The translations under genes and the position numbers were made by a program. Positions 1-64,000 of a DNA stretch of 64,000 nucleotides are shown in pieces. The notes under the pieces were generated by a model. That model was not told the origin of the DNA and ran no database searches. It saw only the letters and a list, made by a program, of their open reading frames with translations. The DNA is from Candidatus Woesearchaeota archaeon B3_Woes. GTDB taxonomy: Archaea; Nanobdellota; Nanobdellia; Woesearchaeales; B3-WOES. The stretch covers positions 332,323-396,322 of the forward strand of contig NJBG01000001.1 in NCBI GenBank assembly GCA_005222965.1. Reading direction: 5' to 3'. Within the stretch, counting starts at the first letter, position 1, and each line of letters begins with the position of its first letter.

Positions 1-1
1 T

Positions 2-3000
2 GATTTATTTTGTGGAAATGATACTCATCAAATTAGGATTGATAATAATCCACCAGATGTTAGTATAATTTATCCAGAAAGCAAGTCATATGCTGGTGAT
101 GTAACTGACTTAAATTATACAGCTTCTGATGATGGTATACTAGATAGTTGTTGGTATAATAATGGTACAATAAATTCAACTCCAGATCCAACTTGTTCAA
201 ATTTCACAGGTTTAAATTCAAATGAAGGGTCTAATACATGGACAGTTTATGCTAATGATTCAACAGGGCAGGAAGGTTCAGTTAGTGTAACTTTCATCAA
301 AGATACTACAAATCCTTTAGTAACTGGTTTAACAGAAAACCCTCTTGATTCGCCAACATATGTTCAGGGGGCAACATATGAATTTAATGCAACAGTTATA
401 GATAATATAGATGTTGATACTGTTTTATTAGATTTCAACGGAACAAATTATAATGCAACAAATATTACTGAAAATATTTACAACGTTACTATCATAGATC
501 TTGCAGTAGGAACCTATAATTATGAATGGTATGCAAATGATACTGTTGGAAATATTAATAACACTGAAACTGGAACTTATACAGTTAACAAAGCAATACC
601 AACCGGAACTTTAACAAGCTCAGGTGGTTGGACAATTGATTATGGAACTCAAACAACAATAAACTATTCTGAATCTAATAACGGAGATTCTGGTGTTGTT
701 TATAACATATATAGAGATGGTGTTGATAAAACAGGTGGAGAAACAGTTACACTAGCTGCAGGAAATTATAGTTATGTATTGAACACAACCGGAGGAACTA
801 ATTATACATCTAATTCAAGTATGGATAATAAAACATTAATTGTTAGTCAAATAGCTTCACAAACAAATCTAACATTTGATTTAGCCACTCCTCAGACTTA
901 TGGCACATCTATTACTCCAATATGTTCTGTTATAACAGGAGTAGGAACATCTGTTTTAAAGGTAAATGGAACAACAATAACATCTGGAAATCCAATAACT
1001 CTTGGATCTGGAACATGGAGCTTTAATTGTAGCTTAGCAGAAACACAAAATTATACTTATTCACAAAATACTTCAGACTTTACAATCGACCAAGCAACAC
1101 CTCCTTTAAATTTAACAATAACACCAAGTGCTTCTGTTAATTACCCAACACAAACCACTGCAAATGGTTCAGGATGTCCATCACAATTAACTTGTAACTT
1201 ATATAGAAATGATACAGGAAGTGTTGATGAACCAAATGTTGTAACATTGGGTGCAGGAAGTTATAATTATACATATAATACTTCAGGAAATGCAAATTAT
1301 ACAAGCTATAGTGTTTCAGATATTTTGATAGTTAATCAGGCAATACCTACAGGAAATTTAACAAGTTCAGCAGGCTGGACAATAGAAGAAGGAACACAAA
1401 CAACAATAAATTATTCTGAATCTAATAACGGGGATTCTGATGTTGTTTATAAAATTTATAGAGATAATACAGATATTGGTTCTAATGAAACATGGACACC
1501 ATCATTAGGGACTTATAGTTATGTCTTAAATACAACAGGAGGAACCAATTATACTTCAAATTCAAGTATGGATGCTAAAACACTAACTGTTCAAGATAAT
1601 ACATATCCTTTAATTTCAATTGTCTATCCTTCAAATAATTCATATTCATCAGATACAGAATTATATATTAACTATAGTTTTACAGAAACAAATCCTGGTT
1701 TTTGTTGGTGGACTAATAATTCTGGGGTAAACAACTATTCTTTAGCTACTTGTGGAACAAATATAACAACAGAAACATGGAGTGAAGGCGCACATACTAT
1801 AATTATTTATATAAATGATACAAGTGGGAATGAAAATTCAAGTTCTGTAACATTTACTATTGATACTTTTAATCCTTTATTAACAATTGTTGAGCCACAA
1901 AGCATTACATATACAACTTCATCATTAACTATAAATTACAGTGTTTCTGATGATAATTTAGATAGTTGTTGGTATACAGATGATAATGGAGAAACAAACA
2001 ACACATTAACAAATTGTCAAAATACAACTTATACACCACCACAAGGTACTACAACACTAAAAATATATGCCAATGATAGTGCAGGAAATATAAATGATAC
2101 AGAAAATGTAACATTCTTTGTTGATTCAATTGTTCAAATAGAATTTGGAGCAGGAACAAAACCTAACGCATCTTTTGCTAATCAAGAATTTATTTATGTT
2201 AATGTAACTGTTATAGAGGATAATTTTTCAAATATTACCTATGAATTATATAATTCAACAAATCTATTAAACAGTACAATTTATTATACCTTAATTACAA
2301 CTATAAACTGGACAAACCTAAGTAATGATAATGTTGAATACTTCTATAATGTAAGTGCGTTTGATGATTTTGGAAATTTCAATTCAACAGGAACAAGAAA
2401 GCTTACTCTTACACAAAATAATCCACCACAGGTTAGTATAATTTATCCAGAAAGCAAGTCATATGCTGGTGATGTAACTGACTTAAATTATACAGCTTCT
2501 GATGATGGTATACTAGATAGTTGTTGGTATAATAATGGTACAATAAATTCAACTCCAGATCCAACTTGTTCAAATTTCACAGGTTTAAATTCAAATGAAG
2601 GGTCTAATACATGGACAGTTTATGCTAATGATTCAACAGGGCAGGAAGGTTCAGCTAGTGTGACTTTTATCAAAGATACTACTTATCCAACGTTCTCTAG
2701 TTATTTAAGAAGTCCAGATCCTCCAAATGAAGATGAGGATATCCAGGTAAATGTAACTGTTACAGAAGAAAATAATGATACAGTTCTTTTAGAATGGAAT
2801 GGAACAGTAAACTATACTATTACAACAAATAATGGGGATGAGTATTACTTTACAATTGCCCAGGGAAATTATACTGCTCATGATATAATAACTTATTATT
2901 GGTATGCTAATGATACTGCTGGAAACCTGAATAAATCAATACAGCAATCATTTAAAGTTGAAAATCGAATACCTTCTGTTTCACAACCTTCATTAAATGA

Positions 3001-6000
3001 TACAACACCTCAAACAAATGATGTTATTTCATGTGATAATGGAACATTCTCTGATGATGATGCAGAAGATGGTTCAGAAGAAGGTAGAGAATTTAAATGG
3101 TATAATAATGATAGTGAAGTTAGTGAAGAAACTTCACAAACTCTTGATTTATCAGTATCTAACTTAGATAAAGGAAATGTAATTAAGTGTTCAATAAGAG
3201 TGAATGATAGTTATAACTGGAGTTCCTGGGTTAATTCCAGTAATACTGCAACTATTAATAATACAGCTCCTGTAATAACTACCCCTCAACCACCAGTGAA
3301 CAAAGATGCAGATGGAACATCTTATGATTATGATTATAATGTAACAGATCCTGATGCAGGAGATACTATAACTTGGTATGATAATACTACTCTATTTAAC
3401 ATAAGCTCTTCAACAGGTGTAATCTCACATACTCCTAGTGAAGGTGAAGCAGGTAGTTATTCTATTTTAATAAATGTTTCAGATGGAACAGTTCAGGATA
3501 CTGATTCTTTTACTTATACTATAAATGATGTTACTTATCCATTGATAGAATGGGTAAATCCTACAAAAAATTCAGGAGTACTTGTCCATAAAGATTACAT
3601 AGAGATAAATGTAACAGTAATAGAAACTAATTTAGATACAATTACTATAAGACTATATAATTCAACAAACGATTCAATAAAAACAAATACCTCGAACTCG
3701 AGTCCATTTTATATTAAATATTCTTCTTTAAATGGAGGTCTTTATTTCTATAATGCTACTGTAAATGACACCGTAGATAATAAAAATTCAACAGAAACAA
3801 GAAATATTACATTAGACACAAATCCTCCTACATTAACAATTAACAAACCAAAAAATGAAACTTATTTCGAAAATGTTTCTCTTAAATTAAATATTAGCAC
3901 TAATGCAGATAACACATGGTATAATATTGATGATGAGAATAACATAACACTTGAACAAGAAACATATTTCAATACAAGCGATGGAACCCATACCATATAT
4001 GTTTTTGCAAATAATAGTTTTGGAATCACAACAAAAAATGTAACATTTGATGTGGACCTTAATCTATATAACATAAACAATAGTAAATTTAAAGGTTCTG
4101 AAAAAGGCAATTCAACCAATTTCAATGAATATTCATTTGAAGAAATACAAAATTTAAGCAATATTATACTCGAAAATACCTCATCCGGAAAAATACAATT
4201 TAATGATGTAATTAATTTAACTGATGATGCAAATTCAAGTGATAATGAAACAGATTTAGAAAACAACATATATATTTCTTTTAACAGAATTGAAGTAAAC
4301 TCTAATGTCTTACCTAACTTTAATAAAAATGCAACTTTAGCTCTTTATAATTTAAATTTCAATAATCCAAGAATATTAAAAGATGGTTCTATTTGTCCAT
4401 CAGAAATTTGCAAACAAAACAGTTATTCAGTAGGAACAGGAACTCTAAGTTTCAATGTTACTTCATTCACTGTTTACTCTTCAGAAGAAACACCTGAAGG
4501 AGGTGCTCTTCCTAGTAAAGGTGGTGGTGGAGGAACCTTAAAAGTAATTAATTTCTCTATAGATAATGAGGTAGTTAGTTTGGGTATAGATACTTACCTA
4601 CTTAATTTGAAATTAAAGCAAGGTGAAACTAGAAGAGAAAAAATAGTTGTTGAAAATAAAGGAAATAGGGATCAGAAATTTAATTTAAAAATAAAAGATA
4701 TAGAAAGATTTGTAATTTTAAATGAAAAGACATTCACACTTTCTCCAGAAAATTCAAAAGAAATTTATGTTGATTTTTATGTTAGTGAAAATGAACAAGC
4801 AGAGCTTCACACTGGAAAAATAATTGTAAGTTCAGGTCAAGTTACTAAATCAATTAATGTTATTCTAGATATTATAGAGAAAATAGCCATATTTGATATA
4901 AGGTCTGAATTAACAGATGTAACTTTAGCAAAAAATCAAAAGATATCATCAAAAATAGATATGAAGAATATTGGAGATTTGAGAAAACGTGTTGATGTTG
5001 TTTTAGAATACTTTATTAAAGATTTTGAAGGCAATCAAATAAAACTTGAAGAAGAAACAATTGGTGTGGATGGTAATTTAATAATTGAAAGAAAATTCAC
5101 TATTCCAGAAAAACTAGAACATGGAGATTATTTATTTTATGTAAAACTTAATTATCTTGATAGTATTGCTACAAGCGCAAATCCATTTACTATAGTCAAA
5201 GAGCCAGCATTTATTACTTATATAAAAGCTCACTTTATAGTATTATTAATCAATTTATTATTCATAATAGGGATTACATTTATTGAATTAAGAAGGATGT
5301 ATAAACTACCTAACTATCAATTTTATTTCTTAAGATTATTTAGATTCTTCAAAGAAAAAAATAAAATTGTACAGATTTCATTAATTGTTTTATTAGTGAT
5401 ATGTGGAATAGCATTTAATCCTTATATAAACCAGGGTTTGTTTAAAGAAAAACCAATCCAACCAATCGTAAAGATAGAAAAGTTGCAGGTAGAACAATTT
5501 TCACCAGAACCTCTGCTTAATGTTCTGCCTTTTATTATAGCATTATTAATCATAATAACTGTTGTTTGGATAAAAGAAGATGAAAGATATCTTAGAAAGA
5601 CTTTAAAGGGATTTGCTGTAATAATCAGGAAATATTTTATCAGGATTAAGGTATTCTTATTAAAGCCGCTCAAACATGTTGAGAAAAAGGTTGATAATGT
5701 AGTAGATGTTGGTAAAACAAAAGCAGTTAGCTTAGTAAAAGAAGATGAAAGATATCTTAAAAGGATTTTAAAGGGATTTGCTGTAATAATCAGGAAATAC
5801 TTTAATAAAATTAAAAGGTTTTTGTTAAAGTTATTCAAAAAGACAAAGAATAAAATAGATAATATTAAAAATATAGACCTTGGTGGAATAACAAACAAAT
5901 TATTTAAAATAAAACAATATAAGGATAAATTAAAAAAAATATATGGATTAAGTTTAGCTCAACTAAAATCATTTAAATTGAAAGAAGAATATGTTGTTAA

Positions 6001-6790
6001 ACAAAGAATGGAACCAAGCTTAGATAGAAGCAAATTTATAAAAAAAGGAGACATTATGTTTATTTTCAGTATTCTAATCATGTTAATGTGCGGAATAGCA
6101 TTTAATTCTGAAATAAATCACGGTCTATTCAAAGAAAGCTATATCCAACCAATTGTAAAGACAGAATCAATACACATAGAACAATTTTCACCAGTTCAAC
6201 TACTTGATTGGGGTCCAATTGTTTTGGCTTTAATCGTAATAATATTAATTGTTTTGATAAAAGAAGACAAAATTAATATTAAAAAAATACAAAGAATTTC
6301 AAAAAACTTAAGGAAAATAATAAAGAGGAATTTTAGAAAAATTAAATGGTTTTTAACAAAAAAGGTTCCAAGAAGAATTAATAATATCAAAGGGATAGAT
6401 GTTGCTAAAATAATAAGAAGGTTAAAAAAAGTAAAACCGCATAAGAAATTAAAAAAACATTACATTACTAACATTCATCCAAAAGTTTCTAGGGAATTGA
6501 TAAAAACTAATGAATTGTTTGTAAAAGAATATAAAAAAGAGTATACAGATAAATTTATTGCACTTTTATTTATAATGATTGTTGTGGGTATGTCAATCTT
6601 TGCATTTACTCCTAAGTTTAATCCGGGGGTAATAGTAGAAGAACAGCCACTTGTTGATATTATGATAATCAAACAACCAGTAGAGTATTTTTCACCAGAA
6701 CCTATGTTAAATATTTGGCCTTTTATTCTAGCATTATTAATAATAATTATAGTATCTATTATAAAATTTAAAAGAGAAAAAGAAGATTAG
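2..6790 (+). CDS. Giant repeat-built surface protein, 5' end outside window
   Basis: The frame is open from base 2, so the gene starts before the window; 2262 residues are visible. Most of it is a chain of Ig-like/PKD-like beta modules with many YANDS/WYANDT-type motifs and very many N-x-S/T sequons. A Gly-rich hinge (bases 4498-4540) is followed by a NEW3/COG1470-like beta domain. The C-terminal third has about seven hydrophobic segments separated by Lys-rich stretches. It contains three copies of a unit in which a membrane segment is followed by a QFSPEPLLN-like loop and a second membrane segment (about 5362-5570, 6056-6255, 6560-6765). It is probably an envelope-anchored adhesin or S-layer-associated protein; no enzymatic motif was seen. 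The role is inferred from architecture only. Confidence 0.85.
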   Translation, partial: DLFCGNDTHQIRIDNNPPDVSIIYPESKSYAGDVTDLNYTASDDGILDSCWYNNGTINSTPDPTCSNFTGLNSNEGSNTWTVYANDSTGQEGSVSVTFIKDTTNPLVTGLTENPLDSPTYVQGATYEFNATVIDNIDVDTVLLDFNGTNYNATNITENIYNVTIIDLAVGTYNYEWYANDTVGNINNTETGTYTVNKAIPTGTLTSSGGWTIDYGTQTTINYSESNNGDSGVVYNIYRDGVDKTGGETVTLAAGNYSYVLNTTGGTNYTSNSSMDNKTLIVSQIASQTNLTFDLATPQTYGTSITPICSVITGVGTSVLKVNGTTITSGNPITLGSGTWSFNCSLAETQNYTYSQNTSDFTIDQATPPLNLTITPSASVNYPTQTTANGSGCPSQLTCNLYRNDTGSVDEPNVVTLGAGSYNYTYNTSGNANYTSYSVSDILIVNQAIPTGNLTSSAGWTIEEGTQTTINYSESNNGDSDVVYKIYRDNTDIGSNETWTPSLGTYSYVLNTTGGTNYTSNSSMDAKTLTVQDNTYPLISIVYPSNNSYSSDTELYINYSFTETNPGFCWWTNNSGVNNYSLATCGTNITTETWSEGAHTIIIYINDTSGNENSSSVTFTIDTFNPLLTIVEPQSITYTTSSLTINYSVSDDNLDSCWYTDDNGETNNTLTNCQNTTYTPPQGTTTLKIYANDSAGNINDTENVTFFVDSIVQIEFGAGTKPNASFANQEFIYVNVTVIEDNFSNITYELYNSTNLLNSTIYYTLITTINWTNLSNDNVEYFYNVSAFDDFGNFNSTGTRKLTLTQNNPPQVSIIYPESKSYAGDVTDLNYTASDDGILDSCWYNNGTINSTPDPTCSNFTGLNSNEGSNTWTVYANDSTGQEGSASVTFIKDTTYPTFSSYLRSPDPPNEDEDIQVNVTVTEENNDTVLLEWNGTVNYTITTNNGDEYYFTIAQGNYTAHDIITYYWYANDTAGNLNKSIQQSFKVENRIPSVSQPSLNDTTPQTNDVISCDNGTFSDDDAEDGSEEGREFKWYNNDSEVSEETSQTLDLSVSNLDKGNVIKCSIRVNDSYNWSSWVNSSNTATINNTAPVITTPQPPVNKDADGTSYDYDYNVTDPDAGDTITWYDNTTLFNISSSTGVISHTPSEGEAGSYSILINVSDGTVQDTDSFTYTINDVTYPLIEWVNPTKNSGVLVHKDYIEINVTVIETNLDTITIRLYNSTNDSIKTNTSNSSPFYIKYSSLNGGLYFYNATVNDTVDNKNSTETRNITLDTNPPTLTINKPKNETYFENVSLKLNISTNADNTWYNIDDENNITLEQETYFNTSDGTHTIYVFANNSFGITTKNVTFDVDLNLYNINNSKFKGSEKGNSTNFNEYSFEEIQNLSNIILENTSSGKIQFNDVINLTDDANSSDNETDLENNIYISFNRIEVNSNVLPNFNKNATLALYNLNFNNPRILKDGSICPSEICKQNSYSVGTGTLSFNVTSFTVYSSEETPEGGALPSKGGGGGTLKVINFSIDNEVVSLGIDTYLLNLKLKQGETRREKIVVENKGNRDQKFNLKIKDIERFVILNEKTFTLSPENSKEIYVDFYVSENEQAELHTGKIIVSSGQVTKSINVILDIIEKIAIFDIRSELTDVTLAKNQKISSKIDMKNIGDLRKRVDVVLEYFIKDFEGNQIKLEEETIGVDGNLIIERKFTIPEKLEHGDYLFYVKLNYLDSIATSANPFTIVKEPAFITYIKAHFIVLLINLLFIIGITFIELRRMYKLPNYQFYFLRLFRFFKEKNKIVQISLIVLLVICGIAFNPYINQGLFKEKPIQPIVKIEKLQVEQFSPEPLLNVLPFIIALLIIITVVWIKEDERYLRKTLKGFAVIIRKYFIRIKVFLLKPLKHVEKKVDNVVDVGKTKAVSLVKEDERYLKRILKGFAVIIRKYFNKIKRFLLKLFKKTKNKIDNIKNIDLGGITNKLFKIKQYKDKLKKIYGLSLAQLKSFKLKEEYVVKQRMEPSLDRSKFIKKGDIMFIFSILIMLMCGIAFNSEINHGLFKESYIQPIVKTESIHIEQFSPVQLLDWGPIVLALIVIILIVLIKEDKINIKKIQRISKNLRKIIKRNFRKIKWFLTKKVPRRINNIKGIDVAKIIRRLKKVKPHKKLKKHYITNIHPKVSRELIKTNELFVKEYKKEYTDKFIALLFIMIVVGMSIFAFTPKFNPGVIVEEQPLVDIMIIKQPVEYFSPEPMLNIWPFILALLIIIIVSIIKFKREKED
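44..309 (+). repeat. Intragenic direct repeat, copy 1 (copy 2 at 2417-2682)
   Basis: About 266 bases recur in the same reading frame at 2417-2682, offset 2373 bases, with no indels and only about five mismatches, all near the ends. It encodes one complete Ig-like module. Such identity at DNA level, including third positions, points to recent duplication or gene conversion inside the surface-protein gene. Confidence 0.9.
596..826 (+). repeat. Diverged 77-codon module repeat (second copy 1343-1573)
   Basis: A 77-codon module beginning IPTG and ending NSSMD recurs without indels 747 bases downstream at 1343-1573. It is more diverged than the 266-base repeat, so the gene holds duplications of different ages. 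Confidence 0.85.
2417..2682 (+). repeat. Intragenic direct repeat, copy 2 (copy 1 at 44-309)
   Basis: Partner of the copy at 44-309. The central 220 or so bases appear identical; differences sit at both edges (GAT versus CAG near the start, three third-position changes near the end). Confidence 0.9.
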
Positions 6791-6915
6791 GCTTTTTCTT
6801 CTAATCTTCTTAAAGTTTCTTCAACTCTTTCTAATTTTTCCATTATTTCGCCATGTGTTGGTTCTTCTTTTAGAGTAGGTCTCCTGTGAAACCTTTCGTG
6901 TGGTGGTATTGGCAT
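6787..6915 (-). CDS. 42-residue Pro/His then coiled-coil small protein
   Basis: A 42-codon frame starts with ATG at 6915, five bases after a perfect GGAGGTGA ribosome site (6921-6928), and ends in a TAA that overlaps the stop of the convergent surface-protein gene. The N terminus (MPIPPHERFHRRP) is rich in Pro, His and Arg. The rest is a Leu/Glu/Arg amphipathic helix with heptad spacing, probably a coiled coil. It is the last gene of a three-gene operon, 17 bases after the preceding stop. The function is unknown. The IPPH-type start resembles that of its two neighbours, and the C-terminal coil resembles the tail of the ArsR-like protein across the divergent promoter. Confidence 0.75.
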   Translation of the reverse strand: MPIPPHERFHRRPTLKEEPTHGEIMEKLERVEETLRRLEEKA

Positions 6916-6932
6916 AATTTTCACCTCCATTC

Positions 6933-7154
6933 TTATTTTTCAATTTGCACCATGTAACCTATAGTTAATGTTCCTATCCAAATCGGTGCACTAGATGGAA
7001 CTATAACATTTATTGGAATCTCAAAAAGTTTTAATGTAAATGCAACCAATATTGTGAAAAAGGTTGAAAAGATAAAACTAATAAGAAGAAATTTTATCTT
7101 ATTTACATTTCTAATTGGTAAAGCGTGTGGAGGGATATGTTCATGTGGTACCAT
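6933..7154 (-). CDS. Small two-helix membrane protein
   Basis: 73 residues with a hydrophilic Pro/His head (MVPHEHIPPHALP) and two hydrophobic segments of about 20 residues, around residues 22-44 and 53-70. I chose ATG at 7154, not the upstream GTG at 7163, because AGGTGA lies five bases before this ATG and overlaps the end of the previous gene. That arrangement suggests translational coupling. It is the middle gene of the operon 7446 to 6787. No family was recognised. Confidence 0.75.
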   Translation of the reverse strand: MVPHEHIPPHALPIRNVNKIKFLLISFIFSTFFTILVAFTLKLFEIPINVIVPSSAPIWIGTLTIGYMVQIEK

Positions 7155-7155
7155 T

Positions 7156-7446
7156 CTACTCACCTTTTGGTTTTATTTTTTCAATTGATTGTTGTATCAA
7201 TTCCTCAAGAGGGTCTCCTTGTAATTTTTCTGAGATAACTTGTTGTCCCCATTGATATATTGCTAATTGATCTGTTGGTTTCTTTAGTCTATCTGCATAC
7301 TTAATTGTCGCTCCTAAAATTTCTACTAACTCTTCTCGTGAGTTTGTTAATTCTATTGCAGTTCTATAATACATAGATACTGCTACATGTGCATTTTCCC
7401 CTTTTGCTTGTTCAGCCATATTTACATATTGTTGTGCTTGTTTCAT
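7156..7446 (-). CDS. Small all-helical protein, TPR/MIT-like
   Basis: 96 residues predicted to be entirely helical, with no membrane segment. The pattern (AEQAKGENAHVAVSMYYRTA, then KYADRLKKPTDQLAIYQW) resembles a pair of TPR- or MIT-like helical hairpins and may be a protein-interaction adaptor. It is the first gene of the operon and is followed directly by the two-helix membrane protein, whose ribosome site lies inside this gene's last codons. A GGGGGCG stretch precedes the ATG. The family assignment is weak. Confidence 0.65.
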   Translation of the reverse strand: MKQAQQYVNMAEQAKGENAHVAVSMYYRTAIELTNSREELVEILGATIKYADRLKKPTDQLAIYQWGQQVISEKLQGDPLEELIQQSIEKIKPKGE

Positions 7447-7468
7447 TTTTGTACGCCCCCAGAAAAGC

Positions 7469-7555
7469 TTTCGGCTTTTCTAGAAATATGGAAAGCATAG
7501 AACTATATAAATGTTTCGGTTATTCTAGAAAAATAGAAACATAACATTTATATAG
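7469..7555. promoter_or_regulatory. Divergent promoters with paired operator-like repeats
   Basis: Two TTTATATAG boxes point in opposite directions: 7503-7512 for the minus operon and 7546-7555 for the plus-strand regulator. Two direct repeats of about 30 bases, starting TTTCGG and containing TTCTAGAA, lie at 7469-7500 and 7514-7543 with 45-base periodicity. One overlaps the minus-strand transcript start and the other lies between the TATA boxes. A hairpin AGAAAAGC-TTTCG-GCTTTTCT (7461-7481) overlaps the first copy. The likely ligand is the ArsR-like protein encoded at 7577. Confidence 0.7.
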
Positions 7556-7576
7556 AAAAACCGATATCATTATAAT

Positions 7577-7960
7577 ATGCCTCACTTCCCACCACATCTA
7601 TTTGATGAAATTGTGCATAAAGCACTATCCTCTAATGTAAGGAGAGATCTTCTTTTATCACTAAGCAAAAAACCAAAATATCTTTCTGAAATTGCAGAGG
7701 AAGTAAACAAAAAACCACAAACAGTAGATTTTCATTTAAACATTCTATCAGAGATAGGATTAGTTGAAGGAAAATGGATTGAAGGGAAGAAATATTATTC
7801 AATTAAAGACAAGAAAATTGTTGAATTTTTAAAAGAAAGAAAATCTATTCCCCCTGAGTTTAGACATAAACCCCCTCACGAGATTGTATTAGATGCGTGT
7901 GCTGATTTATCTAAAAAACTTGATAGAATAGAAAAGAAAGTTGATAAACTAAATAAATAG
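7577..7960 (+). CDS. ArsR-like winged-helix regulator with coiled-coil tail
   Basis: 127 residues. Residues 12-75 form a winged helix-turn-helix of the ArsR/GntR-like archaeal type: KALSSNVRRDLLLSLSKKP, then YLSEIAEEVNKKPQTVDFHL as the recognition region, and a KKYYSI wing. A C-terminal Leu/Lys heptad helix probably dimerises. No metal-binding Cys pair is visible, so metal sensing is unlikely. The gene is leaderless (TATA 7546-7555) and shares an intergenic region with the small-protein operon, which suggests autoregulation plus control of that operon. Its N terminus (MPHFPPH) resembles those of the operon proteins. Confidence 0.8.
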   Translation: MPHFPPHLFDEIVHKALSSNVRRDLLLSLSKKPKYLSEIAEEVNKKPQTVDFHLNILSEIGLVEGKWIEGKKYYSIKDKKIVEFLKERKSIPPEFRHKPPHEIVLDACADLSKKLDRIEKKVDKLNK

Positions 7961-7963
7961 AAA

Positions 7964-10195
7964 TTATTCCTCTTTCTCAATTTTTTCAGTAAACCTGCAC
8001 TTAGGGTATTTATTACAACCCAAGAACGCACCATAAATAGATTTTCTAACAACTAATTGCCCTTCTTTACATTTAGGACATGGTTTCTCAACGTTTCCAT
8101 TTTCTATATCATCAATCTCTTTTAGTTGTTCTTTAGTATGATTTTCCATCTTTCCAGAACATTTTGAATTTATACATAATTCTTGCGGCCTTTTTCTTTT
8201 CTTAATAATCAAAACCTTTGGCAACCCGCAAGTTTCACAAATATTTTTAGTGGGTTTGATTAAAGCAGCAGGTAATGAAAATATTGTTTTGCAATCAGGA
8301 TATTTATCACAAGCTATAAAATGGCCAAATTTTCCTCTTCTAATAGATAAACTACCTTCTTTACAATTTGGACAGTTCCCAATATGAGTCATAACATTTA
8401 TCGTTTCCCTATTAGCTGCTAAAAGTTCTTCTCCAACCTCCTTCTCATCTTTCTTAAATTTCTTTATAATATCTGTAACAATCTTTTTTGCTTCTTCAAT
8501 AACTTCTTCTTTTGTTTTCTTAGACTCTCTTATCAAACTCATTTCCTCTTCAAAATGTCTTGTTAATTTTTCATTAACTAAAGTTTCGCAATGTTTTGCT
8601 AATGTTTCAGAAGTTCTTATTCCTAACTCAGTTGCTTCTATTGCCTTGCCATCAATATACCCCCTCTGAAATAAAGTATCTATAATCTGTGCTCTTGTAG
8701 ATTTGGTTCCTAAATTCCTTTTTTCTAATTCTTTGATAATTGAACTCTCAGTATATCTTTTAGGAGGCGTTGTTTCCTTGTCCCATTTTGTAATTTTGCT
8801 AATATCGATTTTATCTCCTTTCTTCATATCTGGAAGCTCTTCTTCCTTAAACATTGCATACTTTCCATATAAGATATGCCACCCTTGTTCAACTGTTGTT
8901 GTACCTTTTGTAATAAATATCTCTTCTTTAACATCAATTTTCGCCTTAATTGTCTGTCTAACTGCAGAATCTCCAAAAGTAGCTAAAAATCTTCTAACAA
9001 TTAAATCATATAATTTTAATTTTTCTTCTTCAGCTTTAGGAATTATCCCAGTAGGATAAATAGCAGGATGTGCAGGATCTGTTTTCTTACCATTGTTTGG
9101 CTTTAATGTTTTTTTCTTTAGTAAAAAATCAACACTTTCTTTATAATTTTTTGATTTTAAAAGTCCATTAAGTATTTTTTTATACTCAATCGATTCTGGT
9201 AATTGTTGTGAAGATGTTCTTGGATAAGAAATATTACCTCCAGTGTATAATTCTTGTGCAATTTCTAATGTTTTTTTAGGTGAAATCTTCAAACATTTAT
9301 GTGCTTCTATTTGTAAAGAAGTTAAATCAAATGGTGTAGGAGGTTCTTGATTAAATTTTTTTGTTTCTGTCTCTTTAATTTTAGCTTGTTTTTCGTCTTT
9401 AATTTTATTTAATATTTTTTCTGCGTCTTTTTTATCAAAAATTTTATCTTTTTCATGCCACGCTTCAATATTCTGCTGATTAACTTTTCCATTTAGAGAT
9501 AACATCCAATATGGGTCTGGAATAAATGCTTTGATTTCTTTTTCTTTATCTACTATCATCTTTAAAGAAGGACCTTGAACACGACCAGTTGACATTAATT
9601 TAAAACCGCCAGTAGTGCTTATTGCTTTTGTTAAAGCTTTAGATACGTTTACACCATAAAACCAATCAAGAAAATGTCTTGTTACACCAGCATTTGCCTG
9701 GCCCCAATCTAAAGTTGATTGTGCATTTTCATAAGACTTAACTAATTCATCTTTAGTTAATGTAGAGAATTTCATTCTCTTTGCATCATTCTTTTTACAG
9801 ATAAACTTAACAATATTTAATCCAATTACCTCTCCTTCAATATCATAATCAGTTGCAACAGTAAAAGTATCTGCTTTTTTTGCTAATCTTTTCAAAACAG
9901 TTGTATATTTTTTACTAAATGCGCTGCCTTTATTTATATCATAAGTAGGAACCCATTCAATATCAAAAATTGGTAATGGTGCTCTTTTTTCTTTTTGTTT
10001 TAATCCATATAAATGACCAACAGCACACCCAACAATAATATCTTTGTCTCCATGAGTGATTTCATAAGATACAACTTTATTTGTTGTGTTTTTTATTGGT
10101 TTGCCATCTGCTAAAGCTTCTGCTATTTTATTCGCTGCATTCGGCTTTTCACATATGATTAGTTCTACCATTTTCTGACATAGATTCAAAATCAT
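7964..10195 (-). CDS. topA: DNA topoisomerase I (type IA)
   Basis: Relaxes negatively supercoiled DNA by transient single-strand cleavage. 743 residues: Toprim domain (about 10-150, with E16 and the DYDIEGE triad D116/D118/E120), then the TOPRIM-associated domains with the active-site Tyr324 in NISYPRTSSQ. The C terminus carries three Cys4-type zinc ribbons (CPNCKEG, CETCGLP, CPKCKEG). The start is uncertain: ATG 10195 is used, but ATG 10171 (MVELIICEKPNA) fits the family's usual N terminus better. The TATA in the shared intergenic region with 10254 is compatible with the longer form. It ends four bases from the convergent regulator gene. Confidence 0.95.
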   Translation of the reverse strand: MILNLCQKMVELIICEKPNAANKIAEALADGKPIKNTTNKVVSYEITHGDKDIIVGCAVGHLYGLKQKEKRAPLPIFDIEWVPTYDINKGSAFSKKYTTVLKRLAKKADTFTVATDYDIEGEVIGLNIVKFICKKNDAKRMKFSTLTKDELVKSYENAQSTLDWGQANAGVTRHFLDWFYGVNVSKALTKAISTTGGFKLMSTGRVQGPSLKMIVDKEKEIKAFIPDPYWMLSLNGKVNQQNIEAWHEKDKIFDKKDAEKILNKIKDEKQAKIKETETKKFNQEPPTPFDLTSLQIEAHKCLKISPKKTLEIAQELYTGGNISYPRTSSQQLPESIEYKKILNGLLKSKNYKESVDFLLKKKTLKPNNGKKTDPAHPAIYPTGIIPKAEEEKLKLYDLIVRRFLATFGDSAVRQTIKAKIDVKEEIFITKGTTTVEQGWHILYGKYAMFKEEELPDMKKGDKIDISKITKWDKETTPPKRYTESSIIKELEKRNLGTKSTRAQIIDTLFQRGYIDGKAIEATELGIRTSETLAKHCETLVNEKLTRHFEEEMSLIRESKKTKEEVIEEAKKIVTDIIKKFKKDEKEVGEELLAANRETINVMTHIGNCPNCKEGSLSIRRGKFGHFIACDKYPDCKTIFSLPAALIKPTKNICETCGLPKVLIIKKRKRPQELCINSKCSGKMENHTKEQLKEIDDIENGNVEKPCPKCKEGQLVVRKSIYGAFLGCNKYPKCRFTEKIEKEE

Positions 10196-10253
10196 TTAAA
10201 AAGGCTTTGATTTTGGTATATTTTATATATCTCTTATAATTTTTTCAACTAAA

Positions 10254-10850
10254 ATGAGGATACTGACTTTTATTGATTCACACGGGAGTGTAACTGCTCT
10301 AAAAAAAATAAAACAAAAAGCAAAACACGCAGATATTATAGTTTGTGGAGGAGATTTCACTATATTTGAGCAGGATATAAAACACATTTTACTAGAATTT
10401 AACAAACTAAAAAAAGATTTCTTAATTATTCATGGAAATCATGAAAGTGAAAATATAGTAAGACATTTATGTAATATACATAAAAATTTATTCTACTTGC
10501 ATAATAAACACTTTATCAAAGATGATGTTTTGTTTATAGGTTGGGGTGGTGGTGGATTTAGCTTTAAGGACAAAGAATTTGAAATAGAAAGTAAAAAATT
10601 CAAGAAATTGATCAAAAAACATAAAGATAAAGCTGTTGTTTTGGTTGTACACGCTCCACCTTATAAAACAAAACTTGATAGAATAGACCATGGTCACTAT
10701 GGTAATAAATCTTTCAGAGATTTTATCAAAGAAAATAAAATTGATTTGGTTTTATGCGGTCATTTCCACGAAAACAACAATAAAAAAGATAAAATAAAGG
10801 TTTCAACTATTATTAATCCTGGCCCTTATGGAAGATTAATCAATCTTTAG
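10254..10850 (+). CDS. Calcineurin-like metallophosphoesterase
   Basis: 198 residues with the full set of two-metal phosphoesterase motifs: D8-x-H10, GGDFT (D34), GNHES (N62, H63), VVHAPP and GHFHE near the C terminus. This matches the YfcE/MJ0936-like class of small archaeal phosphodiesterases. The substrate cannot be read from the sequence. It is divergent from topA and overlaps the convergent taw1 by 11 bases. Confidence 0.88.
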   Translation: MRILTFIDSHGSVTALKKIKQKAKHADIIVCGGDFTIFEQDIKHILLEFNKLKKDFLIIHGNHESENIVRHLCNIHKNLFYLHNKHFIKDDVLFIGWGGGGFSFKDKEFEIESKKFKKLIKKHKDKAVVLVVHAPPYKTKLDRIDHGHYGNKSFRDFIKENKIDLVLCGHFHENNNKKDKIKVSTIINPGPYGRLINL

Positions 10851-11757
10851 AAAGCAAAACAACTCTTGATTCTTTTTTTTCATCAATAATTTTATAACCA
10901 GTTAATTTAGCTAATTTTTGTGCAAATTTCTTAACTTCATTATGATAAGGCATATTTTGAATTTCTAATCTTTCCCGACTATAACCCACCCACATATAAG
11001 ATTTGCATTCAATTTTCTTTGGTTTATATTTCTTAATCAATAAAGCATATTCCTCAACCTTATCCATATTAATGTCTTTTGTTAATGTCAATCTAAATAT
11101 GTTCCTCTTAAATTTGCTAACTAATTCTAAACTTTGAAGTATTTTTTTCCAACCATCCTTTATCAAAGGATTACAAACCCTAACATAAGTTTCTTCATCT
11201 GGTGCAGGCAAGGTAATATAAACTTGTGTTGGTTGTGCTTTTTTCTCTATTAATTTCTTTAACATACTAGGATTAGTACCGTTTGTAACTAAAAAAGAAT
11301 TTATCTTTCTTTTTTTAAGCTCTAAAATAAGCTCAGGAAGTTTTGGGTACATTGTTGGTTCACCTGAAAGAGAAATAGCAAACTGTTGGGGTTTGTTGGT
11401 TTCTTTTAATTTCTTTTTATCTACTTTTTTATATCCGTGATAACCCTCTAAACTAGCAATAAATTCTTTAATACATCCATCTACTATAAATTTAGGATCG
11501 TCAACTTTCCCGCTCCATCTTGGGTTTGTAAAATCAATATCACGCCAGCACCAAACACACCTATGAGTGCATGTATTCAGAGCAGGCGTCATCTGTACAC
11601 ACAAATGGCATTTTGTATCATAAAATTTTTCTTTATAACAAACATCTTCTCCTCTTAATGATTTTCTAGTCCAACCACAAACTTTAACAGCAGAATGATT
11701 ACCAACTAACCTATATCCTTGTTTTTTCAAATCCTTCTTCTTTATATCAGATGACAT
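10840..11757 (-). CDS. taw1: tRNA 4-demethylwyosine synthase (Taw1/TYW1)
   Basis: Radical-SAM enzyme that builds the tricyclic imidazopurine base at G37 of tRNA-Phe from m1G and pyruvate. 305 residues. The radical-SAM cluster motif is C63-x3-C67-x2-C70 (CTHRCVWC). A second set of Cys (C27, C40, C53) matches the additional iron-sulfur cluster of archaeal Taw1. FAISLSGEPTMYPKLPEL is the typical SGEPT region. It is a single gene, convergent with the phosphoesterase. Trm5 and later wyosine enzymes are not in the window. Confidence 0.93.
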   Translation of the reverse strand: MSSDIKKKDLKKQGYRLVGNHSAVKVCGWTRKSLRGEDVCYKEKFYDTKCHLCVQMTPALNTCTHRCVWCWRDIDFTNPRWSGKVDDPKFIVDGCIKEFIASLEGYHGYKKVDKKKLKETNKPQQFAISLSGEPTMYPKLPELILELKKRKINSFLVTNGTNPSMLKKLIEKKAQPTQVYITLPAPDEETYVRVCNPLIKDGWKKILQSLELVSKFKRNIFRLTLTKDINMDKVEEYALLIKKYKPKKIECKSYMWVGYSRERLEIQNMPYHNEVKKFAQKLAKLTGYKIIDEKKESRVVLLSKD

Positions 11758-11806
11758 TTTAGGTAAAACACAAACTTATTAAACCTTAAATATCTTTTTA
11801 TTATTT

Positions 11807-12298
11807 ATGGAAGTGAAAGAAGTTATTAAAAAATTAGAAGAAAGTTCTAAGTTTAAAAAAGATAAAAAAAGTTATCTTGCTCATTTATTTAAAATGGTTG
11901 ATGACTTAAACAAAGGTGATTGGCAGATTGGTTATTATAATGATGATAATACAATAACTACTTATGTTATTGAAGATGATAAAATCAATGTAATACCTTC
12001 ACAAGAAGTTTTTCAAAAAACACAGAAGAAAGTAAAAAAACTGAATATGAACAAGGTTAAGATGGATATTGATAAAGCATTAGATATCTCTAAAGAATTT
12101 CAACAAAAGAAATTTTCTACAGATCCTCCATTAAAAATAATGGTGATATTACAAAATATAGCTAATAACACTATCTACAATGTGACCTATATAACAAGAT
12201 CTTTTAAAACTCTTAACATAAAAATAGACGCTGTTAATGGCAAAATTATAAACCATGAACTAACAAACATGTTACAATTCCAGGGAAAAGCATCTTAG
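11807..12298 (+). CDS. Hypothetical protein with PepSY-like C-terminal half
   Basis: 163 residues, soluble, no signal peptide. The N-terminal helix is Lys-rich. The C-terminal part (LNIKIDAVNGKIINHEL) has the strand-turn pattern of PepSY-like domains, where a beta hairpin ends in D-x-x-x-G-x-I/V. Similar short PepSY-like proteins occur in many archaea without assigned function. It is a single leaderless gene; the start is at the ATG directly after an AT-rich promoter. Confidence 0.6.
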   Translation: MEVKEVIKKLEESSKFKKDKKSYLAHLFKMVDDLNKGDWQIGYYNDDNTITTYVIEDDKINVIPSQEVFQKTQKKVKKLNMNKVKMDIDKALDISKEFQQKKFSTDPPLKIMVILQNIANNTIYNVTYITRSFKTLNIKIDAVNGKIINHELTNMLQFQGKAS

Positions 12299-12446
12299 TT
12301 CTCATTTTGCCATTGCAACAAACATGGCTTATTCTAAATATATATCTTAAAGTTGTTTTTTGAAAACTATATTTTCCAGTTTAGTTTTATTTATATACTA
12401 GTTCTTTCTATATAAAATTGGGTTCTGGGAAAAGAGGTGAAGAGAT

Positions 12447-12557
12447 TTGAAGAAAGATGACGTTAAACCAATCAGTTATAATACAATAAGAAAAAACAAG
12501 ACACTTGGCTCTTTTTTTGGAACACATGAAGAAGACGAAGAAGAATCAAAACAATAA
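12447..12557 (+). CDS. Possible 36-residue protein with acidic tail, TTG start
   Basis: A 36-codon frame starts at TTG 12447, after AGAGGTGA at a workable distance, and stops 14 bases before dut. The sequence starts MKKDDVKPISYNTIRKN and ends in an acidic run (EEDEEES). Two TATA-like boxes (about 12388-12402 and 12408-12418) precede it. No homologue was recognised. The ribosome site and position make it plausible, and dut may be cotranscribed with it. Confidence 0.45.
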   Translation: MKKDDVKPISYNTIRKNKTLGSFFGTHEEDEEESKQ

Positions 12558-12571
12558 ATTAGTTCTTTAAA

Positions 12572-12994
12572 ATGGAAGTAAAAATTCAAAAAATAGAAGA
12601 TGTAAATTTACCCCATTATGCTAATGAACATGATGCTGGATTAGATATCTATTCTGCTGAAGATTTAATACTAAAAAAAGGCGAAAAAAGGGTTGTTAAA
12701 AGTGGTGTTAAAATGGCCATTCCAGAAGGTTTTGTTGGATTGATATGGGATAAAAGCGGATTAGCAGCCAAAAAAGGTATTCATGTTATGGCGGGTGTAA
12801 TCGATTCAGGATATAGAGGAGAAATAGGTGTTGTATTAAAAAATTTAGGGGAAGAAGATTTCCATGTTGAAAAAAATATGAAGATTGCCCAAATGCTTAT
12901 ACAACCGATTATAACTGCTAAGATTATTGAATCCGATTCCTTGGAAGATTCTGAGCGAGGAGAAGGTGGATTTGGTAGTTCTGGTTTAAAGTAA
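12572..12994 (+). CDS. dut: dUTP diphosphatase (trimeric dUTPase)
   Basis: Hydrolyses dUTP to dUMP, limiting uracil in DNA and feeding thymidylate synthase. 140 residues with all five trimeric dUTPase motifs: HDAGLDIYSA, DKSGLAAKKG (usually RSGLA; Lys here), GVIDSGYRGEIGVVL, KIAQMLIQP and the C-terminal RGEGGFGSSG. It overlaps the convergent tmk by nine bases, so both enzymes of dTTP supply lie tail to tail. Confidence 0.95.
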   Translation: MEVKIQKIEDVNLPHYANEHDAGLDIYSAEDLILKKGEKRVVKSGVKMAIPEGFVGLIWDKSGLAAKKGIHVMAGVIDSGYRGEIGVVLKNLGEEDFHVEKNMKIAQMLIQPIITAKIIESDSLEDSERGEGGFGSSGLK

Positions 12995-13660
12995 ATCTTT
13001 TGCTTTATCCCAAAGAAGTTTTTGAATTTCTTCAATTGTTTTTAATTTATTATCTGGAGCACATTCTATAACTATCCAATTATATTTTTCTATTAAAGTT
13101 CTATATGTTTTTGTTGCATCTTTTAGATGTTCTAGATCTTCTTCATGCAAATCTCTTTTACTGCCATTAACATAATCTCTATGGCCTTTTTTATCTACTA
13201 ATTTTTGACCTATTTCAGGAGGCACATATAAAATAATATTTGCTGTTGGTTTTGGAATTTTAAAAATATTAAACTCTAAATCTTCAAGCCATTCTAAAAA
13301 TGTATCTCTTTCTTCTTTATCTTCTATTTTTCCTCCTTGGTGAGCCATACTTGATGCAACATATCTATTTGCAATTACTATCTTGCCTTGTTTAAGCCAT
13401 TCCTTTATTTTCATAGAAGCAACATACCTATCACATGCATAAAAAATAGAAGGCACATAAGGTCCTGTCTCTTTTGCTGAACCAAACTTACCATTTAAAT
13501 ATTCTTCAATTAAAAAAGCACTTTTTTCTCCGTATCTTGGGAAGTCAATGATCTCTACATCATAATTTTCTTTTTTAAGTTTTTCAACAAGAAGTTTTGT
13601 CTGAGTGGCTTTGCCACTTCCATCTGTTCCATCAACAACAATTAGCTTGCCTGAACTCAT
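12986..13660 (-). CDS. tmk: Thymidylate kinase
   Basis: Phosphorylates dTMP to dTDP. 224 residues: P-loop GTDGSGKAT, DFPRYG, the DR motif in ACDRYVAS, and a lid region. ATG 13660 (MSSGKLIVVDG) is preferred to the upstream ATG at 13684, because a GGTATATAAACT box (13685-13697) would place transcription start a few bases before 13660 and inside the longer reading. It pairs functionally with dut and the thyA operon. Confidence 0.93.
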   Translation of the reverse strand: MSSGKLIVVDGTDGSGKATQTKLLVEKLKKENYDVEIIDFPRYGEKSAFLIEEYLNGKFGSAKETGPYVPSIFYACDRYVASMKIKEWLKQGKIVIANRYVASSMAHQGGKIEDKEERDTFLEWLEDLEFNIFKIPKPTANIILYVPPEIGQKLVDKKGHRDYVNGSKRDLHEEDLEHLKDATKTYRTLIEKYNWIVIECAPDNKLKTIEEIQKLLWDKAKDLL

Positions 13661-13778
13661 TTTATAATATCTTAAGAAAATCAATAGTTTATATACCTTT
13701 TGATATGATAAAATTATTTAAGGTTTACTAAAAAATGATTACAATAACTTTTTATATAAGTTAATATTTTATTAAAAA

Positions 13779-14441
13779 ATGGATAAAGAGTTACTTGAAA
13801 AAAAGACAAACTTGCTTCTTGGAATTTTTATAGCAGCACTAATAGCAGCAAATCTTTTAGGAAGCAAAGTTACAACAATTTTTGGTATTGTAACTTCTGT
13901 TGGAATTTTTGCCTATCCAATTACATTCTTAATAACTGATATTATCGAAGAGGTGAGAGGTAAAAAAGTTACTAAATCGTTTATCCATGCAGGATTATTT
14001 GCATTAATTTTAACATTAATACTTGTAGCAATTGGTATTGTTATGCCTCCTGCTTCATTTTATCAAAGTAATGAAGCTTATAAAACTATATTCCAAAATT
14101 CAATGAGAGTTATAATAGCAAGCATAACTGCCTTCCTAATCAGCCAATATCATGATATATGGGCCTTTAATTTTTTGAAAAAGAAGACAAAAAAGAAACA
14201 CTTATGGTTAAGAAATAATTTATCTACAAGTGTATCTCAGTTAATAGACACAACAATTTTTATCTTTATAGCGTTCTATGCTACAACACCACAATACACA
14301 GTAATAAGGATGATTCAAATGATAATTCCTTATTGGACACTAAAGGTCTTATTTGCTGTTGTTGATACTCCTCTTGTTTACCTTGGAGTTAAATGGATCA
14401 GGTCTGATAAAAGAAAAAGCCTCACCAACAGTAAAAATTGA
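13779..14441 (+). CDS. Queuosine/archaeosine precursor transporter, VUT (YhhQ) family
   Basis: 220 residues with about six membrane segments. The family signature regions are present: NLLGSKVTTIFG in helix 1, AYPITFLITDIIEEVRGKK after helix 2, and STSVSQLIDTTIFIF. Bacterial members import preQ0/preQ1 for queuosine; in an archaeon the likely cargo is a 7-deazaguanine precursor of archaeosine. It is leaderless (TATA 13751-13758, 28 bases before ATG). Its last 93 bases overlap the end of convergent folC. Confidence 0.85.
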   Translation: MDKELLEKKTNLLLGIFIAALIAANLLGSKVTTIFGIVTSVGIFAYPITFLITDIIEEVRGKKVTKSFIHAGLFALILTLILVAIGIVMPPASFYQSNEAYKTIFQNSMRVIIASITAFLISQYHDIWAFNFLKKKTKKKHLWLRNNLSTSVSQLIDTTIFIFIAFYATTPQYTVIRMIQMIIPYWTLKVLFAVVDTPLVYLGVKWIRSDKRKSLTNSKN

Positions 14442-15566
14442 TCCAGTCAAAACAATAAGATCTTCTTTACTTGCTTTTATTTTGGCATATTCTAAAGCAT
14501 CTCTAATATCATCAATTATGTCTACCTCTTTTCCTATAAAATCAGCAATTTCTCCAGGATCAGCAGCTCTTGTTACATGTGGTTTTGTTATTATTATTTC
14601 TTTTGCAATAGGTTCTAAATTTTTACAAATACCTTTAATATCTTTATCTTTCATTATTCCTACAATAAAATAAATATTTTTGTAATTTAATTTCTTTATC
14701 TCTCTAGCAAGAGTTTTTGCCCCACAAGGATTATGTGCACAATCAAAAAGAATATTTCCATTTACAAATTCAAATCTCCCTGGCCATTTAGCATTCATCA
14801 ACCCATCAACAACAGATTTGTTACTTATTTTATATCCTTTCTCTCTCAAAACATCAACAACACCTAATGCAAGTGAAGCATTTTGATGCTGAAAATTTCC
14901 TTTAAGTGAAATTTTAAGTTTTTTGGGTTTTACAAGATGAAGTTTACACTTTTCTAATTTGCACGTTTTTTTTAATACATTTAACCCTTTACAATCGCTC
15001 AAAGTAACTAAAGGAATGTTTTGTTTTACTATGCCTGATTTCTCAAATGCGATCTTTTCTAATGTATCTCCCAAATGTTCTGTGTGTTCTAGTCCTATAT
15101 TTGTTATAACGGAAACTTCAGGAGTTATAACATTTGTTGCATCAAGACGCCCCCCTAAACCAACCTCTACAAGAACAATATCGACCTTTTTCTTTTTAAA
15201 ATAAAGAAAAGCCAAAGCAGTAACAACTTCAAAAAAAGTGTGATCTTTAACAAAGGGTTTTATTTTTGACAATAAAGATGATATCTCTTTTCTCTCTATT
15301 TTTTTCCCATTTATTTTTATTCTCTCTCTAAAACTAACAAGATGGGGGCTTGTGTAAACACCAACTTTATATCCTTCTTTTTCAAGAATTGATGAAAGAA
15401 AAGAACAAACAGAGCCTTTCCCATTTGTTCCTGCTACATGTATTGACTTAAAATCATTTTGAGGGTTTCCAAGATGGTCCATTAGATCTCTTATATTTTT
15501 TAAACCCAACTTCATACCAAAAAACTTTCTATTAAAAAGATATTTTAAGGATTTTTCATAATTCAT
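14349..15566 (-). CDS. folC: Folylpolyglutamate / dihydrofolate synthase
   Basis: Mur-ligase-fold ATP-dependent enzyme that adds glutamate to (dihydro)pterin cofactors. 405 residues with HVAGTNGKGSVCSFL (P-loop), TSPHLVSFRERI, SVITNIGLEHTEHLG and LFDCAHNP. The family core ends near LTGSIFTVGEAF; about 18 further residues run into the overlap with the transporter gene. ATG 15566 lies one base after the glyA stop, so translation is coupled; the longer reading from 15599 starts inside glyA and is unlikely. Last gene of thyA-folA-glyA-folC. Confidence 0.93.
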   Translation of the reverse strand: MNYEKSLKYLFNRKFFGMKLGLKNIRDLMDHLGNPQNDFKSIHVAGTNGKGSVCSFLSSILEKEGYKVGVYTSPHLVSFRERIKINGKKIERKEISSLLSKIKPFVKDHTFFEVVTALAFLYFKKKKVDIVLVEVGLGGRLDATNVITPEVSVITNIGLEHTEHLGDTLEKIAFEKSGIVKQNIPLVTLSDCKGLNVLKKTCKLEKCKLHLVKPKKLKISLKGNFQHQNASLALGVVDVLREKGYKISNKSVVDGLMNAKWPGRFEFVNGNILFDCAHNPCGAKTLAREIKKLNYKNIYFIVGIMKDKDIKGICKNLEPIAKEIIITKPHVTRAADPGEIADFIGKEVDIIDDIRDALEYAKIKASKEDLIVLTGSIFTVGEAFSFIRPDPFNSKVNKRSINNSK

Positions 15567-15567
15567 A

Positions 15568-16869
15568 TTAATAGAACTTGAAATTATTACAAAGTTCAAG
15601 AACTTTCTGTTTTGTTCTAACTCTTAATTCACTATCTGAAAGATTATTGATAATATCTGCCATATATTTACCAACTTCTTCCATCTCTCCTTCTTTCATC
15701 CCCCTTGTAGTCAAGATAGGAGTTCCAAGTCTAATTCCAGATGGTTTAAAAGGAGTAGAAGGATCAAAAGGAATTGTATTTGCATTTGTTATAATTCCTG
15801 CTTCTTCCAAAGCAATTGCTGCTTCTTTTCCCAAACCAGGTTTGCCAACAGATTTTGTTTTAATTAAATCTATTAAAATTAAATGATTATCTGTTCCGTT
15901 TGAAACAATCTTAATTCCTTCTGACATCAATTTTTCAGCCAAAGCCTTAGCATTTTTTACAATTTGTTTAGAATACTCTTTAAATTCTGGTTTCATTGCC
16001 TCTCCAAAAGCAACAGCCTTTGCTGCAATAGTATGTTCATGAGGTCCTCCTTGTAATCCTGGAAATACTGCTTTATCTATTTTCAAAGCCATATTTTTTG
16101 CCCTTATAGCTTCTTTTTCATCCATTCCTTCTGTATTTACTAACTCATCTTCTTTTTTACATAAGATTAAAGCGCTTCTTGGACCTCTCAGAGTTTTATG
16201 TGTTGTTGTTGTAATAATATCTGTAAAAGGTAAGGGAGAAGGGTGTACTCCACCAGCAATCAATCCAGCAATATGAGCTATATCAGCCATACTATAAGCA
16301 TTAATAGATCTTGCTATATCATGAAATTCCTTAAAATCAATTATTCTTGGATAGGCAGTATACCCACTTATTATTAATTTCGGTTTTTCTGCTTCTGCTA
16401 TTTTCCTAATTTTATCCATATCAAGCATTTCTGTCTCTTTATCAACACCATATTCTACAAAATTGTAATATTTCCCAGAAAAATTTACTTTAGAGCCATG
16501 AGTTAGATGGCCACCATGACTTAAATTCATTCCAAGGATCTTATCGTTTAATTGTAATAAAGCAAAGTAAACAGCCATATTTGCAGGGCTTCCTGAATTT
16601 GGCTGAACATTTGCATGTTCTGCATTAAATAATTTTTTTGCTCTTTCGATTGCTAAAGTTTCATTATCGTCTATAAATCTATTGCCTTGATAATATCTTT
16701 TTTTAGGATATCCTTCTGCATACTTATTCATCATAATAGAACCAGATGCTTCTAATACTGCCTTACTACAATAATTTTCAGAAGGAATCATATTTAACTC
16801 ATTTTTCTGTCTCTCAAGTTCGTTTTGAATTATTTGGTATACTTCATTATCTTCTTTTTCTAATTCCAT
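15568..16869 (-). CDS. glyA: Serine hydroxymethyltransferase
   Basis: PLP enzyme that converts serine and tetrahydrofolate to glycine and methylene-tetrahydrofolate, the carbon donor for ThyA. 433 residues, full length for bacterial-type SHMT. The PLP Lys is K225 in TTTTHKTLRGPR; IPSENYCS, QPNSGSPAN and the GGPHEH loop are intact. The sequence resembles bacterial tetrahydrofolate-dependent enzymes more than methanogen ones. Third gene in the folate/thymidylate operon, one base after folA. Confidence 0.96.
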   Translation of the reverse strand: MELEKEDNEVYQIIQNELERQKNELNMIPSENYCSKAVLEASGSIMMNKYAEGYPKKRYYQGNRFIDDNETLAIERAKKLFNAEHANVQPNSGSPANMAVYFALLQLNDKILGMNLSHGGHLTHGSKVNFSGKYYNFVEYGVDKETEMLDMDKIRKIAEAEKPKLIISGYTAYPRIIDFKEFHDIARSINAYSMADIAHIAGLIAGGVHPSPLPFTDIITTTTHKTLRGPRSALILCKKEDELVNTEGMDEKEAIRAKNMALKIDKAVFPGLQGGPHEHTIAAKAVAFGEAMKPEFKEYSKQIVKNAKALAEKLMSEGIKIVSNGTDNHLILIDLIKTKSVGKPGLGKEAAIALEEAGIITNANTIPFDPSTPFKPSGIRLGTPILTTRGMKEGEMEEVGKYMADIINNLSDSELRVRTKQKVLELCNNFKFY

Positions 16870-16870
16870 T

Positions 16871-17386
16871 TTATTTTTTCCTCTTATATGTTAAAAAAGA
16901 AAATCTTACTTCTTCATTATTGTTGGTATCTTTTCCCTCGTGATTTTCTTTTTTTACCAATTTCCATTCATCAAAATTTACTTCTGGGAAAAAAACATCT
17001 CCATCATAATCTTTATGAACTCTTGTTAGCTCAAATGTATCAGCTATTTCTAAACCAAGTCTATAAATTGTAGCTCCTCCTGTTATGAATGCTTTTTCAT
17101 AACCTTTTTTCTTGCAGTATTCTATTGCTTCATTAAAATCATGCATTACTGTAACTCCTTCTGGTTTGTATTCTTTATCAAAAGTTAAAACAATATTTTC
17201 TCGACCAGGCAATGGCTTTGCATTATCTGGTAAAGATTCATAAGTTTTATCTCCCATTATACAGGGAAATCCCATTGTCAAATCCTTAAAATGTTGAAAA
17301 TCTTCTTTAATACGCCAAGGAATATCATTATTTTTTCCAATTGTATTATTTTGCGCTACAGCCACGATTATAATAATTTCAGTCAT
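16871..17386 (-). CDS. folA: Dihydrofolate reductase
   Basis: Regenerates tetrahydrofolate from the dihydrofolate that ThyA produces. 171 residues with the expected motifs: AVAQNNTIGKNNDIPWRIKED (catalytic acidic residue in the helix after PW), MGDKTYESLP, LPGRENIVLT and the NADPH-binding GGATIYR. Its ATG overlaps the thyA stop by four bases. Presence of thyA plus folA is a bacterial-like trait in archaea and supports acquisition by transfer. Confidence 0.95.
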   Translation of the reverse strand: MTEIIIIVAVAQNNTIGKNNDIPWRIKEDFQHFKDLTMGFPCIMGDKTYESLPDNAKPLPGRENIVLTFDKEYKPEGVTVMHDFNEAIEYCKKKGYEKAFITGGATIYRLGLEIADTFELTRVHKDYDGDVFFPEVNFDEWKLVKKENHEGKDTNNNEEVRFSFLTYKRKK

Positions 17387-18249
17387 ACAGCAACCTCAAA
17401 TTGTATTTTTGGATGATGTTCATAGTTCTCAACTTTAGAATCTTCATACTTCCAATCAAAAATTGTTTTAAAAGGTTCTGTTTTCAATGTCGGAAGTTTA
17501 AATGGTTCTCTTTGCAATTGTTCTTTTAACCCATCCACATGATTAACAAAAAGATGGACATCAGATAAAAAACCAACTAATTTTCCTTCTTTTAAACCAA
17601 CTTCTTTTGCAAGTAGATGCAACAATAATGCATAACTAGCAATATTAAAAGGTAATCCTAAAGCAACATCAATTGAGCGTTGATTCCATAATAAATTTAA
17701 TTTACCGTCAATAACAGTAATTTGAAAACAATAGTGGCAAGGTGGCAAAGCCATTCTATGTAAATCTGTTGGATTCCATGCCATCACAATCATTCTTCTA
17801 TCATGAGGATTAGTTTTAAGGGTTTCAACTACATTCTTTAATTGGTCAATCCCCTTTCCTATTAGTTTTTTATCATAAGAATCATAATTTGCTCCAAAAT
17901 TTCTCCATTGCCATCCATAAATTGGCCCTAATTCACGTTCTTCCATCATCTTCTTTTTAGTTTCTTCATCATGAGCATAAGGCACTTTATCAGGACTGCA
18001 CCATTCATCCCAGATGTGATTATTTATATCTCTTAACCAGTTTTTATCAGTTATACCTTTAATAAAAAACTCTAATTCAGAAGCAACTAATCTTAAAGGA
18101 ACGCTTTTAGTCGTAACAAGAGGAAATCCTTCAGACATATCATGTTCAAACATAGCACCAGCAATTGTATATGCATCAGGTCCTTGTCTTGTTTTTTTAA
18201 TTATGCCTTGTTCTAAGATTTTTTTAACAACATCGAGATAAGCTTTCAT
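17383..18249 (-). CDS. thyA: Thymidylate synthase (ThyA)
   Basis: Converts dUMP and methylene-tetrahydrofolate to dTMP and dihydrofolate. 288 residues. The catalytic Cys171 is in ALPPCHYCFQ; the GPIYGWQWRNFG and WNQRSIDVALGLPFNIASYA regions are standard. First gene of the operon with folA, glyA and folC. An AAGGTTCC-like stretch, not a strong SD, precedes the ATG. Together with dut and tmk 5 kb away it forms a complete dTTP-precursor route. Confidence 0.96.
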   Translation of the reverse strand: MKAYLDVVKKILEQGIIKKTRQGPDAYTIAGAMFEHDMSEGFPLVTTKSVPLRLVASELEFFIKGITDKNWLRDINNHIWDEWCSPDKVPYAHDEETKKKMMEERELGPIYGWQWRNFGANYDSYDKKLIGKGIDQLKNVVETLKTNPHDRRMIVMAWNPTDLHRMALPPCHYCFQITVIDGKLNLLWNQRSIDVALGLPFNIASYALLLHLLAKEVGLKEGKLVGFLSDVHLFVNHVDGLKEQLQREPFKLPTLKTEPFKTIFDWKYEDSKVENYEHHPKIQFEVAV

Positions 18250-18347
18250 AAGGTTCCCCCAAATTAAAGTATAAATTTTCTGTTTAAAAAGATTATTATA
18301 CTACAGACACCAATAAGTTTAAATAATTCTTTTAATACATATTATAT

Positions 18348-18503
18348 ATGTTAATATGGGAAATTATTGGATTTGCATTGGTCGTAGGTATAATCATGTG
18401 GTATTGGCACACCCCAAAATCATTTAAGGTTCATCCAGAAAAGAAATATCCAGATAATTACAGTAAACACCAAGATCCACCAATATACAAGAAATATAGA
18501 TAA
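18348..18503 (+). CDS. 51-residue single-span membrane protein
   Basis: A small plus-strand frame starts at ATG 18348 and is preceded at about 25 bases by a TTTAAATAATT promoter, so it is probably leaderless. The first 20 residues are hydrophobic (LIWEIIGFALVVGIIMWYW). The rest is a hydrophilic tail rich in Lys, Tyr and Pro. No family was recognised. The stop lies one base before the convergent DUF167 gene's stop. Confidence 0.6.
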   Translation: MLIWEIIGFALVVGIIMWYWHTPKSFKVHPEKKYPDNYSKHQDPPIYKKYR

Positions 18504-18504
18504 A

Positions 18505-18735
18505 TCAGATAATTTCTATTGTTTTGTCTTTGCTTTTTAATCCTCTAACAATTCTTACTTGTTTCTTTAACAGTTTAGACAAAAATTTAATTATTTCTTT
18601 ATTAGCTTGCCCTTTTTCAGGTACTGATTTTATATTCAACAAATAAGCTTGTTTTTCTTTATCAAACCCAATTAGCTTATTAGAATTTGATTTTGTTTTG
18701 ACAATAACTCTAAATTTAGATTCTTTTATTTGCAT
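18505..18735 (-). CDS. DUF167 (YggU/UPF0235) family protein
   Basis: 76 residues with the compact DUF167 fold pattern: FRVIVKTKSNSNKLIGFD, then LLNIKSVPEKGQANKEIIKFLSK, and VRIVRGLKSKDKTIEI. The PEKGQANKE stretch is the family hallmark. The function is unknown across the family. It is translationally coupled to tfs (shared base at 18735) and lies at the end of a signal peptidase-tfs-DUF167 operon. Confidence 0.85.
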   Translation of the reverse strand: MQIKESKFRVIVKTKSNSNKLIGFDKEKQAYLLNIKSVPEKGQANKEIIKFLSKLLKKQVRIVRGLKSKDKTIEII

Positions 18736-19052
18736 TAGTTATAATCTCTCCAGATGTGTTTACACTCTTCACATTTTAAGAATTTAGTAGGAGCTTCATC
18801 AGCAGCTCTTGTTTGTACTTCCCAGAAATAAGCTTTTTTATGTGCACATTTAGGACATTCTGCATCTGTTAAAGGTAAAGTCTCAAAATCTTCATCAACT
18901 GCTCCTTTTTTTACATCATCATCCTTTTTCACTTCTTCTTTGATTGTTGTACTAATCTTATCATCTGATTTATATCCACAATTACATTTAATTACTACCT
19001 TAGAACCATTTTTTTTAGGAATTAATATTGAACCACATTTAGGACAAAACAT
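18735..19052 (-). CDS. tfs: Transcription factor S (TFIIS/RPB9-like)
   Basis: Stimulates RNA cleavage in backtracked RNA polymerase. 105 residues: N-terminal zinc ribbon (CPKCGS...CNCGY), an acidic/Lys linker, and the C-terminal TFIIS ribbon (CPKCAHKKAYFWEVQTRAAD, then CEECKHIW). The catalytic Asp-Glu pair is present in RAADEAP, so cleavage activity is expected. It lies two bases after the signal-peptidase stop. Confidence 0.93.
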   Translation of the reverse strand: MFCPKCGSILIPKKNGSKVVIKCNCGYKSDDKISTTIKEEVKKDDDVKKGAVDEDFETLPLTDAECPKCAHKKAYFWEVQTRAADEAPTKFLKCEECKHIWRDYN

Positions 19053-19054
19053 AA

Positions 19055-19741
19055 TTAAACACCTATAAAAATATTTATTAGATTTACAAAACCAATTTTT
19101 ATCCAGCCTACAAAAGGAACCCTTAATACTGCATTACCTATTAGTTGTTCTTCATCAACAGGTACATCCTCTCTAACATTATGATCTCCCTTTGTTATAA
19201 ATGTATATTCTTCTTCTGAATTTTCTATTCTAATTACTCTATGAATTATAGGGTATGGTGCTGTTTTTGACATATAAACTATAGTGTTTCCTACTTCTAT
19301 TTTTTCTGGTTTTTTACCTCTCAAAACCATTATATCTCCTTTATTAAAACCGTTTTTGAACTTAAAATCATCAAAAGATTCTTTTGTTATCTCAGTATTT
19401 TCTATATACCACTCTCCACAAGACTCCCAGAAAAAATCTAGGTTTGATTTTTGTCTTGTTTCAAAATTTTTTCCACATATTGTATAAGTTTTTTTATTAA
19501 ATTTTTCACAATCATTAATTCTGCTATTAAAATCTACACAAGGATGGGTAGCTTTATGTTCCATTGAACCAGAAACAACAGCCACTATTGGGTAAGAGGT
19601 CTGCATAGCAAATCCCATTCCAGGATAAATTACAAATTTTATTAATACAAATGCAAGAATAATATTTACAATCCAACTAGCAACACTATCACTCTCCCAT
19701 ATAAAATACCATGTCTTTTTCCAAACCTTCTTCCAATTCAT
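19055..19741 (-). CDS. Archaeal signal peptidase I (S26B)
   Basis: Removes signal peptides from exported proteins at the outer face of the membrane. 228 residues: an N-terminal membrane helix (about 24-40), nucleophile Ser59 in VVSGSM, the catalytic His in IIHRVI, and the TKGDHN box. This is the Ser-His type of archaea and ER, not the Ser-Lys bacterial type. An insertion of about 50 residues with four Cys follows the Ser box. Likely clients are the signal-peptide-bearing surface proteins elsewhere in the window. Confidence 0.92.
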   Translation of the reverse strand: MNWKKVWKKTWYFIWESDSVASWIVNIILAFVLIKFVIYPGMGFAMQTSYPIVAVVSGSMEHKATHPCVDFNSRINDCEKFNKKTYTICGKNFETRQKSNLDFFWESCGEWYIENTEITKESFDDFKFKNGFNKGDIMVLRGKKPEKIEVGNTIVYMSKTAPYPIIHRVIRIENSEEEYTFITKGDHNVREDVPVDEEQLIGNAVLRVPFVGWIKIGFVNLINIFIGV

Positions 19742-19834
19742 TTGTAAGATGATATTTTTGTTTGCTTAAAAAGCTTTTGATTTGTTTATTAAATCTCCAC
19801 TAAATTTATAAATAGAGGAATGTTTTAATCACAA

Positions 19835-20233
19835 ATGGATTGGCAAGCCTTTCATCAAGAAATTAAAGAACTCTCGGATAGAATAGATTATCATCCGGAC
19901 ACAATTATTGGGATTACTAGAGGAGGAATTGTTCCAGCAAGAATTCTTTCATCATCTTTAGAAATTAAGAGTATGTATTGTTTAACGGTTCGTAAAGAAA
20001 GGGGAGAAAGAAGAGTAGTTACAGAAGTCTTAGACAACTTAGTTGGTAAAAATATTTTACTTGTAGAAGATATGTTGGAGACTGGAAGAAGTCTAATAAT
20101 TGCAAAAGAATATTTAGAATCTAAAGGAGCAATAGTTAAAACTGCGTGTTTGTATGTTATGTCTTGCTCTGAAATAGAGCCGAATTATTATCTTAGACAA
20201 GTTCAAAATACTAAAAAATTTCCATGGGAATAA
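19835..20233 (+). CDS. Phosphoribosyltransferase, Gpt-like
   Basis: 132 residues with the type I PRTase fold: GITRGGIVPARILS and the PRPP-binding loop NILLVEDMLETGRSL. Resembles archaeal xanthine/guanine or hypoxanthine phosphoribosyltransferases used in purine salvage. The substrate is not certain. Leaderless with a TATA about 27 bases upstream; 21 bases before the NMD3-like gene, probably cotranscribed. Confidence 0.85.
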   Translation: MDWQAFHQEIKELSDRIDYHPDTIIGITRGGIVPARILSSSLEIKSMYCLTVRKERGERRVVTEVLDNLVGKNILLVEDMLETGRSLIIAKEYLESKGAIVKTACLYVMSCSEIEPNYYLRQVQNTKKFPWE

Positions 20234-20254
20234 AATTTTAATATATTTATTAAC

Positions 20255-20563
20255 ATGAAACAAGAAAAACCAGATCAATATTATGAAGCTGTCCTACAAT
20301 TAAGAAATAACCCCCCTGAAGAGTCTGTAAGTTGTGTAGTAAATGCTATTAAAAAAAGAAAAGGTGTTTCTATTGCAAAATTATCTAAAGTTAAAGGAGG
20401 TATTGATATTTATATTTCTTCACAAAGATTCACAAGAACATTAGGTAAACTTCTAAAAAAATCATTTAAAGGAGAATTAATAGAATCAAGAAAACTTTAT
20501 GGAATGGATAGACAAAAGAGCAAAAAGATTTACAGAGGAACTGTCTTATTCAGATTTGACTAA
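20255..20563 (+). CDS. Shortened NMD3-like protein
   Basis: 102 residues matching the central part of archaeal/eukaryotic NMD3 (YYEAVLQLR and IDIYISSQRFTRTLGKLL). The N-terminal Cys-rich zinc module of full-length NMD3 is missing. Full NMD3 binds the large ribosomal subunit; what the short archaeal form does is unknown. It overlaps convergent cysS by four bases. Confidence 0.65.
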   Translation: MKQEKPDQYYEAVLQLRNNPPEESVSCVVNAIKKRKGVSIAKLSKVKGGIDIYISSQRFTRTLGKLLKKSFKGELIESRKLYGMDRQKSKKIYRGTVLFRFD

Positions 20564-21954
20564 ACCTTTTTCCATCTAACTCCCTCTGAAGTGTCTTCAA
20601 GAACTATTCCTTTTTTCTTTAAATCATCTCTAATCTTATCAGCTTTAGAATAATCTTTATTTTTCCTTGCTTTCTCTCTTTGTTCAATTAATTCTTTGAT
20701 TTCTTTGTCGAGCTTTTGTTTTTCCTCTTCAATATCTTTAATATCTAAACCAAAGACTTTGTCAAAATCATAAGCTAACTCAAGTTTTTCTTTACTTCCT
20801 AGTTTTTCGTCTCTTAAAACATCCCATAAAACTGATAATGCTTTAGGCATATTAAGATCATCGTCAATATATTCTTTGAATTGTTTTCTATATTTTTCAA
20901 ATTCTTTAGTTTTATTCGAGTCTTTTTTTGATTTTAAGTCAATAATAATATTTTTTAATCTTTCATATGAGTTTTTAGCACCTTCTAAAATTTCTAATGA
21001 GAAATTAAGCTGTTTTCTATATGATGTGTTTAAACAAAAATATCTATAAGCTAAGGCCGTAAATCCATTTTTTTCTAAATCTGAGATTGTGTATAATCCT
21101 CCTGTGCTTTTGCTTATTTTTTCACTTTTATGGGTTAAAAAAGCACCATGAAGCCAGTATTTTACCCATGGTTTAACATTAAAAGCTGCTTCGCTTTGCG
21201 CAATCTCATTTGTATGATGTACTTGAATATGATCCTCTCCACCTGTATGGATGTCAAATTGTTTTCCTAAGTATTTAGAAGACATTGCAGAACATTCCAA
21301 ATGCCATCCTGGAAATCCAATGCCCCATTTTGTTTTCCATTCTTGTTGACGTTTTTTTAAAGTATCTGAGAATTTCCATAATGCAAAATCTGTTTTATTG
21401 CGTTTTTCACCTAAAGAAACTCTTTTTCCAGCTTCTAAACCTTCTAAATCAATTAATCCAAGTTTTCCATAGTCTTTAAGTTTAGATGTATTAAAATAAA
21501 CTCCATCTGAAGTTTGATATGTAAAACCTTTTTTTTCCAATAATTTCACCAATGCAATTTGTTCTTTAATATGATCTGTTGCTTTACAAATTATATTTGG
21601 TGGAATGATATTTAATTTTTTACAATCCTTTTCAAAAACAGATGCATAGTATTCAGATATTTGTTTAGCTGTTTTGCCTTCTTTTTTAGCAGCCTTTTCA
21701 ATCTTATCTTCACCTGTATCAGCATCTGATGTTAAATGACCTACATCTGTGTAATTCATGACATGCTTTGTTTTAAAGTTATTATAATTTAAAACCCTTT
21801 TTAGAATGTCATTAAATATATAGGTTCTTAGATTTCCAATATGTTGGTACCAATAAACAGTAGGACCGCAACTATACATACCAACATGACCTTTTTTAAT
21901 TGGCTTAAATAATTCTTTCTTTCTTGTCAAAGTGTTATATAACTTGAGAGCCAT
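20560..21954 (-). CDS. cysS: Cysteinyl-tRNA synthetase
   Basis: Class I synthetase, 464 residues. Zinc-site [17 protein letters not shown] contains the HIGN signature, further zinc ligands lie in WHLECSAM and HHTNE, and the KMSKS-equivalent is KISKS. The C-terminal anticodon-binding region ends in the typical [14 protein letters not shown]. Single gene with a short AT-rich promoter at about 21960-21990. Confidence 0.97.
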
Positions 21955-22018
21955 ATTTACTATCAGAAATTCTATACTTAAATACTTTTCTTATAATTTA
22001 AAAAAATAAAAAAAAGAA

Positions 22019-23275
22019 TTATAAATCCTTAATTATTAAAACAGCGATGTTTGTTTCTTCTGGTTTTACTTTAGAGTCCATTGCAACAACAAATTTAACT
22101 CCTGCTGTCTCTGCAGTGGTTGCAAGATTTTTATCAACAACACCATCAAACAAAATTGCATAAATGCCGGAACTTAAACTTTTAACAGTTGATCCAAGCT
22201 CCATTATAGGTACTTTGCCTAAAATCTCTAGTTTCTGATCTAAAATATAAGCTCCTCTTGTTCCAATTAAATCCTCAAGCATCTTTGAAAATGTTTTTTT
22301 CTCAGAATCTGTTGGAACTGCTTTTTTAACACCAAAGTTTCTTTGTGCAGGTCTTTGTTGATATGTTCTCTGTGGTGGTCTTTGAGCTTGTCTATTAAAG
22401 AAAGATCTTTTCTCAGGAGCTGCTCCTCCGTTTGCAGATTCTCTTTTTAACTCCATACTCACCTGTTCTGCTGTCATTTTTGATCTTAAAGCCTTATGGA
22501 TTTCTTTTTGTGTTAATTCTTCAAGTTCTTTTCCAGCAGGAGCCCTAGTTGCAAAATCAATTTCTGCACAACCAAATAAACTTTGGAGTATAAGGTTTCC
22601 TCCTCTGTCTCCATCAACAAAAGCGGTAACTGTCTTTTTCTTAGATAACTCAATTATTGTTTCTGGTACTGAGGTTCCATTTGTTGCTATTGCATTCTTA
22701 AAACCATATTTAAGTAAATTAACAACATCTGCACGTCCCTCTACAATAATTATCTCATCTGACTCTTCTACCGCAGGTCCAGCAGATAATCTATCCTTTC
22801 CATATTCTACTATTTCCATTACTCGAACAGAAGATATTACTTCATTTGCAATTTCCTGAGAATCAGGTAATACGTTGTCCTTAAGCTCTTTTAGTAATTC
22901 TTTAGCTCTCTCAATTACAAAAGTTCTTTTACTCACTCTGACATCTTCTATATTCTCGATTTTGATAACAGAATCACATGGACCTATTCTTTTTATGATC
23001 TCTAATGCTGCTCCTATAATACTTGTCTCTGCTTTGTCTAAACTTGATGGAATCACTATCTTTCCATTTGATTTTCCGTTTCTTGTTTCTATGTTTACTT
23101 CTATTCTTCCTATTCTACCTGATCTTTGTAGTTCTCTTAGTTCTAGGTCAGATCCTAATAAACCTTCTGTTTGGCCAAAAATTGCTCCAATTACATCTGG
23201 TTTATCAACAACTCCTTCTGCATTAATATTTGCATGAACTATGTATTTTGAACTTGTTTGTGCTATTTTTCCCAT
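22019..23275 (-). CDS. dnaG: Archaeal DnaG-like primase
   Basis: Toprim-domain protein of archaea; in other species it has primase activity and associates with the exosome as the poly(A)-binding subunit. 418 residues: conserved N-terminal domain (YIVHANINAEGVVDKPDVIG), Toprim at about 174-250 with E179 (IIIVEGRAD) and D221/D223 (AFVDGDRGG), then an Arg/Gln/Pro-rich linker and a C-terminal domain. A GGAGG site precedes ATG 23275. The leader upstream carries a mini-ORF and hairpin (separate entry). Confidence 0.95.
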   Translation of the reverse strand: MGKIAQTSSKYIVHANINAEGVVDKPDVIGAIFGQTEGLLGSDLELRELQRSGRIGRIEVNIETRNGKSNGKIVIPSSLDKAETSIIGAALEIIKRIGPCDSVIKIENIEDVRVSKRTFVIERAKELLKELKDNVLPDSQEIANEVISSVRVMEIVEYGKDRLSAGPAVEESDEIIIVEGRADVVNLLKYGFKNAIATNGTSVPETIIELSKKKTVTAFVDGDRGGNLILQSLFGCAEIDFATRAPAGKELEELTQKEIHKALRSKMTAEQVSMELKRESANGGAAPEKRSFFNRQAQRPPQRTYQQRPAQRNFGVKKAVPTDSEKKTFSKMLEDLIGTRGAYILDQKLEILGKVPIMELGSTVKSLSSGIYAILFDGVVDKNLATTAETAGVKFVVAMDSKVKPEETNIAVLIIKDL

Positions 23276-23303
23276 TTTCTTTGAACCTCCAATGAAAAGA
23301 TTT

Positions 23304-23335
23304 GAAAATTTCTACGAAATTTTCATTTTTCCTCC
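23304..23335 (-). promoter_or_regulatory. dnaG leader: four-residue uORF overlapping a perfect hairpin
   Basis: On the minus strand a GGAGG (23331-23335) precedes ATG 23326, which opens the mini-ORF M-K-I-S-stop (23312-23326). The mini-ORF overlaps a perfect 9-bp inverted repeat GAAAATTTC-GTA-GAAATTTTC (23304-23324). The real dnaG site (GGAGG, then ATG 23275) follows 29 bases after the hairpin. The design suggests translation-dependent control of dnaG, but this is inference. Confidence 0.5.
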
Positions 23336-23576
23336 ATACAAAACAAGCAGAATAAGTACTAAAAATTACTAACATAACCCTTTTACAATGTAAAATGATG
23401 TTGTGATGTCAGTGATTTTAATACCCCCTATAGAACAAATAAATGTGCAAATAAAGCTTATTTTAAGCTCTTTAGGCATAATTCGCCTTTTTTTAAGTCA
23501 AATACGTGATTTAAATGATAAATGACATTTATTTACTCTATTTCTGCTTCTTTTCTTATTTTTAATGTAAATATGA
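23336..23576. other. Non-coding stretch between H/ACA RNA and dnaG leader
   Basis: About 240 bases without a credible ORF. Minor structure only: a hairpin AGCTTA-TTT-TAAGCT (23455-23469) and, on the plus strand, AGGC/GCCT followed by seven T (23474-23494), which could end a plus-strand transcript. It may be part of a long dnaG leader or a spacer after the H/ACA RNA. Confidence 0.4.
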
Positions 23577-23730
23577 ATTTGTTGCCCGTAACACTAACTC
23601 CCAAGCTCATTGCTTGCGTTTAGCGACAGCTCCATTGAGTACTCTCGTGACGGGCTGTTATACACAAGAGTGTCTTTAATTCACCGCCAAAACACGTGTT
23701 TCAGCTCATTAAAGGACCGATTTGTGTAAA
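23577..23730 (-). ncRNA. Two-hairpin H/ACA guide RNA
   Basis: Read on the minus strand. Hairpin 1: CACAA/TTGTG base stem (23722-23726 with 23663-23667), pocket of 7 and 6 nt, CTTTAAT/ATTAAAG upper stem. A kink-turn follows (GA on one strand, GGT-GA on the other), then an 8-bp apical stem with ACGT loop (23686-23705). An ACA (23656-23658) follows, 15 nt after the pocket-closing stem. Hairpin 2: GCCCGT/ACGGGC base stem (23650-23655 with 23584-23589), a pocket, ACTC/GAGT upper stem, then ACA (23580-23582) 14 nt after that stem. G-U pairs in hairpin 1 form only on the minus strand. It is GC-rich against its surroundings. It should guide pseudouridylation by Cbf5 with L7Ae at the kink-turn. Confidence 0.85.
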
Positions 23731-23750
23731 GAAATCATAATGCTTTGCGC

Positions 23751-23759
23751 TATTTAAAG
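23751..23759 (-). promoter_or_regulatory. TATA box for the H/ACA RNA
   Basis: CTTTAAATA on the minus strand, centred 25 bases before the expected 5' end near 23730, which is four bases before the first base pair of hairpin 1. Confidence 0.65.
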
Positions 23760-23818
23760 CTTGTGATTTGAAATTAGAATAACCAAGATTTAAAAACCCA
23801 ATAGTGTTTCATATCTAT

Positions 23819-24523
23819 ATGTCAAAAATAACTAAGGAAAAATTTAAGACAAAACATAATGTATTTGATGATTTTACTAATAGAACCATCTTCAAATTAA
23901 TAAGTGAAGGTCATTTTGATGGTTTAGAAGGCCCCATTAGCATAGGCAAAGAATCTAATGTGTTTTTAGCTAAAAAGAGGAACAAAAATATAGTTGTTAA
24001 GGTATATAGGGTTAATTCTTGCGATTTCAATAAGATGTTTGATTATATCAAATCAGATCCAAGATACCTTGATCTAAAAGGCAGAAAAAGAAATATCATA
24101 TTTCATTGGGTTCAAAGAGAATATAGGAACTTGTTAAAAGCAAGAAAAGCTAATATAAGAGTTCCAACACCCATTGTATTCAAAAATCATATTCTTGTTA
24201 TGGAATTTATTGGACAAAACAACAAAATAGCACCAATGCTAAAAGATAAAACACCAGAAAATCCTAAAAATTTTTTTAATGAAATCATAAAAAACATAAG
24301 AAAATTATACAAAGCAGGATTAGTTCATGCTGATTTATCTAGTTTTAATATCTTAAATTTAAATGATAAACCTGTTTTTATTGACTTTTCACAATGCACA
24401 TCATTACAAGACCAAAGAGCAGAAGAGTATATTATCAGAGACATAAAAAATCTTTGTAATTTTTTTAGAAAACAAGGTTTAAAATTAGATGAAAAAAAGA
24501 TCCTTCAAAAAATAAAAGCATAA
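23819..24523 (+). CDS. rio1: RIO1-type atypical protein kinase
   Basis: 234 residues. The RIO kinase signatures are present: GKESNVFLAKK (flexible loop), KVYRVNSCDF, LVHADLSSFNIL (catalytic Asp) and VFIDFSQ (metal-binding Asp). In archaea and eukaryotes it acts in small-subunit ribosome maturation. ATG 23819 is preferred over GTG 23804: GATTTAAAAA at about 23788-23797 makes it leaderless. It heads a cluster with the KH protein and topoisomerase VI, an order common in archaea. Confidence 0.93.
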   Translation: MSKITKEKFKTKHNVFDDFTNRTIFKLISEGHFDGLEGPISIGKESNVFLAKKRNKNIVVKVYRVNSCDFNKMFDYIKSDPRYLDLKGRKRNIIFHWVQREYRNLLKARKANIRVPTPIVFKNHILVMEFIGQNNKIAPMLKDKTPENPKNFFNEIIKNIRKLYKAGLVHADLSSFNILNLNDKPVFIDFSQCTSLQDQRAEEYIIRDIKNLCNFFRKQGLKLDEKKILQKIKA

Positions 24524-24568
24524 TTTTTTAAATCGATGATATTTTTAATAATAAGGTGATCGCCTCCA

Positions 24569-25105
24569 ATGACAGAATACAAATATGATCTAAAAATTCC
24601 TAAAGAAAGAGTTGCTGTTCTTATAGGAACAAAAGGAGAAAGTAAAAAACATCTAGAATCTGAAACAAAAACTAAGATAGAAGTCGATAGTAAAGAAGGG
24701 GATGTGTCTATTTCTGGAGAAGACGGCTTAAAATTATATGCTGCAAGAGAATTAATAACTGCAATTGGACGTGGTTTTAACCCAAAAATTGCTTTAAAAT
24801 TACTTAACGTGGATTATTCTTTTGAATTAATAAATCTTGGGGATTTAGCAAGATCAAAAAATGATCTAATAAGATTAAAAGGTCGTGTTATTGGTCAAGA
24901 AGGTAAAAGTAGGAAAATAATTGAAGAATTGACAAATTGTGAATTGTGTGTTTATGGGAAAACTATTGGGATTATTGGCCCTGTTGAGTTTACTCCTCTT
25001 GCAAGAAGAGCAATAGATATGTTATTAGGAGGGAGCACACACGCTGGTGTTTTTAAATATCTTGAAAAGCAAAGAAGAAATATGAATATACAGAAAATTA
25101 ACTAA
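24569..25105 (+). CDS. Dim2/Pno1-like KH-domain protein
   Basis: 178 residues with two KH domains: KIPKERVAVLIGTKGESKKH (first, GxKG loop) and RLKGRVIGQEGKSRKIIEEL (second, GxEGK loop). It ends with a GSTHAGVFKYLEKQRR tail typical of archaeal Pno1/Dim2, which binds 16S rRNA 3' ends during small-subunit assembly. A GGTGATC site precedes the ATG. It lies beside rio1, its expected functional partner. Confidence 0.9.
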   Translation: MTEYKYDLKIPKERVAVLIGTKGESKKHLESETKTKIEVDSKEGDVSISGEDGLKLYAARELITAIGRGFNPKIALKLLNVDYSFELINLGDLARSKNDLIRLKGRVIGQEGKSRKIIEELTNCELCVYGKTIGIIGPVEFTPLARRAIDMLLGGSTHAGVFKYLEKQRRNMNIQKIN

Positions 25106-25145
25106 AACAATACATTTTTAAATAAATCCAAAACATTTCATAAAG

Positions 25146-26807
25146 ATGGCAAATTCAAACATAGCTGAAGAGATGGCAAAAAAACAAAGAGATATCTCTG
25201 TAGCATCTTTCTTCGAGAAAAATAGACATTTATTGGGTTTTGACAACAAAAGAAAAGCTCTTCTAACAGTTGTTAAAGAGGCTGTTGATAATTCTATTGA
25301 TGCTTGTGAAGAAGCAGATATTTTACCAGAAATCAGTATTGAATTAATTGATTTAGGAAATGATAAATTTAGAATCATAATAGAAGATAATGGTCCTGGA
25401 ATTGTAAAAAAACAGATCCCCCCAATATTTGCGAAATTGCTCTATGGAAGCAAATTTCATAATCTGTCTCAAACAAGAGGTCAGCAAGGGATTGGGATAA
25501 GTGCAGCAGTAATGTATTCTCAATTAACAACAGGAAAACCAACAAAAATCACATCAAAAGTCAAAAACAACTCAGGGGCACATTATTACGAGCTTCATAT
25601 TGATATTGCTCAGAATAAACCAGACATAATTAAAGATGAATCTGTTGATTGGAATAAAGATCATGGAGTAAAAATTGAAATGGATTTAGAAGGAAATTAC
25701 CAAGGTGGAAGTCAAAGTGTTGACCAATACCTTAAAGAAACTGCAATTGTTAATCCGCACATTACTATAATTTATACTAATCCTAAAGCAGAACAAACAA
25801 TATTTGCAAGAGCCACCGATAACCTTCCTAAAAAACCTGTTGAAATAAAACCCCACCCTTATGGTATTGAATTGGGTATGTTAATGAGGATGGCAAAAGA
25901 TACAGAATCAAGAACCCTTCAAAGTTTTCTAACAAATGATTTTTCAAGAGTAGGTTCTGGAACAGCAAAACAAATATGTGAAAATGCTGCTTTACTACCA
26001 AACACAAAACCCCGTGAACTTGTTCGTGAAATGGCTGAAAAACTTATGGAAGGTATTAAGAAAACAAAAATAATTTCACCTCCAACAGACTGTATAAGCC
26101 CGATTAGCTCAGAAGAATTAGAAAAAGGTCTAAAAAAAGAAATAAATGCTGAATTTTACTATTCAATAACAAGACCTCCTTCTGTTTACAGAGGAAATCC
26201 ATTTATTGTAGAAGCAGGTCTAGCCTATGGTGGTGATCAAAGTTCAGAAGGCTCAATAACTTTAATGAGATTTGCAAACAGAGTTCCCTTGCTTTACCAA
26301 CAAAGCGCATGTGCTGCTGCTAAATCTGTTGTTCAGACAAATTGGAGAAAATATGGATTAAGCCAAAGTTCAGGAGCTCTGCCTCAAGGACCATTAACAG
26401 TTGTTGTTCATATCGCTTCTGTATGGGTTCCATTTACATCTGAATCAAAAGAAGCTATAGCGCATTATCCTGAAATTATTAAAGAAATTAAATTAGCTTT
26501 GCAAGAAATTGGTCGTAAACTAGGAAGCTATGTGCATAAGAAAAAGAGGGTTTTAGCAGAGGGGCAAAAAAGAGATTATATTAAAACGTATATTCCTCAC
26601 GTTGCTGAGGCTTTAAAAGAATTAGTAGGATTTAAAGATGCAGATGAGAAAAAAGTAGAAGAGTACTTAACTTCAATCCTTGAGAAACAAAGAGGAAAAC
26701 TAGAAAATCTTGAAGTTGTAAATGAAGAATATGATGAAGAATTAGCGAAGATTGGGAAGGATAATAAAGAGGAGCAGAAAACTTTAGGTGAGGAAGAAAA
26801 GAAATAA
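25146..26807 (+). CDS. top6B: DNA topoisomerase VI subunit B
   Basis: ATPase subunit of the type IIB topoisomerase, which decatenates and relaxes DNA. 553 residues: GHKL ATPase domain with EAVDNSIDACEEA, EDNGPGI and RGQQGIGISAA, then the helix-two-turn-helix and transducer domain. The C-terminal Lys/Glu tail is short. The partner top6A lies 0.76 kb downstream, separated by a transporter gene. Confidence 0.96.
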   Translation: MANSNIAEEMAKKQRDISVASFFEKNRHLLGFDNKRKALLTVVKEAVDNSIDACEEADILPEISIELIDLGNDKFRIIIEDNGPGIVKKQIPPIFAKLLYGSKFHNLSQTRGQQGIGISAAVMYSQLTTGKPTKITSKVKNNSGAHYYELHIDIAQNKPDIIKDESVDWNKDHGVKIEMDLEGNYQGGSQSVDQYLKETAIVNPHITIIYTNPKAEQTIFARATDNLPKKPVEIKPHPYGIELGMLMRMAKDTESRTLQSFLTNDFSRVGSGTAKQICENAALLPNTKPRELVREMAEKLMEGIKKTKIISPPTDCISPISSEELEKGLKKEINAEFYYSITRPPSVYRGNPFIVEAGLAYGGDQSSEGSITLMRFANRVPLLYQQSACAAAKSVVQTNWRKYGLSQSSGALPQGPLTVVVHIASVWVPFTSESKEAIAHYPEIIKEIKLALQEIGRKLGSYVHKKKRVLAEGQKRDYIKTYIPHVAEALKELVGFKDADEKKVEEYLTSILEKQRGKLENLEVVNEEYDEELAKIGKDNKEEQKTLGEEEKK

Positions 26808-26808
26808 A

Positions 26809-27558
26809 ATGGAACCCTTAATATTTATACTGGCAGCAATAATAACTTTTTTGACAGCAATAATTGCAGGAATGATTGGAGGTTCTTATCTGATATTAAT
26901 ACCTGCCTTGATTTGGTTAGGGATACCAACACACGAAGTAATCGGAATTACTAAGATATTAACTATTGCTGTTGGATTTGTTTCAATTAATTATTGGATG
27001 CACGGAAAACTAGATTTGAAATCAACATTTCCATATGCTATATTGGTTGGAATAGGAAGTATAATTGGGAGTTTTATTGTAATTGGAATAAGTGAGAACA
27101 TATTACAGATTATAATTGGAGTATTGATGATTTTAATAGTATTGATATTGATATTAAACAAGAATTTTGGATTGAATCCAATAAAGATAAAAGTAAAAAA
27201 GCATATATTACTACTTTCTGTAGTTTTGTTTTTTATATTAGGTATATATGATGGATTTTATGCAGCAGCATCAAGTATCTTTGCTGTTATGTTATTTACA
27301 TCTCTATTGAATAAAGATTTTGTAGAATCTGTAGCTAGTGCGCGTTTTATAGAATTTTTTGGAGGGGTAACTGCTGCATTTGTTTTTTTTGCAAATGATT
27401 TAATTGATTTTAAAATAGCTTTACCTTTAGCTGCTTTATTTTTTGCTGGAGGGTGGATCGGCTCTCATATAACAATAAAAAAAGGAGCAAATTTTGTAAA
27501 GGGAGTAATAATAATTGTTTCGGTTGCATTTATAATAAAACTATTAATATTTAGGTGA
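26809..27558 (+). CDS. TauE/SafE (TSUP) family membrane transporter
   Basis: About 249 residues with seven to eight hydrophobic segments and the duplicated TSUP pattern: GMIGGSYLILIPALIWLG in the first half, LGIYDGFYAAASSIFAVML in the second. Family members export or import sulfite, sulfoacetate and similar small anions. ATG 26809 is one base after the top6B stop, consistent with coupling; an upstream GTG at 26788 is a weaker choice. It is inserted between top6B and top6A, which are adjacent in most archaea. Confidence 0.85.
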   Translation: MEPLIFILAAIITFLTAIIAGMIGGSYLILIPALIWLGIPTHEVIGITKILTIAVGFVSINYWMHGKLDLKSTFPYAILVGIGSIIGSFIVIGISENILQIIIGVLMILIVLILILNKNFGLNPIKIKVKKHILLLSVVLFFILGIYDGFYAAASSIFAVMLFTSLLNKDFVESVASARFIEFFGGVTAAFVFFANDLIDFKIALPLAALFFAGGWIGSHITIKKGANFVKGVIIIVSVAFIIKLLIFR

Positions 27559-27568
27559 TATAATCAAA

Positions 27569-28648
27569 ATGAAAGTAGCAAAACAAATAAAGGAACTAGC
27601 AAAAGGGATTTATGATTCTATTTTAAAAAAGAAACAACCCAATCTTGAATCTCCTCTAAGATCTTTAAGTAATGTAAAGTACGACGACAAACTTGGTTAT
27701 TTCGAGTTAATTGGAAAGAAAAAATCAAGAACCTTAACAGTTGGTACTGTTAAAACATTTGCTCAAACTTTGCGTATGATGGCTCTATCTAAAGATTTAG
27801 TTGAGAAAGATGATATTGCAACAAAAAGAGAGGCATATTATGTTTCTAAAAATTGGGGGGAAGCGAGGTTCAAAGCTCAACCAGAATCAGACACAGTAAT
27901 GGATGATGTTGAAGCTATGCTCATGGTCAATCGTGAACAAATGGGTTTTATTCCTGAAGAAAAAGGGGGAGATGTAGCAGGAAAACTTATTGTAGTTGAT
28001 AAAGACCAAGATACAGGAAAACAACTTAAAATTGACTGTACTAAAATGGGTTCAGGAGCATATTCTATTCCTTCTTCTGTTGAAGATCTAAAATTCGAAA
28101 CAAATGCTAAATTTATTTTGGCAATAGAAACAGCTGGTATGTTTCAAAGACTTGTAAAACATAATTATTGGAAAAAAGCAGATTGCATTTTAATTTCAAT
28201 GGGAGGAGTTCCAACAAGAGCGTGTAGAAGATTTATTAGAAAATTATCAGATGCAAAAAAAATACCAGTCTATGTATTTACAGACGGCGATCCTTATGGA
28301 TATGGTAGTATCTACAGAACTTTAAAAGTTGGTTCTGGTAATGCTGCTCACATAAATAAATATTTTTGTGTTCCACATGCCAAATTTATTGGCATTACTC
28401 CTCAAGATATTGTTGATTATAAACTGCCAACCCATCCTCTAAAAGAGGTTGATATTAAAAAGATTAAAGATTTAATGAAAAACGATCCTTTTATCCAACA
28501 CCACAAAGAATGGCAAAAAGCCTTAAAACAAATGGCCCAGTTAAAAGTTAGAGCAGAGCAACAGGCCTTGGCAAAATGGGGCCTTAACTTTGTTATTTCT
28601 GATTATCTGCCAAAAAAGCTTAAGAATGAAAAAAGCTGGTTGCCATAG
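27569..28648 (+). CDS. top6A: DNA topoisomerase VI subunit A (Spo11-like)
   Basis: DNA-cleaving subunit. 359 residues: winged-helix (CAP-like) domain with the active-site tyrosine in KREAYYVSKNW (Tyr90/91 pair), and a Toprim domain with VFTDGDPYGYGS. Starts 11 bases after the transporter stop, with GGTGAT as ribosome site, so the three genes form one transcript. Confidence 0.96.
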   Translation: MKVAKQIKELAKGIYDSILKKKQPNLESPLRSLSNVKYDDKLGYFELIGKKKSRTLTVGTVKTFAQTLRMMALSKDLVEKDDIATKREAYYVSKNWGEARFKAQPESDTVMDDVEAMLMVNREQMGFIPEEKGGDVAGKLIVVDKDQDTGKQLKIDCTKMGSGAYSIPSSVEDLKFETNAKFILAIETAGMFQRLVKHNYWKKADCILISMGGVPTRACRRFIRKLSDAKKIPVYVFTDGDPYGYGSIYRTLKVGSGNAAHINKYFCVPHAKFIGITPQDIVDYKLPTHPLKEVDIKKIKDLMKNDPFIQHHKEWQKALKQMAQLKVRAEQQALAKWGLNFVISDYLPKKLKNEKSWLP

Positions 28649-28703
28649 ATTTCTATTATTTTATTTCAAAACCTTTAAATAACTAAACTTACAAGGTAAT
28701 AAT

Positions 28704-29789
28704 ATGACAAAAATAATAGATCCATACGGAAGTGAACTAGTAGAAGATTATTCAAAAGTCATCAAAGACTTTGGATTAGAAGAGTTTAAAGTAGATTTAT
28801 TTCCAAAACCAAACAGAATTATGCGAAGAAGCGTTGTTTTTGCAGGTAGAGATCTAAAAATAATAAGCAGATGTATAAAAGAAAAAAAACCATTCTATGT
28901 TTTATCTGGAATAATGCCTTCTGGAGAAAAAATACATTTTGGAAACAAAATGGTTGTTGAAAACATAAAATATTTCCAAGAACACGGCGCAGAAGCATAT
29001 ATTTTAGTAGCTGATTTAGAATCTTCAGCAGCTAGAAACATTTCATTAAAAGACGCTAAAAAAAGAGCTTTAGAATTTCATATTCCAGCATTTATTGCTT
29101 TAGGTTTAGATCCTAAAAAAACAACATTCTACTTCCAATCAGAAAACAAAGATGTTGTACATCTAGCTTATGAGGCAAGCCAAAAAATAACATCTAATGA
29201 ATTTAAAGGGATTTACGGTAACACAGACCCAAAAAGAATTATGTCAGCAGTAACACAAGTAGGAGACATTCTCTATCCTCAACTTAAAGAAAGAATGCCA
29301 GGAATAATTCCAGTTGGTGTTGACCAAGATCCTCACATAAGACTAACAAGAGATGTTGCAAGAAGGTTAAATAAGTATAAATTTTTCCTGCCTTCTGGAA
29401 TATACCACAAATACACTCCATCACTAAATGGACGATTAAAAATGTCTAAAACACATCAAGAATCATGTATCGAACTTCCAGAAGATAAAAGCATATTCTG
29501 CAAAAAAATTATGAGAGCTAAAACAGGTGGCAGAGACACGGTTGACGAACAAAAGAAAAAAGGTGGAGAACCTGAAAAATGTATGATATTTGAATTATAC
29601 AAACAACATCTAATTGAAGACGACAAAGACCTGAAAAAAATATACAACAATTGTAAAAAAGGAAAACTAACCTGTGGTGACGATAAAAAACATTGTTGTG
29701 AATTAATGACTAAATTCATGGATGATTTTAATAAAAAAACAAAAAAAGCAAAGAAAGATATAAGCAAGCTAAAATTCGTTAAGTATTAA
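28704..29789 (+). CDS. trpS: Tryptophanyl-tRNA synthetase
   Basis: Class I synthetase of archaeal/eukaryotic type, 361 residues. The HIGH-equivalent is MPSGEKIHFGN, the tryptophan site is PVGVDQDPHIRLTRD, and the KMSKS loop is RLKMSKTHQ. A Cys-rich C-terminal stretch (CKKGKLTCGDDKKHCC) follows. Leaderless-type promoter at about 28670-28682. Its cognate tRNA-Trp is also in this window (48.2 kb). Confidence 0.95.
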   Translation: MTKIIDPYGSELVEDYSKVIKDFGLEEFKVDLFPKPNRIMRRSVVFAGRDLKIISRCIKEKKPFYVLSGIMPSGEKIHFGNKMVVENIKYFQEHGAEAYILVADLESSAARNISLKDAKKRALEFHIPAFIALGLDPKKTTFYFQSENKDVVHLAYEASQKITSNEFKGIYGNTDPKRIMSAVTQVGDILYPQLKERMPGIIPVGVDQDPHIRLTRDVARRLNKYKFFLPSGIYHKYTPSLNGRLKMSKTHQESCIELPEDKSIFCKKIMRAKTGGRDTVDEQKKKGGEPEKCMIFELYKQHLIEDDKDLKKIYNNCKKGKLTCGDDKKHCCELMTKFMDDFNKKTKKAKKDISKLKFVKY

Positions 29790-29836
29790 AAAACACAAAG
29801 TGTTTTTTAAAATGATCAGAAATCTTTGATTTCTGA
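29788..29836 (+). terminator. Tandem perfect hairpins after trpS
   Basis: Two consecutive perfect 9-bp inverted repeats with 3-base loops: AAAAAACAC/GTGTTTTTT (29788-29808), overlapping the trpS stop, and TCAGAAATC/GATTTCTGA (29816-29836). The first ends in six T. They could terminate transcription or protect the 3' end. Confidence 0.5.
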
Positions 29837-29897
29837 CATTTAAATAAGAAGTTTTATATATTTTACAAATTATATTTATAATAAAGAGGTGATAAAT

Positions 29898-30125
29898 ATG
29901 ACATTCAAAGTAGCACCATTAAACAGTCAGTTTATGTTAACATCTATGCTTGGTTTTTTAATTTCTGTAATATGGGTTAAAAATATCTCACTTTCATGGG
30001 GTATAGCATTTGCATTAGTCTTTGCACTAATGTTTATATCGTCTATTGTATCTATGACGCACGGACCTGTTGGAACAGATACAGAAGTTCCAAAATCAAA
30101 AAAACCTAAAAAGAAGAAAAAGTAA
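29898..30125 (+). CDS. Small two-helix membrane protein with Lys-rich tail
   Basis: 75 residues. Two hydrophobic segments (about residues 13-29 and 34-51) are followed by an HGPVGTD turn and a terminal run of Lys and Pro. ATG 29898 is chosen because GAGGTGA lies seven bases before it; the in-frame GTG 29889 lies inside that site. The function is unknown. It ends one base before the convergent ATPase gene's stop. Confidence 0.7.
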   Translation: MTFKVAPLNSQFMLTSMLGFLISVIWVKNISLSWGIAFALVFALMFISSIVSMTHGPVGTDTEVPKSKKPKKKKK

Positions 30126-31457
30126 TTAAAATACAATTTTATTTTCTTTTTCCTTAACCTTTCTCATAGCAGTTGGTGCAGAACCACCATGCCATGACAA
30201 CCGAGGCCTTACTCTTATAGGATACATTCTTTCATTTAAATCATCAAACACAACTCCAGAACCAGCCAAGTCAGGCAAATTATTCAACTGTTTGTCTAGA
30301 CCCTCTCTCATATAACTCTGCATAATTGTCCCCAAGGCATCTATATCAATCTTAGCTGTTAACCTATGTGATATAACAATATCTGATTGAGTCATAACAT
30401 CCTCATGTATCTTACCTGGTTGTTGGGATGCTAAAATCAAACTTATTCCAGGTTGTCTTCCTTCTCTTAAAATTGTTATCAACGCATCTGAAGATGTTGT
30501 TTTTCCTTCTCTTGGTAAAAATTCATGAGCCTCATCAATAACCAACCACACGAGAGGGTATTCAAGTTTCTCTTTTACCTCCTCTATTAGAGCATAAGCA
30601 GAAGCATGGACTGATTCGTGTTCTTCTTTTTTCCTGGCTATCATCCTTTCCAAAAATAATTTTTTAGACACCAACCCAATTACTAAAGCTCTTATTCCTT
30701 CAGCGCCAGGCGTAATAGCATAACAACTTACATCTAAAATAGTTACTTGACCTCCAATAATCAAATCAGATAAAGCAGTTCCTTCTCTATCAAATAGCCC
30801 CCATGAATTTGCTGCAATAAACCTGTTTGTTGTTGAATCAATTATATATTTATGTGCATCTTTCTCTTTCTGAACAGCATTTATTATATCTTTAATATCA
30901 TAATTTTCTTCTTGTTCGTTCAGATGAGAAATTATTTTATCAATAAAAGCTCCTTGTTCAGAATTAATGTCAATATCAAATGTCAAACACCAATCTGTCG
31001 GGCTTAGTTCTGATGGTTTAATAGAAAAAGAGAAATCTGTTGGAATCCCTTCTTTCTGAAAGGTTTTATGATATCTTTTAGGAGTATATATTTTAATATC
31101 TAATGCAGTTGCCTTTAAGCCCCACTCTCCTAATAATTTTTTATCTTTTTGATTGGGATATTTCATTGTCCAATAAATGCCCATTGTATCGAGCATAACA
31201 ACAGCAATATTTGAAGAAATTTCTGGTGGCAAAGATGACATTCCTTCACATACAACACCCATCGTATATGACTTACCAGAACCTCTTTTTCCACATATAA
31301 AAACAACGTGGCTTGTTGTAGTATCCATATAGATTGGGTTAGAAAGAGATGTAATTTGACCCATTTTTACATATTGTTTACCGAGTAATATGGCCCCTTT
31401 TGTGCCATATTTCTCTCTATCTGCTTTGGTTCTCCCGATAATTACCTCATATGCCAT
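30126..31457 (-). CDS. HerA-like ATPase (FtsK/HerA superfamily)
   Basis: 443 residues: Walker A in FICGKRGSGKSYTMG, Walker B in LVWLVIDEAHEFLP, and the sensor/arginine region ILASQQPGK...ISHRLT, typical of HerA/DUF87 hexameric DNA pumps. Canonical archaeal HerA works with the nuclease NurA in end resection, but no NurA, Rad50 or Mre11 is next to it here. It may therefore be one of the stand-alone HerA-like ATPases. Single gene with a promoter at about 31480-31500. Confidence 0.85.
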   Translation of the reverse strand: MAYEVIIGRTKADREKYGTKGAILLGKQYVKMGQITSLSNPIYMDTTTSHVVFICGKRGSGKSYTMGVVCEGMSSLPPEISSNIAVVMLDTMGIYWTMKYPNQKDKKLLGEWGLKATALDIKIYTPKRYHKTFQKEGIPTDFSFSIKPSELSPTDWCLTFDIDINSEQGAFIDKIISHLNEQEENYDIKDIINAVQKEKDAHKYIIDSTTNRFIAANSWGLFDREGTALSDLIIGGQVTILDVSCYAITPGAEGIRALVIGLVSKKLFLERMIARKKEEHESVHASAYALIEEVKEKLEYPLVWLVIDEAHEFLPREGKTTSSDALITILREGRQPGISLILASQQPGKIHEDVMTQSDIVISHRLTAKIDIDALGTIMQSYMREGLDKQLNNLPDLAGSGVVFDDLNERMYPIRVRPRLSWHGGSAPTAMRKVKEKENKIVF

Positions 31458-31598
31458 TCTTTAATAACACCACTCCTTCAATGTTATAAACCTTTTTTTA
31501 AACTTCAAAGTAGAAAAAACATAAGCTTTATTAATAACTACTTAGTATTTTGTTAAATATTGCTAAAAATTAAAGATTATACTTAAAAAGGTGATGAA

Positions 31599-32927
31599 AT
31601 GGTTGAAGATAATTTTATACAAGAAGAATATACCCCGGTAAAAGATAGTTTTGATGAGTCTGCTAATTTTAATTACGAAGAAAAAATAGAAGAGAAAAAG
31701 TTTGTTGATGAAACACCAAAAACAGAGATAAAAAAAGAAAATATTCAATCTAAACTGCCTGTTTCTGAAGATGCACCCAAAGCAGTTGAAACAAAAAAAC
31801 CAAAAGCTAAACCTATAAAAAAGAAGGAAATTTCTAGACCTAAAAAAACAAAGGAAATTTCAGATGAGAAAAAGCCTAGAATAAATAAGAAGAAGATAAA
31901 AACAAATCTAACTGCTTTTAAAAAATACATTCAATTTCCTAAAAATAAGAAGAAGAAAAGTAAAGCCAAATTAAAAAATACTGCAACAATCGGGGCAATA
32001 ATTGCAATTATAGTTATAGTTGTATTGATTCTAAATATAAACAATATATTCCCAGACCAAGGAACTCCAGTTGCAATCGTCAATAATGAGATAATAACAG
32101 ATATAGATCTTGAAACAACTGCAAAAACATTACCTCCTGAGTTTCAACTTTCTTTAACAGATGAAGGATTACTAAATCAAACTGTAATGAATGTAGTGTT
32201 ACTGCAAGAAGCAAAAAAACAAGGACTAGAAACAACAAATGATGAAGTTCAGGAAACCATCAATCAAATAATGTTGACTAATCAAATAACACAAAAAGAA
32301 TTCAAAGAAAATCTTAAACAACAGGGTTTAACAATGAAGGATATGGAAAAATTCTATAAAGAATATATATCTATAGGAAAACTAGTACAAACAAATGTTT
32401 TTTCTAATATTACAATAACTCCGGAAGAAGTTAGGGAATTTTATGATAATTCAGACCTAAATGCAACATTTGAAGAATCAGAACAGGAAATAGTTAATTT
32501 TATAGCTCAACAAAAACAAGTAAAAGCTTTAAACAACTATATTGCTGAATTAATGGATAAATCGGACATAAGAATACTTAATAAAGAAGAAATAACAACT
32601 CAATCTTTTTCATCAGAAGAAGTTGAAAAATATTCAACATGTGCTGTTGAAAACGGTCTGAAAAAAGACGCAATTGTATTTGTCTATTCTGAATCATGCC
32701 CTCATTGTCTAAGAATGAAGCCAATAGTTACAGACTTAGAAGTAGAAGAATATAATTTCAAATGGATTTCTGCATCTGATAATGAAGCAAAAACAATCTT
32801 AAGAAACTGTTTTAGTGATGTTTTAGCAGGAGGAGTACCTCAATTTATCTGTGCTAAAAATGGCCAAACAATTGTTGGTGAAACACCAAAAGAAACATTA
32901 AGAGCATTTGCTCAAAGTTGTCAATAA
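31599..32927 (+). CDS. Membrane-anchored SurA-like chaperone fused to a thioredoxin domain
   Basis: 442 residues. Residues 1-127 are hydrophilic with a Lys/Pro-rich stretch, probably cytoplasmic. One membrane helix follows (131-147). Residues 155-300 match a SurA/PpiD N-terminal chaperone domain (TPVAIVNNEIITDIDL, EVQETINQIM, EEVREFYD) but lack a parvulin PPIase domain. The C terminus is a thioredoxin-like fold with C367-PH-C370 (SESCPHCLRMKP) and the cis-Pro region GGVPQFIC. The outside-facing part could both hold unfolded exported proteins and exchange disulfides. A GGTGA site precedes the ATG. Role inferred from domains. Confidence 0.8.
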   Translation: MVEDNFIQEEYTPVKDSFDESANFNYEEKIEEKKFVDETPKTEIKKENIQSKLPVSEDAPKAVETKKPKAKPIKKKEISRPKKTKEISDEKKPRINKKKIKTNLTAFKKYIQFPKNKKKKSKAKLKNTATIGAIIAIIVIVVLILNINNIFPDQGTPVAIVNNEIITDIDLETTAKTLPPEFQLSLTDEGLLNQTVMNVVLLQEAKKQGLETTNDEVQETINQIMLTNQITQKEFKENLKQQGLTMKDMEKFYKEYISIGKLVQTNVFSNITITPEEVREFYDNSDLNATFEESEQEIVNFIAQQKQVKALNNYIAELMDKSDIRILNKEEITTQSFSSEEVEKYSTCAVENGLKKDAIVFVYSESCPHCLRMKPIVTDLEVEEYNFKWISASDNEAKTILRNCFSDVLAGGVPQFICAKNGQTIVGETPKETLRAFAQSCQ

Positions 32928-32931
32928 TTTT

Positions 32932-33471
32932 TTATTTTAGTTCTTTTAATATATATTTTTCTAATATTTTTTTAGAAGAAATAGTCATTTTAGAAGGAGT
33001 TAAAAGTAATTTCTTCAATTCATCAATATTAAAATATCTTATCTCTTCTATTTCTTCTTTATCTATCTTAAATTTTGTTAAAGGTATATCTTTTTTTATT
33101 AAGAAAATCTTTGCAAATCTCTTATTTAATCCTTTATGTGATGTTTTTATTTTTATAAATTTCTCTTTTGCAACTTCTTTCAAATCTTGATTATTTAATG
33201 TAATTCCAAGTTCTTCTTTGGATTCTCTTAGTGCAGCAACTTCATAGCTCTGATTAATAGGGAAATGGCCTCCAATAGAATGATCCCATAAATGATTATC
33301 TTTTCTTTTTTGGAGTAAAACTTCTTTATTAGAATTAATCAAATAAACATATACTTCCCTATGTAAAATCCCTTTTGTGTGAACTTCTTTTCTTGTAGTA
33401 CTTCCAATAACATTATCAAATTCATCAACAACATCAATAATTTCATTTGGATCATGAGAAATTTTATTCAT
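32932..33471 (-). CDS. Nudix hydrolase (YfcD/Idi-like)
   Basis: 179 residues with an intact Nudix box (GGHFPINQSYEVAALRESKE then ELGI). The preceding sequence VVDEFDNVIGSTTRKEVH resembles YfcD and isopentenyl-diphosphate-isomerase-like Nudix proteins. The substrate is unknown. ATG 33471 (MNKISHDPNE) is preferred; the longer reading from 33522 runs into the end of flpA. Last gene of nop5-HAD-flpA-Nudix, 10 bases after flpA. Confidence 0.85.
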   Translation of the reverse strand: MNKISHDPNEIIDVVDEFDNVIGSTTRKEVHTKGILHREVYVYLINSNKEVLLQKRKDNHLWDHSIGGHFPINQSYEVAALRESKEELGITLNNQDLKEVAKEKFIKIKTSHKGLNKRFAKIFLIKKDIPLTKFKIDKEEIEEIRYFNIDELKKLLLTPSKMTISSKKILEKYILKELK

Positions 33472-33481
33472 TTTTACAATT

Positions 33482-34159
33482 CTATTTTTTCTTACAAACA
33501 AAAAACATATGATCTTTTTCAAAAGGATCTAACTTTCTTTCATCAATTATAACTAATTCTTTCTCTATTTCTTGTCTAACCTTTTTGAAAATCTCTCCTG
33601 GTTTTTTAGTAACATCAATGCTTCTCGCTTTTACAGCTATTAAAGCGTAACCATCTTTCTTCAAAAACAATCTACAGTTTTCCAAAAATATTCGAGATTG
33701 TTGTTTTTGTGCAATATCTTGATAAACAATGTCAACCTCTTTTGTTATTTTGTCTTTATATTTTTCAGGAAGACTTGCATTTTCTAATAAAGGGGCCATA
33801 TTTTTTCTTAATTCACATAAAAAATATAATTCCCTAACTACTCTTGGAGCAAAATCCAATGCAAAAACAAAACCTTCTTTTCCAACAATATCTGATATAT
33901 GAGATGGTGTTGTGCCAGTTGAAGCGCCGAGATAAAGAACAACATCTTTTTTTCTTATTCCTATATTAGGGCACCCTTTTAAGATAGCAGCCCCTAATTT
34001 TGATTTACGGTGATTCCACTCTCTATATTCTCCATCACTTTGTTTAACTAATCTCTCATCATAAACCTTTTTACCAGGAGTTAAATTTAGTGTATAAAGA
34101 TATTTCTTTCTACCTTTTTCCTCTTCATAAACTTCAAATATCTTAGATTTCTTTATCAT
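33482..34159 (-). CDS. flpA: Fibrillarin-like rRNA/tRNA 2'-O-methyltransferase
   Basis: Catalytic subunit of the box C/D RNP. 225 residues: EYREWNHRKSKLGAAILKG, the SAM-binding loop VLYLGASTGTTPSHISDIVG, the acidic FALDFAPR and DIVYQDIAQ, and the catalytic Lys in IAVKARSID. Shares one base with the upstream HAD gene. The partner nop5 lies upstream in the same operon. Confidence 0.95.
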   Translation of the reverse strand: MIKKSKIFEVYEEEKGRKKYLYTLNLTPGKKVYDERLVKQSDGEYREWNHRKSKLGAAILKGCPNIGIRKKDVVLYLGASTGTTPSHISDIVGKEGFVFALDFAPRVVRELYFLCELRKNMAPLLENASLPEKYKDKITKEVDIVYQDIAQKQQSRIFLENCRLFLKKDGYALIAVKARSIDVTKKPGEIFKKVRQEIEKELVIIDERKLDPFEKDHMFFVCKKK

Positions 34160-34776
34160 TATAAAACACCAATCTTTTTTAACTTTCTTTTAAGCTTTTT
34201 ACCGTTTCTAAAATGGATTGCATTAATTCCTAATTCTTTTGAAGGCACTATGTCATCTTTATAATTATCACCTATCATAATTGTTTCAGAAGGCTTAACT
34301 TTAAAATAAGATAAAACTGCTCTAAAGTTTTTCTTATCTGGTTTTATTGAACCAAGTTCATATGAAAAAAAGAATTTATCTATATATTTTTTTAAAATAG
34401 ATTTTTTTATTAAAATTCCATGAAAATGAGTAATATTTGATAAGAGAGCAACTTTATACCTTTTTTTATTTAATGTTCTTAACAAAGGAACAGAATATTT
34501 ATACAAAGAAGATTCTGATTCTATTTTTCTCCTATATAATGCATTTTTTTTAATAATGATATGATCATGCTTAATCTGGAGTATATCAAACATTTTTTTA
34601 TAATCTTTTTCAAAACTATCAGATTTGTGCATATGAAATGTTTTTTCAAAAGTTTTTCTTACCTTTCTTAGAGAGTGTTTTCTTGCTAATTTCTCATAAA
34701 TCCATTCAACAGTGCCTTTTTTATGTCTTTTATACTCTAAAGTGCTCCACAAATCAAATATGATTAACTTTATCAT
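34159..34776 (-). CDS. HAD-superfamily hydrolase
   Basis: 205 residues with the four HAD motifs: FDLWSTL (nucleophile Asp8; the usual second Asp is Trp, as in haloacid-dehalogenase subfamily variants), LLSNITH, GSIKPDKKNF and MIGDNYKDD. Probably a small-molecule phosphatase or dehalogenase-like enzyme; the missing second Asp makes phosphatase activity less certain. It is tightly coupled to nop5 (4-base overlap) and flpA (1-base overlap). Confidence 0.85.
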   Translation of the reverse strand: MIKLIIFDLWSTLEYKRHKKGTVEWIYEKLARKHSLRKVRKTFEKTFHMHKSDSFEKDYKKMFDILQIKHDHIIIKKNALYRRKIESESSLYKYSVPLLRTLNKKRYKVALLSNITHFHGILIKKSILKKYIDKFFFSYELGSIKPDKKNFRAVLSYFKVKPSETIMIGDNYKDDIVPSKELGINAIHFRNGKKLKRKLKKIGVL

Positions 34777-35489
34777 TTAAACTTTTCCTCAATTTCTTTC
34801 ATTAATTTATCACCAATAAATTTCCCTTTAGCATAATCCACCCTCGAAGCAATACTTATCTTACTAGCCAAAATTCTAGCTGCTTTTCCAACATCTGTTC
34901 TTTTAACTTTTGAAATTAAAGGATGTGAATGTAAAACACCATACTTAGGACACTTTGCTCCTGTCTTAATATGTCTAAACAAAGCTTCTTCTGCTCCTAA
35001 TAACTGAACAGTTGAGGAAGGCATTACCATTAAATTTCTCAGTGAACCAGCATGTTGTATAAGCTTAGCACCAATTAAAGATCCAGAAATTGCTGTTATA
35101 TTTGGACAAACTTTCTCCATCATTACTTCAATATAATCTTCTTGTTTTTCTTTAAGTTTAAACAATTCATTTATCTGTTCACTCAGCTTCACTAAAGGCT
35201 TTAAATCATTTTTACTTAAATCAGCACCAACACTATCTTTTGATTTTTTATCCTTTTTATCTAAAATTGCTTTTATAAAAGACAAATGGTCTTGCATATC
35301 GTTTGAAAATTCTGGATTATAATAAGAATACCACTCTCTCAAATCTTTTGAAAGTATATTTATGACTTTATTCAAATCCTCAATATGATTGATAGTTTGG
35401 ATTATTAATATATCATCTGTTACACTTTCTTTAAGCTTTTTTTTTGTTTCTTTTAAATTTAGTTCTCTAAGCTTATCCAAATTTTTCAT
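34773..35489 (-). CDS. nop5: Nop5 (Nop56/58) lacking the N-terminal domain
   Basis: Scaffold of box C/D RNPs. 238 residues. The coiled-coil region (ILIIQTINHIEDLNKVINIL, LREWYSYYNPEF) and the RNA/L7Ae-binding Nop domain (ISGSLIGAKLIQHAGSLRNL, PSSTVQLLGAEEALFRHI, PKYGVLHSHPLI) are complete. The protein begins where the coiled coil begins, so the roughly 100-residue fibrillarin-binding domain of ordinary Nop5 is absent. Only about 80 bases separate this start from the divergent por operon, so the missing part is not encoded upstream. Confidence 0.93.
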   Translation of the reverse strand: MKNLDKLRELNLKETKKKLKESVTDDILIIQTINHIEDLNKVINILSKDLREWYSYYNPEFSNDMQDHLSFIKAILDKKDKKSKDSVGADLSKNDLKPLVKLSEQINELFKLKEKQEDYIEVMMEKVCPNITAISGSLIGAKLIQHAGSLRNLMVMPSSTVQLLGAEEALFRHIKTGAKCPKYGVLHSHPLISKVKRTDVGKAARILASKISIASRVDYAKGKFIGDKLMKEIEEKFK

Positions 35490-35570
35490 AATCCAGATAG
35501 ATTTAAGAGACTATTTAAATATTACTTAAAATCGTAAACTATATAAACAATCGAAACAGATAAAATTTGC

Positions 35571-36080
35571 ATGATTGAAATAAGAATTCATGGAAGAGGT
35601 GGTCAGGGTGCTGTTACAGCAGCACAACTTCTTGCAATCGCTGCTTTTCATGACGGAAAGTATGCTCAGGCTTTTCCAATGTTTGGGGTAGAAAGAAGAG
35701 GCGCACCTGCAACAAGCTTTGTTAGAATAGATAATAAACCAATAAACATAAGAGAACAAATATACAACCCAGATTACATTATTGTCTTTGATCCTTCTCT
35801 TATTAAAATTGTAGATGCAAAAAAAGGTGTTAAAAAAGAGATAATTGTCAACAGTGATAAAAAAATAGATGGTTGTTATGGCCAAGACCTAACAAGCAAA
35901 GCTCTAAAAATATTTGGTAAACCCATTATCAACACATTAATCTTAGGAACATTTGCAGCAAGAACAAAAGTTGTATCATTAGAGAGTCTAAAAAAAGCAA
36001 TTGATCAGAAATTTAAAGGTGATATTGCCAAAAAAAACAAAATAGCTATTGAGGATGTTTATCATGAATCAAAAAATTAA
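35571..36080 (+). CDS. porC: Pyruvate:ferredoxin oxidoreductase, gamma subunit
   Basis: 169 residues, full gamma subunit: EIRIHGRGGQGAVTAAQLLA, FGVERRGAPATSFVRI, YIIVFDPSL and NTLILGTFAA. First gene of porC-porD-porA-porB, which links pyruvate and acetyl-CoA to ferredoxin. Leaderless: ATG about 28 bases after an AT-rich TATA, divergent from the nop5 operon. Confidence 0.93.
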   Translation: MIEIRIHGRGGQGAVTAAQLLAIAAFHDGKYAQAFPMFGVERRGAPATSFVRIDNKPINIREQIYNPDYIIVFDPSLIKIVDAKKGVKKEIIVNSDKKIDGCYGQDLTSKALKIFGKPIINTLILGTFAARTKVVSLESLKKAIDQKFKGDIAKKNKIAIEDVYHESKN

Positions 36081-36333
36081 TCCAGGTGCAGTAATAGACA
36101 CCCCAGGTAGCACTATGCAAACTAAAAAAGTTAGTTTTAGGAATCAAAAACCTGTAACAGATTATTCCAAATGTATTAAATGTGGGAAATGCTGGATAAA
36201 CTGCCCTGATATGGCTTTTGAGCCTCAAAAAGATGGCACTTTTAAAAATATTGAAAGATATTGCAAAGGGTGTGGGATATGTGCAAATGAATGTCCTGTT
36301 AAATGTATTAAAATGGAGGTAGTTCAACAGTGA
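36064..36333 (+). CDS. porD: Pyruvate:ferredoxin oxidoreductase, delta (ferredoxin) subunit
   Basis: About 89 residues with two complete 4Fe-4S motifs: CIKCGKCWINCP and CKGCGICANECP. This small subunit carries electrons from the TPP centre to ferredoxin. ATG 36064 is chosen because GAGG lies nine bases before it; in-frame ATG 36055 and TTG 36049 are alternatives. It overlaps the end of porC by 17 bases. Confidence 0.92.
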   Translation: MNQKINPGAVIDTPGSTMQTKKVSFRNQKPVTDYSKCIKCGKCWINCPDMAFEPQKDGTFKNIERYCKGCGICANECPVKCIKMEVVQQ

Positions 36334-37457
36334 AAAAAATACAAGAAGCTTCAAGAGCAGTAGCAGAAGCTGTTAAACTATGCAGACCTCAAGTTATTCC
36401 TATGTATCCTATCACCCCTCAAACTCATAATGTAGAGGCATTAGCAGAATACATAAACAATGGAGAACTAAAAGCAACACCAATTCTAGCAGAATCAGAA
36501 CACTCTGTTATGAGTGCTGCAATTGGCTCAAGCGCAGTAGGAGCAAGAACATACACAGCATCTTCTTCACAAGGAATAGCTCTAATGAATGAGATACTTT
36601 TCATCGCTGCTGGTATGAGAATGCCAATTGTTATGATGGTTGCAAACAGAGCTCTCTCAGCCCCAATCAATATATGGAATGATCACCAAGATCAAATAAG
36701 TGTCAGAGATACAGGATGGATTCAATTTTTTGTTGAAAACACTCAAGAAGCAGTAGATACAATAATTCAATCTTTCAAAATTGCAGAACACAAAGATGTT
36801 TTACTTCCTGTTATGATGGGCATGGATGGATTTACACTATCACATGTCTTTGAAAATGTAGAAATCCCTTCTCAAAAAAATGTTGATTTATTCTTACCTA
36901 AAAAAACTAAAAGGTTTATATTAGATTCAAAAAAACCAGTTACAATGGGTCCAATAGGTGGACCAGACACTTATATGGAAATAAGAAAAACAAATCAAGA
37001 TGCAATACTAAATTCTAAAAAAATCATAAAACAAATTCACAATGAATTCAAAAATAAGTTTGGAAGAGGCTATGGTGATGGAACAATAGAGTGTTATAAA
37101 ACAAAAGACGCGCAAAAAATATTAATATGTATGGGAACAATTGCCGGAACTTCAAAAGTTGTAGTTGATGAACTAAGAGTAAAAGGACAAAAAGTTGGAT
37201 TAATGAAAGTTAGATTATTTAGGCCTTTCCCAAAAGAAGAAATAATAAAAGCCCTAGAAAAATCAAAAGACATAATTGTTCTAGACAGAAATATTTCCCT
37301 TGGTAATAATGGAGCTTTATTTACTGAAATAAGGGATTGTATGTATGGAAGAAAATGTAATATCAAAGGTTATGTTGTTGGATTAGGTGGAAGAGATGTT
37401 ACAAAAAAGCATATTAAAAAAGCATTTAATATGGTGAATCAAGAATGGCTGATATAA
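36330..37457 (+). CDS. porA: Pyruvate:ferredoxin oxidoreductase, alpha subunit
   Basis: 375 residues. The alpha-subunit signature YPITPQTHNVEALAEYI, the AESEHSVMSAAIGSSAVGAR stretch and the C-terminal transketolase-like domain are present. Substrate recognition residues look like the pyruvate class, but other 2-oxoacids cannot be excluded. It starts with GTG overlapping the porD stop; a GGAGGT lies 10 bases upstream. Confidence 0.93.
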   Translation: MKKIQEASRAVAEAVKLCRPQVIPMYPITPQTHNVEALAEYINNGELKATPILAESEHSVMSAAIGSSAVGARTYTASSSQGIALMNEILFIAAGMRMPIVMMVANRALSAPINIWNDHQDQISVRDTGWIQFFVENTQEAVDTIIQSFKIAEHKDVLLPVMMGMDGFTLSHVFENVEIPSQKNVDLFLPKKTKRFILDSKKPVTMGPIGGPDTYMEIRKTNQDAILNSKKIIKQIHNEFKNKFGRGYGDGTIECYKTKDAQKILICMGTIAGTSKVVVDELRVKGQKVGLMKVRLFRPFPKEEIIKALEKSKDIIVLDRNISLGNNGALFTEIRDCMYGRKCNIKGYVVGLGGRDVTKKHIKKAFNMVNQEWLI

Positions 37458-38344
37458 GTGGAATTTCAAGAGAAGAATTTTTAGCACCTGGACACACAGC
37501 ATGTTTAGGATGTGGAGAAGCTATTGCAATTAGACACATCCTTAAAGTGGCTGGAAAAAATACAATTATAGTCCAGGCAACAGGATGTCCAGAAGTTTAT
37601 ACTACTCTATATCCAAACACAGCATGGAGAATTCCATGGATTCATGTTGCATTTGAAAACGCTGCAGCAGTTGCATCTGGGGTGAGAGAAGGGTTAAACC
37701 AAGAAGATAAAAAAGATGTTAATGTTATAGCAATTGCAGGGGATGGTGGAACATTTGATATTGGCCTTCAGGCTCTAAGTGGCATGTTAGAGAGACATCA
37801 CAAGGTACTATACATATGTTTAGATAATGGTGCATATGAAAACACAGGAGTACAAAGATCAAGTGCTACTCCAAAATATGCATGGACAACAACCTCACCT
37901 ATTGGAAAAGAAATAAAAGGAAAAAGAGGATGGAAAAAGCCCATGCCTTTAATTGTTGCTGCGCACGAAATTCCTTATGTGGCAACAGCATCTTTATCTG
38001 ATTTACAAGATCTAATAAGAAAAGTAAGAAAAGCTTTAGCTATCGACGGACCATCATACATACAAATTTTGTGTCCTTGTATTCCTGGATGGAAAATGGA
38101 ATCAAATAAAACAATTGAATATTCTGATTTAGCTGTAAAAACAAAAATAAATCCCATCTATGAAATTGAAGGGGGTTTAGTCAAAGTTCAGGAAACAAAT
38201 AATCCATTACCTGTTATCAATTTCCTCAAAGATCAAGGAAGATTTAAACACTTAACATCTAAAGAAATTAAAAATATACAACAACATATTGATGAAAAGT
38301 ATAAAAAACTAAAAGATTTAGAGAATTCTAAGATAAAACTTTAA
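37445..38344 (+). CDS. porB: Pyruvate:ferredoxin oxidoreductase, beta (TPP) subunit
   Basis: 299 residues. Cluster ligands in CLGCGEAI, the TPP motif GDGGTFDIGLQALSGMLER through LDNGAYENTGVQRS, and the terminal Cys in ILCPCIPGW. Overlaps porA by 13 bases. With the three genes upstream it completes a four-subunit enzyme. No adjacent ferredoxin or acetyl-CoA synthetase gene is seen. Confidence 0.95.
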   Translation: MADISGISREEFLAPGHTACLGCGEAIAIRHILKVAGKNTIIVQATGCPEVYTTLYPNTAWRIPWIHVAFENAAAVASGVREGLNQEDKKDVNVIAIAGDGGTFDIGLQALSGMLERHHKVLYICLDNGAYENTGVQRSSATPKYAWTTTSPIGKEIKGKRGWKKPMPLIVAAHEIPYVATASLSDLQDLIRKVRKALAIDGPSYIQILCPCIPGWKMESNKTIEYSDLAVKTKINPIYEIEGGLVKVQETNNPLPVINFLKDQGRFKHLTSKEIKNIQQHIDEKYKKLKDLENSKIKL

Positions 38345-38360
38345 AGAGACAAAGACAGAG

Positions 38361-38654
38361 ATGACGCCACACCACCTAATTAATGAGATAGACCAAACAC
38401 AAATATGTCCTTATTGTAAAAATAACCTTACAGAACACAAATGGGATTCTATGTTTGAGATAAATCACCATTACAAAGAAACATTATGTAGTAAATGTAA
38501 CAAAAATATAATGATTAAGGTTAATTTTCATGGATCTGGTCATGATTGCTGGGACAGCAAATCCTGTTTTTGTAAATCAATGGGGAGAGCCCCTGTTGAT
38601 ACATTAGAAGAAAAATTAGAAGAAAAATTAAAAAAAGCTACCTTTTTTTCTTAG
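38361..38654 (+). CDS. Small Cys-rich zinc-ribbon protein
   Basis: 97 residues. One clear zinc ribbon (CPYC...CSKC) is followed by a His/Cys-rich stretch (HGSGHDCWDSKSCFCKS) that may hold a second metal. The C terminus is a Glu/Lys helix. It lies 16 bases after porB and is probably cotranscribed. No family recognised. The last 17 bases overlap the convergent phasin-like gene. Confidence 0.65.
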   Translation: MTPHHLINEIDQTQICPYCKNNLTEHKWDSMFEINHHYKETLCSKCNKNIMIKVNFHGSGHDCWDSKSCFCKSMGRAPVDTLEEKLEEKLKKATFFS

Positions 38655-38949
38655 CTCGTTTCTTAGGCTTTGTTTTTCTAGCAGGTTTGCGCTTAGATTT
38701 TTTCTTAGTTGATTTGTTAACATAAGGTTTGGCTTTTTTTGCTTCTTTTTTTAATTCAGCTATTAAAAATCTCTCAATTTTTCTGCCTTCTTTTTGTGTT
38801 TCTGCAACAACTTTGCCTGCTATTCTTCTTGCGTCTTTTGTTTGTAACCACCCTTCTCTAACAAGTTTACCCATATGTTTATTCAACTCTTTTTTTGCTA
38901 GTGAAGCTAATCCAACACTTAAATAAAATCCTTTTTCTATTTTCTTCAT
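38638..38949 (-). CDS. Phasin-like helix with a basic, histone-H1-like tail
   Basis: 103 residues. Residues 1-70 resemble the phasin/PhaI family (GFYLSVGLASLAKKELNKHM, then LVREGWLQTKDARRIAGKVV). The last 35 residues are almost only Lys, Arg, Ala, Pro and Ser, like PhaF or histone-H1 tails. It could bind DNA or another polyanion. No polyhydroxyalkanoate synthase is in the window, so granule association is doubtful. GAGGTGA precedes the ATG. Confidence 0.65.
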   Translation of the reverse strand: MKKIEKGFYLSVGLASLAKKELNKHMGKLVREGWLQTKDARRIAGKVVAETQKEGRKIERFLIAELKKEAKKAKPYVNKSTKKKSKRKPARKTKPKKRAKKKR

Positions 38950-38990
38950 TATATTTTCACCTCGTTTCTAAAAAATTGTTTTTGTTTTAT

Positions 38991-40649
38991 TTAAAATTTT
39001 CTTTCTTTTAATATAGATATTACAATAATTAAAACTAATAAGCCAGATATCAAAAAGCCCATAAACGAAAACGCAGACATATCCATTATTTGTATTTCAT
39101 TATATGGCAACATAATTGTTGAAGCAATAACTAAAGCAGCTATTATCATACCAAAAGTCACCCTATTTGAACTTTTATCCATCTCCATTATCAAATTTCG
39201 CATGTCTTTATCAATATACTTTAAACTTACATCAGCTTCTCTAACTTTTTTCAAGAAAAAAGAGGTTTTTTCAGGAATATTTATTGTGAAATCTTTTAGT
39301 TTTGTTGTTGCTTCCACAAAATTTTTAGCAGTTTGTTTTGGTCCTATTTTCTTTTTAATAAGTTTTTTAACAAAAGATTTACTTTGAACAGTTAATCTAA
39401 ACTCTTGATTATATCTTAATGCAATTCCTTCTAAAGTCATTAGCGTTTTTCCAAACAAAACAAAATCAAGAGGTATTCTAAAATTGTGTTTTTGTAATAA
39501 ACTCAAAACATCCTCCAAAACCTTACTAATAATTACATCTTTTAATTCTGCTCCTTGTAAAACCTTTATTCTATTTTCTAATTCAATTTTAAGAATTTTA
39601 AGATTTCCTCCTTCCATCCCCATCTCAGTTAAAGTTTCTATAATCTCATCAACATCATTTTTAATAATACCAACAAAAAGATTTGTAACATCATTCTTCA
39701 TCTTATCGTCAAATATTCCGACAATACCAAAATCAACAAAAGAGATTTTATTGTTTGGAAGAATTAATATATTTGCAGGATGAGGATCTGCATGAAAAAA
39801 ACCATCTACAAAAACTTGCTTTAAAATACAATCAAATCCTATCCTAATCATTTTATCAACATCATAATTTCTTTCTTTTACTTCATCTATATTATTTAGT
39901 TCAACTCCGTCAATAAAATCCATTGTTATGATTTTTTTAGTAGAATAATCATTATAAAGTTCAGGAATAACTATGTTCTTATCTTTTTTAAAATTGATTC
40001 CAAATACTTGAATGTTTGAAGCTTCTTGTTCAAAATCTATTTCTTTTTCCGTCCATCTTTGAAATTCATTAACAATTGCTACAGGATTAACTCCTCTAAT
40101 CTGATGATCATGGTTTTTCATATAATTTGCTAAGAATAACATTAAATCAATGTCTTTTTCCATTATTTGTTTTATTTTTGGTCTTTGGACTTTTACAGCC
40201 ACATTCTCACCTGTCCACAACTTTGCTTTATGAACCTGAGCAATAGAAGCAGATGCAATTGGCACTCCATCAAACTTTTTGAAGACATCTTTTAATGGTT
40301 TTTTAAACTCGCTTTCAACTATTTGTTTTGCTTCTTCTAAATGGATTGGAGGCACTTTATCTTGTAATTTTTCAAACTCCCTTACATAATCCATTGGTAT
40401 TAAATCTGGTCTTACACTTAGAAATTGTGCTAACTTTACAAACGCTCCTCCAAGCTCCTCAAAAACCTTTCTCAACATTTCTGGTTGAGTCTTCTTTTCC
40501 TTAAACTTACCTTTTTGTAATCTTTGGTGCAAACTTAATCTATCTTTTAATCTTAATTTTTCTATAAAAAAACCAAACTCATATTTAAAAAGAACATTGA
40601 TTATATGATCAAATCGTCTTATATCCCCGATTTTTTCAATTATTGACAT
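38991..40649 (-). CDS. UbiB/ABC1 (ADCK) family atypical kinase
   Basis: 552 residues. The family hallmarks are present: ELGGAFVKLAQFLSVRPDLI (KxGQ-like; Ala replaces Gly), the Ala-rich loop IASASIAQVHKAKLW, HADPHPANIL (catalytic region), VDFGIVG, and two C-terminal membrane helices. UbiB proteins support isoprenoid-quinone and lipid metabolism. No quinone genes are nearby, so the client lipid is open. The geranylgeranyl reductase at 55 kb is the only isoprenoid enzyme in the window. Confidence 0.9.
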   Translation of the reverse strand: MSIIEKIGDIRRFDHIINVLFKYEFGFFIEKLRLKDRLSLHQRLQKGKFKEKKTQPEMLRKVFEELGGAFVKLAQFLSVRPDLIPMDYVREFEKLQDKVPPIHLEEAKQIVESEFKKPLKDVFKKFDGVPIASASIAQVHKAKLWTGENVAVKVQRPKIKQIMEKDIDLMLFLANYMKNHDHQIRGVNPVAIVNEFQRWTEKEIDFEQEASNIQVFGINFKKDKNIVIPELYNDYSTKKIITMDFIDGVELNNIDEVKERNYDVDKMIRIGFDCILKQVFVDGFFHADPHPANILILPNNKISFVDFGIVGIFDDKMKNDVTNLFVGIIKNDVDEIIETLTEMGMEGGNLKILKIELENRIKVLQGAELKDVIISKVLEDVLSLLQKHNFRIPLDFVLFGKTLMTLEGIALRYNQEFRLTVQSKSFVKKLIKKKIGPKQTAKNFVEATTKLKDFTINIPEKTSFFLKKVREADVSLKYIDKDMRNLIMEMDKSSNRVTFGMIIAALVIASTIMLPYNEIQIMDMSAFSFMGFLISGLLVLIIVISILKERKF

Positions 40650-40729
40650 ATTAACAAAAAAAAGTTATAGATATATAAAACTTATGTTTGCCCAAACATT
40701 TAAATAAGCTTTTTGTTTGTAACATAATT

Positions 40730-41674
40730 ATGAAACATTCATTAAGGGTAACTCTATTGTTAATTCTGTTTTTTCTACTAAGCCAAATTATTGGTTTAGG
40801 AATAATCTCAAAATACATAACGATTGAAGAAGTTGAAAAAATTGATTTAATTACAAATGAAACATACGTTGTCAATGAAACAATTGCTCTAGATCTCCCC
40901 CATAATATAGAAAGACCTCAATTTAATACTTCTTCAGAATTCATAACCTATTTGGTTATTGCAATATTGTTAGCAACAATCCTATTCTTATTTTTAATAA
41001 AAATAAAAACATTTTTCTTATGGAAATTATGGTTTTTCTTTGCAGTATTTCTATGTTTAACAATAGCTTTTAATTCTTTTATACCTAAAGTTATTGCAAC
41101 ATTTCTTGGATTTTTATTAGCTTTATGGAAAGTTATAAAACCAAACATACTAGTTCATAATCTAACTGAATTATTCATTTACGGAGGATTAGCAGCTATT
41201 CTGGTTCCAATAGATATTGTTAATGAGTATACAATCTTAATTTTATTATTACTAATTTCTATTTATGATGCTTATTCTGTCTGGAAATCAAAACACATGA
41301 TTAAGATGGCCAGATTCCAGGCAAAGTCAAAAGTTTTTGCGGGTTTATTAGTTCCTTATAAAAAAGAAACAACTAAAAAAGTTTCTCAAAAAGGAAAAGT
41401 TAAATTCAAAGGTATAAAAACAGCAATTTTGGGTGGAGGAGATGTTGCATTTCCTCTATTATTTGCAGGAGCAGTAATGAAATCACAAATTCTAACTAAC
41501 AGCTTTGCAATTGCGTTTTCAAAAACATTAATTATTCCATTGTTTACTTCTATAGCTTTACTATTGCTTTTCATTAAAGGAAGAGAAGATAGATTCTATC
41601 CTGCCCTACCTTTCTTAACTGCGGGTTGTATAATTGGTTATATTGTTTTATTGTTAGTTAATGTTTTAGTTTAA
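40730..41674 (+). CDS. Presenilin/signal-peptide-peptidase homologue (A22)
   Basis: Intramembrane aspartyl protease, 314 residues with about nine hydrophobic segments. Catalytic motifs: SIYD (Asp180), GGGD (Asp238) and PAL (291-293). A basic loop (about 195-230) separates the two Asp. ATG 40730 is preferred to 40688 because ATTTAAATA at about 40698-40706 makes it leaderless. Archaeal homologues cleave membrane-bound peptides, for example remnants left by signal peptidase. Confidence 0.92.
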   Translation: MKHSLRVTLLLILFFLLSQIIGLGIISKYITIEEVEKIDLITNETYVVNETIALDLPHNIERPQFNTSSEFITYLVIAILLATILFLFLIKIKTFFLWKLWFFFAVFLCLTIAFNSFIPKVIATFLGFLLALWKVIKPNILVHNLTELFIYGGLAAILVPIDIVNEYTILILLLLISIYDAYSVWKSKHMIKMARFQAKSKVFAGLLVPYKKETTKKVSQKGKVKFKGIKTAILGGGDVAFPLLFAGAVMKSQILTNSFAIAFSKTLIIPLFTSIALLLLFIKGREDRFYPALPFLTAGCIIGYIVLLLVNVLV

Positions 41675-41722
41675 ATAAAGAAAATTAAGAGAAAACTATT
41701 TAAATATAAAATTAGGAATATA

Positions 41723-42142
41723 TTAAATCTCTTCTTTAATATCTATTGTAGCAATCATAGTTATTGTTTTTTTAATATCCTTATTTTTTCTTAGATTAAG
41801 TATAAATTTATTAAATTGTTCTATATTCCCAAATTTTAATTTTAAAACCAAATCATATTCGCCTGTAACCCCAAAAACCTCTTTAATGTGTTTATTATTA
41901 AAAAAAGATTGTTCTAAATCTTTAGAAGTAATTAAGAACACAAAAACAATAAAATTTTCACCAACCTCTTTATTATTAAGCTTAACAGTAAACTTTTCTA
42001 TAATCTTATCTTTTTTTAATTTCTTTATTCTGTCGTGTATTGTGCTTGGCCTCAGCCCTGTTTTTTTAGCAATATCTCTAATAGAAAGTCTAGAATTCTC
42101 TTTTAATACATTTAGTATTTGTTTGTCTTTTTCCAGTATCAT
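41723..42142 (-). CDS. Lrp/AsnC-family transcription regulator
   Basis: 139 residues: N-terminal winged HTH (DKQILNVLKENSRLSIRDIA, LRPSTIHDRIKKL) and C-terminal RAM ligand domain (EVFGVTGEYDLVLKLKFG). Lrp proteins sense amino acids or related effectors. ATG 42142 is used because GGGAGG lies 10 bases before it. That site is buried in a strong RNA fold (next entry). Divergent from ahcY, with palindromic half-sites between. Confidence 0.92.
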   Translation of the reverse strand: MILEKDKQILNVLKENSRLSIRDIAKKTGLRPSTIHDRIKKLKKDKIIEKFTVKLNNKEVGENFIVFVFLITSKDLEQSFFNNKHIKEVFGVTGEYDLVLKLKFGNIEQFNKFILNLRKNKDIKKTITMIATIDIKEEI

Positions 42143-42148
42143 TTTTTG

Positions 42149-42213
42149 AAGGCCTCCCAAACATTTAGAATTAAATGTTTACGTTGCTTGGGGGCGTTGT
42201 CAAGGGAGGCCTT
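42149..42213 (-). promoter_or_regulatory. Three-way-junction leader RNA that sequesters the lrp ribosome site
   Basis: Read on the minus strand. A perfect 10-bp stem AAGGCCTCCC/GGGAGGCCTT (42204-42213 with 42149-42158) encloses a perfect 8-bp hairpin AAACATTT/AAATGTTT (42159-42180) and a 23-base arm (42181-42203) containing GCCCCC. The 3' strand of the outer stem is the ribosome site of the lrp gene. The GCCCCC could pair with the same site instead. Transcription should start near 42222, so nearly the whole leader is this fold. It matches no riboswitch class I know. Confidence 0.65.
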
Positions 42214-42233
42214 TCATAAGATAAAAATAAGTT

Positions 42234-42291
42234 ATCCGAACTAATATATAAATATTGTTATTTTGTTCGGTTTAATAAAAAATATCCGGAC
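42234..42291. promoter_or_regulatory. Lrp operator-like half-sites around the lrp TATA box
   Basis: CCGAAC (42236-42241) and GTTCGG (42265-42270) form an inverted repeat around the minus-strand TATA (about 42242-42256). A third site, CCGGAC (42286-42291), repeats the first 50 bases away (TATCCGAAC and TATCCGGAC). The ahcY TATA lies at about 42313-42324. The layout suggests autoregulation by the Lrp protein and possible joint control of ahcY. Confidence 0.55.
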
Positions 42292-42355
42292 AAGTTGAAT
42301 AAAAAATAAAATAAAATATATAAATTATCTTACATTACCTTATTACAGTGATATT

Positions 42356-43777
42356 ATGGATGAAACAGAAAATTACAAAATTAAAGATATTAACTTGGCT
42401 GATTTTGGTAGAAAAGAAATCGAAATTGCAGAAAAAGAAATGCCTGGCTTAATCGCTGTTAGAGAAAAATACAGTAAAGATAAACCACTAAAAGGAGCAA
42501 GAATTACTGGAAGTTTGCATATGACTATTCAAACAGCTGTACTAATTGAAACTTTAGTTGAATTAGGAGCAGATGTTAGATGGGCTTCTTGTAATATATT
42601 TTCAACTCAAGATCATGCCGCTGCTGCAATTGCAAAAGCAAACATACCTGTATTTGCTTGGAAAGGGGAAACACTAAAAGAGTATTGGTGGTGCACAGAA
42701 AAAGCACTTGATTTTGGAGATGGAAAAGGTCCAAATTTAATTGTTGATGATGGAGGAGACGCAACTCTAATGATTCATAAGGGTGTTGATATTGAAAAAG
42801 ATCCATCTACTTTAGAAAAAGATTATAGCAATGAAGGTGAAGATTTTAGAGAGTTAATGGCTAATTTAAAAAAAGGTTATGAAAAAGACAAAGAAAGATG
42901 GGCAAGAATTTCTAAAGAAATAAAAGGTGTTTCAGAAGAAACAACTACCGGAGTTCATAGACTATATCAAATGATGGAAGAAAAGAAATTACTATTTCCA
43001 GTAATAAATGTGAATGATTCTGTTACAAAATCAAAATTTGACAACATTTATGGATGTAGACATTCTCTTATAGACGGAATAAAAAGAGCAACAGATGTTC
43101 TCATATCTGGTAAAACTGCTTTTGTTTGTGGTTATGGTGATGTTGGGAAAGGTTGTGCAGAATCTCTAAGTAATGAGAAGGCAAATGTTTTGGTTTCAGA
43201 AATTGATCCAATTTGTGCATTACAGGCGTGTATGACTGGTTATAAAGTTTGTACTATTGAAGATGCCTTGCCTATTGCAAATATATATGTTACAACAACA
43301 GGTAACAAAGATATAATTACTGCTGAACACATGAGCAAAATGAAAGATCAAGCAATTGTTTGTAATATAGGTCACTTTGATAATGAAATACAAGTAACAG
43401 AACTTGAAAAATGGCCCGGAATTAAAAAAGAAGAGATAAAAGGATCAGAATGTCCTGTTCATAGATACACTTTTCCAGACGGACACTCAATATTCCTTTT
43501 AGCAGAAGGGAGACTTGTTAATTTAGGATGTGCAACAGGGCATCCAAGCTTTGTTATGAGTAATTCTTTTACTAATCAAACCCTAGCTCAAATAAGATTA
43601 TGGGAAAAAGAGCACGAAATTGGAGTTTATATGCTTCCTAAAGAACTAGATGAAGAAGTTGCAAGACTTCATTTAGATCAATTGGGTGCTAAATTGACTA
43701 AATTAACAAAAGAACAAGCAGAATATATTGGAATAAAAGTAGAAGGCCCATATAAATCTGAACACTATAGATATTAA
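42356..43777 (+). CDS. ahcY: Adenosylhomocysteinase
   Basis: Hydrolyses S-adenosylhomocysteine to adenosine and homocysteine, removing the inhibitor of methyltransferases. 473 residues: [36 protein letters not shown], the NAD-binding [15 protein letters not shown], and the C-terminal ...[10 protein letters not shown], complete with the final Lys and Tyr. A 7-bp hairpin TAACATA/TATGTTA (43775-43799) overlaps the stop and may terminate transcription. Divergent from an Lrp regulator. Confidence 0.97.
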
Positions 43778-43855
43778 CATACATTGTAAGTTTATGTTAT
43801 AAAATTGACTTGATAAAAAGGGTAGTTTTTTAAATATGAATCTCATAATTGGACT

Positions 43856-44185
43856 ATGAACAGAAAACAGTGGTATGTATTGGCGATAGTATCTTTCTTA
43901 CTTGGGAATTTTTTTATATATTTAGATATAAATAATGGTTTTCTTCCACTACCTTCAATTGGAAACCCTTGTAATTTTGAAGAGAGGTTATTGCTTGAAA
44001 AATATAATGCAGGAGAAATTACAATAGAAGAGTATAGAGAAAAAATCAAAGACGGACAATTAGACAAGTATGATGTCACCTGTATCTTGGGAGGGGAAAT
44101 GTATGAGCCATTTATTTATTTGTTCAATTTATTATGGATTGTTTTCTTAATTTTAGCATGGTTAGAACCTAAGAAGCAACATTAA
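43856..44185 (+). CDS. Small membrane protein with SHOCT-like loop
   Basis: 109 residues with a membrane segment at each end (about 6-23 and 86-103). The soluble loop includes LLLEKYNAGEITIEEYREKI, a pattern like the SHOCT motif (Lxx-Gxx-EExx). Leaderless: TTTTTTAAATATG lies about 28 bases before ATG. The function is unknown. Confidence 0.65.
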   Translation: MNRKQWYVLAIVSFLLGNFFIYLDINNGFLPLPSIGNPCNFEERLLLEKYNAGEITIEEYREKIKDGQLDKYDVTCILGGEMYEPFIYLFNLLWIVFLILAWLEPKKQH

Positions 44186-44242
44186 ACTTAACAATGAAAT
44201 ATTAACATAAACTTTATATACTTCTTTTCTCTAAATTAAGTT

Positions 44243-44776
44243 ATGTTTAAAAAGAAGAAAGTACAGAATAAAAAAAGAGGATTTAGTATACAGTTTGATA
44301 GACGCATTAAAAAAGCAGAAGAAATTGCTAAAAGAGATATTAATATTGTAAAACAAGATATTAAAAAATTAGAAACTCCTCAATCTATTGATTTCTTTAT
44401 AACATATGGGTGGGCCATATTAGTTATAATAGTTGGTGTTGTTGGTTTTGTGTGGTGGAATTATTTTAGTATAGGTGCTGAAACATGTGAGTTTATAGAA
44501 GGTCATGAATTATTATGTAGAAATTTTGACATCACAAATGAAGAATTAAATATTGAAATAGCAAATTTAAACAACAAATCAATAAAAATAAACCAAATAA
44601 CACTAAACTCCTGTTTTATTAATCCAGAACAAAACATACCACATAATGATAGAAGAAGTTTTAATATTCCGTGTAATGTGAGTTCAGGTAGATTAAAAGA
44701 AAAAGTTGTTGTTGCTTATACTATTGAAGATTTTCAAAAACATGCTGTTGCTAAACTAGAAAAAATAATTCCATGA
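44243..44776 (+). CDS. Pilin-like single-span protein with long N-terminal extension
   Basis: 177 residues. The membrane segment IDFFITYGWAILVIIVGVVG is very like the EFLTTYGWAI segment of archaeal class III (pilin) signal sequences. Here it starts near residue 48, after a Lys/Arg-rich hydrophilic head, and without the usual KGQ cleavage site at the N terminus. The outside part has four Cys and is otherwise unremarkable. Overlaps the Memo gene by four bases. Confidence 0.65.
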   Translation: MFKKKKVQNKKRGFSIQFDRRIKKAEEIAKRDINIVKQDIKKLETPQSIDFFITYGWAILVIIVGVVGFVWWNYFSIGAETCEFIEGHELLCRNFDITNEELNIEIANLNNKSIKINQITLNSCFINPEQNIPHNDRRSFNIPCNVSSGRLKEKVVVAYTIEDFQKHAVAKLEKIIP

Positions 44777-45633
44777 CAAGACAATCTATTGTAGATGGAC
44801 AATTCTATGAATCTGATTCTGATAAACTAAACAATCAAATTGAATCATGTTTCAAAAATAGATTTGGTCCTGGTTCTTTGCCTTCTAAAACAAGAGATAA
44901 AAATATTATAGGTGTTGTATGTCCTCATGCAGGGTACGCTTTTTCAGGACCTTGCCAGGCCTTTTCTTATAAAGAAATTGGAGAATCTAAACTTCCTGAT
45001 GTATATATTTTGTTTGGGTTAAGTCATTCTGGTTTTAATAGTTGTATAAGTACAAAAGATTGGGAAACACCTTTTGGAATTGTAAAAACAGACAAAGAAT
45101 TAGGAGAAAAACTTTCAGAAATGTCGGGTTTGCCAATAGACGAAGTCGCGCATCAAAATGAACATTCTATTGAAGTTCAATTACCCTTTTTACAATTTGT
45201 AAATAAAAACAATGATTTCAAAATATTGCCTATAATTATCAGTTATGACGCAGACTTAAAAAAAATTGCTCAATACATTAAAGAAACATTAGATCAAACC
45301 AAAAAAACATGCATCTTAATTGCTTCATCAGACTTCACACACTATGGCCTAAATTATGGTTTTGTTCCTTTTTCTGATAACATAAAAGAGAACATGTATA
45401 AGTTAGACCAAGGAGCTATAGACTTTATAGAAAAATTAAATTCAGATAAGTTTTTAGATTACACAGAAGAAAAACAAGCAACTATTTGTGGTAAACATCC
45501 TATTGCTGCTTTAATTGAAACATCAAAACTTTTAGGAGCTAAAAAAGCAGAACTACTAAAATATTATACTTCTGGAGACATATTAAAAGACTATAATAGT
45601 GCAGTAGGCTATGCTTCTATTATTATAAAATAA
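44773..45633 (+). CDS. Memo (AmmeMemoRadiSam system protein B) homologue
   Basis: 286 residues: VCPHAGYAFSGPCQAFSYKE, GLSHSGFNSCISTKDWETPFG, NEHSIEVQLPFLQ and IASSDFTHYGLNYG, with conserved His and Cys that form a metal site like that of non-haem iron dioxygenases. The biochemical role in archaea is unknown. Its usual partners AMMECR1 and a radical-SAM protein are not next to it here. ATGA overlap with the preceding gene. Confidence 0.9.
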   Translation: MTRQSIVDGQFYESDSDKLNNQIESCFKNRFGPGSLPSKTRDKNIIGVVCPHAGYAFSGPCQAFSYKEIGESKLPDVYILFGLSHSGFNSCISTKDWETPFGIVKTDKELGEKLSEMSGLPIDEVAHQNEHSIEVQLPFLQFVNKNNDFKILPIIISYDADLKKIAQYIKETLDQTKKTCILIASSDFTHYGLNYGFVPFSDNIKENMYKLDQGAIDFIEKLNSDKFLDYTEEKQATICGKHPIAALIETSKLLGAKKAELLKYYTSGDILKDYNSAVGYASIIIK

Positions 45634-45636
45634 AAA

Positions 45637-47181
45637 TTAGAAAGGTGAAAAAGGGAAAAATTTCTTCTTCTTAATAAAAAAATAAGAAATAAAACTAATA
45701 ATTATAATCAAAGAGATTATAGATATTATTATTAATTCTTTTATTGATTTTCCTTCTTCTTTTGTGATTAAAGGAGTTGTCTCTTCCATATCTTCATCAA
45801 AAGAAACTTCTGGAAGGGTTTCTTCTACAATTTCCTTTTTTGCTTCTTCTTTTTTAGGTAAAGTAATTGTTTGTAGTGCTTGTTTTTTTGGTATTTTCTT
45901 AACTATCATATCTACCTTACCACTCATTATAGAAACTAATTCAATATAAAGCAATTCGTCCTCTCCTACATCTATTGTTTGTGGTTTTCCAATAATTAAT
46001 GTTAAATAGATTGGAGATGATTCAATTACCAGATCAATTTTTGTTCTGTCTGGATAAACTTTTTTAATAGTTAGAGAATGGGGGTTTCTCCCTAATTTAA
46101 ATTCAAGTTTGCTGTTTCTTTCTAATTTAGTTATTTTATCCCCTATGCTTGTTAAAGATACTGTTCTAGTAAAATCTTTTTTAATTCCATTTCCTCCTCC
46201 TCCATTTGAAGATGGTGTTGATGGTGTAGTAACTTTAATTGTTATAGAACTGCTATTCCCTTCATTGCCAGATCCATCTGTACAATTAACATTTACTGTA
46301 TGAGTTCCATCAGGAACAGTACTTGCTGTAATTGTAGTATCTGTAGCATTAGCTGTTGAAGTGTTGCTTCCATAACTTGTTCCACTAAAGTATAAACTAC
46401 AATTTACAGTAGCAAATAAGGCATCAGTGTAGTTAAATGTTATTGAAGGTGTATTATCTGTTGTATTAAAAGAAGAGTTAACTAAAGTTACTATTGGAGC
46501 AGTATTATCAATAGTGATACTAACTGATTCAGAATTATTAATATTTCCAACTGTGTCATTTGCCCAAACAGTTATAGTGTGTGTTGTCTCTGCTAGTGTT
46601 GTTAAGTCAAGAGTTATATTCCAAAAATCTCCTGATTGTGTAGCAGTTCCTGTTGTAAATGGATCAGTTCCATTTGAAATATTGAAAAAAACAGTATCAA
46701 CAGTTAAAGTTGTATCATTTACTGTCGCATTTAAGACAATAGATGATGTTATACTTGCACTATAATTAGCACCAGTTGAAGGTGCATTTATAGTAACAAC
46801 ATTTGGTTGTGTATTATCAACAGTCACTCCTGTTACACTTATATTGCCAACAATCGTACCACTGGAATTTGTAGCATTAACGGTTAAATTATAAATTCCA
46901 TCATTTAAAAGGGTTGTTGTAGGAAAAGAAGTGTTTTCAAAAGTGGTTTGGCCACCAGTGGTATTATAAATAGTTGTATTTAGAACATAATTTCCATTAG
47001 AATCAATCCACTTAAAAGTTACATTAACTGCTGCTGCATCTGTAGTTGCATTTAAGAGAATATTCCCAGAAACATTCTGTCCAGTAATTGGGGAAATAAC
47101 AGCAACAGAAGCCAAAGCATAAACAAAGTAAGCAAAAAGAAATATTATTATAGTAAATAATGTAAAATATCTGAATTTAAT
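45637..47181 (-). CDS. Surface protein with Ig-like repeats, probable ATT start
   Basis: Visible from TTG 47115 it is 492 residues and has no signal peptide. The frame is open 102 bases further upstream. Starting at ATT 47181 adds a clear signal peptide (KFRYFTLFTIIIFLFAYFVYALA), and that ATT lies seven bases after a perfect GGAGGTG (47189-47195). No ATG, GTG or TTG occurs in between. The mature part has Ig-like modules dense in N-x-S/T sequons, a Gly-rich hinge, a beta domain, a Lys/Glu stalk and a C-terminal membrane anchor with a KKKKFF tail. Confidence 0.8.
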   Translation of the reverse strand: MKFRYFTLFTIIIFLFAYFVYALASVAVISPITGQNVSGNILLNATTDAAAVNVTFKWIDSNGNYVLNTTIYNTTGGQTTFENTSFPTTTLLNDGIYNLTVNATNSSGTIVGNISVTGVTVDNTQPNVVTINAPSTGANYSASITSSIVLNATVNDTTLTVDTVFFNISNGTDPFTTGTATQSGDFWNITLDLTTLAETTHTITVWANDTVGNINNSESVSITIDNTAPIVTLVNSSFNTTDNTPSITFNYTDALFATVNCSLYFSGTSYGSNTSTANATDTTITASTVPDGTHTVNVNCTDGSGNEGNSSSITIKVTTPSTPSSNGGGGNGIKKDFTRTVSLTSIGDKITKLERNSKLEFKLGRNPHSLTIKKVYPDRTKIDLVIESSPIYLTLIIGKPQTIDVGEDELLYIELVSIMSGKVDMIVKKIPKKQALQTITLPKKEEAKKEIVEETLPEVSFDEDMEETTPLITKEEGKSIKELIIISIISLIIIISFISYFFIKKKKFFPFSPF

Positions 47182-47270
47182 TTTATTACACCTCCTTTTA
47201 AATTCATTAATATCTTCTTATATATAAATGTTTTTTTTTGAATAAAAAAAGAATTTTTTGTATCAAATGC

Positions 47271-47366
47271 GTCTCACAAAAGTTCCATAGGAAATCAAGG
47301 GGTGTCCTCAATCTCCACAAGAAATGATGGGGTGTCTCATACTTGTAATGTCTCAAGACTGTCTCA
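47271..47366 (+). promoter_or_regulatory. Four GTCTCA sites and a 30-base tandem repeat before 47409
   Basis: GTCTCA occurs at 47271, 47334, 47350 and 47361. A degenerate tandem repeat (GAAATCAAGGGGTGTCCTCA at 47291 and GAAATGATGGGGTGTCTCA at 47321) overlaps this region. A TATA (about 47375-47384) follows, 25 bases before the expected transcript start. It looks like an operator array for the gene at 47409. Confidence 0.5.
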
Positions 47367-47408
47367 GAAACAAAACATTTATAAGGAACCAATTTATTTA
47401 AATTATTC

Positions 47409-47786
47409 ATGGGGGAAGTTGATAAATTAAAAAAACAAATTAAAGAACTATCTGAAAGAATAGTTTCTCTTGAATCTAATATTCAAAAGAACCAAAAAGA
47501 TATAATAAAAGAAGCATTGACAGAGTTTACAAATCAAAAAAAGAAAGACAATCTAAAATCTGAATTCTTAAGAAAATTTAACCAAAACAAAAAAACACTA
47601 ATTAAACAAAAGATTATTGAAATAATAAAAATAAAACCAACTTCTCTAGCAGATCTTAAATATCATATTGTTAATCAATTAAATTATTGTTCAAAAGCAT
47701 CTTTTTATAGATATATCGCAGAAATGAGGGAAGATATAGAAATAAAAAATAATATAGCTTATCTTAATAAGAAGGTTCTTGTATAA
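47409..47786 (+). CDS. Coiled-coil plus winged-helix-like small protein
   Basis: 125 residues. Residues 1-45 are a heptad coiled coil (VDKLKKQIKELSERIVSLES). Residues 60-125 have helices and a terminal beta-hairpin (KIKPTSLADLKYHIVNQL, then ASFYRYIAEM and NNIAYLNKK) like a winged helix. It may be a DNA-binding regulator that binds the GTCTCA array in its own promoter. Its last base is the first of the next start codon. Confidence 0.6.
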   Translation: MGEVDKLKKQIKELSERIVSLESNIQKNQKDIIKEALTEFTNQKKKDNLKSEFLRKFNQNKKTLIKQKIIEIIKIKPTSLADLKYHIVNQLNYCSKASFYRYIAEMREDIEIKNNIAYLNKKVLV

Positions 47787-48127
47787 TGGACGTTTATATA
47801 AAAAACAAAACAATAGTTACAAACGCCAAAATCATAAAATCTCCTTTAAAACAAGCAATTGGCTTAATGTTTTCTAAACAAAAGAACATTATTTTTGAGT
47901 TTAAAAAAGAAAAAAAAGAGTTTATTCACATGTTCTTTGTTTTTTATCCTATTGATTTAGTATTTCTCAATAAAAATAAAAAAGTTGTTGAATTGAAACA
48001 AAACTTTAAGCCATTTAAAACATATAAATCAAAGAATAAAGCAAAATATATTCTCGAACTTAAAAAGAATACCATAAAAAACAACAAAATAAAAGCGAAT
48101 GATAATATTTCTTTCAAAAAACAATAG
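47786..48127 (+). CDS. DUF192 family protein
   Basis: 113 residues with the DUF192 pattern: QAIGLMFSKQKN, FIHMFFVFYPIDLVFLNKN, KKVVELKQNFKPFKTY and AKYILEL. Members have a small beta fold of unknown role and are often secreted; this copy has no signal peptide. Cotranscribed with the coiled-coil protein, and it ends just before the tRNA-Trp promoter. Confidence 0.85.
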   Translation: MDVYIKNKTIVTNAKIIKSPLKQAIGLMFSKQKNIIFEFKKEKKEFIHMFFVFYPIDLVFLNKNKKVVELKQNFKPFKTYKSKNKAKYILELKKNTIKNNKIKANDNISFKKQ

Positions 48128-48161
48128 TTTTTATAAATACTTAAAAAAATATAATTATTAA

Positions 48162-48302
48162 GGGGATGTAGTATAAAGGAAATTTTTCCGTACAACCTGG
48201 CTAGCATAGCTGGCTCCAGTCTTTGTGGAGCGATGAGGCAATACGCCGATGATTTACAAAGGGCTTTACCAGCAGATCTGAGTTCGAATCTCAGCATCCC
48301 CA
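48162..48302 (+). tRNA. tRNA-Trp (CCA) with anticodon-loop intron and D-arm insertion
   Basis: Acceptor stem GGGGATG/CATCCCC (48162-48168 with 48295-48301), discriminator A at 48302. T arm CTGAG-TTCGAAT-CTCAG. Anticodon stem GCTGG/CCAGC (48209-48213 with 48269-48273). The loop is C-T-CCA-G, then an intron of 48 bases (48220-48267), then A. The intron begins with an AG^T bulge followed by CTTTGT paired to ACAAAG, as in an archaeal bulge-helix-bulge, though the central helix is imperfect. The D loop (48175-48203) is 29 bases and contains AACCTGGCTA plus about 19 extra bases (around 48177-48195). TATA at about 48128-48139. Confidence 0.88.
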
Positions 48303-48313
48303 CTTTTTATTTA

Positions 48314-49051
48314 TTAAACTAATAATTTTTCTGGGAGGTTGCTGATTATATCTTCATCAGATAAAATTGAAATTTTTAATTCATTAATTTGTTTTTTTAA
48401 ACTATTTTTCCTTTTAGGGAAACTTTCTTTCGGACATATCAATAAACCATCATTTATTTTTAATATTTTCATATAATTTAATAGTTGTTTTAATTCAAAC
48501 ATTGTTATATTATTTTTTCCCCTAAAGTCTTTTATTTCAACAATGTACTTTTTATTATTGTAAATAAATAAACAATCTATAATACTATTTTCAATTCTTA
48601 TTTTTGGTTTGACATCTCCGAATTTCTTTAATAAGTTAATTACTCTTTTTTCATACTCAATACATCTTTTTACAATAAAAGGATTTCTGACCCCTGAAGT
48701 TATGTCTTTCTCATGATATTTTATTCCAGCTTCTTTATAAGCTTTTAAGATACTACCAAACGCCCTTATTACGTTAACTTTAGTTTTATTTTGAATTTCG
48801 CTTATGTTAGACGATGGATTTAGTTTAATGAAACCAATAACATCTTCTTTTTGTTCTTCTAAGGTTCTTTTAATCAAGTTTTTAGAAAAAATTATATTAG
48901 CATCTTTATATGCTTCTTTCATATTTTTATAATATCTCTCCACTTTCAACTTAGTTGCCCTTTTAATTTCACGATAAGTACAACTTGGATTATTTTGAAT
49001 GTATCTTTTGATTACTTCTCTTTTTTGTTTAATATCATTTTTAATTTTCAT
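48314..49051 (-). CDS. Tandem HTH protein with PD-(D/E)xK nuclease-like domain
   Basis: 245 residues. The N-terminal half holds two related HTH units (residues about 8-55 and 63-115) that share the ending K-(E)AYK-(D/E)A-(N/G)I. The C-terminal half has the core of a restriction-endonuclease fold: an early Glu, IDCLFIYNNKKYIVEIKDFRG with D and ExK spaced correctly, and a Gln/Leu helix (FELKQLLNYMK). It may be a nuclease that recognises DNA through the HTHs. No methyltransferase is adjacent. Confidence 0.7.
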   Translation of the reverse strand: MKIKNDIKQKREVIKRYIQNNPSCTYREIKRATKLKVERYYKNMKEAYKDANIIFSKNLIKRTLEEQKEDVIGFIKLNPSSNISEIQNKTKVNVIRAFGSILKAYKEAGIKYHEKDITSGVRNPFIVKRCIEYEKRVINLLKKFGDVKPKIRIENSIIDCLFIYNNKKYIVEIKDFRGKNNITMFELKQLLNYMKILKINDGLLICPKESFPKRKNSLKKQINELKISILSDEDIISNLPEKLLV

Positions 49052-49073
49052 TTTAAATCACAAACCATTTTAT

Positions 49074-49163
49074 ATTCTAACTATGTAAATGATTTTTACA
49101 TTTATATATTTGATGCAACCATGGCAAGTGGCAAATGAAAAATCATAATTTGGTAGTTAGAAT
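49074..49163. repeat. 90-base imperfect inverted repeat
   Basis: Outer arms ATTCTAACTA (49074-49083) and TAGTTAGAAT (49154-49163) are perfect complements. Second arms ATGATTTTT (49089-49097) and AAAAATCAT (49138-49146) follow. The centre holds a TATA-like stretch and CCATGG. It lies between the divergent nuclease-like gene and the transporter gene. It could be an operator or cruciform, or a small MITE-like remnant; no target duplication was seen. Confidence 0.55.
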
Positions 49164-49246
49164 AGGTTAAAGAGATTTAAAATAAAGAAAATCTAAATTA
49201 ATAACATTTATTAACAAGTAACATCACTTAAGTGTTAAGAGGTGTT

Positions 49247-50398
49247 ATGAAAAAAGAATTATTTATTGCGTCTGCAACATTAGTTGGGTTTTGTGTTGGT
49301 GCAGGAATACTTGGATTGCCTTATGTATTCTCAAAAGCCGGTTTTTTAACAGGCATACTAAATGTGATTCTAATTGGTTTCGCAGTAACAATTCTTTACC
49401 TTATGCTCGGAGAAGTAAGTTTAAGAACAAAAAGAAGTCATCAAATAACAGGATATGCTGGAAAATATTTAGGAAGAAAAGGGAAAAAAACTTTGTTTTA
49501 TCTCATCTTAATTGGATGGTATGGCGCTATAATTGCCTATACAATAAAAATAGGGGAATTTCTATCTGCTCTAATATCCCCAATAATAAACATAAGTCCA
49601 ATCTATTACTCAATACTTTTTGCATTAGTTGGATATTTATTTGTGCATAAAGGAATTGCTATTATAGAAAAAAGCGAATTTTGGATGATTCTATTTATTA
49701 TTATTATTTTCATTCTAATTGGGATTTTTTCCATGCCTTCAATAGATCAACATAATCTCACAAAATTTAACTTAGAGGAATTCTGGTTTCCGTTTGGAAT
49801 AGTGCTTTTTGCATTTGGAGCAGCAGGAGCAATTCCTGAAATGAGAGAAGAACTAAAGAAAAATGAAAAACTAATGAAGCCCGCTATAATATTAGGTACC
49901 TCTCTATCTGCATTAGCTTATATGATATTTCCTTTATTTGTTGTTGGTGTAACAGGCCAATCAACAACAGACGGTGCAATCATTGGTCTAGGTAATGTTT
50001 TAGGATACAAGATGTTGTTATTAGGAGGTCTTTTGGGTATACTGACTATGTCAACATCTTTTTTAGCAATAGGTTTAGCAATAAAGGAAATTTTCAAATT
50101 TGATTATAGAAAGAATAATCTAAAATCCTCTTTATTGGCTTGCATTTTTCCATTCATAATCGCACTAATCATCATCATATTAAAAATAAACAATGCATTT
50201 TATAATGTTCTTAATATAATTGGATCTTTTATCTATCCTCTCTCAGGAATTATGTTTGTATTAATATTCTGGAAAACGAGAAAGAAAGGAGATAGAAAAC
50301 CAGAATACAGTCTCAAATTCAGCAAAATATTGGGAACAATTATAATTTTGTTATTTTTAGCAGGATTCATAAATGAATTGATATTATTGCTATTTTGA
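49247..50398 (+). CDS. Amino-acid permease (HAAAP/aromatic-type family)
   Basis: 383 residues, about eleven membrane segments. The N terminus (FIASATLVGFCVGAGILGLP) is the substrate-binding first helix of APC-superfamily transporters, and LFAFGAAGAIPEMREEL is the sixth-helix region typical of the HAAAP/tyrosine-tryptophan group. The substrate is uncertain. ATG 49247 is preferred to GTG 49232 because AGAGGTG lies just before it. Overlaps the convergent surface-protein gene by nine bases. Confidence 0.85.
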   Translation: MKKELFIASATLVGFCVGAGILGLPYVFSKAGFLTGILNVILIGFAVTILYLMLGEVSLRTKRSHQITGYAGKYLGRKGKKTLFYLILIGWYGAIIAYTIKIGEFLSALISPIINISPIYYSILFALVGYLFVHKGIAIIEKSEFWMILFIIIIFILIGIFSMPSIDQHNLTKFNLEEFWFPFGIVLFAFGAAGAIPEMREELKKNEKLMKPAIILGTSLSALAYMIFPLFVVGVTGQSTTDGAIIGLGNVLGYKMLLLGGLLGILTMSTSFLAIGLAIKEIFKFDYRKNNLKSSLLACIFPFIIALIIIILKINNAFYNVLNIIGSFIYPLSGIMFVLIFWKTRKKGDRKPEYSLKFSKILGTIIILLFLAGFINELILLLF

Positions 50399-53300
50399 AA
50401 TATAAGCCCATAATCTGGCAAATATGTTTGTTTCTGGTGTATCTCTAACAGTTAATTTAATAAGATTACTGTCAACCTTTCCTCCTTTCATATCATTTGC
50501 AGTAAATATAACAAATTCAGAACCATACCAGTTTCTTTTAGGTATTAAAATAGCATTGCCTTCTTCATAAACAATTCTGATATTTTGTAATTCTGTAGTT
50601 GTATAGTATAATTCATCCATATCTGGATCTAAAAAATATTTAGTCAAATTGATAATTTGTTTTGTGTCTTCATCCCATTTTTGATCAGGAATGCCAAAAG
50701 ATTCTTCAACAATAATCCCCATCTCTTCTTCAACAGCTACAACTGTTTTATTTTCAATTATTTCATCTACAACAATTGTTTCATTATCTCCTCCTTTCTC
50801 AAACTCAAAAGCAGACTGTAAATAAACATACCCAGCAGTGATTATTCCAAGAAGAATAACAAACAATAAAACACTAAGGAGGGTCTTCTTTGTTTTTTGA
50901 CTTATTTTTTTCCTTGCTTTTCCTTTTCTCTTTTTCTTAAGCCATTTCATAGATAAAATATCTATAATTATCAAAAACAATAAAATAATTCCCCCTAAAA
51001 TATACCATTTATACGAAGTTAAAAAATTAAGAATGTTTTTCCATAAATAATATCCCCAAAGAGCAATGATTACCAGTATTAAGAAAACAATAAGAAACCA
51101 AAATATCTTTTTAAATTTATATTTAGTAAATTTGATTTTTTCAGTTGTAATTATTTTCTTTTCAACTTTAACATATTCTGTTTTTCTAGCAACAATAGCA
51201 AAATAACTCAAATGTTTTATTATTGATTCATAATAATAATAATTCTTATCTTCGTTTATCTGTTTTGTGTTAACCCCTTCCCATTGGTGATGATATTTTC
51301 TAAGTGAAATATTGCTTTGCTTAACATTGTTTTTCTTTAACCAAGATTTTTTAACTCTAAATCTTATTACTATTTCATTTATATCTGAAGTTTCAAGATT
51401 GTTTTGTGTAAATTCAAAATATTCATAAACTAAATCTGCTGCTTTAATAAAAGTTGGTTTTTTTAGCTTTTTCAACAATAACTTAACATTTGAAACAGTT
51501 TTTCTAAGCTTTATTATTACCTCACCACAAGCAATTCTCTTGTTTGTTAATATAATTTCTCGATTTGCAGAACTTATTTCAAAATATGTCATATTACGCT
51601 TTTTTATTTTTTTTGAGAGAATAAATAAAAATAATAAGATAACTAGACCTGCAATAACATAAAGAACATAATTAACATTAATCACAAAAAAATCCCATAA
51701 ACTGCTAGCAAAAGTTAAAACCACAGAAGGTTCTACTGTTACATTTATTGGTTTTTCAGACAATTTATCAGTTACATTTTCTGTAATGTTCTCTCCAGTA
51801 TCAACAAGCAAATCTCCTAAAATAAAATAGTAAACAAGAAAACCAAGAACAACTAAAGCTATAAGAATTAATAAAACTTGTAGGATCTCTTTTTTAACTT
51901 TTAATTTAATTGGTTTTTTTGCAACTTTAGAAACTTTTTTTGTTTTGGTCTCTCTTTTCTTTAATTTTTTAATGATAAGTAAAAGTATAATTAATAATAA
52001 CAATATCCCAAAACCTATTGCAAAATAAATCCAATAACTAACTAAAAAATTCTTAATAAATGAGATAACCCATTTTAATTTTAGAATAATAAACAACAAT
52101 TTATTTCTAAACAACAAAGCAAGAATAGCTAAAATAACTAACAACAAGACCAATATACCAAAAACTATTTTCTTTTTGCTTATTTTAATCTTTTTTATTT
52201 TAGTTCTAATCTTTCTCTTATATTTTTTGATAACATGAATGAAGATAGCTAAAATTAATATTAATAAAAAAATACCAACAGCCAGATATAATAAATAAGG
52301 AGCAACATAACTATAATAAAACCCATCAAAGAAATTCATTGTAACTAAAGTTATTCCTAATGATTCTTCATAAACAACATTAGTTCCACTAACCTTTATT
52401 TGCATATTTGCTTTATAATTCCCTCTAGAAGTGGTATTTGTAGGAACAGAAACCAAATTAATTATTCCTGTCTTGCCAGAAACAACACTTAAAGAAGATG
52501 TTTCAAGACTTAACCAGTCTTCAGCATCTAGGGATATATCATACTTTGCTGTTTTACTACCTTTATTCTCAACATTTAAAAGGGTTTTCACACTGTTATA
52601 ATCTAAAACAAACTCTTTTTTATTATCTAAAGTCGATATATAAGGTTTATAACAATTATCAACACTCAAGGTAATATTTTCTGTTTTTTGTATCTCTCCT
52701 AACTCGCTTATAATATTAAGAATAACATTAAAATCTCCTTCTACATTTGATGTATTGATACTGATTTGAACAGTTTTTTCCTGATATTTATTTAATTTAA
52801 TCTGATTATTTGATAATTTTACCCATCTTGGAGATTTTAGATTTAGATTATATACATTAGCAAAATTTGCATTATTCTTTAATTTCAATGGAATTGTTTC
52901 TTCAGAATTTGTACATAAAGAGTATATTTCTCCTTCATCATGTTCTATAAATTTATCTCCAATCTCTCCTAATCTTAAACTATAATCATAAGCTCTATCT
53001 ATATTTAAATAAGCAAATGTTTTAGCATATAATTTTGTATTTAAAGTCTTAACACTAAAAGGAATAGTATAATTGCCATAAAAATTACAAGGAGGAGTTA
53101 TATCAATATAAAAAGGAATTTCTTGACTAGACCTTAACACTACATTATTAAAACTTACATTAGCATACAAGCCAAATGGTTTTTCAAATTTTAAACTATA
53201 TGTTTCATCAAAATCTCCTGTATTCTTTAGATTAAATTGATAAGAAGCTGTGCTACATGGTTTGATTCTTTTACTAAATTCAACAGGTAAAACTTCTATA

Positions 53301-53701
53301 TTTTGTGGTTTTTCAACAACAATTTTTTGTTTTAAAGTTTTTTCTAAGTTTAAAGCAGTATTTATATGAAGTTTTAGATCATAATTCCCTTTTTTACCAC
53401 AAGGAACACTAAAAGAAGTAATAATATCTTGTGATTGACCAGGTTCAAGCACAAAAGACCAAGGTCCTAAAGACAAAAACTTAACAGCAGAACCTTTTAC
53501 ATTTAATGTATAACTACTGGAAATTTCTCCTGTATTTGTAACCGTTATAGTGCTGCCTTCAGAAACCACACACTCATAAACACTTACAGATTCAGGTTCT
53601 GTAAACTGAAAGTTTTCAACAAGACCAAAAGCAAAATTAGAAAACATAAAGAATATAAAAAAAGTCATTAATATTAATGTTATTATTTTATTCTTTATCA
53701 T
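50390..53701 (-). CDS. Giant membrane-anchored surface protein with PGF-pre-PGF domain
   Basis: 1103 residues. Signal peptide (residues 1-26), then NEW3/CARDB-like beta domains to about 450. From there several membrane segments alternate with Lys-rich loops and sequon-rich outside loops. Around residues 745-835 lies a PGF-pre-PGF-like domain (VIRFRVKKSWLKKNNV, YYYYESIIKHLSYFAIV). Two more membrane segments and a terminal Cadherin/dystroglycan-type domain (YFLDPDMDELYY, GNAILIPKRNWYGSEFVIF) follow. The alternating membrane-loop-membrane layout resembles that of the 2-6790 protein. Probably structural. GAGGT precedes the ATG. Confidence 0.85.
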   Translation of the reverse strand: MIKNKIITLILMTFFIFFMFSNFAFGLVENFQFTEPESVSVYECVVSEGSTITVTNTGEISSSYTLNVKGSAVKFLSLGPWSFVLEPGQSQDIITSFSVPCGKKGNYDLKLHINTALNLEKTLKQKIVVEKPQNIEVLPVEFSKRIKPCSTASYQFNLKNTGDFDETYSLKFEKPFGLYANVSFNNVVLRSSQEIPFYIDITPPCNFYGNYTIPFSVKTLNTKLYAKTFAYLNIDRAYDYSLRLGEIGDKFIEHDEGEIYSLCTNSEETIPLKLKNNANFANVYNLNLKSPRWVKLSNNQIKLNKYQEKTVQISINTSNVEGDFNVILNIISELGEIQKTENITLSVDNCYKPYISTLDNKKEFVLDYNSVKTLLNVENKGSKTAKYDISLDAEDWLSLETSSLSVVSGKTGIINLVSVPTNTTSRGNYKANMQIKVSGTNVVYEESLGITLVTMNFFDGFYYSYVAPYLLYLAVGIFLLILILAIFIHVIKKYKRKIRTKIKKIKISKKKIVFGILVLLLVILAILALLFRNKLLFIILKLKWVISFIKNFLVSYWIYFAIGFGILLLLIILLLIIKKLKKRETKTKKVSKVAKKPIKLKVKKEILQVLLILIALVVLGFLVYYFILGDLLVDTGENITENVTDKLSEKPINVTVEPSVVLTFASSLWDFFVINVNYVLYVIAGLVILLFLFILSKKIKKRNMTYFEISSANREIILTNKRIACGEVIIKLRKTVSNVKLLLKKLKKPTFIKAADLVYEYFEFTQNNLETSDINEIVIRFRVKKSWLKKNNVKQSNISLRKYHHQWEGVNTKQINEDKNYYYYESIIKHLSYFAIVARKTEYVKVEKKIITTEKIKFTKYKFKKIFWFLIVFLILVIIALWGYYLWKNILNFLTSYKWYILGGIILLFLIIIDILSMKWLKKKRKGKARKKISQKTKKTLLSVLLFVILLGIITAGYVYLQSAFEFEKGGDNETIVVDEIIENKTVVAVEEEMGIIVEESFGIPDQKWDEDTKQIINLTKYFLDPDMDELYYTTTELQNIRIVYEEGNAILIPKRNWYGSEFVIFTANDMKGGKVDSNLIKLTVRDTPETNIFARLWAYISK

Positions 53702-53779
53702 TAAAATACCTCTTTATTGCTGTATCCTCCGGTGATTATAAAAAACACAATGTAAAAAGAAAAGAAATATTTAAAAAAG

Positions 53780-55033
53780 TTAGTAATAGGTTTTTCCTTC
53801 TTCTTCCATATCGTCTTCATCGCTATTAAGTTTTCTAAATCCTATTATCAAACCTACAACAACTAAGACAACAACTAAGACGACTAAACCAACTTCTAAA
53901 GCTTTTTTAACACTACCAAGACCAGCTGATGTAATAATGTTTGCTGTTAATAATATTTCTTGTGTTGTTGTTCCTAAACCTGAAACTGTTGCACTAAAAC
54001 TGTGTTGACCTGCTACTGCATCTTTATTAGCAGTTACATAAAGATAAACAGTTTTGGTTTCTCCAGCTCCAAGAACAAAGACATTACTTGGACTTACTCT
54101 TACACTTCCAAATACATCAACTCCGTTAACTCCAACTGTAACTGTTTTTGCTGAGTTAGTTGGGTTTGATATTGTTAAAGTATAGATTGCTCCTTCTTTT
54201 GTTACTTCTTGTGCACTTGAATCATAAGTAATTGTAGGTTTTACACCTGAATCAGAGACTCCTACTTCGCATGATTCACCAGAGATAACTTTCATTTCTG
54301 CCATCTCTATTTCTTTTTCATCAGCATCATCATATGTTACTTCAACTTTAACATCATAAGTACCTTCAGCTGCACAACTTGGAACTCTTAAATAAATTTC
54401 TTCACTAGTTGTTGATTCATCTGCTTCTAACTCATCAATATAATCAGAAGCGCTTACTCCTAAGTCAGGTACACTTACCTTAACTTTAATGCCTTCTTCG
54501 TCTTTTTCTCCATAATTCTTCAGTCTAACAGAAGCGAGCAAAGCTCTTCCTGCTTTAACAGATCCTTCAGGACTAAATACAACATCTTTTATCACTAAAT
54601 TATGTCTTCCTGTATCAACTTCTAAATCATAATCATTGTAAGTTGGTTCTCCACCTCTTCCTTCAACTCTAACTCTTAATTTGTATCTGTCTTGATCCAT
54701 TCTTTGGGGCAAACTTAAAGTGAGTTTTTTAGTATATGTAACATTTGCTTTCATATCAAACACATCAGTTATATCTTCAATTCTGTCATCATGATCATAT
54801 CCCCTTATATATGCTTCAATTTGTACATCATTTAAGTCTGTATTAGATGTGGCTCTTACTTTTACTTGGTATTCGTCTCCTCTTTCTATACCACTAATCG
54901 TGTTTGTACCATCTCCTAGATGGTTACTATCTAATAGAACATCATTTATTGTTATAGTAGCACTAGCTACTCCACAAACAGTAAGAATTCCTATTAAAAA
55001 TATGGTCAATAAACCACTTAATTTTGTTTTCAT
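53780..55033 (-). CDS. S-layer-like secreted protein with C-terminal anchor
   Basis: 417 residues. Signal peptide (MKTKLSGLLTIFLIGILTVC, cleavage near ASA), three beta-sandwich CARDB-like domains, and a C-terminal membrane helix (EVGLVVLVVVLVVVGLIIGF) followed by an acidic tail. It is less Asn-rich than the giant surface proteins. Two strong BRE/TATA promoters precede it, and a GGGGG stretch precedes the ATG. The size, expression signals and design fit a major envelope protein, possibly the S-layer; this is inferred. Confidence 0.78.
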   Translation of the reverse strand: MKTKLSGLLTIFLIGILTVCGVASATITINDVLLDSNHLGDGTNTISGIERGDEYQVKVRATSNTDLNDVQIEAYIRGYDHDDRIEDITDVFDMKANVTYTKKLTLSLPQRMDQDRYKLRVRVEGRGGEPTYNDYDLEVDTGRHNLVIKDVVFSPEGSVKAGRALLASVRLKNYGEKDEEGIKVKVSVPDLGVSASDYIDELEADESTTSEEIYLRVPSCAAEGTYDVKVEVTYDDADEKEIEMAEMKVISGESCEVGVSDSGVKPTITYDSSAQEVTKEGAIYTLTISNPTNSAKTVTVGVNGVDVFGSVRVSPSNVFVLGAGETKTVYLYVTANKDAVAGQHSFSATVSGLGTTTQEILLTANIITSAGLGSVKKALEVGLVVLVVVLVVVGLIIGFRKLNSDEDDMEEEGKTYY

Positions 55034-55093
55034 TTTGTTTTTGCCCCCAAAAAATTGTTTAATCTCAATTGGATATAAATCATTATTATATTA

Positions 55094-55193
55094 CCCATAT
55101 ATAAACTTTTCGTTTATACACATTGTAGAGTAGTTAATTATAATGACTATCAAAGAGTAATAACTACTTATATATAAAAGTTTCGGAATTATA
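55094..55193 (-). promoter_or_regulatory. Two tandem BRE/TATA promoters for the S-layer-like gene
   Basis: On the minus strand ACGAAAAGTTTATATATGG (TATA about 55094-55104) and CCGAAACTTTTATATATAAG (TATA about 55171-55181) both carry a CGAAA-type B-recognition element directly before the TATA. The expected starts are near 55073 and 55150. Confidence 0.55.
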
Positions 55194-55253
55194 AAATAAT
55201 TTATCTAAATTAAAAGTAACACATATAAATACTAAAGATATCACATTTAAGAT

Positions 55254-56324
55254 ATGATTAATATAATAGGGGCTGGTCCTGCTGGAAGCTATACAGCTTA
55301 TCTTCTCTCTAAAAAAGGCAGAGAAGTGAATGTTTTTGAAGAGCACAAAAAAATAGGTTTGCCAATCCAATGTGCAGGAGTAACTACTAGTTTATTAGAG
55401 AGTATGATTAAACTAAAAAAAGATGTTGTAGTCAATAAAATAAACAAAGCAAGAATCTTTTCTCCTAACAAAAAGTTTATTGAAGTAAACCTAAAAGAAA
55501 AAAATTTAGTTATTGATAGGAATAAATTTGACAACCAAATTGCAGATATGGCAAAAAAACAAGGTGCTAAATTTTTTTTAAATAGTAAGTTTATTACTAA
55601 CAAAAATAATTATGTTGCAATTAAAAATAATAACAGAATAAAAAAGATAAAATTTGATTATTTAATTGGTGCTGATGGACCATTAAGCCAAGTGGCAAAA
55701 TCAAACAACTTGTACAAAAAAAGAGAGTTTTGGCAAGGTATCCAAGCAAGAGTAAATCTCAAAAACAATAACATGATTGAATTCTATCCCTATTTTGGGA
55801 CATATGCGTGGGTTGTTCCTGAAAATAAAGATGTAGCAAGAGTTGGGTTAGTATCACAAAGATACACAAATGTTTTGTTTAAGAATTTTTTATTCAAATT
55901 TAAGAAAATCAAACAAAAAGACATAATTGAACACCAAGGAGGCATCATTCCCCAACACAATCCATGGATAAAAACGCAAAAAGATAATATATATTTAGTA
56001 GGTGATGCTGCTTGTCAAGTCAAAGCCACAACAGGGGGAGGGATTATACAAAGCCTAATAGCATCAAAAGCTCTTGTTGATTCCATAAAAAATAATAAAA
56101 AATATGGAATAGAATGGAGAAAACTGCTTGGAAAAGAACTTTACGCTCACTATAAATCACGAAAGATGATGGACAAATTCAAAGAAAAAGATTGGAATAA
56201 ATTAGTAAAGGAAATAAATAAAGATGTTTTGGAAAACAATGATAGAGATAATATATCTGTTATGATTACTAAGCTACTTATGAAAAAACCAAGTTTATTA
56301 TATTTTGCTAAGCATTTGATATGA
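55254..56324 (+). CDS. Geranylgeranyl reductase family flavoprotein
   Basis: 356 residues. Rossmann FAD motif INIIGAGPAGSYTAYLLSKK, the PIQCAGV substrate region, YLVGDAACQ and TTGGGIIQSL. This family saturates the isoprenoid chains of archaeal membrane lipids (digeranylgeranylglycerophospholipid reductase), using FAD. Single gene with a TATA at about 55222-55230, located before the glycosylation cluster; lipid-linked sugar carriers (dolichol) are another possible substrate. Confidence 0.85.
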   Translation: MINIIGAGPAGSYTAYLLSKKGREVNVFEEHKKIGLPIQCAGVTTSLLESMIKLKKDVVVNKINKARIFSPNKKFIEVNLKEKNLVIDRNKFDNQIADMAKKQGAKFFLNSKFITNKNNYVAIKNNNRIKKIKFDYLIGADGPLSQVAKSNNLYKKREFWQGIQARVNLKNNNMIEFYPYFGTYAWVVPENKDVARVGLVSQRYTNVLFKNFLFKFKKIKQKDIIEHQGGIIPQHNPWIKTQKDNIYLVGDAACQVKATTGGGIIQSLIASKALVDSIKNNKKYGIEWRKLLGKELYAHYKSRKMMDKFKEKDWNKLVKEINKDVLENNDRDNISVMITKLLMKKPSLLYFAKHLI

Positions 56325-56373
56325 AATCATAAAGTTTTTAAAACAATCTAAATAACTTATGTATAAGGGGGAT

Positions 56374-59361
56374 ATGGAAGAAACCAAAAAGAAAGAGGAT
56401 AAAGAATATCTAAGTATAGATGTTGATGAATCTCAAGATTCAGATGATGAGATTTCTATTGATTTTTCTAAAGTTAAAAACTTTTTTCAAAAGAAGAAGA
56501 AAGACAAAATTGAAGAAGCAGAGGAAAAAGTTGAAGAAATAGAAGAAGGAATTACAGAAACTAAAGAAGAATTAGAAAAGGAATCAAAACAAACTTATGA
56601 AGAGGAGAAAGAGGAAAGTGATGACGAAGAGATTAGTATTGATTTTTCAAAAATTAAAGATTTTTTTAAAAGAAAAAAAGAAAAAGTAAAGAAAGGTTCA
56701 AAAAAATCAACAGATAAAGAATCTTCTGAAGATGAAATTTCTATTGATTGGAAAAACTTTATAAATTTCTTCAAGAAAAATAAATACATCATTCCAGTAT
56801 TATTAATTTTAATTGCTGTATTCTTTTCAACTTTTTTTAGAATGTATCCTGTTTATTTACCAGCAACAGATAATTGGGCAACAAGTTCTGTACATAATAG
56901 TGTAAAAGCCAATATTAAAAATCAAATTAATCAGCAATATCCTAATTTACCAGATGCAAACAAAAATATGTTAGTTGAATCTCAATTCAAAAAAGTTCTT
57001 GAACAAGAGAAACAACAAATAAATGATCAAATAAGAGCTACTTCTGATTATTTTAAAGCAAAAATGCAAGATGATGCTGGACAAACATATTTATTAGCTA
57101 TTGATCCATATTATTGGTATGCTTCAGCAAGAAATTACATAAATCATGGACAATTTGGAGATAGTTATAATGAAAATGGAGAGAAAATATTTAGTCTCAG
57201 AAATGGAAGAGAAGATATGAATCCAACCTCAATAAAATTTCATCCTTTAATTGGTGCTTGGTTATATAAATTCCTACATTTTTTTAATAAAAATGTTTCT
57301 TTGATGGGTGTTATATTTATCATGCCAGTTATCTTAATTGGTTTGTCCATTATTCCTGCTTTTTTTATTGGAAAAAGAGTTGGAGGAAATCTGGGTGGGT
57401 TTTTTGCAGCAATGATTGTTGCAATTAATTCTTCTTTATTAAGCAGAACACCTGCTGGATTTTCTGATACAGACTCTTATAATATCTTTTTTCCATTATT
57501 TATATTATGGATGTTTATTGAAGCTTTTGAAGAAAAAGATTTAAAAAAATCCGTTAAATTTATATCTATTGGAGGGTTATTAACTGGATTGTACAGCACT
57601 GCATGGGGTGGTTGGTGGTATGTCTTTGATTTTGTGTTGGTTACAACAGGTATATATTTAATATATCAATTTATTTTAAATATAAAACACATTAAAAATG
57701 GATTTGTTAAATATTTAAATATTCCTGTGATTAAAAATTCAATAATTATTGGTGGATCTTTTTTTATTACCTCTGCTATATTTGTATCTTTATTTAAAGG
57801 ATTCAATTCTTTTGTAATGCCTTTTAGAGGCCCATTAAGTGTTATAAAATTAAAAGAGGTTGCTATAACAACAATTTGGCCTAATGTATTAACAACAGTA
57901 GCTGAGTTCAATAAAACAAGATTTGGAGCAATAATATCACAAATGGGTGGACAATTATTATTTTCTATAGCAATAATTGGTATTATCTTAACCGTACTTA
58001 TAAAAAATAATGAAAATAAGAGGGATGTAAAATATGCAATTTTCTTAACTATATGGTTTATTGGAACTCTTTATGGATTTACAAAAGGAGTAAGGTTTGC
58101 AATTTTAATGGTTCCTGCATTTGCAATTGCTTTTGGTGTTTCAATAGGTGTCATATACAATTATTTAAGTAGATGGTTATCTAAGGGTTTGCATGTTAAT
58201 AAATATATATCACATTTCATTATAATTGCTTCTCTTCTCTTACTATTAATTTCTCCAATACAAGCAGCTCATAGAACTGCTCTTAATGAAATTCCAAGTA
58301 TGAATGATGAATGGTATGATAGTTTAATAGCAATAAAAGAAAATTCAGAAGATGCTATTATAACTTCGTGGTGGGATTTTGGTCATTGGTTTTACTCAAT
58401 TAGTGAAAGAAGAGTTACTTTTGATGGAGCAGATCAAGGAGAGAGAATCCATTGGGTTGGAAAGAGTTTATTAACTTCTGATGAGGATGAATCTGTTGGA
58501 ATTCTTAAGATGTTAAACTGTGGACAAGAAAAAGCACCACATATTTTAGAAAAATATTTTGAAAATAATACTATAAAATCAATTGATATTTTGAATAAAA
58601 TAATACTCCAAGATAAAAAACAGACTATATTGACATTAAAAAAAGAAAATTTGTCTGATAAAGCTATAGAAGATATTATTAAAGTAACCCATTGTGATGA
58701 TTTAATTGATCAATATTATATAACTTCAGAGGATATGATTGGAAAAGCTGGTGTTTGGGGACATTTTGGAAGTTGGGATTTTAAAAGAGCTAAAATGTGG
58801 AAGACAGTTCACGAATTGGATTATAATGAAGGTATTAAAATTTTAAAAGAAGAGTTTAATCTAAATGAAGACGAAGCAGACAATATTTATTATGAAATAC
58901 AAAATAATAAAGCGGACAGATGGGTAAGTGGCTGGCCTGGCTATCTTTCTGGTTTAAATTCATGTAATGAAAAAGATAATTTGCTTAAATGTGGAAATGG
59001 TTTAGAAGTTAATCTCGTTAATATGGAAGCATATATTTCAACCCAACAAGGAAAGATTTTGTTAAATTCTTTAGCTTTTATTAATAACAAAAAAGAATTT
59101 GAAGTAAAGATGTTTGAAGGAGAAACCGCCCGTTACTCTGCAGCATTATTACCTAATGGAAAAAGCATAATAATGGACCCAAAATTGGCAGGAAGCATGT
59201 TCACAAGACTATTTTTCTTTGACGGTCATGGGTTAAAACATTTTAAAATTTTATCTGATAAAAGACAGATAACTGGAGGAAGAATACAAGTATGGAAAGT
59301 GGGTTGGGAAGAAGGCGAAACAAATATTCTAGAAGAATTAAAAGTAATAGATATATCATAA
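56374..59361 (+). CDS. aglB: Oligosaccharyltransferase AglB (STT3 family)
   Basis: Transfers lipid-linked glycan to Asn in N-x-S/T sequons on the outside of the membrane. About 995 residues: a charged cytoplasmic head of about 125 residues, then about 13 membrane segments and a C-terminal outside domain. Catalytic acidic motifs include PATDNWA and IDPYYWYAS; the sequon-binding WWDFGHW is near residue 665. The head carries three copies of a DEISIDFSKIK-FFKKKK motif. ATG 56374 follows GGGGG; ATG 56359 is an alternative start. Followed one base later by a GT2 gene. Confidence 0.95.
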   Translation: MEETKKKEDKEYLSIDVDESQDSDDEISIDFSKVKNFFQKKKKDKIEEAEEKVEEIEEGITETKEELEKESKQTYEEEKEESDDEEISIDFSKIKDFFKRKKEKVKKGSKKSTDKESSEDEISIDWKNFINFFKKNKYIIPVLLILIAVFFSTFFRMYPVYLPATDNWATSSVHNSVKANIKNQINQQYPNLPDANKNMLVESQFKKVLEQEKQQINDQIRATSDYFKAKMQDDAGQTYLLAIDPYYWYASARNYINHGQFGDSYNENGEKIFSLRNGREDMNPTSIKFHPLIGAWLYKFLHFFNKNVSLMGVIFIMPVILIGLSIIPAFFIGKRVGGNLGGFFAAMIVAINSSLLSRTPAGFSDTDSYNIFFPLFILWMFIEAFEEKDLKKSVKFISIGGLLTGLYSTAWGGWWYVFDFVLVTTGIYLIYQFILNIKHIKNGFVKYLNIPVIKNSIIIGGSFFITSAIFVSLFKGFNSFVMPFRGPLSVIKLKEVAITTIWPNVLTTVAEFNKTRFGAIISQMGGQLLFSIAIIGIILTVLIKNNENKRDVKYAIFLTIWFIGTLYGFTKGVRFAILMVPAFAIAFGVSIGVIYNYLSRWLSKGLHVNKYISHFIIIASLLLLLISPIQAAHRTALNEIPSMNDEWYDSLIAIKENSEDAIITSWWDFGHWFYSISERRVTFDGADQGERIHWVGKSLLTSDEDESVGILKMLNCGQEKAPHILEKYFENNTIKSIDILNKIILQDKKQTILTLKKENLSDKAIEDIIKVTHCDDLIDQYYITSEDMIGKAGVWGHFGSWDFKRAKMWKTVHELDYNEGIKILKEEFNLNEDEADNIYYEIQNNKADRWVSGWPGYLSGLNSCNEKDNLLKCGNGLEVNLVNMEAYISTQQGKILLNSLAFINNKKEFEVKMFEGETARYSAALLPNGKSIIMDPKLAGSMFTRLFFFDGHGLKHFKILSDKRQITGGRIQVWKVGWEEGETNILEELKVIDIS

Positions 59362-59362
59362 A

Positions 59363-60025
59363 ATGATTGATAAAAATGTATGGGTAGTTATTCCAGCATA
59401 TAATGAAAGCAAACACATATTAGATGTAATCAAAAAAACCAAAAAATATTGTTCTAATATTCTTGTAGTTGATGATGGTAGCAAAGATGATACATTTAAA
59501 GTTGCCAAAAAAACTAACATTATAGTTTTAAAACATATAATTAATCTTGGAAAAGGTGCTGCTGCCAAAACTGGTTGTGATTTTGCTTTAAAAAAAGGTG
59601 CAAAAAAGATTATTTTAATGGATTCTGATGGACAACATGATTCTTCTGAAATTCATAAGTTTTTAAAAGCACTAGAAGAAGTAGATATTGTGTTTGGTTA
59701 TAGGAAATTTAATAAAAAAATGCCTTTTATTTTAAAATTTGGAAACAACTCTATAAACTTTATAACAAAACTGCTTTATGGAGTAAATCTTAGAGATACA
59801 CAATGTGGGTATAGGGCCTTGAGAGCAAAAGCCTACAAAAAAGCAAGATGGAGATCTAATGGTTATAGTATGGAATCAGAAATGATTGCTAATATTGGTA
59901 AAAGAAATTTAAAATATAAAGAGATTCCAATCCAAACAATATACTCAGATAGATACAAAGGAACAACAATTTTTGATGGTATTAAAATTGTTTTTAATAT
60001 GTTTTTATGGAGGCTAAAAAAATGA
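59363..60025 (+). CDS. Family 2 glycosyltransferase (dolichyl-phosphate sugar synthase-like)
   Basis: 220 residues. GT-A fold: VVIPAYNESKHI, VVDDGSKDDT, GKGAAAKTG, LMDSDGQH (DxD metal site) and DTQCGYRA. This matches dolichyl-phosphate mannose/glucose synthase-like enzymes without a membrane domain. It probably charges the lipid carrier for AglB. One base after aglB; its TGA overlaps the next ATG. Confidence 0.9.
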   Translation: MIDKNVWVVIPAYNESKHILDVIKKTKKYCSNILVVDDGSKDDTFKVAKKTNIIVLKHIINLGKGAAAKTGCDFALKKGAKKIILMDSDGQHDSSEIHKFLKALEEVDIVFGYRKFNKKMPFILKFGNNSINFITKLLYGVNLRDTQCGYRALRAKAYKKARWRSNGYSMESEMIANIGKRNLKYKEIPIQTIYSDRYKGTTIFDGIKIVFNMFLWRLKK

Positions 60026-60360
60026 TTATTCAAATACAAATTTTTGGAATATTGTTTGCTTTGTTTATGTTTTACATAACTTTTTTGCACCAAAGAAGAA
60101 ACGAATTTACAACTAAAGAAAGCATATTTTGGTTTGGTGCGTGGGTTGTTTTTTTAACGTTGGTTATTTTTCCAACCTACCTTGATTTTTTTATTAAAGG
60201 TATCTTAAATTTTAGTAGAAGGTTAGATTTTTTTATAGTTATGGGATTTATGTTCTTAATTGGAATCATGTTTCATACTTATACAATTGTAAGAAAAAAT
60301 CAGAACAGAATTGATAAAATTGTGAGAAAGATTGCCATAGAAAAGCAAAATAAAAAATGA
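60022..60360 (+). CDS. DUF2304 small membrane protein
   Basis: 112 residues with three hydrophobic segments and the DUF2304 pattern RRNEFTTKESIFWFGAW then FPTYLDFFIKGI. ATG 60022 is preferred because GGAGG lies eight bases before it; ATG 60007 is inside that site. DUF2304 genes often sit next to dolichyl-phosphate glycosyltransferases, as here, and may anchor them to the membrane. ATGA overlaps on both sides. Confidence 0.85.
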   Translation: MIIQIQIFGILFALFMFYITFLHQRRNEFTTKESIFWFGAWVVFLTLVIFPTYLDFFIKGILNFSRRLDFFIVMGFMFLIGIMFHTYTIVRKNQNRIDKIVRKIAIEKQNKK

Positions 60361-61484
60361 ATGTTCTTTTTATTTTGGAAAATTATTTGCCCCATATTGG
60401 AGGGGTAGAAATTATTTTTCAAAATCTAACTGAAGGATTAGTTAAATTAGGTCATAATGTGTCTATAGTAACACATAGATTAAAAGGAACAAAAAAATTT
60501 GAAATAATTAATGGTGTTAAAATTTATAGAGTTAATTGTTTTCATAGTAGATATTGGTTTACTTTTTTTTCCATCCTACAATCTTTTAAATTAGGCAAGA
60601 AAACAGATATTATACATACCACAACTTTTAATGGCGCTTTTCCTGCGTGGTTTGTTTCAAAGTTATTAAGAAAGAAATGTATAATAACTATTCATGAAGT
60701 TTGGATTAAAAAATGGAATAAATTAACTGAGATTAATTGGTTTAATGCAAAGATTCATGATGTACTTGAAAAGCCCATATATTTATTAAATTTTAATAAA
60801 TATGTATGTGTTTCTAAATCAACACAAAATCAACTCTTAGGTATTGGAATAAACAAAAATAAAACAAAAGTAATTTACAATGGTATTGATTATAACCATT
60901 GGAATCCAAAAAAATATAATAGAAAAAGATTAAGAAAAAAGTTGAGTTTAGAAAAAAATTTTGTTTATATGTTTACCGGAAGACCTGGGATAAGCAAAGG
61001 GCTAGAATATCTAATAAAAGCTGTACCTTTGATATCTAAAAAAATACCTAACGCCAAGTTATTAGCTATTATGAGTAAAGATAAGGCGTATTCAAAAAGA
61101 TATAATGATATATTAAATTTAATTAAAAAATTAAAGATAAAAAACAAAGTTATTATTCATGATCCTGTGAGTTACAAAGAATTGCCAAATTACGTTAAAG
61201 CATCTGACTGTGTGGTTGTTCCTAGTTTGGCAGAAGGGTTTGGTTTTGCTGCTGTAGAAGCTTGTGCAATGAGGAAACCAGTGATTATTTCAAATATAGA
61301 TTCATTACCAGAAGTTATTTCAGGTAAATATATCTTAGTTAAACCTAAAAATCCAGAAAGCATTACAAAAGGGATTGAAAAGATTTATCACAATCAAATT
61401 ATCAAAAGTGAATTAAAAAGATTTGAACTTAAAGATAATATTCGTAATTATTTAAAAGTTTATAAAGAAATTCTTGAGAACTAA
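60357..61484 (+). CDS. Family 4 glycosyltransferase
   Basis: 375 residues. GT-B fold: N-terminal LFILENYLPHIGGVEIIFQN, the hinge region KVIYNGIDYNHW, RPGISKGLEYLIKA, and the EGFGFAAVEACAMRKPVI donor-binding motif (EX7E). Adds one sugar from a nucleotide sugar to the glycan. Last gene of the aglB-GT2-DUF2304-GT4 operon. Confidence 0.92.
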   Translation: MNVLFILENYLPHIGGVEIIFQNLTEGLVKLGHNVSIVTHRLKGTKKFEIINGVKIYRVNCFHSRYWFTFFSILQSFKLGKKTDIIHTTTFNGAFPAWFVSKLLRKKCIITIHEVWIKKWNKLTEINWFNAKIHDVLEKPIYLLNFNKYVCVSKSTQNQLLGIGINKNKTKVIYNGIDYNHWNPKKYNRKRLRKKLSLEKNFVYMFTGRPGISKGLEYLIKAVPLISKKIPNAKLLAIMSKDKAYSKRYNDILNLIKKLKIKNKVIIHDPVSYKELPNYVKASDCVVVPSLAEGFGFAAVEACAMRKPVIISNIDSLPEVISGKYILVKPKNPESITKGIEKIYHNQIIKSELKRFELKDNIRNYLKVYKEILEN

Positions 61485-61579
61485 GAAATCATAACTTTTA
61501 TAAGTTCTTTATTTTGATTATAATAAAGACGTATAGAAAAATATTTAAAGTTCTATAACGAGTTAAAAATATAATCATT

Positions 61580-62626
61580 ATGAAAAAAGCATTAATAACT
61601 GGAATAACTGGACAAGATGGAAGTTACTTAGCAGAATTCTTAATTGATAAAGGTTATGAAGTCCATGGATTAATGAGAAGAAGCTCTTCATTCAATACAG
61701 GAAGGATAGATCATCTACACACGGTTGAAGAAGATAAAAAAACAAAAATATTTAACCATTATGCTGATCTTAGTGATTCCAGTTCACTATTTAGGTTGAT
61801 CAATAAAATTAAACCAGACGAAGTATACAATCTTGGTGCACAATCTCATGTAAAAATTTCATTTGATATTCCCGAGTATACTGTTGATGTTGATGCTCTT
61901 GGAACTGTTAGACTTCTTGAGGCTATAAGGGCTGTTAATCCAAAAATTAAGGTTTACCAAGCATCATCAAGCGAAATGTTTGGAAAAATTAGGGAAAAAG
62001 TTCAAAACGAAGAAACACCATTTTACCCAAGAAGCCCATATGGGTGTGCAAAAGTGTTTTCATATTGGATTATGAAAAACTATCGAGAATCGTATGGTAT
62101 GTTTACTTGTAATGGAATCTTATTTAACCATGAATCTCCAAGAAGAGGTAGAAATTTTGTTACAAGAAAGATCACAAGAACCCTATGTGAAATCAAACTT
62201 GGATTAAAAGAAACTTTGTATTTAGGAAATCTCAATGCAAAACGAGATTGGGGTTATGCTAAAGATTATGTTGAAGCTATGTGGTTAATGATGCAACAAA
62301 AAGAACCAAAAGACTATGTGATTGCTACAGGAGAATCTCATTCTGTAAGAGAGTTTGTAGAATTAGTATGTAAAGAGCTTAATTTTGATTTGGAATGGGA
62401 AGGAGAAGGGCATAAAGAAATTGGAATTGATAAAAATACTGGAAAAACGATTGTTGCAGTTGATGAAAGATTTCTTAGACCATCTGAAGTAGATACACTA
62501 CAAGGAGATCCATCTAAAGCTAGGAATGAGTTAAAGTGGAATCCAAAGACGAAGTTTAAAGATCTTGCAAAGATTATGGTAGAAACTGATATGAAAATGT
62601 TAAAAGAACACGATGAAAGATTCTAA
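61580..62626 (+). CDS. gmd: GDP-mannose 4,6-dehydratase
   Basis: Converts GDP-mannose to GDP-4-keto-6-deoxymannose. 348 residues. NADP-binding [38 protein letters not shown] and the [10 protein letters not shown] catalytic Tyr/Lys. New promoter (TTTAAAG at about 61545). Overlaps the aminotransferase gene, which takes the same intermediate. Confidence 0.96.
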
Positions 62627-63695
62627 AATTCCGGTTGCTGAACCTGATTTGAATGGAAATGAATTAGATTATGTGACTGATTGTATAAAAAGCAGTTGGG
62701 TTTCATCTAAAGGAGAATATATTAAAAAATTTGAAGATGCTTTCAGTAAATATTGTAATGTAAAACATAGTATTTCTACTTCGAATGGAACTGCCGCTTT
62801 ACATCTCGCTTTAATTGCTCTCGGAATTAAAGAAGGGGATGAAGTTATTGTTCCTAATTTAACTTTTATCGCTAGTGCAAATACAGTTAAATATTGTAAT
62901 GCAAAACCTGTTTTTGTTGATGTTGATAAAGAAACGTGGAATATAGATGCTAATAAAATTGAAGAAAAGATTACCAATAAAACAAAAGCAATAATGCCAG
63001 TTCACCTTTATGGAAGTCCATGTGATATGGATAAAATAATGGAAATTGCAAAAAAACATAATTTATTTGTTATAGAAGATTGTGCTGAAGCTCATGGTGC
63101 AGAATATAAAGGGAAAAAAGTTGGTGGTTTTGGTAATGTTGCTTGTTTTAGTTTTTTTGGAAATAAAATAATCACAACAGGGGAAGGAGGTATGTGTATA
63201 ACTAATAATAATAAGCTTGCTGAAAAGATGAAAATTTTAAAAGATCATGGAATGAGCAATACTAAAAGATACTGGCATCCTCTTGTAGGTTATAATTATA
63301 GAATGACTAACATACAAGCAGCTATAGGTTTAGCTCAGTTAGAAAGAATTGAAGATTTTATTGAAATAAGAAGAAAGAATGCTCAGTTATATGATTCTTT
63401 ATTAAAAAATGTAAAAGGCATAAGATTATCAATTGAAAAAGAAAACACAAAGAATGTTTATTGGATGTATTCTATCTTATTAGAAAACAGGGAAGAAGTG
63501 ATGGAAAGACTCAAAGAAGATGGGGTTGACACCAGACCTTTTTTTTATCCTATTAATACTATGCCTCCATATAAAAATGATGAAAAGTTTCCTATTTCAA
63601 AAGAATTAAGTAAAAAAGGATTAAATTTACCTTCTTCTACATTATTAGATGAAAAAGATATAAAAAGAATTGTTGAAACAATAAAGAGGGTGTGA
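62613..63695 (+). CDS. DegT/DnrJ-type sugar aminotransferase, probable perosamine synthase
   Basis: 360 residues. PLP-dependent: [30 protein letters not shown] and the PLP Lys in [13 protein letters not shown]. The pair gmd plus a DegT enzyme usually makes GDP-perosamine (4-amino-4,6-dideoxymannose). Overlaps gmd by 14 bases. The specific product is inferred from the gene pair; other 4-amino sugars are possible. Confidence 0.88.
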
Positions 63696-63706
63696 GGGGT
63701 TTGTCA

Positions 63707-64000
63707 ATGAGAATTGGAATCTATAACCATACATTCATCTATGGAAGTGGGATTGATAATGTTATTAAAGAAATTGCTAATAGACTTTCTAAAAATCATA
63801 AAGTTGAAATAAATTCTTTTTTTGATAATAGAAGGGATTGTAAATCAAAAATAAATAAACTTTCTCTATCAAGAAAGAAATCTGTTTTCACTAGTTACAA
63901 TCCTTTTGTTGCTCTAAGAACTATAAAAAGTGTTAAAAAATATGATGTTGTAATGACTCATATTTATCCTATGAATCTGCTAGTTTCATTAGGAAGTTTA
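63707..64000 (+). CDS. Glycosyltransferase-like protein, 3' end outside window
   Basis: 98 codons are visible, reading off the edge. The N terminus MRIGIYNHTFIYGSGIDNVI and VKKYDVVMTHIYPM resemble the first domain of GT-B family 4 enzymes. A GAGGGGT site lies six bases before ATG 63707. It begins 11 bases after the aminotransferase stop, so it belongs to the gmd operon and probably transfers the sugar made by it. Confidence 0.7.
   Translation, partial: MRIGIYNHTFIYGSGIDNVIKEIANRLSKNHKVEINSFFDNRRDCKSKINKLSLSRKKSVFTSYNPFVALRTIKSVKKYDVVMTHIYPMNLLVSLGSL

Follow-up and report, generated by a model that had tools for sequence, protein, structure and literature searches.

The window, by which we mean the whole 64,000-nucleotide stretch of contig NJBG01000001.1 that was analysed, belongs to the 1.02 Mb genome of a woesearchaeote, a tiny archaeon that has not been cultured. 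The element described here is located on the minus strand of an AT-rich intergenic region. It is flanked by dnaG, also on the minus strand, and by a plus-strand RIO1 kinase gene (from approximately 23819). The surrounding genes (20560-26807) are related to translation or RNA and encode CysS, DnaG, the RIO1 kinase and a universal archaeal KH protein (arCOG04150), followed by topoisomerase VI B. The annotated features are given below, with the evidence for each in brackets.

23751-23758, minus strand: TATA box TTTAAATA, the putative guide RNA promoter and presumably also that of dnaG (position, homologs)
23656-23731, minus strand: hairpin 1 (H1), with lower stem, pocket, kink-turn stem, apical stem and an ACA box at 23658-23656 (compensatory changes, fold z -3.1)
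23715-23721, minus strand: 5' guide arm of H1, AUCGGUC (23S target match, co-variation with 23S)
23668-23673, minus strand: 3' guide arm of H1, ACACUC, predicted to pair with 23S GGGUGU (23S target match)
23580-23655, minus strand: hairpin 2 (H2), the most conserved part, with an ACA box at 23582-23580 (homolog and model searches)
23641-23646, minus strand: 5' guide arm of H2, GAGAGU, predicted to pair with ACUCUC of 23S helix 69 (target match, guides of relatives)
23593-23596, minus strand: 3' guide arm of H2, UAGU, predicted to pair with 23S ACUA (23S target match)
23525-23541, minus strand: 5' arm of a third long stem, AUAGAGUAAAUAAAUGU, in the dnaG leader (recurrent stem in relatives, fold)
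23430-23446, minus strand: 3' arm of the third long stem, ACAUUUAUUUGUUCUAU, in the dnaG leader (recurrent stem in relatives, fold)
22019-23275, minus strand: dnaG, encoding archaeal DnaG, a primase-like protein and exosome subunit (NF003108, 476.6 bits)

The sequence agrees with the original prediction, in which two minus-strand hairpins, each with a kink-turn, have their ACA at 15 and 14 nt and a TATA box lies upstream. H1 consists of a lower stem (UACACAA/UUGUGUA), a pocket (AUCGGUC/ACACUC), a textbook kink-turn in which the predicted stem CUUUAAU/AUUAAAG, the tandem GA and the GGU bulge are all present, and an apical stem formed by GCUGAAAC and GUUUUGGC, with the ACA 15 nt past the pocket-closing pair. 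In H2 the lower stem is GCCCGU/ACGGGC and the ACA lies 14 nt past the closing pair. Both distances are thus inside the 14-16 nt expected of an archaeal box H/ACA guide RNA, and productive H/ACA folds are known to have the ACA at 14-15 nt (PMC4652768). The second kink-turn is less regular, as had been pointed out; it is formed by GGAGCU / AGC-AAU-GA, where the GAGC and GA are invariant and mismatches occur below the GA pairs. Among the homologs the GA motifs of the kink-turns are nearly invariant. A GA stem of 10 stacked layers is required in productive Pyrococcus folds (PMC4652768). The GA stem of H1 contains seven pairs and two GA, giving 9 layers, or 10 if a conserved C.A/C.C layer is counted, while for H2 a count of 10 layers has to include two mismatches and tolerate a GG bulge. 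As single sequences the hairpins are moderately unusual, each folding better than its dinucleotide shuffles (z -3.1 for H1 and -2.3 for H2), and the lowest-energy fold of H2 is not the H/ACA fold. No match to Rfam, including its archaeal H/ACA entries, was found in the window at the gathering score, the scores being at chance level only (E up to 10).

DNA homologs were found in about 30 of 60 relatives with E values of 2.5e-54 to 1e-10, and, where relatives with the element are named, they are nearly all MAGs of Woesearchaeota or Nanoarchaeota. Compensatory (double-sided) changes occur at 25 of the 39 pairs in the 26 full-length homologs, where 90.0% of the cells pair; shuffles reach 79.6% and slid-partner controls 31-44%. 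All seven pairs of the H1 lower stem show compensatory changes, with 96-97% of cells paired. For 78 distinct sequences in an alignment fitted to the structure, double-sided changes were observed at 31 of the 39 pairs and the covariation score was 0.446 versus 0.168 in shuffles. A covariance model built from the 26 full-length homologs matched 294 of the 353 genomes of the same order and reached other orders of the class, with none beyond the class among the matches listed. H2 is the core of the RNA, as it occurs alone in many relatives and was found class-wide, whereas a large subset of the relatives has H1 and others lack it. By comparison of these homologs, which supports its structure and its strand, the element is a genuine structured and widely conserved RNA.

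Several variations were also observed in individual loci. Insertions of tens of bases occur in the apical loop of H2 in five loci (L014, L031, L034, L062 and L106), where guides and stems are intact. The 5' half of H2 is partly duplicated in tandem in locus L029 of genome G053 (GCCCGTCACGAGAGTACC occurs twice, a few tens of bases apart), and two other genomes (G138 and G141) have two RNA-model matches each, so that their guide RNAs are possibly duplicated. One copy of the woesearchaeal RNA (L080, JAFCCF010000002.1) lies on a contig filed under the bacterial Aminicenantes, which is probably a misbinned archaeal contig. Bacterial contigs that match the search pattern lack the rest of hairpin 2 and were rejected as chance matches.

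For H1, the best-scoring site in the 23S and 16S rRNAs of the same genome is GGGUGU[UC]ACCGAUU at 23S position 2604, in helix 92 with the A-loop, which corresponds by position to U2555 (E. coli numbering). Here AAUCGGU, i.e. the 5' arm and the preceding A, pairs with ACCGAUU of the 23S while the last C, next to the stem, is unpaired, and shuffled guides equalled the score in two of 400 trials. The site emerges only when this conserved C is left unpaired; under a strict zero-offset rule the pocket has no convincing target, as the best score of 20 was matched by 117 of 400 shuffles. The original prediction had instead pointed to a target in 23S domain I, which was not borne out: GACCGAU is present at 23S position 460 but without the other half, and a search for GAGUGU-NN-GACCGAU gave no site genome-wide at one mismatch or fewer.

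The guide and the target of H1 change together among the relatives. Most relatives have AUGGGU/ACCCAU and the genome of the window AUCGGU/ACCGAU, and AUUGGU/ACCAAU and AAAGGU/ACCUAU were found in one genome each (G032 and G131 respectively), so that the variable position is occupied by G-C, C-G, U-A and A-U. Across 46 genomes, guide and 23S differ in 8 mismatched cells compared to 16.0 expected, a value reached in none of 20,000 permutations, and P is 1.5e-4 when one row is retained per family and sequence type. At a permutation P of about 1e-4, the H1 guide therefore co-varies with its predicted helix 92 target. The pairing is broken by one A.C mismatch each in three genomes (G002, G127 and G128), with one further mismatch in G002, and the H1 guides of family f7 (G107-G114), G231 and G232 do not fit helix 92; the rRNA regions of the genomes with these deviating guides (f7 with G114, G231 and G232) hold no convincing target for them. 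The H1 fold is kept in loci L040, L050, L176, L177 and L209 (family f7) and in L185, L187 and L196, where the guide no longer fits helix 92 although the 23S, as far as known, has the common sequence type. This suggests that the deviating guides are either retargeted or decaying. Next to the upper stem, the conserved C of the 5' arm and the A or C of the 3' arm are not both paired with the target, and since H1 leaves one guide base unpaired, U2554 and U2555 are indistinguishable as the modified position. The site would be U2554 if the C.A/C.C layer stacks as the tenth layer of the GA stem and U2555 if it does not.

The best-scoring site for H2 is ACUA[UA]ACUCUC at 23S position 1948 in the loop of helix 69, equivalent by alignment to E. 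coli 1917. This match is modest (4+6 bp), and 35 of 400 shuffled guides were as good. Bipartite complementarity around an rRNA uridine in the pocket was thus found for both hairpins. Relatives outside the order have the H2 guide GAGAAU in place of GAGAGU, and AUUCUC was therefore expected in their helix 69. The 23S search that followed this prediction recovered AUUCUC at 13 of 13 sites outside the order (the H2 guides had been read in six of these 13 genomes), and ACUCUC in three genomes of the same order including the one studied. The change of guide and target may have occurred only once, in a deep ancestor. Positions 1915 and 1917 of helix 69 are pseudouridines in Haloarcula, where they are ascribed to guide RNAs, and they are known to be universal (PMC2584109), which lends support to the H2 target. 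In addition, a GUUA in H2 that overlaps the UAGU could pair with UAAC for modification of 1915, by analogy with a pairing proposed for HP2 of Haloferax (PMC2584109). The matches within the single genome are suggestive for H1 with helix 92 and weak for H2 with helix 69. It is the co-variation of guides with targets, seen on comparison of genomes, that carries the guide argument.

The genome encodes Cbf5 (423.6 bits), L7Ae/eL8 and Nop10. A search with PF04410 gave no Gar1, but the same model fails to recover the Sulfolobus protein too; Gar1 is possibly divergent or missing in this genome.

The RNA shows a fixed association with dnaG. In the first 16 loci checked, dnaG was directly downstream on the same strand in all 16 while the upstream neighbour varies. 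Altogether, 78 distinct loci had enough flank, of which one (L054, a bacterial chance match) was left out, and same-strand dnaG lies directly downstream of the RNA in 76 of the remaining 77; in the sole exception (L029) there is no dnaG within 1.5 kb. The same arrangement was observed in 13 of 13 loci outside the order. The gap between the RNA and dnaG is 300 nt in the genome studied, and from the GTTAGTG to the dnaG start the median is 250 nt. A TTTAWA motif precedes H1 by 18-43 nt in 45 of 52 double-hairpin loci; in single-hairpin loci it precedes H2 by 25-50 nt in 26 of 48. The background in the gap is 4.7% per window. In the gap between the RNA and dnaG we found no positionally conserved TATA, the only conserved one preceding the RNA, and no terminator-like site. 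Taken together, the synteny with dnaG and the one conserved promoter recovered by comparison suggest that the dnaG transcript most likely begins with this RNA: its place upstream of dnaG is fixed throughout the order and beyond, and a conserved second TATA is absent. Of the guide RNA with its own TATA box that had been proposed, the box is retained, but the RNA is most likely not a free-standing gene.

The leader contains a third long stem between the guide RNA and dnaG, which in the genome studied has 17 bp and a z of -3.87, and which recurs in many relatives as an AUAGRACAAG/CUUGUUCUAU stem. In the window (23430-23541, minus strand) and in the leaders of relatives, it encloses a loop of 45-100 nt rich in UUCAUUCAUCA-like motifs.

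Our preferred reading, held with high confidence, is an archaeal box H/ACA guide RNA with two hairpins, making up the 5' part of the transcript of dnaG. That it works as a box H/ACA guide RNA and, judged by the features tested, belongs to this class is strongly supported by comparative analysis, and its embedding in the dnaG transcript is well supported by position. Covariation, conservation throughout the class and the joint change of guides and targets bear out the core of the original prediction, an unannotated two-hairpin H/ACA guide RNA carrying kink-turns and preceded by a TATA box. We infer that expression, RNP assembly, modification and processing, with transcription shared with dnaG, would proceed as follows. 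Transcription driven by the TATA box would yield an RNA starting a few bases before hairpin 1, in which L7Ae would occupy the kink-turns while Cbf5 and Nop10 would assemble on each hairpin and its ACA box. Pairing of hairpin 1 with helix 92 would lead to pseudouridylation in the A-loop at U2555 or U2554, and pairing of hairpin 2 with helix 69 to pseudouridylation at the equivalent of E. coli 1917 and possibly also at 1915. The guide would then probably be cut or trimmed off the dnaG message.

The AT-rich setting and the only moderately unusual folding of the single sequence are what a chance or decayed hairpin without function would show, but the compensatory changes, the class-wide conservation and the guide-target co-variation rule this out for practical purposes. 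A cis-acting dnaG leader, whose kink-turns bind L7Ae or another protein to control translation and which guides no rRNA modification, would account for the fixed place upstream of dnaG and for the third conserved stem, and control of translation by L7Ae bound to kink-turns is known from the 5' leaders of archaeal mRNAs (PMC5539422, PMC6298567). This reading leaves the pockets, the fixed ACA distance and the co-variation of both guide arms with the 23S unexplained, and we regard it as quite improbable.

The RNA could be an independent H/ACA gene that has a promoter and a 3' end to itself, dnaG being a mere neighbour, as its own TATA box and the 300-nt gap would allow; we consider this unlikely, though less so than the purely cis-acting leader, as the dnaG linkage weakens it. 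The distance from the GTTAGTG to the dnaG start shrinks to about 46-49 nt in three loci (L104, L109 and L111), the gap has neither a conserved TATA nor a terminator-like site, and dnaG is constant where the upstream neighbour varies. A further reading refines the guide RNA in the dnaG transcript and is not exclusive of it: assembly of the H/ACA RNP on the nascent transcript may set the level of the dnaG mRNA and hence of DnaG. The guide evidence and the class-wide dnaG linkage without a conserved intervening promoter are in its favour, and archaeal DnaG is an RNA-binding exosome subunit that binds rRNA and enables its tailing by the exosome (PMC4227792). As the linkage may reflect mere co-transcription, we put this forward tentatively; a regulation of dnaG coupled to the guide is a hypothesis, with the L7Ae-bound kink-turn leaders as precedent (PMC5539422, PMC6298567).

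In the literature searched we found no description of an H/ACA guide RNA from Woesearchaeota. The closest known systems are Pab40/Pf7 of Pyrococcus and Af4 of Archaeoglobus, which likewise carry several H/ACA hairpins per RNA and follow the same kink-turn and ACA rules (PMC4652768, PMC2584109, PMC7991803). Hairpin 3 in these systems is likewise directed at the loop of helix 69; its target L2016 is given as Haloarcula 1956, equal to E. coli 1915. Unlike these, the woesearchaeal RNA has a canonical pairing that fits 1917, aims its other hairpin at the A-loop, has no Rfam match and is embedded in the dnaG leader. HP1 and HP2 of Haloferax (E. coli 1915, 1917 and 2586) similarly combine a helix 69 hairpin with a domain V hairpin (PMC2584109). 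The second woesearchaeal target is, however, the A-loop of helix 92 and not 2586, and the adjacent hairpins and the linkage to dnaG set it further apart. Among eukaryotes, the yeast snR10 accounts for an A-loop pseudouridine at 25S position 2923. The A-loop of Arabidopsis is also reported to carry a pseudouridine (PMC8351944). The predicted pseudouridine at 2554 or 2555 places the woesearchaeal RNA beside these A-loop cases, but the eukaryotic snoRNAs have no kink-turns and the likeness claimed is that of the target site. Finally, a kink-turn in the 5' leader is shared with the L7Ae-bound leaders of archaeal mRNAs (PMC5539422, PMC6298567), although here the kink-turns lie in H/ACA hairpins with rRNA-complementary pockets and the gene is dnaG.

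The predicted targets are two central ribosomal sites, the A-loop being one of them, and the two-hairpin RNA is conserved across the whole order, with its second hairpin extending beyond it. In organisms beyond the reach of cultivation, guide RNAs could be assigned through the co-variation of guides and targets across MAGs. A guide RNA housed in a protein-coding message is suggested by the constant linkage to dnaG, which may also connect the modification of rRNA with the exosome. As a speculative extension, a single transcript found throughout this DPANN class could combine a 23S guide, directed at helix 69 and, in the order studied, also at the A-loop, with the DnaG message, the two being coupled through the H/ACA RNP in the leader. 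If this is true, assembly of that RNP would couple ribosome modification to RNA surveillance or to primase production.
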